From positions 1 to 35,328 of the forward strand of contig PMDS01000014.1 of assembly GCA_003155655.1 (NCBI GenBank): 35,328 bases of DNA, in the 5' to 3' direction. How positions within the stretch are numbered: the first letter of the stretch is position 1; each line of letters opens with the position of its first letter. The DNA comes from Melioribacter sp. GTDB taxonomy: Bacteria > Bacteroidota > Ignavibacteria > Ignavibacteriales > Melioribacteraceae. The notes below the pieces were generated by a model. The model saw nothing but the letters and a program-made list of their open reading frames with translations. It had not been told where the DNA came from and searched no databases. The position numbers and the translations under genes are program-made. This document shows positions 1 to 35,328 of this stretch, in pieces.

Positions 1-47
1 TTTAATAACCATTCAAGATTTTCTTTGTTCATTTTACTATTTTGCAT
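1..47 (-). CDS. 5' end of a leftward gene, unidentified (partial)
   Basis: Only the first 15 complete codons are present (MQNSKMNKENLEWLL), so the product cannot be identified. The start at 47 is favoured because an AGGAG Shine-Dalgarno sequence lies 8 bases upstream of it on the minus strand (56-60). A second in-frame ATG at 32 has no such site. The ribosome binding site lies inside one arm of a perfect 10-bp inverted repeat (50-59 with 104-113), described separately. Confidence 0.5.
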   Translation of the reverse strand, partial: MQNSKMNKENLEWLL

Positions 48-49
48 CT

Positions 50-113
50 CAGAGACTCCTTTTAGTTTTTTTGTTATCTGCAATAACAATTTATGAATTA
101 TTTGGAGTCTCTG
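50..113 (-). promoter_or_regulatory. Inverted repeat covering the ribosome binding site of the left-edge gene
   Basis: CAGAGACTCC at 50-59 and GGAGTCTCTG at 104-113 are perfect inverse complements (10 bp). The 44-base loop holds a second perfect 7-bp hairpin (71-77 with 83-89, loop 5). On the minus strand the downstream arm contains the GGAG of the Shine-Dalgarno sequence and ends two bases before the start codon at 47. Folded RNA would therefore hide the ribosome binding site. On the plus strand the right arm is followed after one base by eight Ts (115-122), so it could also be read as a long-loop terminator. However, no rightward gene is visible before it. The rest of 123-250 is A+T-rich and shows nothing I can assign. 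Confidence 0.45.
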
Positions 114-250
114 CTTTTTTTTACAAGTACTAAATTTCAACTAGGTTTGAATATATACCCACTAATTTTCTTAATATCAGTAAACATAGATTAAATAATT
201 TTACTTAATCAATATTAATATATTAAATCTGCTTTATTCATTTAATACGT

Positions 251-1420
251 TTAATTAGTTATTCCCAGCTTTTCTTTTATTTCTTTTGGCAAAGCATCTT
301 TGTGAATCATTACGGCAATTGTTTTAAGACGAACGTAGGGTTCCGATAAGTACCAATAACCGCCATACTTTCTATCCTTTGTTCCCCAGGAATTTTTTGT
401 GTAATAAAACTTTGCACTATTATTTAGATTTTTTGCCAACCCGGTAATATGCATAAGGTGATCGTCGGTAGTTTCGCGGTTGTCAAAAGTTTCCTGGCGC
501 ATCTGCTGTGTTACTAATTTTTCTTTTACAGGAGTCTCAACATTTATGCTGTCCTTTTTGGTTTCGTTCGCAGTAGTTTTTTCCTCTTCGGGAATTGTAG
601 CAACACATTTTTTATTATCAAAGGATTTCTCGCTTACATCTCCATCCCATGCGACCGAGTAACCGTTTAATATTGCATTATCAATAATTTTTACAAGTTC
701 ATCAACCGGAACATTGTAATATTGTCCGTTGCTCCAATTATCAGGAATTTCAAGATCAAATTTTGTGTAGAACGGATGATGACTGTAGGATGTCAACTCG
801 ACATAATCATTTGAGTTGAATCCAAGAGATTCAACAAAACTTTTGGGAGTGTAAGTCTTACCCTTGTAATTAAAATCTTTCGGCGGAATACCAAGGTATA
901 TATTTAATGTTGATTCAAATACTTCTTTCCACCGGGGTGTGAGCTTTCCGCCTCTGTTTTTATTAACTGCATCTACAATGGCTTTAACCACAGCGTCCAT
1001 TTCCCCGTGATTATGTTTTTCTTCATTAATATTCATACCATTATAAATTTCTTCGGGAATAAATCCTTGTTCTTTAATAACATCGATAACATCATGCGCC
1101 TGACCGCCCATACCAAAATTAGAAGTGCCGTTGTATCTCATAAATTTTTCAGCTTTCAAGGGGTAGGTATACCGTACGTTAAACATAGGGGAAAGAATGT
1201 GTTCTCCTTTGCCCATCCTGATTAATTCTGTTTCTACAAAAGAAGTTGTAGCAAAAGACCAGCAGGTTCCGCTGCTTGCCTGGTTTTTAATGGGAGTTGT
1301 TTTCAGCTCTTTTACGAATTCAAATTCATAAGCCTCTTTCTTTTTGGTTTCCTGTGCATTAATAAGATATGGAAATAAGAATAAGGCAAAAAAGATTGAT
1401 AGGGCTTTTCGTTGTTTCAT
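251..1420 (-). CDS. Secreted C1-family cysteine peptidase (bleomycin hydrolase / aminopeptidase C-like)
   Basis: This is a 389-residue papain-fold peptidase of the bleomycin hydrolase/PepC type, expected to cleave peptides, often as an aminopeptidase. A signal peptide covers residues 1-23, ending in LINAQ, so the enzyme is exported. The oxyanion-hole Gln is at about residue 47 (KNQASSG). The nucleophile is Cys53 in GTCWSFATTS. A His near 321 lies in DDHLMHITG, and Asn343 lies in KNSWGT, giving the full Cys-His-Asn set in family order. Residues 272-315 form a charged, low-complexity insertion before the His. The enzyme is shorter than typical 440-470-residue family members. It is transcribed divergently from a secreted asparaginase-family enzyme, and a Bacteroidota-type promoter lies about 30 bases upstream. 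Exact substrate is not predictable. Confidence 0.88.
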   Translation of the reverse strand: MKQRKALSIFFALFLFPYLINAQETKKKEAYEFEFVKELKTTPIKNQASSGTCWSFATTSFVETELIRMGKGEHILSPMFNVRYTYPLKAEKFMRYNGTSNFGMGGQAHDVIDVIKEQGFIPEEIYNGMNINEEKHNHGEMDAVVKAIVDAVNKNRGGKLTPRWKEVFESTLNIYLGIPPKDFNYKGKTYTPKSFVESLGFNSNDYVELTSYSHHPFYTKFDLEIPDNWSNGQYYNVPVDELVKIIDNAILNGYSVAWDGDVSEKSFDNKKCVATIPEEEKTTANETKKDSINVETPVKEKLVTQQMRQETFDNRETTDDHLMHITGLAKNLNNSAKFYYTKNSWGTKDRKYGGYWYLSEPYVRLKTIAVMIHKDALPKEIKEKLGITN

Positions 1421-1451
1421 GGTTTAATCCTGAAGTTAGACAAAAACTCGC

Positions 1452-1482
1452 CAAATTTATTATTTAACAATGACAATTCAAA
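1452..1482 (-). promoter_or_regulatory. Bacteroidota-type promoter for the C1 peptidase gene
   Basis: Read on the minus strand, TTTG (1479-1482) is followed after 19 bases by TAAATTTG (1452-1459). This matches the Bacteroidota -33 TTTG / -7 TAnnTTTG pattern with usual spacing. Transcription would begin near 1445, leaving a leader of roughly 25 bases before the ATG at 1420. Found by inspection only. Confidence 0.6.
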
Positions 1483-1560
1483 TCGGAAAGAGTTAAACGG
1501 AAAATTGCTTTTTTGAGTAAGTTGAGATAATTTCAACCACAATAGAAAACGGAGTTGATA

Positions 1561-2559
1561 ATGTGTGTGTTTAAGAGATGTTATCTCGCCGCATTGCTGT
1601 CCTTAGTATTGATTTTCATATCACAAATTACATTGTCTCAAACAACTCAAAAGTTCGGAATAGTGATTCACGGCGGAGCCGGATCAATTTTGAAATCGAA
1701 TATGACGCCTGAAAAGGAAGCCGATTACACTGCCGCGTTAAACAATGCCCTTCAAATAGGTTATAAGATTTTGGAAAATGGAGGAAAAAGTCTTGATGCT
1801 GTTGAAGCTGTAATTAAATTCATGGAAGACTCACCATTATTCAATGCCGGCAAGGGAGCTGTTCTTACAGAAAAAGGGGAGGCAGAGCTTGATGCTTCCA
1901 TTATGGATGGTGCAACATTAATGGCAGGCGCAGTTGCGGGTGTAAAGCATGTAAAAAATCCAATTATGCTTGCACGTTTGATTATGGAAAAATCACCTCA
2001 CGTAATGATGATCGGTGAAGGAGCGGAAGAATTTGGCAAAGAAAATGGAATAGAAATGGTTGACCCCGGTTACTTTATAACAAAAGAGAGGTGGGAACAA
2101 TATCAGAAAATGTTGAAACGTCAGGAAGAAAAAAAGAAAGCGGAAAAACATGGAACAGTTGGCGCTGTTGCACTAGACAAAAATGGAAATCTTGCTGCCG
2201 GTACATCAACAGGCGGAATGATGATGAAAAAATTCGGACGCGTTGGAGACTCTCCAATTATTGGTGCGGGTACTTATGCAAACAACAATACGTGTGCAGT
2301 CTCATCAACCGGGTATGGCGAATATTTTATCCGCCTTGGCGTCGCAAAGGATATTTCTGCAATGATGGAGTATAAAAATTATTCATTAAAGAAAGCAGCA
2401 GATGAAGTATTAGCAAAAGTTGGAAAACTTGGCGGAGATGGCGGCGTTATAGCAATAGATAAGGATGGTAATACAGCCATGCCGTTTAACACTGATGGAA
2501 TGTACCGAGGTTATTATCTAAATGGCGGAAATCCCGCTATTTACATTTATAAAGAATAA
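1561..2559 (+). CDS. Secreted isoaspartyl peptidase / L-asparaginase (Ntn hydrolase, family T2)
   Basis: This 332-residue plant-type asparaginase-family enzyme hydrolyses beta-aspartyl (isoaspartyl) dipeptides and often L-asparagine. A hydrophobic signal peptide ends near ITLSQ, so export is expected. The GIVIHGGAGS motif opens the mature domain. The autocleavage site is at HGTVGAVA, where Thr199 would become the new N-terminal nucleophile of the beta subunit. GTSTGGM and GAGTYANN follow, as in the family. I chose ATG 1561 rather than the in-frame TTG at 1555: GGAG at 1551-1554 is then 6 bases from the start, whereas it would abut the TTG. A DUF1761 gene follows 77 bases downstream. With the divergent C1 peptidase it suggests extracytoplasmic peptide turnover, which is inference. 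Confidence 0.9.
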   Translation: MCVFKRCYLAALLSLVLIFISQITLSQTTQKFGIVIHGGAGSILKSNMTPEKEADYTAALNNALQIGYKILENGGKSLDAVEAVIKFMEDSPLFNAGKGAVLTEKGEAELDASIMDGATLMAGAVAGVKHVKNPIMLARLIMEKSPHVMMIGEGAEEFGKENGIEMVDPGYFITKERWEQYQKMLKRQEEKKKAEKHGTVGAVALDKNGNLAAGTSTGGMMMKKFGRVGDSPIIGAGTYANNNTCAVSSTGYGEYFIRLGVAKDISAMMEYKNYSLKKAADEVLAKVGKLGGDGGVIAIDKDGNTAMPFNTDGMYRGYYLNGGNPAIYIYKE

Positions 2560-2636
2560 AATTAAAACAGATTTTTTTCTAGGGCAAAGTATCAATATAA
2601 ATCTGAAGTTAGTTTTAATTAGTATAAGGAGGACCA

Positions 2637-3056
2637 ATGCAGGTAATCGTTCAAGTAAACTATTTAGCGGTATTAATTTGCGGGGTTATCTCAATAGTTT
2701 TTGGTGCAGTATGGTATAGTCACATTATATTTGGAAGAACATGGATGGATGAGATTGACAAGTCGGAAGAGGAATTAAAAAAAGACATGAATCCAATCAA
2801 GACATACGGAATAGCTTTTTTATGTAATCTATTTATTGCTTTCGCGCTGGCGCAATTATTGGCTCATTGCGGCGCCAACACAATAGCCGAAGGTATCCGC
2901 ATCTCTTTTCTTTGCTGGTTTGGTTTTTTTATAGCACCGATGATTGAAAATTCTTTACACGAAAGAAAATCAATTAAATTAATTATAATCGACTCCGGAT
3001 ACCATTTAATTAGCATCCTTATTTATGGAATTATATTGAGCGGAATGAGTACATAA
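2637..3056 (+). CDS. DUF1761 family membrane protein
   Basis: This 139-residue integral membrane protein has four predicted transmembrane segments: about residues 6-31, 57-78, 88-107 and 116-136. The opening VNYLAVLICGVISIVFGAVWYS, with an aromatic-rich first helix, and the acidic loop after WMDEI resemble the DUF1761 family, whose function is not established. The start is supported by an AAGGAGG ribosome binding site just upstream (about 2627-2633). It follows the asparaginase gene in the same direction, with a perfect terminator downstream, so the two may be co-transcribed. No catalytic motif is visible. Confidence 0.75.
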   Translation: MQVIVQVNYLAVLICGVISIVFGAVWYSHIIFGRTWMDEIDKSEEELKKDMNPIKTYGIAFLCNLFIAFALAQLLAHCGANTIAEGIRISFLCWFGFFIAPMIENSLHERKSIKLIIIDSGYHLISILIYGIILSGMST

Positions 3057-3090
3057 TTATTATTGCTATATTTAAAAACAAAATTATTTT

Positions 3091-3119
3091 GAGACGCTTT
3101 TACAGCGTCTCTTTCTTTT
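3091..3119 (+). terminator. Rho-independent terminator
   Basis: GAGACGCT (3091-3098) pairs perfectly with AGCGTCTC (3104-3111) around a 5-base loop and is followed by TTTCTTTT. It closes the asparaginase-DUF1761 unit and separates it from the HAD gene. Confidence 0.85.
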
Positions 3120-3144
3120 AAACAAAATTCGAATGTGGATAATA

Positions 3145-3798
3145 ATGAAAATTGATCTTATAGTTTTTGACCTTGACGGCACTCTAATAGACTCATACGA
3201 AACAATTTACAAAGCAACACTGCGTGCGCTTAAAGAAGTAGGTATAAATAATGAACTTCCTGAGCGTGAGTTTAGAAAAACAATAGGCCTGCACTTTGAG
3301 GATATTTTTGAACAATTTGGATTTAAAGTTCCTGATTTTGAAAATTTTATTAGTATTTATAAACCACTCTATTTTGATTTTATAGACTCATCATTTGTTT
3401 ATCCAAATGTTGAAACCACAATTGATTTTTTGAGAGAAAGAGGAATAAAAATTTCTTTACTAACAACAAAATCACAGGATCAGGCGGAGCAGATTCTTAA
3501 GTATTTTAATCTTTATAATAAATTTGATTTTGTAATGGGGCGCAGACCCGGCATTACTCATAAGCCATCAGCAGAACCGTTGCTGTATATTTGCAGTCAG
3601 TTAAACATTGATGCCGCCAGCACACTTATTGTTGGTGATTCCGAAATGGATGTTCAATGCGGAAAAAATGCAATTTCAAAGACATGCGCGGTAACATATG
3701 GGTATAGAACAAGAGAGGAATTAAAGCTGCAAAAACCGGATTTTATAATTGATAATTTGGGCGTTCTGAAAGAAATTATTGATTATTCATTAGCATGA
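3145..3798 (+). CDS. HAD-superfamily hydrolase, phosphoglycolate phosphatase-like (subfamily IA)
   Basis: This 217-residue haloacid-dehalogenase-type phosphatase has all four motifs. Motif I is DLDGT, with Asp9 as nucleophile and Asp11 as acid/base. Motif II is the threonine of LLTTKS. Motif III is the lysine in THKPSAEP. Motif IV is the VGDSEMD acidic pair that holds magnesium. The helical cap between motifs I and II places it in subfamily IA, with Gph, PgmB and pyrophosphatase-like enzymes. The substrate cannot be read from sequence. I prefer ATG 3145, which gives the family-typical opening MKIDLIVFDLDGT, over the upstream ATG at 3133. Neither has a strong ribosome binding site. The gene sits between two terminators, so it is probably monocistronic. 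Confidence 0.85.
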   Translation: MKIDLIVFDLDGTLIDSYETIYKATLRALKEVGINNELPEREFRKTIGLHFEDIFEQFGFKVPDFENFISIYKPLYFDFIDSSFVYPNVETTIDFLRERGIKISLLTTKSQDQAEQILKYFNLYNKFDFVMGRRPGITHKPSAEPLLYICSQLNIDAASTLIVGDSEMDVQCGKNAISKTCAVTYGYRTREELKLQKPDFIIDNLGVLKEIIDYSLA

Positions 3799-3832
3799 AT
3801 AATTATAAATTCGGACATTATACTCTCAATTT

Positions 3833-3854
3833 AATCAAAGGAATTTGATTTTTT
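3833..3854 (+). terminator. Rho-independent terminator after the HAD gene
   Basis: AATCAAA (3833-3839) and TTTGATT (3844-3850) form a perfect 7-bp stem with a GGAA loop, running into six Ts (3849-3854). It ends two bases before the -35 element of the ilv-leu promoter and so insulates that operon. Confidence 0.7.
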
Positions 3855-3856
3855 AC

Positions 3857-3887
3857 TTGACATACCCGAAATCAAATTCTATCTTTG
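3857..3887 (+). promoter_or_regulatory. Promoter of the ilv-leu operon
   Basis: TTGACA (3857-3862) is followed after 17 bases by TATCTTTG (3880-3887). This satisfies both the general -35/-10 spacing and the Bacteroidota -7 consensus TAnnTTTG, with 20 bases between TTG and TAnnTTTG. The predicted start near 3892-3895 leaves about 10-13 untranslated bases before the leader ORF at 3905. Confidence 0.75.
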
Positions 3888-3904
3888 CCAAAGAATAAAC
3901 AAAT

Positions 3905-4063
3905 ATGAAAAACATAACGCAAAATAATACCCCAATATTTGAAAGCACCCAAATAGGTGTTGGCGGCGTTATGTCTTTTTCGATTATTAATCTTCCTTCA
4001 ATTATTCTACTAGGGATTATTATTCTTAGCCTGCTTGGTATTCTAGTTACCATTCTAGGCTAA
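3905..4063 (+). CDS. Ile/Leu-rich leader peptide of the branched-chain amino-acid operon (putative)
   Basis: This is a 52-codon ORF between the promoter and ilvD. Its last 30 codons (from an internal ATG at 3971) contain 9 Ile codons, all ATT; 8 Leu codons (4 CTA, 3 CTT, 1 CTG, no TTA/TTG); and 1 Val. That makes 18 of 30 residues branched-chain, including runs such as ATT-ATT-CTA-CTA and ATT-ATT-ATT-CTT. CTA appears to be a minor Leu codon in the neighbouring ilvB gene. A BCAA-rich short ORF at the front of a BCAA operon, ending 8 bases before a set of competing hairpins, is the hallmark of a ribosome-mediated attenuator. There is no clear Shine-Dalgarno sequence, which is common in this phylum. 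The alternative is a small single-span membrane protein, since Ile/Leu richness also makes it hydrophobic. Translation may start at 3905 or 3971. Confidence 0.6.
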   Translation: MKNITQNNTPIFESTQIGVGGVMSFSIINLPSIILLGIIILSLLGILVTILG

Positions 4064-4070
4064 AATAAAA

Positions 4071-4154
4071 GGTTAATCCCAAAATCATATCAAAATAAAA
4101 TAAAAGATCAGATTAGGGGTTGACCAAACCCGGAGAATTTCTGAAGGTTTTTTT
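4071..4154 (+). promoter_or_regulatory. ilvD leader: Attenuator-like competing hairpins before ilvD
   Basis: Segments: A, 4071-4080 (GGTTAATCCC); B, 4116-4125 (GGGGTTGACC); C, 4126-4131 (AAACCC); D, 4146-4150 (GGTTT), followed by more Ts so that 4148-4154 are all T. A pairs with B over 10 positions (8 Watson-Crick, 2 G-U). B can instead pair with C (4117-4121 with 4127-4131). C can instead pair with D (5 bp), with an inner AGA/TCT pairing, just before the T run. In addition, GGGATTA inside the leader ORF (4013-4019) is complementary to 4074-4080. The pairings are mutually exclusive, as in amino-acid attenuators. The C-D terminator stem is weak, and the pairing order does not give the textbook outcome in a simple way, so the mechanism is unresolved. 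Confidence 0.45.
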
Positions 4155-4167
4155 GAATGGAAATTTT

Positions 4168-5838
4168 ATGCGCTCTGATTTAATCAAAAAAGGATTTGAA
4201 AAAGCCCCACACAGAAGTTTGCTTAAAGCTACGGGAGTTATCAAAAGCGATGAAGATTTTAACAAGCCATTTATTGGAGTGTGCAATTCCTATATTGATT
4301 TAATTCCCGGACATGTTCATCTTCAAGAATTTGGTAAGGTAGTAAAAGATGCTATCAGGGAAGCCGGCGGCGTACCATTCGAGTTCAATACTATTGGTGT
4401 TGATGATGGAATTGCAATGGGGCACATTGGTATGCGTTATTCGTTAGCCAGCAGAGAGCTAATTGCCGATTGTGTTGAAACTGTTGTTGAAGCCCATAGA
4501 CTTGATGGAATGGTCTGCATACCAAACTGTGATAAAATTGTCCCCGGAATGTTGATGGCAGCAGTGCGTGTTGATATTCCGACAATATTTATTTCCGGCG
4601 GACCTATGAAAGCAGGTAAAACTCCGGAGGGTGAAAAAGTTGATTTAATTTCTGTATTTGAAGGTGTTGGAAAGTTCCAGGCAGGGACAATAGATGCTAA
4701 GCAATTAAAGACATTAGAAGATTTTAGCTGTCCAACGTGCGGCTCATGTTCCGGGATGTTCACGGCAAACTCAATGAACTGTTTGATGGAAGCATTAGGA
4801 TTAGCCCTCCCCGGAAATGGATCAATACTCGCCGTATCACCTAAAAGAAAAGAATTAGCAGTTAAAGCAGCAAAGCAAATATTATATCTTGTTGAAAATG
4901 ACATAAAGCCTAGTAACATTCTTTCCAGAGATTCCTTCATTAATGCTTTTGCTCTTGATATGGCAATGGGTGGAAGCACTAACACAGTTTTACATGCGCT
5001 TGCAATTGCAAATGAAGCCACAATAGGTTTCGATCTCAAAACTTTGAATGAACTTTCAGACCGTGTACCATACATCTGTAAAGTCAGTCCTGCAACTAAA
5101 AATGTTCACATGGAAGATGTTGATAAAGCAGGGGGAATTTCTGCAATACTAAACGAAATTTCAAAAGTGGGCATTCTCAATAAAGACTGTCTGACTGTAA
5201 CTGGTAAAACAATTGGTGAAAATATTTCTGAAGCAAAAATTCTTGACGGCACAGTAATAAGATCAGTTGAAGACCCATATTCAAAAACCGGAGGGCTATC
5301 CATTCTTTATGGAAATTTGGCTCCTGACGGCTCTGTTATCAAAGCAGGCGCTGTTGAAGAAAGTATGAAAGTTTTTTCAGGTCCCGCAATAATATTTGAA
5401 TCGCAAGAAGAAGCGACTGAAAGAATTCTAAAGGGTGACGTGAAAGCAGGTGATGTTGTTGTTATCAGGTTTGAGGGGCCGAAGGGAGGACCAGGAATGC
5501 CCGAAATGCTCTCTCCTACAAGTGCGATTATGGGTCTGGGGCTTGGCGATAAAGTTGCATTAATTACAGACGGAAGATTTTCCGGCGGAACAAGAGGAGC
5601 CTGCATCGGGCATGTTTCTCCTGAAGCTGCCGAAGGCGGACCAATTGCGGCTCTAAGAAATGGCGATATTATAAAGATTGATTTAATTAAGAGAACGTTA
5701 AACGTTGAACTTAGTGATAAGGAAATAGCAAAAAGACTAAGAGCTCTTCCGCAATTCGAACCCAAAATAAAACACGGATACCTTTCGCGTTACACAAGAA
5801 TGGTTTCTTCAGCAAACACTGGTGCGATATTAAAATAA
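4168..5838 (+). CDS. ilvD: Dihydroxy-acid dehydratase
   Basis: IlvD dehydrates 2,3-dihydroxy-isovalerate and 2,3-dihydroxy-3-methylvalerate to the keto acids of valine and isoleucine, using an iron-sulfur cluster and magnesium. Of 556 residues, family signatures include [24 protein letters not shown] and [11 protein letters not shown] (Cys121). Also present are [11 protein letters not shown] (Cys188, 191, 194) and the C-terminal [10 protein letters not shown]; Cys121 and Cys194 are the expected cluster ligands. I start at ATG 4168 because homologues begin MRSDxIKKG. The in-frame TTG at 4120 would add 16 unrelated residues lying over the putative attenuator. It is the first enzyme gene of the operon, 26 bases before ilvB. 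Oxygen-sensitive clusters are usual in the family; no disruption is seen. Confidence 0.96.
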
Positions 5839-5864
5839 TTAATAAAAAGTAGAAAGAGTTGAAA

Positions 5865-7583
<1,719 letters not shown>

Positions 7584-7586
7584 AAT

Positions 7587-8102
7587 ATGAAACACACAAT
7601 TTCTGTTTTAGTAGAAAATCATTTCGGAGCTTTTGACCGGGTTGCCACAATGTTTAGCGGCAAGGGGTTCAACATTAGAAGCATATCAATAGGCGAGACT
7701 GAGATCTCAGAAGTATCGCGCATGACAATTGTAACAGATGGTGATGATCAGATTATAGACCAGGTTGTTAAACAACTGAACAGGCTGATTGACACAATTA
7801 AAGTTGTTGATCTTGCAGAAACTTACCACGTGGAGCGCGAATTAGCATTAATTAATGTCGGCATACACAAAGGTTCTATGGAAGAATTAAAAAATATTTG
7901 TGACATCTTCCGTGGAAACATTGTAGACATTACAAACAAATCAATGATAGTGGAAATTACAGGTCCGCCGGATAAAATTGATGCGGCAGTAAATGTGCTT
8001 GCACCTTTTGGTATAAAGGAAATGGCACGCTCTGGTATTGTTGCCCTTAAAAGAGGCGAGCAAATAAAAATTCAAAAGAAAGAAAACTTAACAAATAATT
8101 GA
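7587..8102 (+). CDS. ilvN: Acetolactate synthase, small (regulatory) subunit
   Basis: At 171 residues this matches the usual length of IlvN/IlvH. An N-terminal ACT domain begins HTISVLVENHFGAFDRVATMFSGKG (abbreviated to its pattern: VLVEN, then GxxxRVxxMFSGKGFNI). The rest is the C-terminal domain, which includes the ELALINV and ARSGIVAL stretches. The subunit activates IlvB and confers feedback inhibition, classically by valine, at ACT dimer interfaces. The start is only 3 bases after the ilvB stop, with a GAGGA-like site in the end of ilvB, so translation is probably coupled. The ilvC gene follows after 9 bases. Confidence 0.95.
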   Translation: MKHTISVLVENHFGAFDRVATMFSGKGFNIRSISIGETEISEVSRMTIVTDGDDQIIDQVVKQLNRLIDTIKVVDLAETYHVERELALINVGIHKGSMEELKNICDIFRGNIVDITNKSMIVEITGPPDKIDAAVNVLAPFGIKEMARSGIVALKRGEQIKIQKKENLTNN

Positions 8103-8111
8103 GGTATAGAA

Positions 8112-9128
8112 ATGAAAGTTTATTATGAAGCAGATGCGAATCTTGAATTACTTGGCACTAAAAAAATTGCAGTTCTTGGTTTTGGAAGTCAGGGACATGC
8201 GCATAGCCTGAATCTTAAAGAAAGCGGGATGAATGTTTGCGTTGGACTGAGAACAACATCCGCCTCCTGGGATAAAGCAAAAAATGCAGGTCTTGAAGTG
8301 AAGACAATTCCCGATGCTGTAAAATGGGCTGATGTAATAATGATTCTTTTACCGGATCAGAATCAAAAAGAAGTTTATGATAAAGAAATTGCACCGAATT
8401 TAAAATCCGGCGATACAATCGCATTTGGCCATGGGTTCAATATCCATTATAAACAAATTGTTCCTCCAAGCAATATTAATGTTATGATGATAGCGCCAAA
8501 AGGTCCCGGACATTTAGTTCGCAGAACGTATCTCGAAGGTTCGGGCGTTCCATGTTTAATAGCCGTTCAGCAAGATCCATCGGGTAAAACAAAAGAGTTA
8601 GCACTTGCATGGGCCAAAGGAATTGGCGGTGCGCGGGCTGGAGTCATTGAAACAAATTTTAAAGATGAAACAGAAACAGATTTATTCGGAGAGCAAGCTG
8701 TTCTTTGCGGCGGTTCGGCAGAATTGATCAAAGCCGGATTTGAAACTTTGGTCGGAGCAGGATATCCACCGGAACTTGCATACTTTGAATGCATGCATGA
8801 AATGAAATTGATCGTCGACCTTTATTATGAAGGAGGGCTTTCAAGAATGAATTATTCTGTGAGCGATACTGCAGAGTATGGCGGAATGACCCGGGGTTCA
8901 AGATTGATTACGGCAGAAACAAAAAAAGAAATGAAGAAAATTCTTACAGAAATTCAAAGCGGGCAGTTTGCAAAAGAGTGGCTTGATGAATATAACTCAG
9001 GTATGCCAAATATGAACAGGTTAAGAAAAGAAAATAAAGAACATATAATAGAAGAAGTAGGCGCAAAGCTTAGAGGAATGATGAGCTGGCTCTTTAAAAA
9101 GAATAAAAAGGAAGAGGTTGGAGTATGA
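8112..9128 (+). CDS. ilvC: Ketol-acid reductoisomerase, class I
   Basis: IlvC rearranges and reduces acetolactate and acetohydroxybutyrate to the dihydroxy acids used by IlvD, with magnesium and NAD(P)H. The 338 residues match the short class I form. The Rossmann loop [13 protein letters not shown] is at residues 23-35. The cofactor-choosing loop GLRTTSASW has Arg47 plus serines, suggesting NADPH. The C-terminal knotted domain carries the acidic metal ligands in [12 protein letters not shown] and [17 protein letters not shown]. The ribosome binding site is GAGG around 8101-8104. The stop overlaps the leuB start by 4 bases (ATGA), indicating coupling. Confidence 0.96.
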
Positions 9129-10222
9129 CTTACAAAGTAGTCCTTCTTCCGGGTGATGGAATTGGCGTTGAAGTGACAAACGCGGCAGTCCGTGTTATTA
9201 AAACTGTTGCCGAGAGTTTCAATGTATCAATGGAATTTAATGAGCAGTTAATAGGCGGAAGTTCTTATGAGAAATATAAAAATCCTCTAACTGATGAAAC
9301 TCTTCAAGCATGTTATGATTCCGATGTTGTTTTTCTTGGCGCTGTTGGCGGGCCTAAATGGGAAACACTTCCTCACAATTTGAAGCCTGAAGCGGCTCTT
9401 TTAAAACTCAGAAAGGCATTGGGACTTTATACAAATATACGTCCTGCTAAAATTTATAACGCATTAATAGATGCATCTACGCTTAAAAAAGAAGTTTTGG
9501 AAGGAACAGATTTTATAGTTCTCCGTGAATTAACCGGTGGAATTTATTTTGGAAATCCGCGCGGGTTTGATAAAGATAGAGGCTGGAACACTATGGAATA
9601 TACCCGTGAAGAAGTTGTGCGCATTGCTCAAATGGCTTTTAAACTTGCACGAATGAGAAGAAAAAAAGTTACCTCTGTTGATAAAGCAAATGTTCTGGAT
9701 GTCTCTCAATTCTGGAGAAATATTGTTCATGAAGTTCATAAAGATTTCCAGGACGTTGAATTAAATGATATGTACGTAGATAATTGCGCTATGCAAATAG
9801 TGCGCAATCCAAAACAGTTTGACGTTTTGCTTACATCTAATCTATTTGGAGATATTTTAAGTGATATAGCGGGAATGATAACAGGCAGCCTGGGCATGCT
9901 TCCATCAGCCAGTATTGGGAACAAATACGCGCTTTATGAGCCGGTTCACGGCAGCGCCCCGGATATTGCCGGACAGGGCAAGGCTAATCCAATTGCTGCA
10001 ATTTCATCAGTTGCAATGATGTTCAATTATTCATTTCAAATGCAAAAAGCCGCTGAAATGATAGAAACAGCAATTGAAAAAGTTTTGGTTCAAGGCTATA
10101 GAACAGCAGATATTATTTCTGACGGATGTAAGCTGGTTTCAACAGAACAAATGGCAGAATGTGTAATAGAGAATTATCATGAAATTTTTAACCAGCAGGC
10201 AATTGGAGTTTTTACTTTATAA
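9125..10222 (+). CDS. leuB: 3-isopropylmalate dehydrogenase
   Basis: LeuB oxidises and decarboxylates 3-isopropylmalate to 4-methyl-2-oxopentanoate using NAD. In this operon it is also expected to act on 3-methylmalate in the citramalate route to 2-oxobutyrate. The 365 residues include the [10 protein letters not shown] opening, the [15 protein letters not shown] substrate loop and the [10 protein letters not shown] signature. Also present are the K-A-N-V catalytic Lys region, the metal-binding [14 protein letters not shown] aspartates, and the NAD-binding [18 protein letters not shown] that marks LeuB over NADP-isocitrate dehydrogenase. The start overlaps ilvC by 4 bases. A hexamer-repeat spacer follows directly after the stop codon. 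Confidence 0.95.
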
Positions 10223-10282
10223 GAACATGAGTAAGATTAAGAATAAGATTATGAGTAAGACTAAGAGCATGAGCAAGAAATA
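10223..10282 (+). repeat. Degenerate hexanucleotide tandem repeat between leuB and leuA
   Basis: Ten consecutive 6-base units, all beginning GA, start at the base after the leuB stop. They are GAACAT, GAGTAA, GATTAA, GAATAA, GATTAT, GAGTAA, GACTAA, GAGCAT, GAGCAA, GAAATA, with consensus near GAGTAA. In one frame the block reads as a basic 18-codon mini-ORF starting ATG 10227 (MSKIKNKIMSKTKSMSKK). I read that as a by-product of the repeat rather than a gene. It occupies most of the 92-base leuB-leuA gap; the leuA ribosome binding site follows it. Confidence 0.7.
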
Positions 10283-10314
10283 ATAATAAAGCAGTTTGAT
10301 AAATAAAAGGTGTT

Positions 10315-11892
10315 ATGATGAATGAACGAATAATAATATTTGACACAACTTTGCGGGATGGAGAACAATCACCCGGTGCATCTTTGAATGTATATGAGAA
10401 ATTGGAAATTGCAAGACAGCTTGCAAAACTAAAAGTAGATGTTATAGAAGCAGGATTTCCGGTTTCTTCTCCGGCACAGTTTGAAGCTGTAAAAAGAATA
10501 GCCGATGAATCTGAAGTTATTATTGCCGGGCTGGCGCGCACAAAAGAGATTGACATTAAATCTGCATATGATTCATTGCGTAATGCAAAACATCCGCGCA
10601 TTCATATATTTCTATGCACGTCGGATATTCATATTCTAGGAAAATTTGCAGATAGTAAATATGGCTTGACTCTTGAAGAAAAGAGAAAAACAATTTTAAA
10701 AATGTCTGTTGACGCTGTTACATATGCAAAGGCACTTGTACCGGATGTGGAATTTTCTGCAGAGGATGCAGGGCGGACAGATATCGGTTATCTCTCTGAA
10801 GTAATTGAAGCGGTAATTGAAGCCGGGGCAAATACTGTTAATATTCCCGATACTACAGGCTATACCTTCCCCACAGAATTTGGAGCTAAAATTGCCGATT
10901 TGAAAAAAAGAGTAAAAAACATAGACAAGGCAATTATCAGCGTTCATTGCCATAACGACCTGGGTCTTGCGGTTGCAAATTCAATTTCTGCAATTCAGAA
11001 TGGCGCACGCCAGATTGAATGTACAATCAATGGAATTGGAGAAAGAGCCGGCAATGCATCTCTTGAAGAAATTGTAATGGCTCTTAAAGTAAGAAATGAT
11101 ATTTGTAACTATTATACAGATATAGACATTACAGAAATTTATAACACAAGCAGGATGGTTTCAGGATTTACCGGAATAATAGTCCAGCCCAACAAAGCAG
11201 TTGTTGGAGAAAATGCTTTTGCACATGAATCCGGGATTCATCAGGATGGAGTTTTAAAAAGTAAGCAGACCTATGAAATAATGACTCCCGAGTCTGTGGG
11301 AGTAAATAAAACCAAAATTGTACTTGGAAGACATTCGGGCAGGCATGGTTTAAAATCGCGCTTAGGTGAGCTTGGCTACCATCCTTCAGAAGAAGAGATG
11401 CAAAAAATTTATGAAGCATTTCTTGTACTTGCAGATAAAAAGAAAGAAATCTTTGATGATGACTTAAGGGTATTAATGGGTGATGAAATTTATAAAGAAG
11501 AAGAGCTTTATGAACTTCAATATTTACATGTAAATGCCGGTACAGATGTAATTCCAACAGCAACAGTAAGAATCAAATCAAATGAAAAAATGCTTCAGGA
11601 ATCTTCTACGGGCGATGGCCCGGTTGATGCAAGTTTTAATGCTATTGAAAGAGCGCTTGAATTAAAATTAGTAGTTGAATCGTATAATGTTAGATCAGTT
11701 ACTTCAGGCAGGCAGGCGCTGGGCGAAGCTATTGTGAGAATTAGAAATGGCGAAAATTCATTTACCGGAAGAGGCACCTCAACAGATATTATAGAAGCAA
11801 GCGCAAAGGCGTTTCTGCAGGCAATAAATCAATACCTGCTTTTTACAAAAGCGAGCATTGAATTTCATCAAGACGAATTGGCAATTAAATAG
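10315..11892 (+). CDS. leuA: 2-isopropylmalate synthase
   Basis: LeuA condenses acetyl-CoA with 2-oxoisovalerate to 2-isopropylmalate, the committed step to leucine. The 525 residues carry the FDTTLRDGEQSPGASLN signature at the N-terminus. The metal-binding HCHNDLG begins at His211, and GIGERAGNASLEE follows. A full C-terminal LeuA dimer/regulatory domain contains the GDGPVDASFNAIERAL and SGRQALGEA stretches, so leucine feedback inhibition is likely. There are tandem ATGs at 10315 and 10318; AAGG at about 10307-10310 suits the second slightly better, changing the product by one residue. This is the leucine-type synthase; the citramalate-type paralogue lies at the end of the operon. Confidence 0.95.
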   Translation: MMNERIIIFDTTLRDGEQSPGASLNVYEKLEIARQLAKLKVDVIEAGFPVSSPAQFEAVKRIADESEVIIAGLARTKEIDIKSAYDSLRNAKHPRIHIFLCTSDIHILGKFADSKYGLTLEEKRKTILKMSVDAVTYAKALVPDVEFSAEDAGRTDIGYLSEVIEAVIEAGANTVNIPDTTGYTFPTEFGAKIADLKKRVKNIDKAIISVHCHNDLGLAVANSISAIQNGARQIECTINGIGERAGNASLEEIVMALKVRNDICNYYTDIDITEIYNTSRMVSGFTGIIVQPNKAVVGENAFAHESGIHQDGVLKSKQTYEIMTPESVGVNKTKIVLGRHSGRHGLKSRLGELGYHPSEEEMQKIYEAFLVLADKKKEIFDDDLRVLMGDEIYKEEELYELQYLHVNAGTDVIPTATVRIKSNEKMLQESSTGDGPVDASFNAIERALELKLVVESYNVRSVTSGRQALGEAIVRIRNGENSFTGRGTSTDIIEASAKAFLQAINQYLLFTKASIEFHQDELAIK

Positions 11893-11907
11893 AATTAAGG
11901 AAAGTTT

Positions 11908-13203
11908 ATGGGAATGACAATCACAGAAAAAATTTTAGCAAAAGCCGCACGGCGGGAAAATGTTAAAGCCGGAGACAATTTATGGATAGATGTTGATGTG
12001 CTAATGACGCACGATGTTTGCGGTCCGCCAACAATTGCTATTTGGAAAAAGGAATTTGGAGAAAAAGCAAAAATTTGGGATAAAGAGAAACTCGTTATTT
12101 TTCCCGATCATTATATCTTTACAAAAAACCCTCACGCCAACAGAAATGTAGATATTCTGCGTCAGTTTGCAAATGACTACGATATAAAAAACTATTATGA
12201 TGTTGGAACTGAAAGATACAAGGGCGTCTGTCATATCGCTCTTGCTGAGGAAGGTTACGACGTACCTGGAACTGTATTATTTGGAACAGATTCCCACACG
12301 TGCACCTCCGGTGCATTCGGAATGTTTGCAACCGGTGTGGGAAATACCGATGCAGCATTTATTCTTGGAACAGGAAAAATTTGGGAAAAAATTCCTGAAT
12401 CAATGAAGTTTACTTTTAACGGTAAGATGCCGAATTACCTAACTGCAAAGGATTTGATTCTTCAAATACTTGGCGATATTGGAACAGACGGCGCAACATA
12501 CCGCGCTATGGAGTTTGACGGTGAGTCAATCTTTTCGTTGTCTATGTTTGAAAGAATGACTTTAACAAACATGGCAATTGAAGCAGGCGGCATGAATGGC
12601 ATAATAGCAGTTGACGAGGCCACAAAAAAATATCTTTCGGAAATAGGAATAACTGATTACAAAATTTTTGAAAGTGACAGCGATGCAAAATATCATTCAA
12701 CATATAAGTATGATGTTTCAAAAATTGAGCCGTTAGTTGCTAAGCCTCACAGCCCCGATAACCGTGATACCGTACGCAATGTACAGGGAACGAAGTTGAC
12801 CAAGTGTTACATTGGATCATGCACAGGCGGGAAAATTACGGATTTTCGTTATGCTGCTGGCCTGCTCTTCGGAAAGCAGGTTAAAGTAACAACTTTTATT
12901 GTTCCTGCAAGTACTGCAATTGCTAAACAATTGGAGGAAGAAACAATTAGCGGTGTTTCATTAAAAGATATTTTTGAAAAATCCGGCTGTATTATTGCGG
13001 AATCATCATGCGCTGCCTGCCTTGGCGGACCGTCAGATACAATTGGCAGAAGTGTTGATGGAGATGTTGTAATTTCAACAACTAACAGAAACTTTCCCGG
13101 CAGAATGGGCAGCAAGAAATCACAGGTATACCTTGCTTCACCATTAACGGTTGCAGCATCTGCAATAACCGGTAAAATTACAGATCCGAGAGAATTTTTA
13201 TAA
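11908..13203 (+). CDS. leuC: 3-isopropylmalate dehydratase, large subunit
   Basis: This aconitase-family iron-sulfur subunit isomerises 2- to 3-isopropylmalate with LeuD, and probably (R)-citramalate to 3-methylmalate. At 431 residues it belongs to the shorter archaeal/HacA-type LeuC class rather than the roughly 465-residue E. coli type. Cluster ligands are Cys305 in GSCTGGK and Cys368 and Cys371 in SSCAACLGG. Other signatures are DHYIFTKNPHA, GTDSHTCTSGAFGMFATGVGNTD and NRNFPGRMG. An AAGGAAAG ribosome binding site is 3-4 bases before the ATG at 11908. The gene lies 15 bases after leuA and 37 before leuD. Confidence 0.94.
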   Translation: MGMTITEKILAKAARRENVKAGDNLWIDVDVLMTHDVCGPPTIAIWKKEFGEKAKIWDKEKLVIFPDHYIFTKNPHANRNVDILRQFANDYDIKNYYDVGTERYKGVCHIALAEEGYDVPGTVLFGTDSHTCTSGAFGMFATGVGNTDAAFILGTGKIWEKIPESMKFTFNGKMPNYLTAKDLILQILGDIGTDGATYRAMEFDGESIFSLSMFERMTLTNMAIEAGGMNGIIAVDEATKKYLSEIGITDYKIFESDSDAKYHSTYKYDVSKIEPLVAKPHSPDNRDTVRNVQGTKLTKCYIGSCTGGKITDFRYAAGLLFGKQVKVTTFIVPASTAIAKQLEEETISGVSLKDIFEKSGCIIAESSCAACLGGPSDTIGRSVDGDVVISTTNRNFPGRMGSKKSQVYLASPLTVAASAITGKITDPREFL

Positions 13204-13240
13204 AAGCTTCTTATTAGAAGTAAAGTTAAAAGGACAGAAA

Positions 13241-13798
13241 ATGGAAAAGAAAATTATCGGAAAAGCTTATGTTCTTGGAGATAACATTGACACTGATCAA
13301 ATTATTCCGGCAGAACATTTAGTATACAGTACAAGCGACCCGGAAGAATTGAAGAAGTATGGACACTTTGCATTATCGAGCGTGCCAATTGAGAAAGCCG
13401 GTCTGCCCGAAGGCGGGAAACCATTTATTCAAGGAGACGATTATCATTCAGAGTACAGCATAGTAATTGGAGGATCAAATTTTGGGTGTGGTTCTTCGCG
13501 CGAACATGCACCGCTGGCACTTCAGGTTGCCGGGGTAAAAGTTGTAATTGCCGAATCGTACGCTCGAATTTTTTACCGCAATTCGGTTGATGGCGGATTT
13601 GTGATCCCATATGAGTGTCAGTCGAAAGTAAATGATAAAATAAGAACCGGTGATGTTATTGAGGTTGATGTTGACAAAAATGAAATAACCAATCATGAAA
13701 ATGGATCTGTATATAAACTAAACCCGCTTGGTGATGTATTTCAAATTGTTGAAGCAGGCGGATTGTTTGAATATGCCCGCACAACGGGAATGATTTAA
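13241..13798 (+). CDS. leuD: 3-isopropylmalate dehydratase, small subunit
   Basis: This swivel-domain partner of LeuC carries part of the substrate pocket. The family signatures DNIDTDQIIPAEHL near the N-terminus and GGSNFGCGSSREHAPLAL in the middle are present, followed by ARIFYRNSVDGGF. The short 185-residue length fits the archaeal/HacB-type small subunit that accompanies the short LeuC. The start has an AAAGGA ribosome binding site. The citramalate synthase gene begins 35 bases downstream, which fits one LeuCD serving both the leucine and the citramalate pathway. Confidence 0.93.
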   Translation: MEKKIIGKAYVLGDNIDTDQIIPAEHLVYSTSDPEELKKYGHFALSSVPIEKAGLPEGGKPFIQGDDYHSEYSIVIGGSNFGCGSSREHAPLALQVAGVKVVIAESYARIFYRNSVDGGFVIPYECQSKVNDKIRTGDVIEVDVDKNEITNHENGSVYKLNPLGDVFQIVEAGGLFEYARTTGMI

Positions 13799-13833
13799 AT
13801 AAAATATTGTGTAAAAGAAATAAAGAGAATGAT

Positions 13834-15441
13834 ATGAAATCAGATTACATCGAACTATTTGACACAACTTTGAGGGACGGAACTCAGGGTGAAGGAGTTA
13901 ATCTTTCAATAATAGATAAACTTGCAATTACACAGAAGCTTGATGAATTTGGAATTGATATCATTGAAGGGGGCTGGCCCGGCAGCAATCCGCGTGATGA
14001 AGAATTTTTTCAAAGTGTTAAAAAACTTCATCTAAAACACGCACAAATTTGTGCATTTGGTTCAACGGCAAGATTTCCGAATAAAATTTCTGAAGACGCA
14101 AATTTAAACGCCATTCTTAAAGCTGAAACGCCTGTTGTTAGTATTTTTGGAAAAACATGGAAATTCCATGCTATTAAGGGTCTTGGACTTACAGAAGATG
14201 AAAACGAGGAACTCATTTATAAATCGGTTCAGTTTCTTAAGGAACATGGCAGAAAAGTTGTGTTTGATGCCGAACATTTTTTTGACGGATTTAAGGATAG
14301 TGAACAGTTTGCATTAAGAATGCTAAAGGCAGCAGAAAGTGCGGGCGCAGACGTAATAACTCTTTGTGATACGAATGGAGGAACTCTTTCAAACGAAGTA
14401 GTATATGCTGTTACAAAAGTTAAGAGTGCAATAAAGAAGCCTATCGGCATACATACACATAACGACGGAGAATTAGCGGTTGCAAATTCTTTGGCGGCAA
14501 TTGAAACCGGGGCGGTACACGTTCAGGGAACAATAAATGGGGTAGGCGAAAGGTGCGGCAATGCAAATTTGGTAAGCGTTATTCCAAATTTAATATTGAA
14601 GATGAATCTAAAAACAAAAAATGAAATCCACCTTGATGAATTGACGTCGCTCTCAAATTTTGCTTTTGAAATAATGAATCTTGTTCCAAATACACGGGCA
14701 GCTTTTGTAGGCAATTCTGCTTTTGCACACAAGGGAGGTATTCACGTAAGCGCAGTGCTAAAAGATAACAGAATGTATGAACATATAGACCCCAATAGAG
14801 TTGGCAATAAACAGCGCGTATTGGTTTCTGATCTTGCGGGACAGAGCAATATTAAATATAAAGCTAAAGAATTTGGTATTGATCTTTCAGTAGACAATGA
14901 TCTGAGCAAAAAATTAGTTTCTCATATTAAATCATTAGAATATGACGGGTACCAGTTTGACGGGGCTGAAGCATCATTTGAGTTGATACTACGTTCAGAA
15001 ACTAATGAATTTTCCCCGTACTTCAAGACGCTGGAGTCTAAAGTACATGTAACATTTGATAATCAAAAGCAGACGACATCTGAAGTAGTACTGAAAATTG
15101 AAGTTGATGGCGAAATTGAACACACTGCCGCCAATGGCGATGGCCCCGTTAATGCGCTTGATAATGCACTTAGAAAAGCCTTGACGCGTTTTTATCCGGA
15201 AATTTCTAAAATAAAATTGATTGACTATAAAGTCCGCGTGCTTAACGAAAAAAATGGAACCGCTGCAAAAGTCCGGGTATTAATTCAATCCAGCGACAGC
15301 ATTGACACGTGGTCAACAGTTGGTGTTTCTGAAAATATAATTGAAGCAAGCTGGCAGGCAATATGCGACAGTGTGAACTACAAGCTTTTCAAAATTGAAA
15401 AAGAAAAATCTTCCATTCTGAATTTAAATATAGCCGAATAA
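13834..15441 (+). CDS. cimA: (R)-citramalate synthase
   Basis: CimA condenses acetyl-CoA with pyruvate to citramalate, giving a threonine-independent path to 2-oxobutyrate and isoleucine. The 535-residue protein has the LeuA fold but the citramalate-type signatures. These are LFDTTLRDGTQGEGVNLS, then IIEGGWPGSNPRDEEFF (LeuA has EAGFP here), a metal-binding HTHNDGELAVANS, and GVGERCGNANL. A C-terminal regulatory domain includes ANGDGPVNALDNALRKAL. ATG 13834 is used because it has AAGAGAA upstream and gives the family N-terminus; an in-frame TTG at 13807 would add nine residues. It closes the ilv-leu operon, and a 201-base gap follows with no convincing terminator. Confidence 0.92.
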   Translation: MKSDYIELFDTTLRDGTQGEGVNLSIIDKLAITQKLDEFGIDIIEGGWPGSNPRDEEFFQSVKKLHLKHAQICAFGSTARFPNKISEDANLNAILKAETPVVSIFGKTWKFHAIKGLGLTEDENEELIYKSVQFLKEHGRKVVFDAEHFFDGFKDSEQFALRMLKAAESAGADVITLCDTNGGTLSNEVVYAVTKVKSAIKKPIGIHTHNDGELAVANSLAAIETGAVHVQGTINGVGERCGNANLVSVIPNLILKMNLKTKNEIHLDELTSLSNFAFEIMNLVPNTRAAFVGNSAFAHKGGIHVSAVLKDNRMYEHIDPNRVGNKQRVLVSDLAGQSNIKYKAKEFGIDLSVDNDLSKKLVSHIKSLEYDGYQFDGAEASFELILRSETNEFSPYFKTLESKVHVTFDNQKQTTSEVVLKIEVDGEIEHTAANGDGPVNALDNALRKALTRFYPEISKIKLIDYKVRVLNEKNGTAAKVRVLIQSSDSIDTWSTVGVSENIIEASWQAICDSVNYKLFKIEKEKSSILNLNIAE

Positions 15442-15642
15442 AAATATTTTTTGTAGTTTTTAACAATTATCAAGACAATAAATATTATTGATGCGCCATC
15501 TCTTTTAAAGAAAGATTTAACTTTAATTTTCATAATCCATTTATTAACTTTTTTAAGCACAAAATTGATTAATAAGAAAATCCTCTGAAAATGTAATTAT
15601 GACGATAATTGAGATTATTATTAAAGTTGATAGGAGTAAAAA

Positions 15643-16416
15643 ATGGAAAAGAATGGTAAGGTATCGACCAGCATTATTAACGGGATTGCAACGGTCAGTT
15701 TTTCAAACCCTAAGGGTAACTCGCTTACAGTAAAGTTGTCTAAAGAAATTACAGACGCAATAAATAAATTTGCTTTAGATAAACACGCGCATGTTATAAT
15801 AATACGCAGCGAGGGTGAAAAAAACTTCTGTGCAGGCGCTTCTTTTGATGAATTATTAGAAATAAAAGATTTTAAAAAGGGCAAAGAATTTTTTATGGGC
15901 TTTGCGCTTTTAATTAACGCAATGCGCAAATGTCCTAAATTTATTATTGCACGCGTTCAGGGGAAAGCGGTTGGAGGAGGAGTTGGTTTAGCTGCCTCGG
16001 CAGATTATACAATAGCTTCGAGCGAAGCTTCAGTAAGGCTAAGCGAACTTGCACTTGGGTTAGGTCCTTTTGTTGTTGGACCGGCGATTGAAAGAAAAAT
16101 TGGAAAGACAGCATTTATAACAATGTCAATTGATGCGGAATGGCACGATGCTTTCTGGGCAAAGCAAACAGGTTTATTTACAAAAGTCTTTTCAAACAAT
16201 CATGATTTGGATGAAGCAGTTTCTGAACTTGCAAAAAAAATTGCTGGCTGTAACCAGGAAGCAATTTCTCAAATGAAAAAGGTTTTTTGGGAGGGAACTG
16301 AAAATTGGGATGAGCTCCTGGAAGAAAGGGCAGAAATAAGCGGTAAACTAGCACTAAGTGAATTTACAAAGAGTTACATAAAGACATTTAAGGAAAGAAC
16401 GGTTCAAACAAACTAA
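15643..16416 (+). CDS. Enoyl-CoA hydratase/isomerase (crotonase) family protein
   Basis: The 257 residues are the usual length for the crotonase family, which acts on acyl-CoA thioesters. Oxyanion-hole stretches are NFCAGASFDEL (Ala64/Gly65) and VQGKAVGGGVGLAA (Gly111-113). The second catalytic Glu (Glu164 of rat enoyl-CoA hydratase) is probably Glu135 in LSELALGLGP. The first (Glu144 in GGGCELA) is replaced by Gly115 in GGGVGLA. The SELALGLGPFVVGPAIERKIG region (in part) resembles Bacteroidota proteins annotated as methylglutaconyl-CoA hydratase-like. The substrate is therefore uncertain, and plain hydratase activity is doubtful. A TAGGAG site precedes the ATG. The next gene starts 9 bases after its stop. 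Confidence 0.85.
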   Translation: MEKNGKVSTSIINGIATVSFSNPKGNSLTVKLSKEITDAINKFALDKHAHVIIIRSEGEKNFCAGASFDELLEIKDFKKGKEFFMGFALLINAMRKCPKFIIARVQGKAVGGGVGLAASADYTIASSEASVRLSELALGLGPFVVGPAIERKIGKTAFITMSIDAEWHDAFWAKQTGLFTKVFSNNHDLDEAVSELAKKIAGCNQEAISQMKKVFWEGTENWDELLEERAEISGKLALSEFTKSYIKTFKERTVQTN

Positions 16417-16425
16417 TAGAATGCA

Positions 16426-16953
16426 ATGATGAAACCACGAAAAATCGTTTTGCTATTTACCTGGGCAATACTGTTTTCTAATTTAGGCGCCCAGCCGGCT
16501 GAAAAAAACTTATGGAAGGCTTATAATTTTTTAATTGGTATATGGGAAGGGGAGGGAAACGGTCAGCCCGGGCAGGGATCCGGTACAATTATTTTTGAAT
16601 ATTCGCTTGATAATAATATCATTATCAGAAAAAATCATAATGAATATCCTGCAACTTCAGATAGACCGGCTTTTGTTCATGATGATCTCCTGGTATATTA
16701 TATTGAGGGCAATTATGCCCTAGCTATTTATTTTGATAATGAAGGACACCTGATTCATTATTCAAATAGTTTTTCAGCAGATTCAACTTCTTTGGTAATG
16801 GTGAGCGATGTTAATCCGGGAGCGCCAAGATACAGGCTCACTTATACAAAACTCGAGCCGTCTAAAATGAAAGTGACGTTTGAATTTGCACCGCCCGGGA
16901 AACCGGAAGAGTTTAAAAAATATGTTGAAGGGGTCGTAAGAAAAAAGATCTGA
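16426..16953 (+). CDS. Exported lipocalin-like protein of unknown function
   Basis: This 175-residue protein has a hydrophobic signal sequence cleaved about after NLGAQ (residue 22). The mature part is beta-rich and starts with FLIGIWEGEGNGQPGQGSG. The pattern of a short helix, a Gly-Trp-Glu-Gly strand and alternating hydrophobic strands resembles small lipocalin/nitrobindin or DUF1579-type barrels. I do not recognise the exact family, and no catalytic motif is visible. It begins 9 bases after the crotonase stop, so the two are probably co-transcribed. Tandem ATGs (16426, 16429) make the start uncertain by one residue. Confidence 0.7.
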   Translation: MMKPRKIVLLFTWAILFSNLGAQPAEKNLWKAYNFLIGIWEGEGNGQPGQGSGTIIFEYSLDNNIIIRKNHNEYPATSDRPAFVHDDLLVYYIEGNYALAIYFDNEGHLIHYSNSFSADSTSLVMVSDVNPGAPRYRLTYTKLEPSKMKVTFEFAPPGKPEEFKKYVEGVVRKKI

Positions 16954-17034
16954 AATTTATGATAAAGGATCAGAGGATATTTAGGCGGCAAAAGAAATAT
17001 TAAGTTTACAGTATAAAATAAAAAGGTAGAGAAA

Positions 17035-17382
17035 ATGGATAAAATAAAACTGAAATATCACCACCTGGGAATTCCGACTAAAGAAAAACATGAAAATGAA
17101 ACCTTCCTCGAAAAATTTAAAACGTATGTATCAGGATATGATACCAGCCAATATAAAATAGAATGGATGCGCTATGAAAAAGACGCGCCCCTACCTGAAA
17201 TAGTGAAAACTGTTCCTCATGTTGCCTTTGAAGTTGATAACCTTGAAGAAGCAATAAAGGGAAAAGATATTTTGATTGAACCGAATAGCCCTTCACCCGG
17301 TGTAATGGTTGCATTTATTATTGAGAATGGGGCGCCTGTTGAATTATTACAAATAGACAGATCAATTGCAAAAGAATTATAA
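17035..17382 (+). CDS. VOC-fold (glyoxalase/bleomycin-resistance superfamily) protein
   Basis: This small 115-residue protein has paired beta-alpha-beta-beta-beta modules. The opening KYHHLGIPTKEKHENE carries a His typical of the first metal-binding strand. PHVAFEVDNLEEAIKGKD begins the second module, and the ending GAPVELLQI places a Glu where VOC proteins have a metal ligand. The chemistry is unknown. The ribosome binding site is weak (AGGTAGAG). The class D beta-lactamase gene follows after 25 bases in the same direction. Confidence 0.7.
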   Translation: MDKIKLKYHHLGIPTKEKHENETFLEKFKTYVSGYDTSQYKIEWMRYEKDAPLPEIVKTVPHVAFEVDNLEEAIKGKDILIEPNSPSPGVMVAFIIENGAPVELLQIDRSIAKEL

Positions 17383-17407
17383 ATGATTAAACTATAGCGA
17401 ATTATAA

Positions 17408-18187
17408 ATGAAAAAATCACTTATCGTGTTATTTCTTCTATCAATTACAATTTCAGCCCAAAGTAAAGAATCATTGAACATTGAAGGATTTTTTGAAGGG
17501 CATAATGGCTGCTTTGTCTGTTTCAATAAACAAAGCGGTGAATACTTTAAATATAACCGAACCCGCTGCAAGCAAAGATTTTTGCCCGCATCAACATTTA
17601 AAATTCCGAATTCTCTGATAGGACTGGAAACAAAAGTTATTGCAGACGAAAATTTTGTTATCAAGTGGGACGGCGTTGAAAGACAAATAAAAGAATGGAA
17701 TAGAGATCAGACGCTGTCTTCTGCCATTCAATTTTCTGTTGTGCCGTATTATCAGGAATTAGCCCGCAGGGTGGGCAAAACAACAATGCAAAAATTCCTG
17801 AATGAATTTAGCTATGGCAACAAAACTATTGGAAAAAATGTTGATAGATTCTGGCTGGATAACTCGCTTAAAATTTCTGCCGACGAGCAGATTGAATTCC
17901 TTAAGAAATTTTATGATTACAAACTGAACATATCCAGGAGATCGATTGATATAGTAAAGAAAATCATGCCGCAAGAAAAATATAATAAGTCTTTGTTAAA
18001 ATTTAAAACCGGAACAGGCACAAAAGAGGACGGCAATTATATAGGCTGGCTAGTTGGATATGTTGAAAAGGAAAATAATGTTTATATCTATGCATTTAAT
18101 ATAGAAGCAAAAACGTATGAAGAAGTTAAACAATTACGCGATACGAAATCCCGCGAAATATTGAAGTACTTGAAAATAATAGAATAA
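17408..18187 (+). CDS. Class D (OXA-type) beta-lactamase
   Basis: This 259-residue exported serine beta-lactamase hydrolyses beta-lactam rings through an acyl-enzyme. All class D motifs are in order. The signal peptide ends near ISAQ (18). STFK is at 62-65, with Ser62 as nucleophile and Lys65 the residue carbamylated in OXA enzymes. SVV is at 110-112 and YGN at 136-138. A Trp at 149 (RFWLDNSLKIS) matches the Trp that stabilises the carbamate. KTG is at 200-202. Length matches OXA enzymes (about 250-275). It could be a resistance enzyme or a resident chromosomal OXA-like protein; no mobile element flanks it, and base composition looks like its neighbours. BlaR-type sensor proteins are a homologous alternative, but no membrane sensor domain is present. 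Confidence 0.9.
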   Translation: MKKSLIVLFLLSITISAQSKESLNIEGFFEGHNGCFVCFNKQSGEYFKYNRTRCKQRFLPASTFKIPNSLIGLETKVIADENFVIKWDGVERQIKEWNRDQTLSSAIQFSVVPYYQELARRVGKTTMQKFLNEFSYGNKTIGKNVDRFWLDNSLKISADEQIEFLKKFYDYKLNISRRSIDIVKKIMPQEKYNKSLLKFKTGTGTKEDGNYIGWLVGYVEKENNVYIYAFNIEAKTYEEVKQLRDTKSREILKYLKIIE

Positions 18188-18461
18188 GTTGAAAATTGAT
18201 TTATGAATAATGAGTTGGTCAAATAAAAAAGCCAAGTCTGATTAAAAGAAAAATTTTTGATCTTATAATTGTAATAATATAGGTCAGAAGAGGCAATAGA
18301 AACAAAATATTGATTAGAATTGTTGTCAAGTAGTGGAATAAGGAAAATGGATTATTCCAAATTAATTAAAGATATTTATAATATTATTAATATTCTCACA
18401 GCAATAATAAAGTAATCACAGAAAAATTTAGACAAAAACTCATAATTCATAAAACATAATT
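18188..18461 (+). other. A+T-rich intergenic region with a 22-codon ORF
   Basis: These 274 bases lie between the beta-lactamase and MOSC genes. The only candidate coding feature is a 22-codon ORF at 18347-18415 (MDYSKLIKDIYNIINILTAIIK) with AAGGAAA directly upstream. Its Ile-rich sequence is what A+T-rich DNA gives by chance, and I do not call it a gene. No strong terminator hairpin or promoter was recognised. Confidence 0.4.
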
Positions 18462-19268
18462 ATGGATGCATTTAAGCTTTCTGAAATAGTTATATATCCT
18501 GTAAAATCTTTTGGCGGGATAAGTCAGCAATCTGCAGAAATATCGGACCGCGGGTTTAAGCATGACCGCAGATGGATGATTATTGACAGCGAGGAAAAAT
18601 TTATTACACAGCGTACCCATCCGCAATTGGCGTTAATCAAAACAAAGATCAGCCACAATAAATTAATACTTAGTCATAAAACAAAAGATATCCCTCCGCT
18701 CGTTATTCCAATGAATGCCATGAGTGTGGAAATTACCATTGTAAATATTTGGGATGAACTTGTTGAAGCTCAATTAGTTGGGAAATATGCCGATGAATGG
18801 TTAAATGAAGCGCTTGGATTCAAATGCCGGATTGTATTTATGCCCGATGAAACACAGCGTTTTGTTAATAGAAACTATGCATTTCAAAATGAAATTGTAA
18901 GTTTTGCAGACGCATACCCGTTTATGCTTATTGGAGAACAATCTTTAGAAGATTTGAACAAGCGCCTCAATGAAAAAATTCTCATGAATCGCTTCCGACC
19001 TAATCTTGTTTTTAACGGTGGCAAGCCATTTGATGAAGATAAATGGAAAAGAATAAAAATTGGCGGGGTGAAATTCTCTGTTGCAAAACCCTGCATACGG
19101 TGTACAATACCATCAGTCAACCAGGAGACAGGTGCAAAAGGCGAAGAGCCTCTCAAAACTTTATCTACATACAGGGCAGAAAATAATAAAATTTATTTTG
19201 GTCAAAATCTTATTCAGGAAGAAACAGGCACGGTAAAAGTTGGGGACGAGATAGAAATCTTGGAATGA
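18462..19268 (+). CDS. MOSC-domain protein (YcbX-like)
   Basis: The 268 residues contain an N-terminal beta-barrel MOSC domain (SEIVIYPVKSFGGIS and RGFKHDRRWMIID) and a C-terminal MOSC domain. The latter has the NRFRPNLVFNGGKPFDEDKW signature (in part). The conserved Cys stretch KPCIRCTIPSVNQETG follows, with Cys211 and Cys214; one is the expected molybdenum-cofactor sulfur ligand. Relatives such as E. coli YcbX and mARC reduce N-hydroxylated compounds with electrons from a ferredoxin-like domain. Here no fused ferredoxin domain follows, so a separate electron donor would be needed. The next gene begins 5 bases after its stop. Confidence 0.87.
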   Translation: MDAFKLSEIVIYPVKSFGGISQQSAEISDRGFKHDRRWMIIDSEEKFITQRTHPQLALIKTKISHNKLILSHKTKDIPPLVIPMNAMSVEITIVNIWDELVEAQLVGKYADEWLNEALGFKCRIVFMPDETQRFVNRNYAFQNEIVSFADAYPFMLIGEQSLEDLNKRLNEKILMNRFRPNLVFNGGKPFDEDKWKRIKIGGVKFSVAKPCIRCTIPSVNQETGAKGEEPLKTLSTYRAENNKIYFGQNLIQEETGTVKVGDEIEILE

Positions 19269-19273
19269 TATAA

Positions 19274-19798
19274 ATGCTCACCGTCTACGATTTGTTGAAA
19301 GGTAACGATTTGCGTTCAATCGGGAAATCTAATGAAGTGGTTTCACTTGTAACCAGTGATCCCATTCTTTTTGAGGAGGTGTTCGACGGAATATTTCATG
19401 AAGATAAAGTTATACGTGCAAGATGTGCGGATGCAGTTGAAAAAGTTGCTAAAAAATTCCCGGCATATATTCAAAAGAAGAAACCCATAATTCTAAAAAA
19501 TCTTAAAAATTTCGATCAAAAAGAAGTCATATGGCATATTGCGCTTATGCTTGGGTATTTAAAGCTTACAAAAAAGGAGTTAGAGAAAGCTATTTTCCAT
19601 TTGTATAAATGGCTGAACGAATCAACAAGCATTATTGTTAAAGTAGCATGTATGCAAACCCTTGCCGATCACGCATTGAAAAATAAAAAGCTTATAGCCG
19701 GCGTGCGTTTTGAAATTGAAAAACAAATGATCAATGGAGCCCCGGCAATTAAAGCACGGGGCAGACACTTGCTTAATGATTTTGATAAATTGAAATGA
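19274..19798 (+). CDS. HEAT-repeat-like helical protein
   Basis: This 174-residue, largely helical protein shows three or four degenerate HEAT-like units. One is DKVIRARCADAVEKVAKKFP, and another is around IIVKVACMQTLADHALKN. There is no signal peptide and no catalytic motif. Its basic, repeat-like surface suggests a scaffold or a DNA/protein-binding role, but no function can be assigned. The start is 5 bases after the MOSC gene, and the stop overlaps the esterase start by 4 bases (ATGA), so the three genes form a tight transcription unit. Confidence 0.7.
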   Translation: MLTVYDLLKGNDLRSIGKSNEVVSLVTSDPILFEEVFDGIFHEDKVIRARCADAVEKVAKKFPAYIQKKKPIILKNLKNFDQKEVIWHIALMLGYLKLTKKELEKAIFHLYKWLNESTSIIVKVACMQTLADHALKNKKLIAGVRFEIEKQMINGAPAIKARGRHLLNDFDKLK

Positions 19799-20442
19799 AT
19801 TTGAAATTATACAACATACAAGTTAAAAAAACTGCACGTTATTATATTCTTGGCGAACAGTCTGAAAAAATTAAATCAGTATGGATTGTTCTTCACGGTT
19901 TTAAACAGCTTGCCGAAGTGTTTATTAAATATTTTAAAACTGTAGTTGATGAAAATACCCTGGTAGTTGCCCCTGAAGCCTTGAATAAATTTTACCTGGA
20001 AGGATTTAACGGTAAAGTGGGCGCTACATGGATGACAAAAGAAAACCGTGAAAATGAAATTATAGATTACGTAAATTACCTCGATTCTGTATATGATGAG
20101 GTAGTTAAGTACGGATTGTTTAGTAATGCTAAAGTAACAGTTCTCGGATTCTCACAAGGTACAGCTACTGCATGCAGGTGGCTGGTTATGGGCAAATCCA
20201 AAATAGACAAACTGATAATATGGGGAGGAGGAATTCCGCCCGATATAGATTTATCCAGTTCAAAAAAATTATTTGACTCTTCCGATTTAACAATAGTTAT
20301 TGGCGATGGAGATGAATTTATTTCAAATGAGCAGTTGAAAGAAGAACTGAAAAAACTTGATGAAATTAAACTAATTTACAAGTATTTAAGTTATAGTGGT
20401 GGTCATGAGATCAGGGCAGATATTCTGCGCCAAATTATTTAA
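19795..20442 (+). CDS. Alpha/beta-hydrolase, phospholipase/carboxylesterase family
   Basis: This 215-residue serine hydrolase resembles bacterial carboxylesterases and acyl-protein thioesterases. The oxyanion strand is VLHGFKQLA. The nucleophile is Ser120 in the elbow GFSQGT, the acid is Asp173 in GDGDEF, and the base is His204 in SGGHEI. These are in the expected order and spacing, and there is no signal peptide. It overlaps the HEAT-like gene by 4 bases, so it is translationally coupled. Substrate is unknown: short-chain esters or thioesters are the family norm. Confidence 0.82.
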   Translation: MNLKLYNIQVKKTARYYILGEQSEKIKSVWIVLHGFKQLAEVFIKYFKTVVDENTLVVAPEALNKFYLEGFNGKVGATWMTKENRENEIIDYVNYLDSVYDEVVKYGLFSNAKVTVLGFSQGTATACRWLVMGKSKIDKLIIWGGGIPPDIDLSSSKKLFDSSDLTIVIGDGDEFISNEQLKEELKKLDEIKLIYKYLSYSGGHEIRADILRQII

Positions 20443-20463
20443 TCTAATTGAGAGGAGTAAACA

Positions 20464-20838
20464 GTGTCAAATCTACTAGTTTGGTTTGAAATTCCGGCAA
20501 TTGATATAAACCGTGGAGCAAAATTTTACAGTACCGTTTTTGATTATCCTCCAATGCAGCAAATGGATTTTGGAGGATTTAAAATGGCTTTTTTCCCATC
20601 TGACGGAACCGGACTTAATGGAGGAGCTTTATGCCAGGGAACCGGTTATAAACCCTCTGAAGACGGAGCATTGATATATCTGGCGGCAAGCCCCGATTTA
20701 AATGTTGCACTTTCAAAAGTGGAAACCGCCGGGGGAAAGGTTATTACACCTAAAAAGATTATTACCGAAAAGTATGGCTATATGGCAATATTTATTGATT
20801 CTGAAGGAAACAGAATTGCACTTCATTCAGAAAAATAA
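20464..20838 (+). CDS. VOC family protein
   Basis: This 124-residue VOC protein starts at GTG 20464, supported by GAGAGGAG about 6 bases upstream. The opening LVWFEIPAIDINRGAKFYSTVFDY is the common form for glyoxalase-like proteins of the PhnB/YdeN type (quoted in part as FEIPAID and GAKFYSTVF). The ending YGYMAIFIDSEGNRIALHS matches the second module. It has a single VOC domain, so it is probably a dimer. Function is unknown; metal-ligand positions are only partly conserved. It is the last gene of the 18462-20838 rightward run and faces the TPR gene. Confidence 0.85.
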   Translation: MSNLLVWFEIPAIDINRGAKFYSTVFDYPPMQQMDFGGFKMAFFPSDGTGLNGGALCQGTGYKPSEDGALIYLAASPDLNVALSKVETAGGKVITPKKIITEKYGYMAIFIDSEGNRIALHSEK

Positions 20839-20839
20839 T

Positions 20840-20870
20840 TCCTTTAATATAATATCAATCCCTTAAAGGA
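20840..20870. terminator. Convergent terminator
   Basis: TCCTTTAA (20840-20847) pairs with TTAAAGGA (20863-20870), an 8-bp stem with a 15-base loop between two convergent genes. On the minus strand it runs into ATTATTTTT; on the plus strand the downstream tract is poor. Confidence 0.45.
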
Positions 20871-20873
20871 TAT

Positions 20874-22313
20874 TTATAAATTGTATTTCTTTTCAAGATC
20901 TTTTGACCTATAAGAAAGACGGTCGTTTTTAAAATCCTTTATGGCAGAGATTAAGTTTTCAACTTTATATTTGTCAACGTTCTGGCGCATATAAATATCA
21001 ACAAGATATTTTATTGCTGTAAATTTATCCCTGGCATCGGCAGCATTAATGGATTTTTGGAATGATTGTTCAGCCTTGTCATATAAATTATTCTTGAAAT
21101 AAAAAGCGCCAAGCGAAAGATTAAACTCATCTTCAAATCCTTTTGCGTTATTCATATTTGGTTTTGATTTTATAAATACTTCTATCTCGCCCGATGATTT
21201 ATCATTTGCGATTAAGACAGATAAATCATGAAGCCATTTGCCTTCTTTCTCATTGTTTTTGTTCAGATAAAAAACTTCTTTACCGCGATCACTTAATGAT
21301 TGTTCAAATTTTGGTATACTTGTCCAATCACCAATTAACCAGCTGTTGTATACAATAATATAACTTATAGAATTACTTGCGCCGCGGAATAAATTTTTTT
21401 CATTTTCAAGCGCGCGTACTCCATATTGAACGGCAAGTTGTGAATTTCCTTTAATATCATAAAAACGGGAGCGGGTATAGTTATCCAATAAATTTTGTTT
21501 GTCGTTGTTAATTAAATATTCGGCTTTTTTTAAGTCCCAGGTATTTATTAGACTATGGCAGTAAGCATTGAAGACTCTTTTATTTTTAGGAAAACGGTTT
21601 ATAAAATTTTCATAATAGTTTAAAGCCGCAAGCTCATTCCCTTCAAGATTGGAATTAACTTCAATTAACGTTAAAGCAGCTTGACCAAAAGTCAGGGTTC
21701 CTTTTTCGTATGCAAGCTGGAGATGATCCAACCCTTTAGTTCTATCGCCGGAAAGACCTAGAACACCGGCAATGAAACTTGTTATGCCGCTCATACGGTC
21801 GGCATAGTATTCAAGCATTCCTAAAATTAAATAGGCATCGTAAAACGAGGAATCTGATTTTAATACTTCTTCCATCATGTTTTTAGATTTCTTACCCGCC
21901 TTAAAAGCGCTCCACCATGAGCCGTCACTTCCATAAACGCGGGCAAGGTATGCATAGATGGTGCCATAGTAAAATTTATTTTCCGGGTTAAGTTTTGATT
22001 CATCAAATTTATCAACAACATTTTCACAATAATCAATAATCTCTTTATTTAAAATTTTTCTACCCTCATCGCGTTTGTTGGGATCTAATTCTGCAGTTTT
22101 CTTACCCAGCTCCATAATTCGCGCATTTATTAAATAGTAATAATATTTGGGTGAATTTGGATTAATGTTGATTTGGTCCTGGCATAATTTTATTGCCAGA
22201 TCATATTCTTCATTAAATGTAAGAGAAATAATTTGTTTGTCCAACTGGCTCGGATCGATTGGCTTTGCTGAAAGAAAATTAGCAAGCAAAAGAAAGAATA
22301 ATAGTTTTTTCAT
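20874..22313 (-). CDS. Exported TPR-repeat protein
   Basis: This 479-residue protein has a signal peptide (KKLLFFLLLANFLSA) and a mature chain built of helical tetratricopeptide-like repeats. Examples are EEYDLAIKLCQDQININPNSP near residues 35-55 (in part), YDAYLILGMLEYYADRM near 160-176, and a last pair around LSLGAFYFKNNLYDKAEQSFQKS. Tyr and Asn are frequent. It probably lies in the periplasm or on the outer membrane as a scaffold; no enzymatic motif is seen. A TATCTTTG promoter element lies about 50 bases upstream. It is probably a single-gene unit. Confidence 0.8.
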   Translation of the reverse strand: MKKLLFFLLLANFLSAKPIDPSQLDKQIISLTFNEEYDLAIKLCQDQININPNSPKYYYYLINARIMELGKKTAELDPNKRDEGRKILNKEIIDYCENVVDKFDESKLNPENKFYYGTIYAYLARVYGSDGSWWSAFKAGKKSKNMMEEVLKSDSSFYDAYLILGMLEYYADRMSGITSFIAGVLGLSGDRTKGLDHLQLAYEKGTLTFGQAALTLIEVNSNLEGNELAALNYYENFINRFPKNKRVFNAYCHSLINTWDLKKAEYLINNDKQNLLDNYTRSRFYDIKGNSQLAVQYGVRALENEKNLFRGASNSISYIIVYNSWLIGDWTSIPKFEQSLSDRGKEVFYLNKNNEKEGKWLHDLSVLIANDKSSGEIEVFIKSKPNMNNAKGFEDEFNLSLGAFYFKNNLYDKAEQSFQKSINAADARDKFTAIKYLVDIYMRQNVDKYKVENLISAIKDFKNDRLSYRSKDLEKKYNL

Positions 22314-22361
22314 TTAACCTCATTGATAAGAAACGCTAGAAAGAGTACTAATTTTACAATC

Positions 22362-22369
22362 CAAAGATA
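22362..22369 (-). promoter_or_regulatory. Probable -7 element for the TPR gene
   Basis: On the minus strand TATCTTTG matches the Bacteroidota -7 consensus TAnnTTTG exactly, giving a leader of about 40-45 bases. No clear TTG/TTTG is found at the expected upstream distance, so it is only a partial promoter match. Confidence 0.4.
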
Positions 22370-22447
22370 TAAAAGTGCCAGCTACGGACATTGTCATAGA
22401 TAAAAGAATAATGTAAAAACAAATGAATCATTTATTCAGTGTTACAA

Positions 22448-23158
22448 TTAATCACTCATTGCATAATCGAGAATGCTTTCTACATGTACCAGAGTTGTGT
22501 TTATCAGCTCAAGTTCCGGAAGGTTTTCAGGTTTAAGTATTAATGGAATTTCTGTTCCGCCAAGTATTAAACCGGAAATATTGTAATTATCTCTTAGTTT
22601 ACGCGCAATTTCAATTAATTTAACTCTCACATCATCGATGAAAATTCCTTTTACAAACTCATTCATATAATGGCTGTGAATGTAATCCTGGTCTTCAATT
22701 CCTGGGATAACGATTTCAATGTTTTCTTTAGCTGCGCCTGCCTGGTAAAACCCGCTTTGCATTGTAGACTTTGTTCCAAACAGTCCAAGTTTTTCAAATC
22801 CCTTGTTCTTGGAATAAGCAATAGTTGTTTCAACAATACTTATCAAAGGTAAGGTCGATATTTGTCTCAATTCGTCAAAAACAATGTGGGGAGTATTTGA
22901 TGCCATCACCGCGAAATCTGCTCCGCCGGTTTTTAATTTTTCAATTTCTTCATGTAAATATTTGATAAGAAGATCAAATTGTTTCTCTGCAACATAACCG
23001 AGCATCCTGGTCATGTTGATGCTGTTAATAAGAATTGACGGATACTGGTTGGTTCCCGTACGTTTCTGGTATCCGGCAATAATAGATTGATAATAGTCAA
23101 TCGTTGAACCTGGCGCTATTCCACCAATTATGCCTATAACTTTTTTTTGCATATTCAT
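22448..23158 (-). CDS. Aspartate/glutamate racemase family protein lacking the catalytic cysteines
   Basis: The 236 residues have the fold signatures of the Asp/Glu/hydantoin racemase family (YgeA/RacX side). These are IGIIGGIAPGSTIDYYQ at the N-terminus, ASNTPHIVFDEL at the first active-site half and LILGGTEIPLIL at the second. Active members use two cysteines, in the (C/T)NT and GCTE positions. Here they are Ser87 and Gly201, and the whole protein has no cysteine. Two-base racemisation by thiols is therefore ruled out. It may use other residues, act on another substrate or only bind amino acids. It is 19 bases after the PhzF gene in the same direction, probably one operon. The start may be 23158 or the ATG at 23152. 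Confidence 0.82.
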   Translation of the reverse strand: MNMQKKVIGIIGGIAPGSTIDYYQSIIAGYQKRTGTNQYPSILINSINMTRMLGYVAEKQFDLLIKYLHEEIEKLKTGGADFAVMASNTPHIVFDELRQISTLPLISIVETTIAYSKNKGFEKLGLFGTKSTMQSGFYQAGAAKENIEIVIPGIEDQDYIHSHYMNEFVKGIFIDDVRVKLIEIARKLRDNYNISGLILGGTEIPLILKPENLPELELINTTLVHVESILDYAMSD

Positions 23159-23177
23159 TTATAATTGTTGAGGATTT

Positions 23178-24083
23178 TCACACTTCAATTTCTGTTTTAA
23201 AAACTACCACAGCATTGCCGCTTATTCTAACCAAAATAGGCTTATCGTTCACAATTTTAACACTAACTTCAATATCCCCCGGTCTGTTAATTGCTTCCCC
23301 CTGCCTGCCAATAAAAGAAAATTCATCCCCCTTAATTTCGGCAAGTTTATGTTTTACAATATATGCACCAAGCGGTCCGTTGGCATTCCCTGTTACCGGG
23401 TCCTCGTTAATACCGATAGCGGGGGCAAACATTCTTCCATGAGTTAAAATATTTGGTGAATCCGATTCAAATGTAAAAACAAAATAACCGTTGCAGTTTA
23501 TTTCTTTGCTTGATTGTGCCAGTTCAAAGAAATTTGGATTTAACCCATTTAGAACGGATCTTCTTTTTATTCCAATCATTACTTTAGAGTGACCTGTTGA
23601 AACAATTTGTACCGGGCATCTTTCGTCTAAATCTCCTTTAGATAAGTTTAATGCATCGGTTATTCTAGATTTCATTTTGTAAGTCAAAGGTTCTTCAAAA
23701 TCAATACTGCCCTGGGTCATAGTTATTTTATAATCACCATTCGTTTTAATTATCTCGAATGGGAGTACGCCAATTTTTGTTTTGTACCTGTAAACAGCAG
23801 AGTTCAAATTTTCTTCAATTGCTTTTACATACATTGCAGCGATAGTTGCATGCCCGCATGTGGGCACTTCCTTGCGCGGGGTAAAGTAACGTATTACTCC
23901 ATCGCAGGATTTATCGCCGGGAGAAAATAGGAAGGATGTTTCAGAATTATTCATCTCTCTTGCAATAAATTGCATCTGCTCTTCGCCTAGCCCGTCCGCA
24001 TAAGGCACAACTCCTGCCGGATTTCCTTTAAAGCGCTGTTTTGTAAAAGAATCAACCTGGTATACAAGTATTTTTTTTGTCAT
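23178..24083 (-). CDS. PhzF family isomerase-like protein
   Basis: This 301-residue protein has two repeated diaminopimelate-epimerase-type domains. The N-terminal signature is VDSFTKQRFKGNPAGVV. Glu48 in NNSETSFLF is the acid residue conserved in PhzF. Other conserved stretches are RYFTPRKEVPTCGHATIA and, in the second half, DPVTGNANGPLGAY. PhzF itself isomerises trans-2,3-dihydro-3-hydroxyanthranilate for phenazines, but no other phz genes are present and most homologues have unknown substrates. It shares an operon with the racemase-family gene, so both may handle a small amino-acid-like metabolite. That is inference. Confidence 0.88.
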   Translation of the reverse strand: MTKKILVYQVDSFTKQRFKGNPAGVVPYADGLGEEQMQFIAREMNNSETSFLFSPGDKSCDGVIRYFTPRKEVPTCGHATIAAMYVKAIEENLNSAVYRYKTKIGVLPFEIIKTNGDYKITMTQGSIDFEEPLTYKMKSRITDALNLSKGDLDERCPVQIVSTGHSKVMIGIKRRSVLNGLNPNFFELAQSSKEINCNGYFVFTFESDSPNILTHGRMFAPAIGINEDPVTGNANGPLGAYIVKHKLAEIKGDEFSFIGRQGEAINRPGDIEVSVKIVNDKPILVRISGNAVVVFKTEIEV

Positions 24084-24277
24084 TTATTTTTTTCACCTGA
24101 TTTATATTTTCGTGATCAATCTAATATCTAAATATGATTCTAACAAAACATGCTAATCAAAATAAAATAAACCCCCTTTTAGAAAAGAAGAGTGGGATTT
24201 TATTTTCCGGATAAATCCGTTAGCGGGGATTATTTAATAAACATCTATTTATCTAAGGCAACCAACTTATGGAAAAC

Positions 24278-24655
24278 TTAATCGGTTGGTTCCCATAATT
24301 CAATTTTATTTCCCTCGGGATCCATAATCCACGCAAACTTTCCAAAATCGTAAACTTCCATTTCCTTTGGGATTAAAACCTTTTCTTTCTTGAGTTGTTT
24401 AATAAGAGCATCCAAATTTTCAACTCTGAAATTAATCATAAACTGTTTTTTGCTTGGTTTAAAATATTTTGTCTTTTTAGCAAAAAAACTGAGAACCGAT
24501 TGCCCAATCTTTTTAGGATTATCTTTTTCGCGCCATTCAAAAATAGCGCCGCTATCCGTTATATTTATCCCAAGATGTTTTTGATACCATTTCTGCATTT
24601 TTTTAGTATCATCACATTTGAAAAAAATTCCGCCAATTCCCGTTACTCGTTTCAT
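24278..24655 (-). CDS. VOC family protein
   Basis: This 125-residue single-domain glyoxalase-superfamily protein begins KRVTGIGGIFFKCDDTKKMQKWYQKHLG (in part), the usual first VOC module. Its second module ends FAWIMDPEGNKIELWEP, with a Glu at the metal-ligand position of the last strand. Activity is unknown; relatives include lactoylglutathione-lyase-like and antibiotic-binding proteins. It is 12 bases after the DUF1697 gene and probably the last gene of the leftward run starting at 29277. The 194 bases beyond its stop (24084-24277) show only a short CGGA/TCCG hairpin at 24208-24219 and nothing else assignable. Confidence 0.85.
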   Translation of the reverse strand: MKRVTGIGGIFFKCDDTKKMQKWYQKHLGINITDSGAIFEWREKDNPKKIGQSVLSFFAKKTKYFKPSKKQFMINFRVENLDALIKQLKKEKVLIPKEMEVYDFGKFAWIMDPEGNKIELWEPTD

Positions 24656-24667
24656 TTTATCCCTTTC

Positions 24668-25210
24668 TTAGTATTTAAGTGTTAATAATTTGCAGACAGT
24701 ATTCCAGTTGCGTGAAGTTGCAGCCACACCAAGTTCCTTTTCAACAAAATTATTGGGGAAGCCGTATCTACCATTTTTTACTTCCGAACTTAACAAAAAT
24801 GCATCTTTTTTATGAACCAGAAAAAGTTCTAATCTTTCCTTTTCATTGACTAGAGGGAGACGATGTAACATTTTAGGTTCAGTGTCGAGAAACACAATAT
24901 AAAATTTTATTTTAGGGTTGGGTGTAATTTTCTTGAATGGGTTTAATTTGATGATTGCTTCAATTTCATTTATGGTTCTCAGCATTACAACCGCATCAAA
25001 GTTAAATTGACTTGAAAGACTTATTGTGATTTTTTTCTCTAGAGCGGCTGAGTTATCGCTTTCGGAGTCAAAGATCACATTGCCGCTCTGGATGAGAGTT
25101 TTAACATTCTCAAATCCCATTTTGCAAAATGAATTAGTCAGGTCTTCCATCCTAATAATATTTTTACCGCCGACGTTTATTCCGCGTAAAAAGGCTGCAT
25201 ATCTTGTCAT
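24668..25210 (-). CDS. DUF1697 family protein
   Basis: The 180 residues open with the family signature RYAAFLRGINVGGKNIIRM, followed by GFENVKTLIQSGNVIFDS and a C-terminal TSRNWNTVCKLL. This is a widespread soluble family without an established activity. There is no signal peptide or membrane segment. It lies 12 bases after the DUF4175 gene and 12 before the VOC gene. Small genes with such short gaps are probably carried along on the same transcript rather than functionally tied to DUF4175. Confidence 0.88.
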   Translation of the reverse strand: MTRYAAFLRGINVGGKNIIRMEDLTNSFCKMGFENVKTLIQSGNVIFDSESDNSAALEKKITISLSSQFNFDAVVMLRTINEIEAIIKLNPFKKITPNPKIKFYIVFLDTEPKMLHRLPLVNEKERLELFLVHKKDAFLLSSEVKNGRYGFPNNFVEKELGVAATSRNWNTVCKLLTLKY

Positions 25211-25222
25211 TTTTAACCCAAC

Positions 25223-28200
25223 TTATTTTGTATTCTTAACATTCTGCAATGCTTCAAAATATTTCCTTATTAGATCCTCGTAATCTTTTTTGTAGCCTTC
25301 CTTCACTGCTTTCATCAGCTCGTCCCTTAATTTGTTTTTTCCTTCATCAGTATCCAAAACTATATCCGGCGGGGAAGTGCGGTTAAAATCTTTTCCTGAA
25401 TTTGACTTCCTATCTTTCTCATAATCACGCTCATTCATCGAGGTCTGTGCATCAAGCAGCCTGGATAAAATTCTTTCCTGTTGTTTTATAACATCGTCAT
25501 TTATTTTGTGAGATTGCAGGTTTGTAACAACTTCTTTCATTTCATTCGAAATCTTCTCAAGATTGGCGGCAATTCTTTTTGATTGTCCGGACTCTTTAGC
25601 TTCCTGGTTTAATTGCTCAAGCGACTTGCGAATCTTCTCCTGCTGTTGTGCAAGTTTTTGCATTTGAGATGCCATTTCTTGTGAAAGATTTCCCTGGTTG
25701 AGCATTTGTGAAAGCTTGTTCAAATCCATCTGCTGCTGCCCAAGCTGCTGAAGCTGCTGCATCAAGCTCATCATACCCCCGCCCTTTCCTCCATTCATCA
25801 TTTGGTCCATTCCGCCTTTCAATAAGCTTGCTGCGTCATTCAACGATCCCATTGCTTCCTTTTGAAATTGCCCCGCGCTACTGCCGTTTTTATTTTGTAA
25901 CATAACGGTAGATTGCTGCATTTCCGATAATGCTTTGCCAAGCGCCTTGCCCATTTCCGGTGTTATTACAAAAGTTTTTTGTGAAAGCTCTCCCATATTA
26001 TTCAAAGTTTTTCCAAGACTGTTTTGCAATTCATTTTGTTCATGCGAAAGTTTTGTAAAATCATTGGAATAAGAACCCAGGTTTTCAGTCTTGTTTTTCA
26101 AAGCTTCCTGATCTTTAGAAAGAGTAATGAGGTCATTAAATATTTTCATCAAGTCGTAAAATGCTCTCATTTGATTCATCTGCTGCATACCGGACTGCAG
26201 GTTACTTAATTGATCTTTCATGTTTTTCATGTTTTGAGAGAGGCTTTGTTGGTTCTGCAAAGCGGTTGTTTTTTGCTGCTGTTGAATATTATTTTCCGCG
26301 TCCTGAGATAATTTTTCATCATTCTCCTTGTCAAACTCGCTTTGAATTTTATCCATCAAGTTATTGGGCATATCTTTTAAGTTTTTTATTAAATCATTCA
26401 GCTTGTCCATTTCATTTTTTAGATCCTGCAATTCCTTAGATATATCTTTTTGCCCGGAGGATAATTCATCACGTTTTGATTTATCGGATATATTTGATTG
26501 GCTGGTGTTATTTTTTATTTCTTCAGTCTTTTTCAGGAGGTTTTCAGTGCGTTTAATAAGTTCGTCAACTTTCTGTTCAGCTTGAATTCTTTTGAGCAGA
26601 TTCATGGTTCTTTCAATACTCTTTTGAATAAAGTCTTCATTGGCTTTCATATCTTCTATAGACATCTGTACATTATCGCGCGATAAACCTTTAAGTGCAT
26701 CTTGCAAGCGTTTCAGAGCATCTCTCATCTCATCAGTGCCCATTTTTTCAAGCAGGTCTTGAAGCTCGTTATATTTTTTCAGCGTTTCCTCAGAGAGCAG
26801 GTTATTTTTGGAAAGGTCATTTTTCATCTCGGATAGTTTTTGAGAGACATCCTCAATCTTTTTGCCAATCTCTTTGAATTTATCGGCAGCTTTTTCAATA
26901 GTTTCTTTTTCCTGCCACGATATTTCCTTTGAGTTCTGCTTCAAATCATCATTTATTTTCTGAAGCTCCTGCTTAAGTTTATCAGCTTCCTGAAGGGTTT
27001 CTTTGAGGTTATCAAGTGCATTATCCTGTTTAGTACCAGCTTCTGTGAAAAGTTCATCGAGTGATGGAACTGTAATTGTAAACTGCTGTGTTTTGGCCGA
27101 TTTAGGTCCAAGCACATTATCATTATCAAATATTTCCAGGTAATATGAAATAACTTCTCCTTCAGCAAGAACGAGAGGTGAAAGATCCCAAACAAAATAG
27201 ATATCATCTTCCTTTAATTTGTTTGAAATTGTAATTGGTATTTGCGAAAATTCTTCAACCGGTTGGCGGTATTTTGAGGATGTAAGTCTATAGTTTAAAT
27301 TCATTTTTGTAAAACCATAGTCATCTTTAATCTTTGCCACCAAAGAAAGATTATTTTCCTTCCCCAGCTTAATATTTTTATTCGGCGAAATCATTTCAAT
27401 TGAGGGTAATTCATCAGTCAAAGTTTTTATAGAATAAACAATAGGATTAACATTTACATTACCTAGAGCGTCGGTTATTAACATTTGATAGTCAAGATTT
27501 TTTGTGACGGAAAAATCAGCAGATGCCTTTATAGAATTAATATTCATTTGTTTTCTGGAACTGTCGCTGAAAAAGAGTGATGCATTTGAAAGCTCACGGG
27601 AAGAAAATAAGGAAAATATAATTTTGCTTCCGGGAAGCGCGGTTATATTGCCGTTATCTTTTTGTATTTGTTCCGCAATGTGAGAATATGCGGGGGGAAT
27701 GATTGTAAGATCAAAATTTGTGATTACGGGCCGATTAATAACCGAGATTTTATAAGTTTCGCTTTTAATCCTTTCAGCATACACAAAATATTCAAAAGTA
27801 TTTTTTATTGAGAGGGCTTCATAATGAAAAACACCAAGGGAGTCCGGCTGTAGTTTTATATTTGAAAAATCAGTTTGATCTGCAAATTTTAGACTAAGTA
27901 TAATGTACTCCGGCCGTTCGCCGGTTGTTTTAATTTGTATGCTGACGCTTTCTCCTTTTGTAATTTCTTTATTGCCGGGTAAAATCTCAAAAACAAATTT
28001 TGGCGGCGGGGCAAAATTTTTATTGAAATGAAATAAACGATAGGAGGCAGATGAAAGACCGGGAACAAATGAAATTAATATAATTGTCAACAACATAACA
28101 ATTGAGCAGAATCCAAAAAATCTTTTTGTTGAAGAAAAATCAACAACATCATTAAAGTTATATTTTGTAGATTTATCGTAAACATGCTTGAACGCAGCGT

Positions 28201-28591
28201 CAATAAGCTGCGGAGAGTAATTTGATTTATTTTCATTTAATAATTGCAGTGCATTGCCAAGATCATCTTTCACTTCGGGGAAACGATACCCTACTTTTTG
28301 GGCTGTCTTTACATAATCCGGATGAACATAGTTGAGAAAATCTTTTACCAGGGGGTAAATAACCAGAATAAGAAAAAGAATTAGTATAGTTCCGAGAGCT
28401 ATAAAAAAAGCAACGCCCCTTTCACCAATCTCAAAATTAAAAATTAATTCGAGTGTAAATACGAACAATGATATCAAACAGGCATAAATAAGAAAGAGAA
28501 ATATTTTTTTCATTCCTTCGCTTTGCTTTTCTTTCTTAATAACAGAACGAAGACGTTTTTGTATTTCTAACAAATAATTTTCGATTAACAT
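25223..28591 (-). CDS. Large DUF4175-type membrane-anchored coiled-coil protein
   Basis: This 1122-residue protein has three hydrophobic segments: about residues 30-51, 60-82 and 158-178. A beta-rich, Ig-like region of roughly 190-500 follows (for example PPKFVFEILPGNKEITKGES in part, and the YYLEIFDND strand). A very long, Lys/Glu/Gln-rich coiled coil runs from about 510 to 1060, with a Met/Gln/Gly-rich part (GGKGGGMMSLMQQLQQLGQQQ in part) near 930. The C-terminal tail is charged. This architecture matches DUF4175 proteins of Bacteroidota. The function is unestablished; envelope stress or surface assembly are guesses. It is 23 bases after the DUF4159 gene, a pairing seen as a conserved neighbourhood in the phylum, often with MoxR/Bat-type genes, which are absent here. 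No enzyme motif is seen. Confidence 0.8.
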   Translation of the reverse strand: MLIENYLLEIQKRLRSVIKKEKQSEGMKKIFLFLIYACLISLFVFTLELIFNFEIGERGVAFFIALGTILILFLILVIYPLVKDFLNYVHPDYVKTAQKVGYRFPEVKDDLGNALQLLNENKSNYSPQLIDAAFKHVYDKSTKYNFNDVVDFSSTKRFFGFCSIVMLLTIILISFVPGLSSASYRLFHFNKNFAPPPKFVFEILPGNKEITKGESVSIQIKTTGERPEYIILSLKFADQTDFSNIKLQPDSLGVFHYEALSIKNTFEYFVYAERIKSETYKISVINRPVITNFDLTIIPPAYSHIAEQIQKDNGNITALPGSKIIFSLFSSRELSNASLFFSDSSRKQMNINSIKASADFSVTKNLDYQMLITDALGNVNVNPIVYSIKTLTDELPSIEMISPNKNIKLGKENNLSLVAKIKDDYGFTKMNLNYRLTSSKYRQPVEEFSQIPITISNKLKEDDIYFVWDLSPLVLAEGEVISYYLEIFDNDNVLGPKSAKTQQFTITVPSLDELFTEAGTKQDNALDNLKETLQEADKLKQELQKINDDLKQNSKEISWQEKETIEKAADKFKEIGKKIEDVSQKLSEMKNDLSKNNLLSEETLKKYNELQDLLEKMGTDEMRDALKRLQDALKGLSRDNVQMSIEDMKANEDFIQKSIERTMNLLKRIQAEQKVDELIKRTENLLKKTEEIKNNTSQSNISDKSKRDELSSGQKDISKELQDLKNEMDKLNDLIKNLKDMPNNLMDKIQSEFDKENDEKLSQDAENNIQQQQKTTALQNQQSLSQNMKNMKDQLSNLQSGMQQMNQMRAFYDLMKIFNDLITLSKDQEALKNKTENLGSYSNDFTKLSHEQNELQNSLGKTLNNMGELSQKTFVITPEMGKALGKALSEMQQSTVMLQNKNGSSAGQFQKEAMGSLNDAASLLKGGMDQMMNGGKGGGMMSLMQQLQQLGQQQMDLNKLSQMLNQGNLSQEMASQMQKLAQQQEKIRKSLEQLNQEAKESGQSKRIAANLEKISNEMKEVVTNLQSHKINDDVIKQQERILSRLLDAQTSMNERDYEKDRKSNSGKDFNRTSPPDIVLDTDEGKNKLRDELMKAVKEGYKKDYEDLIRKYFEALQNVKNTK

Positions 28592-28614
28592 AAAGATGCG
28601 AAATTTTAATTATT

Positions 28615-29277
28615 TCAGTTCATTAATACCCAAACAACCAAATTGGTTCCAAACTTCAAGGCTTCTTCGCGTTTATTTGGAGGGTCATTATGCACTTCAG
28701 GGTCAGCCCAGCCGTCACTTGGGTTGCTTTCATAAGTATAATAAACGCATAGTCTTTCATTAACAAAGATTCCAAATCCCTGCGGAGGTTTGCCATTGTG
28801 CTCATGGGTTTTAGGAACTCCCCCTGGAAAATCGTAAAAACAATGATACAAGCCAAAACCGAAGGGCAATTCTACCAAATCTTTATCCGGAAAAACCTTT
28901 TTAATTTCACGGCGGAAAGCTTTGTCCAATCCATAATCATCATCAATATATAGAAATCCGCCGCCCTCAAGATATTTTCTTAGTTTTTCTGCATCTAAAT
29001 CAGAAAATACAATATTGCCGTGCCCGGTAATAAATAAAAATGGATAAGCAAAAATATTCCCGCTTGATAAGTCAACAAATTCGTAAACGGGATCCGTTTT
29101 TATATTTGTATTCTGTGCAATAAATTTCAACAAATTAATTTCCGAAGAGGGATCATTATACCAGTCACTGCCGCCATTATACTTTAAGCGCGCAATTTTA
29201 AACTTCCCGTCCCCTTGTCCCGCTATTAAAGACGAGAGGAGGAGAATTATTAAAAAAGATTTTTTAAGAGTAGCCAT
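28615..29277 (-). CDS. Exported DUF4159 domain protein
   Basis: This 220-residue protein has a signal peptide (KKSFLIILLLSSLIAGQG). The mature domain matches DUF4159: FKIARLKYNGGSDWYNDPSS, PFLFITGHGNIVFSD, LRKYLEGGGFLYIDDDYG, and the late ELPFGFGLYHCFYDFPGG (all partial quotes). The fold is expected to resemble glutamine-amidotransferase/ThuA-like flavodoxin domains, but a catalytic triad is not obvious. The single late Cys in LYHCFY is not in a nucleophile elbow. It is the first gene of the leftward run DUF4159-DUF4175-DUF1697-VOC. Its promoter would lie in or near the REP-like block at 29300-29383. Confidence 0.85.
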   Translation of the reverse strand: MATLKKSFLIILLLSSLIAGQGDGKFKIARLKYNGGSDWYNDPSSEINLLKFIAQNTNIKTDPVYEFVDLSSGNIFAYPFLFITGHGNIVFSDLDAEKLRKYLEGGGFLYIDDDYGLDKAFRREIKKVFPDKDLVELPFGFGLYHCFYDFPGGVPKTHEHNGKPPQGFGIFVNERLCVYYTYESNPSDGWADPEVHNDPPNKREEALKFGTNLVVWVLMN

Positions 29278-29299
29278 TATTTATTTTTAATCTCTAATT

Positions 29300-29383
29300 C
29301 CCCGACGCTTGCGTCGTGGGTTACAACTTTTTGCAAAGGGAATATATCCCCTAGATACCCCGCTGCTTGCGGCGGGGAGCTTC
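29300..29383. repeat. REP-like palindromic element
   Basis: Two GC-rich hairpins sit in an otherwise A+T-rich 265-base gap between divergent genes. The first (29300-29320) is CCCCGACG, loop CTTG, CGTCG-T-GGG. The second (29358-29377) is CCCCGCTG, loop CTTG, CGGCGGGG with one G-U pair, followed by AGCTTCATT. Between them GGGA/TCCC (29338-29350) forms a small third hairpin. Shared CTTG loops and CCC/GGG stem bases suggest one repeat family, like REP/BIME units mobilised by Y1 (RayT/IS200-type) transposases. No transposase is in the window. The rest of the gap (29384-29542) holds no feature I can support except the AGGAAGGA ribosome binding site of the next gene. Confidence 0.6.
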
Positions 29384-29542
29384 ATTTTACGATCGTGAAG
29401 ATAAACATTTCATATATTACTATGTAGAGACAAATTCAAGGCATGATTGATATTCAGATAGACAAGACTGATAAAAATTATAGAATTCGTATTTGGATTC
29501 GAGGCTTATTAATTTAACAGTTAATAATCAGGAAGGACGGTT

Positions 29543-31009
29543 ATGAAACGCGCAACAATAATTTTCATCATTTTATATGCAACAATTATGAACGCACAAA
29601 CAATCAAATTTAACGACTACTTTGTTGATCAAACAATGCGCATTGACTATTTCCACATTGGAGATGCGGCAAATGAATTTATAACCATTGATCATGTTTT
29701 CCAGTATGGAACGTGGGCAGGCAGCTTGAAGAATTTAATCGACAATTTTAACAATGGGGCTTATTACTACAAAATTTATGATCTGGCTTCGGGCAAGTTG
29801 ATATTCTCGCGCGGGTTTGACAGCTATTTCAAAGAATATCAAACAGTCGATGATGCAATTAAAGGAATTAAGCGCACTTACCATGAAAGCGCTATTATTC
29901 CTTATCCCAAAAACAAAATCAGGTTTGTTTTAGAAAGAAGAGATAAGCAGAATAAGTTGAACGAAATTTTCTCTTCAGAAATAGATCCCTCAGACCTTTA
30001 CATTATTAAAGACGCAGTGAAAGACGATGCAGTCAAAATTTACAAAAGTCATTATAGCGGCAACCCTCACGATAAAGTTGATGTTGCTATTTTAGGAGAC
30101 GGCTATACATTGAAAGAGCAAAAGAAATTTGAAGATGATTTAAAACGTTTTTCAAGTGTTTTTTTAAGTCATGAGCCGTATAAATCCCGGAAAGATAAAT
30201 TCAATATTTACGGGGTATTCAAACCGTCAGAGGAAAGCGGTATAGATGAGCCGGGAGCAAACATATACAAGAATACAACTCTTGGTACAACTTTTTACGC
30301 ATTGGGTTCAGAAAGATATATTCTCACAGATAAAAACAAAGCCATTCTGGATTTAGCCGCGCATGTTCCTTATGATGCAATATATATTATGTGCAACAGC
30401 GCGCGTTATGGCGGAGGCGGCATTTATAATTTCTACTGTACTTTTGTTTCTGATAACCAGTTCAGCAATTATATTTTCCTGCACGAATTTGGACACTCAT
30501 TTAGCGGGCTGGCTGATGAGTATTATACTTCAGACGTAGCATATAATGATTCCTATCCAAAACAAGTTGAGCCCGTTGAGCCAAATATTACAAGGCTTCT
30601 GGATAAAAATAATTTGAAATGGAAAAGTCTTGTTACACCCGGAACGGAAATTCCCTCCCTTTGGGAAAAGGAAAATTATGATAAGATGGATTATGCATGG
30701 CAGAAAGAAAGACGTGAAATAAATAAACACATTGCAGAACTTAAGCGCAATAAAGCGTCTCAGAAAGAAATTGAAAATGCGCAAAATGAATATAACAAAA
30801 AAGATAAGCTGCATAGTGATGAAGTTGATAAATACTTAATGAGCAGTAAATATTGGAATAAAGTCGGTGCTTTTGAAGGAGCCGGTTATAGCGCAACCGG
30901 AATGTACCGCCCCATGCCGGACTGCTTGATGTTTTCCAAAGGCTCAAAGCCATTTTGCAAGGTTTGCGAAGAACGCGTTATAGAAGTTATAAAGCATTAT
31001 TCCGAATAG
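29543..31009 (+). CDS. Exported M64-family zinc metallopeptidase
   Basis: This 488-residue protein has a signal peptide (residues 1-18, ending NAQ). An N-terminal beta-sandwich domain of the M64 type (about 20-160) begins IKFNDYFVDQTMRIDYFH. The catalytic domain contains DVAILGDGYTLKEQ and the zinc motif HEFGH at 314-318, followed by SFSGLADEYY as in IgA-peptidase M64 proteins. A charged helical insertion of about 60 residues (near 375-435, rich in Lys/Glu) precedes the C-terminal GAGYSATGMYRPMPDCLMF, where four cysteines lie close together (CLMF, FCKVC). There is no type IX sorting tail, so it is probably periplasmic. An AGGAAGGA site precedes the ATG. Substrate is unknown. Confidence 0.88.
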   Translation: MKRATIIFIILYATIMNAQTIKFNDYFVDQTMRIDYFHIGDAANEFITIDHVFQYGTWAGSLKNLIDNFNNGAYYYKIYDLASGKLIFSRGFDSYFKEYQTVDDAIKGIKRTYHESAIIPYPKNKIRFVLERRDKQNKLNEIFSSEIDPSDLYIIKDAVKDDAVKIYKSHYSGNPHDKVDVAILGDGYTLKEQKKFEDDLKRFSSVFLSHEPYKSRKDKFNIYGVFKPSEESGIDEPGANIYKNTTLGTTFYALGSERYILTDKNKAILDLAAHVPYDAIYIMCNSARYGGGGIYNFYCTFVSDNQFSNYIFLHEFGHSFSGLADEYYTSDVAYNDSYPKQVEPVEPNITRLLDKNNLKWKSLVTPGTEIPSLWEKENYDKMDYAWQKERREINKHIAELKRNKASQKEIENAQNEYNKKDKLHSDEVDKYLMSSKYWNKVGAFEGAGYSATGMYRPMPDCLMFSKGSKPFCKVCEERVIEVIKHYSE

Positions 31010-31018
31010 AGTATCGTT

Positions 31019-31051
31019 AAAAAATAAAGGTCGAGCCTGTCTCGACCTTTA
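31019..31051 (-). terminator. Terminator for the leftward metallo-hydrolase gene
   Basis: TAAAGGTCGAG (31025-31035) and CTCGACCTTTA (31041-31051) form a perfect 11-bp stem with a 5-base loop. The six As at 31019-31024 become a U run on the minus strand. The plus-strand side lacks a U tract, although the hairpin also lies just after the rightward M64 gene. Confidence 0.8.
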
Positions 31052-31149
31052 TAAAAAATGCCCAATCGTTAAACATACTGCGCTTTTCCTTTAACCAAAT
31101 TAATAATATAACTTATTAAGTCGATTACTTACTATGCCGACATTTGTCG

Positions 31150-32148
31150 TCATTTTATCAGAATCATTTTCCGTGTAGATAAATATTCTCCGGCCGTAAG
31201 TTTATAAAAATAGACTCCACTGGGCATAAAATAATTTTGTGTATTAAATTCTGTATTATAATCTCCGGCATCTTTGAACTCATTTACAAGTGTTGCAACT
31301 TTCCGCCCTGCAACATCATATACATTTAGGCTGACAAAACTTCCTACAGGCAGATGATAGCTAATTAGAGTTGATGGATTAAACGGATTAGGATAATTCT
31401 GCTTCAAAGAAAAATTATTTTGAAGTGAGTATTTATTTTCAACAGACGTTGTACTTTTTGTTAACCCTATTGACTGACCGTGCCGTACAACCAATTTGGT
31501 AGGGGCTGTAAAACGCGCAACAATTGCATCGCTGTAAGTATCCGGCGGAGGCATAGTATGTATAGGAATTGAATATTTAGCATTAATAACACCAGCCGCA
31601 ATAGTCGCTTCTTCAGGCGTCATTGTATAAATTCCATCCATTGGCAAAAGAGCATAAGTAATTGCTTTGCTGGTTAAACTTGAAAACTCGGCAATGTTCC
31701 CGGTATCACCAGCATGATAAAGTTTAACGCCTGATTTGAGCGTAATAACATAGCCGACACATTGATCTTTAAGGTGATAATTATTGTAGGCGGCCGTGCT
31801 TTCAATGTTGATATCACCGACTCTAAAATTTTGATATGCCCCGCTTTTAATAGCTTCATAGTTAGAAATTACAACACATGTTTTTTTCTTTTTTACTAAT
31901 GATAAAACATTATGATCGTCATGCTGATGAGTAACCAATGCAATATCGGCAGAATCTGCGTAATCAGTTCCCTGATATGGATCGATGTAAATAATAACTC
32001 CCTCTTGGGTTTTGATTTTTACGCTAGAGTGTCCAAGATATTTAAGCGAATCAATTCCACTGCCCCAAACATCAGTAACCGTTAAAGTAATTAATATGAA
32101 TGTTAATAGTACTAAATAATATGTCGAAATAGTTTGTCTTAGTCCCAT
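31150..32148 (-). CDS. Secreted UlaG-like metallo-beta-lactamase-fold hydrolase with type IX sorting domain
   Basis: The 332 residues form three parts. Residues 1-30 are a signal peptide (YYLVLLTFILITLTV). The MBL domain (about 34-230) is of the UPF0173/UlaG kind: KYLGHSSVKI, a zinc motif His74-x-His76-x-Asp78-His79 in THQHDDHN, HAGDTGNI at 145-152 and PIHTMPP at 195-201. From about residue 245 there is a type IX secretion (Por) C-terminal domain. It has NYPNPFNPST at 251-260, LNVYDVAGRKVATLV, and a final SGVYFYKLTAGEYLSTRKM. The protein should thus cross both membranes or sit on the surface. ATG 32148 is used; the AAGGAGG site (32159-32165, minus strand) is 10 bases away. An in-frame TTG at 32154 is closer but rare. 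Substrate is unknown. Confidence 0.88.
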   Translation of the reverse strand: MGLRQTISTYYLVLLTFILITLTVTDVWGSGIDSLKYLGHSSVKIKTQEGVIIYIDPYQGTDYADSADIALVTHQHDDHNVLSLVKKKKTCVVISNYEAIKSGAYQNFRVGDINIESTAAYNNYHLKDQCVGYVITLKSGVKLYHAGDTGNIAEFSSLTSKAITYALLPMDGIYTMTPEEATIAAGVINAKYSIPIHTMPPPDTYSDAIVARFTAPTKLVVRHGQSIGLTKSTTSVENKYSLQNNFSLKQNYPNPFNPSTLISYHLPVGSFVSLNVYDVAGRKVATLVNEFKDAGDYNTEFNTQNYFMPSGVYFYKLTAGEYLSTRKMILIK

Positions 32149-32308
32149 ATTCAATTATCCTCCTTAAATATTAATTATAAAATCGAAACGATAGAGCACT
32201 CTAACTATTAAATTGAATTCATACTAATAATACAGTTCAAAGTTAAAATACCCTACCGGGAGAATTGAGAATTATCTATTCATGTATAATATAGCTGCGG
32301 AATTAATA

Positions 32309-32354
32309 AACAGTCTGAGAAATAATTTGGAATTTTGTTCTAAGGTAGACTGTT
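32309..32354 (+). other. Inverted repeat in the gap before the DJ-1/PfpI gene
   Basis: AACAGTCT (32309-32316) and AGACTGTT (32347-32354) are perfect 8-bp inverse complements 30 bases apart. With a small bulge, the flanking AATA/TATT extends the pairing. It lies about 80 bases upstream of the start at 32434 in the 285-base divergent gap. It could be an operator, an mRNA hairpin or chance; no T run follows. On the minus strand of the same gap TAACTTTG (32238-32245) resembles a -7 element for the metallo-hydrolase gene, without a clear -33 match. Confidence 0.3.
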
Positions 32355-32433
32355 CTTATTATTATTTCCCAGATGTGAAATAACTATTTTAAGACATAAA
32401 ATCATCATAAATCAAAAAGCAAGGAGTGGTGTT

Positions 32434-32961
32434 ATGAATGGATTGAAAGGGAAGAGAATATTAATGTTTGTTGATGATGTTTATGAAGATTTGGAATTAT
32501 GGTATCCCAAACTCCGATTAATTGAAGAAGGAGCAGAAGTTGTTTTGGCGGGTCCTGAAGCAGCTAAAATGTATAAGGGAAAAAACGGTTATCCGTGCAG
32601 GTCGGATGTTTCTTACACGGATGTTGAAGAAAAAGATTTTGATGGATTGGTAATACCCGGAGGATTTGCCCCGGATAAATTGAGAAGAGTTAAAAAAGTT
32701 TTGGAATTGACAAAACAGTTTAACGATTCCGGTAAACTTGTAGCGCATATTTGTCACGCGGGATGGATTACTATTTCCGCAAAAATAATGAAAGGATATA
32801 AATGCACTTCAACACCGGGAATTAAAGATGATATTGAAAACGCCGGCGCAATATGGATTGATGCACCCGTTGTGATTGACAGAAATATGGTCTCAAGCAG
32901 AAAGCCGGATGATCTGCCGGAATTCTGTAAAGGAATAATAGAAGTGATGATGAAACAGTGA
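32434..32961 (+). CDS. DJ-1/PfpI family protein
   Basis: This 175-residue cytosolic protein is of the PfpI/YhbO type. The nucleophile elbow is AHICHAGW with Cys107 and His108. The conserved Glu is in the early EDLELWYP stretch (residues 18-25), and VIPGGFAPDKLRR precedes the elbow. Relatives have been described as intracellular proteases or as deglycases/glyoxalases acting on methylglyoxal; which applies here cannot be told. The ribosome binding site is AAGGAG about 8 bases before the ATG. It is followed by a strong terminator, so it is a single-gene unit. Confidence 0.88.
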   Translation: MNGLKGKRILMFVDDVYEDLELWYPKLRLIEEGAEVVLAGPEAAKMYKGKNGYPCRSDVSYTDVEEKDFDGLVIPGGFAPDKLRRVKKVLELTKQFNDSGKLVAHICHAGWITISAKIMKGYKCTSTPGIKDDIENAGAIWIDAPVVIDRNMVSSRKPDDLPEFCKGIIEVMMKQ

Positions 32962-33002
32962 AATGAATAATGAAAATATTCTAGATGATGTAAAACGAGA
33001 AG

Positions 33003-33034
33003 GGCCGGGTGCATCCCGGCCTATTTTATTTTTT
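33003..33034 (+). terminator. Rho-independent terminator after the DJ-1/PfpI gene
   Basis: GGCCGGG (33003-33009) pairs perfectly with CCCGGCC (33015-33021) around TGCAT, followed by TATTTTATTTTTT. Confidence 0.9.
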
Positions 33035-33106
33035 AAAACAACTTGATTACATAATGCGCTTCTATTATGTTTTACTTCAATTAAACAAACCAAACTTTAT
33101 ATTGAT

Positions 33107-34000
33107 ATGAAAATATTCTATCTCAACAATCCAGCGGCCGGGCATAAAAACGGCATTAAGTATTATCCAAGAATTGAAAATGCATTTGCACAAAAAAATA
33201 TTGAGTTTGATGCAGTTCAAACAGAATATGCAGGACATGGAACGGAAATAGTTAAGGAAATAAATTTTGAAAAGTATGACGGATTAATTGTTTCAGGGGG
33301 AGATGGAACTATCTTTGAAGCGCTCAATGGATATTTTGCCAATCAATCAAAAAAAAGAATCCCTTTTGGCGTAATTCCAATTGGCAGGGGAAACGCATAT
33401 GCGCGTGATCTTGATCTAATTCCTGAAAAATGGGAAGAAGCAGTTGATGCGATAATTTCCGAAAAAACAAAAAAAGTTGATGTCGGAGTGTTTACTACTG
33501 AAGGGAAGAAATATTACTTTATAAATATACTTGGATTTGGTTTTGTTACAGACATTGCCGGCACGGCTCTTAAACTAAGAATGTTTGGAGATCTCTCATA
33601 CGTGCTGGGTGTATTTTATCAAACAGCGGCTTTAAAAGCCTATAACTTAAAAATTGAAGCTGATGGAAAAATATTTGAGCGCGAAAATGTTTTTGTTGAA
33701 ATTTCCAATACAAGGTACACAGGTAAAGATTTTTTAATGGCTCCTTTCGCAAAACTTGATGATGGTTTGCTGGATGTTACGTTACTTAACAAATTAAGTC
33801 GAGTTAAGGTGTTGGAGTGCCTTCCAAAGATTTTCAAAGGTACGCATATTAACATGAAGGAAGTTGAAACATTTCAAGCAAGACATATTAAGATGGAAAC
33901 AAATACGCCAAAACTTTTAACACCGGACGGGCAGTTAATGGGAAGCACACCAATAGAGGTGGAGTGTATTCCAGGTGCAATTGAGGTTTTCATAAAATAA
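33107..34000 (+). CDS. Diacylglycerol-kinase-like lipid kinase (YegS/DgkB family)
   Basis: This 297-residue kinase has the diacylglycerol kinase catalytic domain: LNNPAAGHKNG at the N-terminus, the nucleotide-binding SGGDGTIFEALNGYF with GGDGT at 64-68, and FGVIPIGRGNAYARDL. The C-terminal beta-sandwich has the DGLLDVTLL motif typical of YegS/BmrU/DgkB. It probably phosphorylates diacylglycerol or a related lipid at the inner membrane, although it has no membrane segment. No ribosome binding site is evident. Its 3' end faces the threonine dehydratase gene across a shared hairpin. Confidence 0.87.
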   Translation: MKIFYLNNPAAGHKNGIKYYPRIENAFAQKNIEFDAVQTEYAGHGTEIVKEINFEKYDGLIVSGGDGTIFEALNGYFANQSKKRIPFGVIPIGRGNAYARDLDLIPEKWEEAVDAIISEKTKKVDVGVFTTEGKKYYFINILGFGFVTDIAGTALKLRMFGDLSYVLGVFYQTAALKAYNLKIEADGKIFERENVFVEISNTRYTGKDFLMAPFAKLDDGLLDVTLLNKLSRVKVLECLPKIFKGTHINMKEVETFQARHIKMETNTPKLLTPDGQLMGSTPIEVECIPGAIEVFIK

Positions 34001-34023
34001 GTTTAGGTAAAAAAACTAAGTGT

Positions 34024-34060
34024 TTAATAGAGGATTACAATTGACATAATCCTCTATTAA
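34024..34060. terminator. Convergent hairpin terminator
   Basis: TTAATAGAGGATTA (34024-34037) and TAATCCTCTATTAA (34047-34060) form a perfect 14-bp stem with a 9-base loop between convergent genes. A run of As at about 34009-34015 gives a U run on the minus strand a few bases beyond the stem; the plus-strand U tract is weak. Confidence 0.65.
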
Positions 34061-34072
34061 GCCATTACAAAA

Positions 34073-35032
34073 TTATTTTTCAATCCACGGTAAATTCCCA
34101 AGATCAACATTTCCCCCGGTAAGAATTATTCCAACAGATTTACCTGCAAATTTGTCTTTATTTTCAAGAATTACCGCTAAAGCAACAGCAGCAGAAGGCT
34201 CCACAATAATTTTCATCCTCTCCCATATCATGCGCATTGCCAGGATGATTGATCCTTCCTCGGCAGTAAATATTTCACTTACGTTTTTGCTTATGATTGA
34301 AAATGTCTTATCACAGAGTTGTGTCAACAGTCCGTCACAAACCGTTTGCGGATTAACCGAAGGATGAATCATTGCATCTCTCAGCGAGCGGAAAGCGTCA
34401 TCAGCGCCTTTAGGTTCTGCGCCAATCACTTCCGTAATTGGAGAAAAAAACCTGGTGCTAAGACATGTACCGCTTAGCAGACCTCCGCCTCCGACAGGGG
34501 CAATAATGTAGTCAAGTGCGCCCAGTTCCTCGTAAATCTCTTTTGCAACAGTTGCCTGACCTGCTATTATAGAATAATTATCATAAGGATGAACAAAGAC
34601 AGCGCCGGTTTTTTCAACAATGTCATTTAACATTTCTTCACGCGCTTGTAAAGTCGGCTCACAATAGAATATTTTTCCCCCATAACCTTCAACGGCAGCT
34701 TTTTTATTTTGTGGAGCCGTACGCGGCATAACTATGTATGCGGGAATGTTGCGCATCTTTGCAGCTAATGATAACGCTGCCGCATGATTACCGGAAGAAT
34801 GTGTTGCAACACCCCTGGCAACCTCAGTTTTATTTAATGAGAAAATTGCGTTAACCGCACCCCTAAATTTGAATGCCCCCACCTTTTGAAAATTTTCGCA
34901 CTTGAAAAATATTTTACATCCCAAAAGCGCATTAATTGATTTTGAAGACATCATCGGCGTATGGTGCACATGCCTCTTTACAAGCTTGTGCGCCTCGAAA
35001 ATGTTTTGTTTTGTGGGTTCTAGTTTCAGCAT
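34073..35032 (-). CDS. Threonine/serine dehydratase, PLP-dependent (no regulatory domain)
   Basis: This 319-residue fold-type II PLP enzyme deaminates threonine (to 2-oxobutyrate) and/or serine. Lys55 in VGAFKFRGA is the Schiff-base lysine. HSSGNHAAALSLAA is the phosphate/substrate loop, and GGGGL at 181-185 binds the PLP phosphate. It lacks the C-terminal ACT-like domain of biosynthetic IlvA (about 500 residues), so it resembles catabolic TdcB or serine racemase. Isoleucine feedback control is unlikely. Since the operon above has cimA, this gene is not needed for isoleucine, though it could supply 2-oxobutyrate. It starts 41 bases after the stop of the phosphatase gene and may be co-transcribed with it. 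Confidence 0.88.
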   Translation of the reverse strand: MLKLEPTKQNIFEAHKLVKRHVHHTPMMSSKSINALLGCKIFFKCENFQKVGAFKFRGAVNAIFSLNKTEVARGVATHSSGNHAAALSLAAKMRNIPAYIVMPRTAPQNKKAAVEGYGGKIFYCEPTLQAREEMLNDIVEKTGAVFVHPYDNYSIIAGQATVAKEIYEELGALDYIIAPVGGGGLLSGTCLSTRFFSPITEVIGAEPKGADDAFRSLRDAMIHPSVNPQTVCDGLLTQLCDKTFSIISKNVSEIFTAEEGSIILAMRMIWERMKIIVEPSAAVALAVILENKDKFAGKSVGIILTGGNVDLGNLPWIEK

Positions 35033-35073
35033 AGCTTTTATCTTTATAGTGAGTAATTAATTAATGATAGAAT

Positions 35074-35328
35074 TTATTTTATTTGAAGAATACCCAGTGT
35101 GATATCATCGCTTTGTTCTGCCTCCAAACGGAAATTTTTTATTTCATCAAAAATAAGTTTAGATAGATCATTTACGCAAAGGGTTTTATTTTTTAGAATC
35201 AGGCTTTCAAATCGTTGCTCTCCGAATTCCTGCTCGTTTATATCCATTGCTTCAGTAATACCGTCGGTATAGAAAATTATAATATCGCCTTTATGTAAAC
35301 TAACATATTCGGAATTATATGGAAGATC
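35074..35328 (-). CDS. 3' part of a PP2C/SpoIIE-type serine phosphatase (partial)
   Basis: The last 84 codons of a gene that enters from the right edge. The visible sequence contains KGDIIIFYTDGITEAMD, the late metal-binding motif of SpoIIE/RsbU-type phosphatases, then FGEQRFESLI. It ends with the QSDDITLGILQIK pattern, in which the Asp-Asp is a metal ligand. Such proteins usually carry N-terminal sensor domains (GAF, PAS, HAMP or receiver) that lie outside this window. They commonly control anti-sigma-factor antagonists. It reads in the same direction as the threonine dehydratase gene. Confidence 0.85.
   Translation of the reverse strand, partial: DLPYNSEYVSLHKGDIIIFYTDGITEAMDINEQEFGEQRFESLILKNKTLCVNDLSKLIFDEIKNFRLEAEQSDDITLGILQIK

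Follow-up and report, generated by a model that had tools for sequence, protein, structure and literature searches.

How might the synthesis of branched-chain amino acids (BCAAs) be controlled in Melioribacter sp., a member of the Ignavibacteriales? The question is raised by the 35,328 nucleotides of contig PMDS01000014.1 analysed here (the window), in which an operon headed by ilvD is preceded by a short ORF ending in a run of Ile, Leu and Val codons and by segments that can pair in mutually exclusive ways. A first-pass annotation of this DNA recognized the parts of a ribosome-mediated attenuator, including a terminator formed by segments C and D and seven Ts, and was puzzled by its logic, since a ribosome at the stop codon would mask segment A and favour the B-C hairpin, the reverse of the textbook outcome. 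The comparison with relatives described below lends good support to BCAA leader-peptide attenuation as a reading of the sequences, and the predicted folds make it fairly probable that the leader is a ribosome-mediated attenuator acting on the initiation of ilvD translation.

The leader and its operon in the window

All features named here lie on the forward strand. A promoter-like site, TTGACA-N17-TATCTTTG (3857-3887, 10/12 matches; TTGACA-N17-TATCTT at 3857-3885), stands just upstream of the short ORF, which agrees with the earlier placement of the leader directly after a promoter. In the 100 nt around the leader start, 24 of 57 relatives carry TAnnTTTG, compared with 2 in a 3' control stretch; we take this motif to be the Bacteroidota-type -7 element. 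The leader ORF itself is present as annotated, with 52 codons at 3905-4063 of which the C-terminal 20 are BCAA-rich, and 9 Ile, 8 Leu and 1 Val make up 18 of its last 30 residues (codons in the ORF: ATT 9, ATA 3, CTA 4, CTT 3, CTG 1, GTT 3). Measured against the 24 window ORFs taken as genes, 18 or more such residues in 30 has a binomial P of 1.7e-5 (background 23.2%), and CTA as 4 of the 8 Leu codons of the tail, compared with 7% in the window ORFs, has P = 0.0017, both stretches having been picked after the fact. The ORF ends 104 nt before ilvD and 7 nt, not 8 bases, before segment A. The structural genes begin with ilvD (4168-5838; dihydroxy-acid dehydratase, Pfam ILVD_EDD_N/C) and continue with ilvB, ilvN, ilvC, leuB, leuA, leuC, leuD and a cimA-like gene (5859-15441, Pfam), nine BCAA genes named by reading Pfam domains together with gene order.

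The leader as a whole (3890-4168, 279 nt) folds with z = -5.71, and none of 200 shuffles is as good. Its 5' half contains a hairpin (3908-3978) in which 3908-3920 and 3966-3978 are 92% complementary (H5-X z = -4.97, where the 60-nt X stretch used includes the 3' arm of this hairpin). Further along the ORF lie segment X (3995-4008), a partner of D, and segment 0 (GGGATTA, 4013-4019), a partner of A. Segment A itself (4071-4083), which can pair with B or with 0, opens a covariance model match (G000:C122:4071-4136, E 2.4e-10, the window sequence being part of the model). It is followed by segment L (AGATCAGA, 4105-4112), which lies 5' of B and in the fold can pair with ilvD coding bases 4174-4181, by B (4113-4125), which pairs with A or folds with C, and by C (4126-4133), the 3' arm of the B-C hairpin, where GGGTT at 4117-4121 facing AACCC at 4127-4131 is one pairing option. 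Segment D (4134-4147) can pair with X or with the ilvD Shine-Dalgarno (SD) region; after it come the seven Ts (4148-4154) and segment E (4155-4170), the ribosome-binding region and start of ilvD with its ATG at 4168-4170, whose bases 4158-4163 read as complementary to D bases 4138-4143. In the window, the A-B duplex reaches -18.5 kcal/mol (0/2000 mononucleotide shuffles as good), the X-D duplex -17.1 kcal/mol (11/2000) and the pairing of ORF positions 3999-4061 with A -12.4 kcal/mol (43/2000). The X-D helix is an addition, as the earlier annotation had overlooked the pairing of 3995-4008 with 4134-4147.

Conservation of the leader peptide

The order contains 61 ilvD loci of the same type that include the start, of which 57 from 33 genera have both a BCAA-rich ORF tail and A/B segments and were used. 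The others are L160 (tail broken, A/B present), L161 and L162 (leader not found) and L168 (a BCAA ORF, no A/B seen). Also excluded from the counts is the second leader copy in L212 (G025:C120), which precedes the start of an ilvD that breaks off within a few codons and which we see as either a decayed duplicate or an assembly mixture.

Across the 33 genera, Ile, Leu and Val together reach 0.95 at codon -2, 0.97 at -3 and 0.46-0.87 from -4 to -12, with 0.62 or more at 10 of the 11 positions between -2 and -12, and only 0.12-0.44 per codon at -22 to -45; the final residue is Gly in 0.75 of genera, and CTA makes up 47% of the Leu codons among the last 22. Relatives keep a tail enriched in codons for the product of the operon while the N-terminal half of the ORF drifts, as in an attenuator, which answers a check proposed with the original annotation. 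The hydrophobic tail might alternatively belong to a working small membrane peptide and sense nothing, a reading we regard as exceedingly improbable, given that the sequence outside the BCAA run drifts and that codon choice (CTA 47% versus 7%) and RNA pairings are kept instead. In the window, a repeat, TTAGCCT..AGGCTAA (4026-4032 and 4057-4063), links mid-run codons to the stop codon; it may slow termination or allow pairing inside the ORF.

Helices kept across the order

Each helix, made of its own arms, was compared with the same helix built from partners of other genera, with one sequence per genus as the only correction for relatedness. The GC-rich L042 was left out of the 32-genus segment tests and of the C-D test because of its composition effect. 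The A-B pairing proposed from the single sequence is borne out most clearly, with z = -8.0 over 33 genera (-7.7 without L042; -10.4 with other cuts, 32 genera), 48 cells changed on both sides compared with 18.2 in shuffles (0/500 as many) and 86.6% of positions paired versus 19-54% when slid. In a best-of-many search, which carries no null, every one of the 57 sequences yields an A-B helix (7-19 pairs) and, at B, a local hairpin. The suggested pairing of GGGATTA with A likewise gains support from the ORF-A test (z = -5.1 over 33 genera; -4.5 without L042), and an alternative ORF cut (X-A) gives only z = -2.0 (32 genera). X-D scores z = -6.85 over 32 genera; it runs to 18 contiguous pairs in L159 and, interrupted by a single 2-nt bulge, to 18 pairs in L021; in L040/L041 and L165 it is built from quite different letters on both sides. 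The proposed B-C hairpin holds when its arms are swapped in free register (z = -4.97) but is not above shuffles in one fixed register. As such, mutually exclusive helices that overlap the ORF or its stop codon are found in A-B, B-C, ORF-A and X-D by directed tests, with negative unguided scans.

Specifically, two unguided all-pairs covariation scans of 47 sequences with tree-aware nulls found no pair at E <=1, the top pair of one scan being an A-B pair (E 1.83). The support for the helices therefore comes from the directed tests, which involve fewer comparisons and correct less for relatedness.

The step from these helices to the ilvD start is more weakly supported by comparison. L-cds, which may cover the first codons, scores z = -3.29 and -3.0 in a repeat (32 genera), and D-E, which may cover the SD, is weak at z = -2.07 (p = 0.024, 32 genera). 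D-E pairings of -5 kcal/mol or better touch the GAGG-like core in 30/57 sequences and 20/33 genera, a count that carries no null. In total, 9 of 36 segment combinations lie at p < 0.05 and 27 do not (32 genera); the former include A-E (z = -3.6), L-E (-2.5) and L-D (-2.0), three signals that our best explanation leaves unaccounted for and that we count against it. Pairing of the ORF with the SD gave no signal over the 32 genera (X-E z = -0.65, T-E z = 0.73). A direct pairing of B with the SD, hinted at by L018, L068 and L012, found no support in the window's order (z = 0.03; B-E z = 0.45).

Termination or translation

The letters of the annotated C-D hairpin and its seven Ts exist, and a 33-nt stretch folds at -5.5 kcal/mol; its reading as an intrinsic terminator was rejected. 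The A-B strand pair covaries strongly and C-D, tested on disjoint segments, does not (z = -0.56); a terminator scan found no terminator-like site, and a run of 6 or more Ts between C and ilvD occurs in 12/57 sequences and 9/33 genera. The 33-nt folds before these 12 runs range from -0.9 to -7.5 kcal/mol, and 9/12 runs are no more than 15 nt away from the start codon. In the order, then, no conserved intrinsic terminator of the trp type precedes the first gene. Transcription attenuation by a terminator ending at the T-run 4148-4154, whether from C-D or from the X-D stem that ends at the same place, is accordingly a reading we hold to be unlikely, with 45/57 sequences lacking a T-run of 6 and with a polarity that comes out wrong, as the A-B helix favoured by a stall leaves C-D free. 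What speaks for it, besides the fold, is that the run of 7 is found in 3/5 sequences of the window's genus, that little effect on the start region is predicted in the window itself and that strong terminator-like hairpins do occur in ilvD leaders of Anaerolineales. In the window's genus, such a terminator could be the sole control or be added to a translational one, and termination at the seven Ts may contribute there.

These hairpins belong to another type of ilvD leader, mostly from Anaerolineales/Chloroflexi, in which by eye a short BCAA-rich ORF is followed immediately by a GC-rich hairpin and a T-run (L098-L104, L106-L114, L118, L120, L122, L132, L133 and L145). The example GAGCCGCCC..GGGCGGCTCTTTTT looks like a classical terminator, unlike the leader of the order.

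Once the terminator is given up, the polarity paradox disappears, because B-C then belongs to the closed state and A-B to the open one; the apparent reversal arose from assuming a terminator. Of the original attenuator reading, the leader-peptide part (kept tail, A-B, B-C, ORF-A) persists and the transcriptional C-D part falls away. Rho could in principle take the place of an intrinsic terminator: in rich medium the ribosome would leave early and Rho would load on the A-to-B linker, which a stalled ribosome and A-B would otherwise shield. The linker is A-rich in the alignment, but this model leaves unexplained the pairings of the SD/start region that beat swapped partners, and we consider it highly improbable.

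A simpler predicted switch in sister families

The translational option, one of several that the annotation had listed, fits best, as the sister families illustrate. An analogous leader is found in 32/38 loci of other families (17 genera; f5, f14, f20), with different letters (A = GCCAGAGG.., B = ..CCTCTGGC); among the 38, no leader was found in L060, L064 and L065 (f10) or in L073 and L074 (f19), and L071 (f25) was dropped as it is without A/B. In these families, B alternates between A and the SD/start codon of ilvD (own versus swapped: A-B z = -5.8, B-TIR z = -3.4), and the remaining ten combinations, which include ORF-A (z = -0.48), do not reach p < 0.05. When the ribosome sits close to the ORF end, the folds contain 15.0 A-B pairs and the start costs 6.3 kcal/mol to open; with a ribosome at the stop codon, they contain 3.5 A-B and 12.6 B-TIR pairs and the cost is 10.8 kcal/mol. 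From stall to stop, the cost rises in 16 and falls in 1 of 17 genera; the change is 3.8 with real, 0.7 with shuffled and 2.2 with swapped 3' ends. By prediction, the sister-family leader would thus be a translational attenuator with textbook polarity. A closing helix over the SD/start of the regulated gene is found across the lineage, on the basis of B-TIR in the sister families (z = -3.4) and, in the window's order, only of D-E (-2.1) and L-cds (-3.3).

Ribosome position and the ilvD start

In the model that we favour, a shortage of charged Ile, Leu or Val tRNA would slow the ribosome within the last ~12 codons and leave A free. A-B would then form, X-D could form, and the ilvD start region would be open (ON). 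If B is instead freed, B-C together with D-E and L-cds would close the start region (OFF). In the sister families, the last step would be simpler, B itself pairing with the SD and start codon. More broadly, we entertain, at slightly less than even confidence, a translational BCAA switch that spans six or more families of the class (f1-f3, f5, f14, f20). In it, A after the stop codon would mimic the ilvD start, both would compete for B, and in the window's order the circuit would have been rewired to a relay whose ORF segments 0 and X switch A and the SD-covering strand.

Folding with the ribosome held at defined positions weakly suggests the textbook direction in the order, at small size. A-B is predicted at 0.76 with a late stall and 0.35 with a ribosome at the stop codon, and the cost of opening the start goes from 6.35 under a late stall to 6.74 with the ribosome at the stop codon and is 6.38 with no ribosome, so that the no-ribosome cost equals that of the late stall. 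Taken by genus, 20 of 33 have a higher cost at the stop codon and 5 a lower one (p = 0.0008). The effect is 0.45 kcal/mol with real 3' ends; shuffled ends give -0.03 (p = 0.008) and swapped ends 0.14 (p = 0.053). With a second ribosome on X, the change is 1.95 with real, -0.39 with shuffled and 0.12 with swapped 3' ends. When only the post-stop region is folded with A masked, the direction is not consistent: the start region goes 23 up and 25 down, and a recognised SD 3 up and 9 down of 21. In the window, the change from stall to stop is +0.4 with no ORF, +0.9 with 60 nt of ORF and +0.4 kcal/mol with 150 nt. A second ribosome on X turns it to -1.1, where the other four members of the genus go up. 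Since the change in the window is small, and negative with a second ribosome on X, the translational model holds better for the relatives than for this single sequence, as far as predicted folds can tell.

When the ribosome sits on the first BCAA codons it hides X, and the start region is then predicted to be closed (7.75 versus 6.35), so that the model depends on late stalling in the run. The distance from the end of X to the leader stop is 40-91 nt, and BCAA codons are densest downstream of X, which by way of argument suits late stalls; early stalls nonetheless remain a difficulty for the model. Alternatively, the helices might work the opposite way round: X-D, 0-A and B-C, formed after passage of the ribosome, would be the OFF state, acting by termination at D or as a block to RNA polymerase, and an early stall on X and 0 would give A-B and D-E as the ON state. 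In the window, the coordinates do place X and 0 inside one ribosome footprint and make X-D, 0-A and B-C nested and compatible, and early stalls, expected in severe starvation, would cover both segments. The whole of this reading, its mode of termination included, nevertheless appears distinctly improbable, as its supposed ON state contains D-E, which covers the SD and makes the start costlier to open, the T-run after D is not conserved, and BCAA density peaks at codons -2 to -12, which in most sequences lie downstream of X.

Distribution of the leader

The leader is old, as 57/61 loci of the order are usable and 32/38 loci of other families have an analogous leader. Covariance model R1, built from the 57, matches 71/164 genomes of the order, most training sequences among them and L042 unmatched. 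The sister model R2, under strict filters, matches 4/296 genomes drawn from the phylum, two of them from its training set and two only weakly (E 0.0016 and 0.009). Nine order loci whose ilvD is 44-47% identical (L043-L051) have no such leader upstream of ilvD. As a separate observation, 88/164 order genomes, and 48/109 of those with completeness of 90% or more and contamination of 5% or less, have no match to the same-type ilvD; they are likely BCAA auxotrophs or use other routes.

Several further arrangements were seen. In genera g53 and g56 (L196, L198, L199, L202, L203, L205, L206), the R1 leader precedes a second short ORF of 45-67 aa that starts MRS and in some cases has an Ile-rich end, followed after about 50-160 nt by an acetolactate-synthase-type gene (Pfam on three of the seven), possibly a two-step leader cascade. 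A leader of the same kind precedes leuB in L213 (G012), an R2 A/B-type match with a weakly BCAA-rich leader ORF precedes a cimA-like gene in L215 (G107), and in L211 (G058:C37, E 2.7e-6) an A/B-like match without a BCAA leader stands, by eye, before a glutamate-synthase-like ORF. In Calditrichota/KSB1 (L089, L090, L095, L097), motifs similar by eye to A/B follow a BCAA-rich ORF and precede an ilvD that is 71-73% identical; the A motif recurs in the SD stretch of L097, GGAGGTCAATC. In Marinimicrobia (L091-L093), a BCAA-rich ORF before ilvD is followed by still other post-stop letters.

Relation to known systems

Rfam gave 0 matches in the window at gathering score and 3 matches at E up to 5 in 3850-4250, all far below gathering. 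Twelve relatives gave 8 matches, of which a SAM riboswitch in L018, on the opposite strand, was the only one to reach that score. No description of such a leader from Ignavibacteria appeared among the top-ranked matches in open-licence PMC text, and to our knowledge amino-acid operon attenuation has been described chiefly in Proteobacteria, Firmicutes and Actinobacteria. If the model is correct, largely uncultured bacteria sense BCAAs by ribosome position and gate translation, not transcription, with leader codons that double as switch RNA. The outcome is a testable model, together with covariance model R1 for the order.

In erm-type translational attenuators, stalling of the leader ribosome exchanges one helix for another and thereby releases the SD, with a drug as inducer. 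The same swap and release are proposed here, with uncharged BCAA tRNA, not a drug, as the expected signal. The classical trp/his/ilv/leu transcription attenuators (modelled in PMC1183508) share the regulatory codons, the choice of exclusive helix by ribosome position and a stall that means ON; unlike them, the present leader has no conserved intrinsic terminator, and its closing helices cover a translation start. The ilvB-II and ilvB-OMG uORF motifs also place a BCAA-rich uORF upstream of a BCAA gene, but there transcription attenuation of ilvB is proposed (PMC10272879), whereas here ilvD would be the regulated gene and translational control is favoured. Among the literature matches examined, the closest in print is the LEU element of actinobacterial leuA, where a Leu run pairs with the SD, with a pseudoknot, and the authors argue against leader-peptide attenuation (PMC1262725). 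Both systems have a run of regulatory codons in a leader ORF, a coding segment that pairs over a long range, a stem containing the SD of the first biosynthetic gene, and alternative folds; they differ in that D is the partner of X here, that A and B are segments of their own beyond the stop codon, and that genes and phylum are others (PMC1262725).
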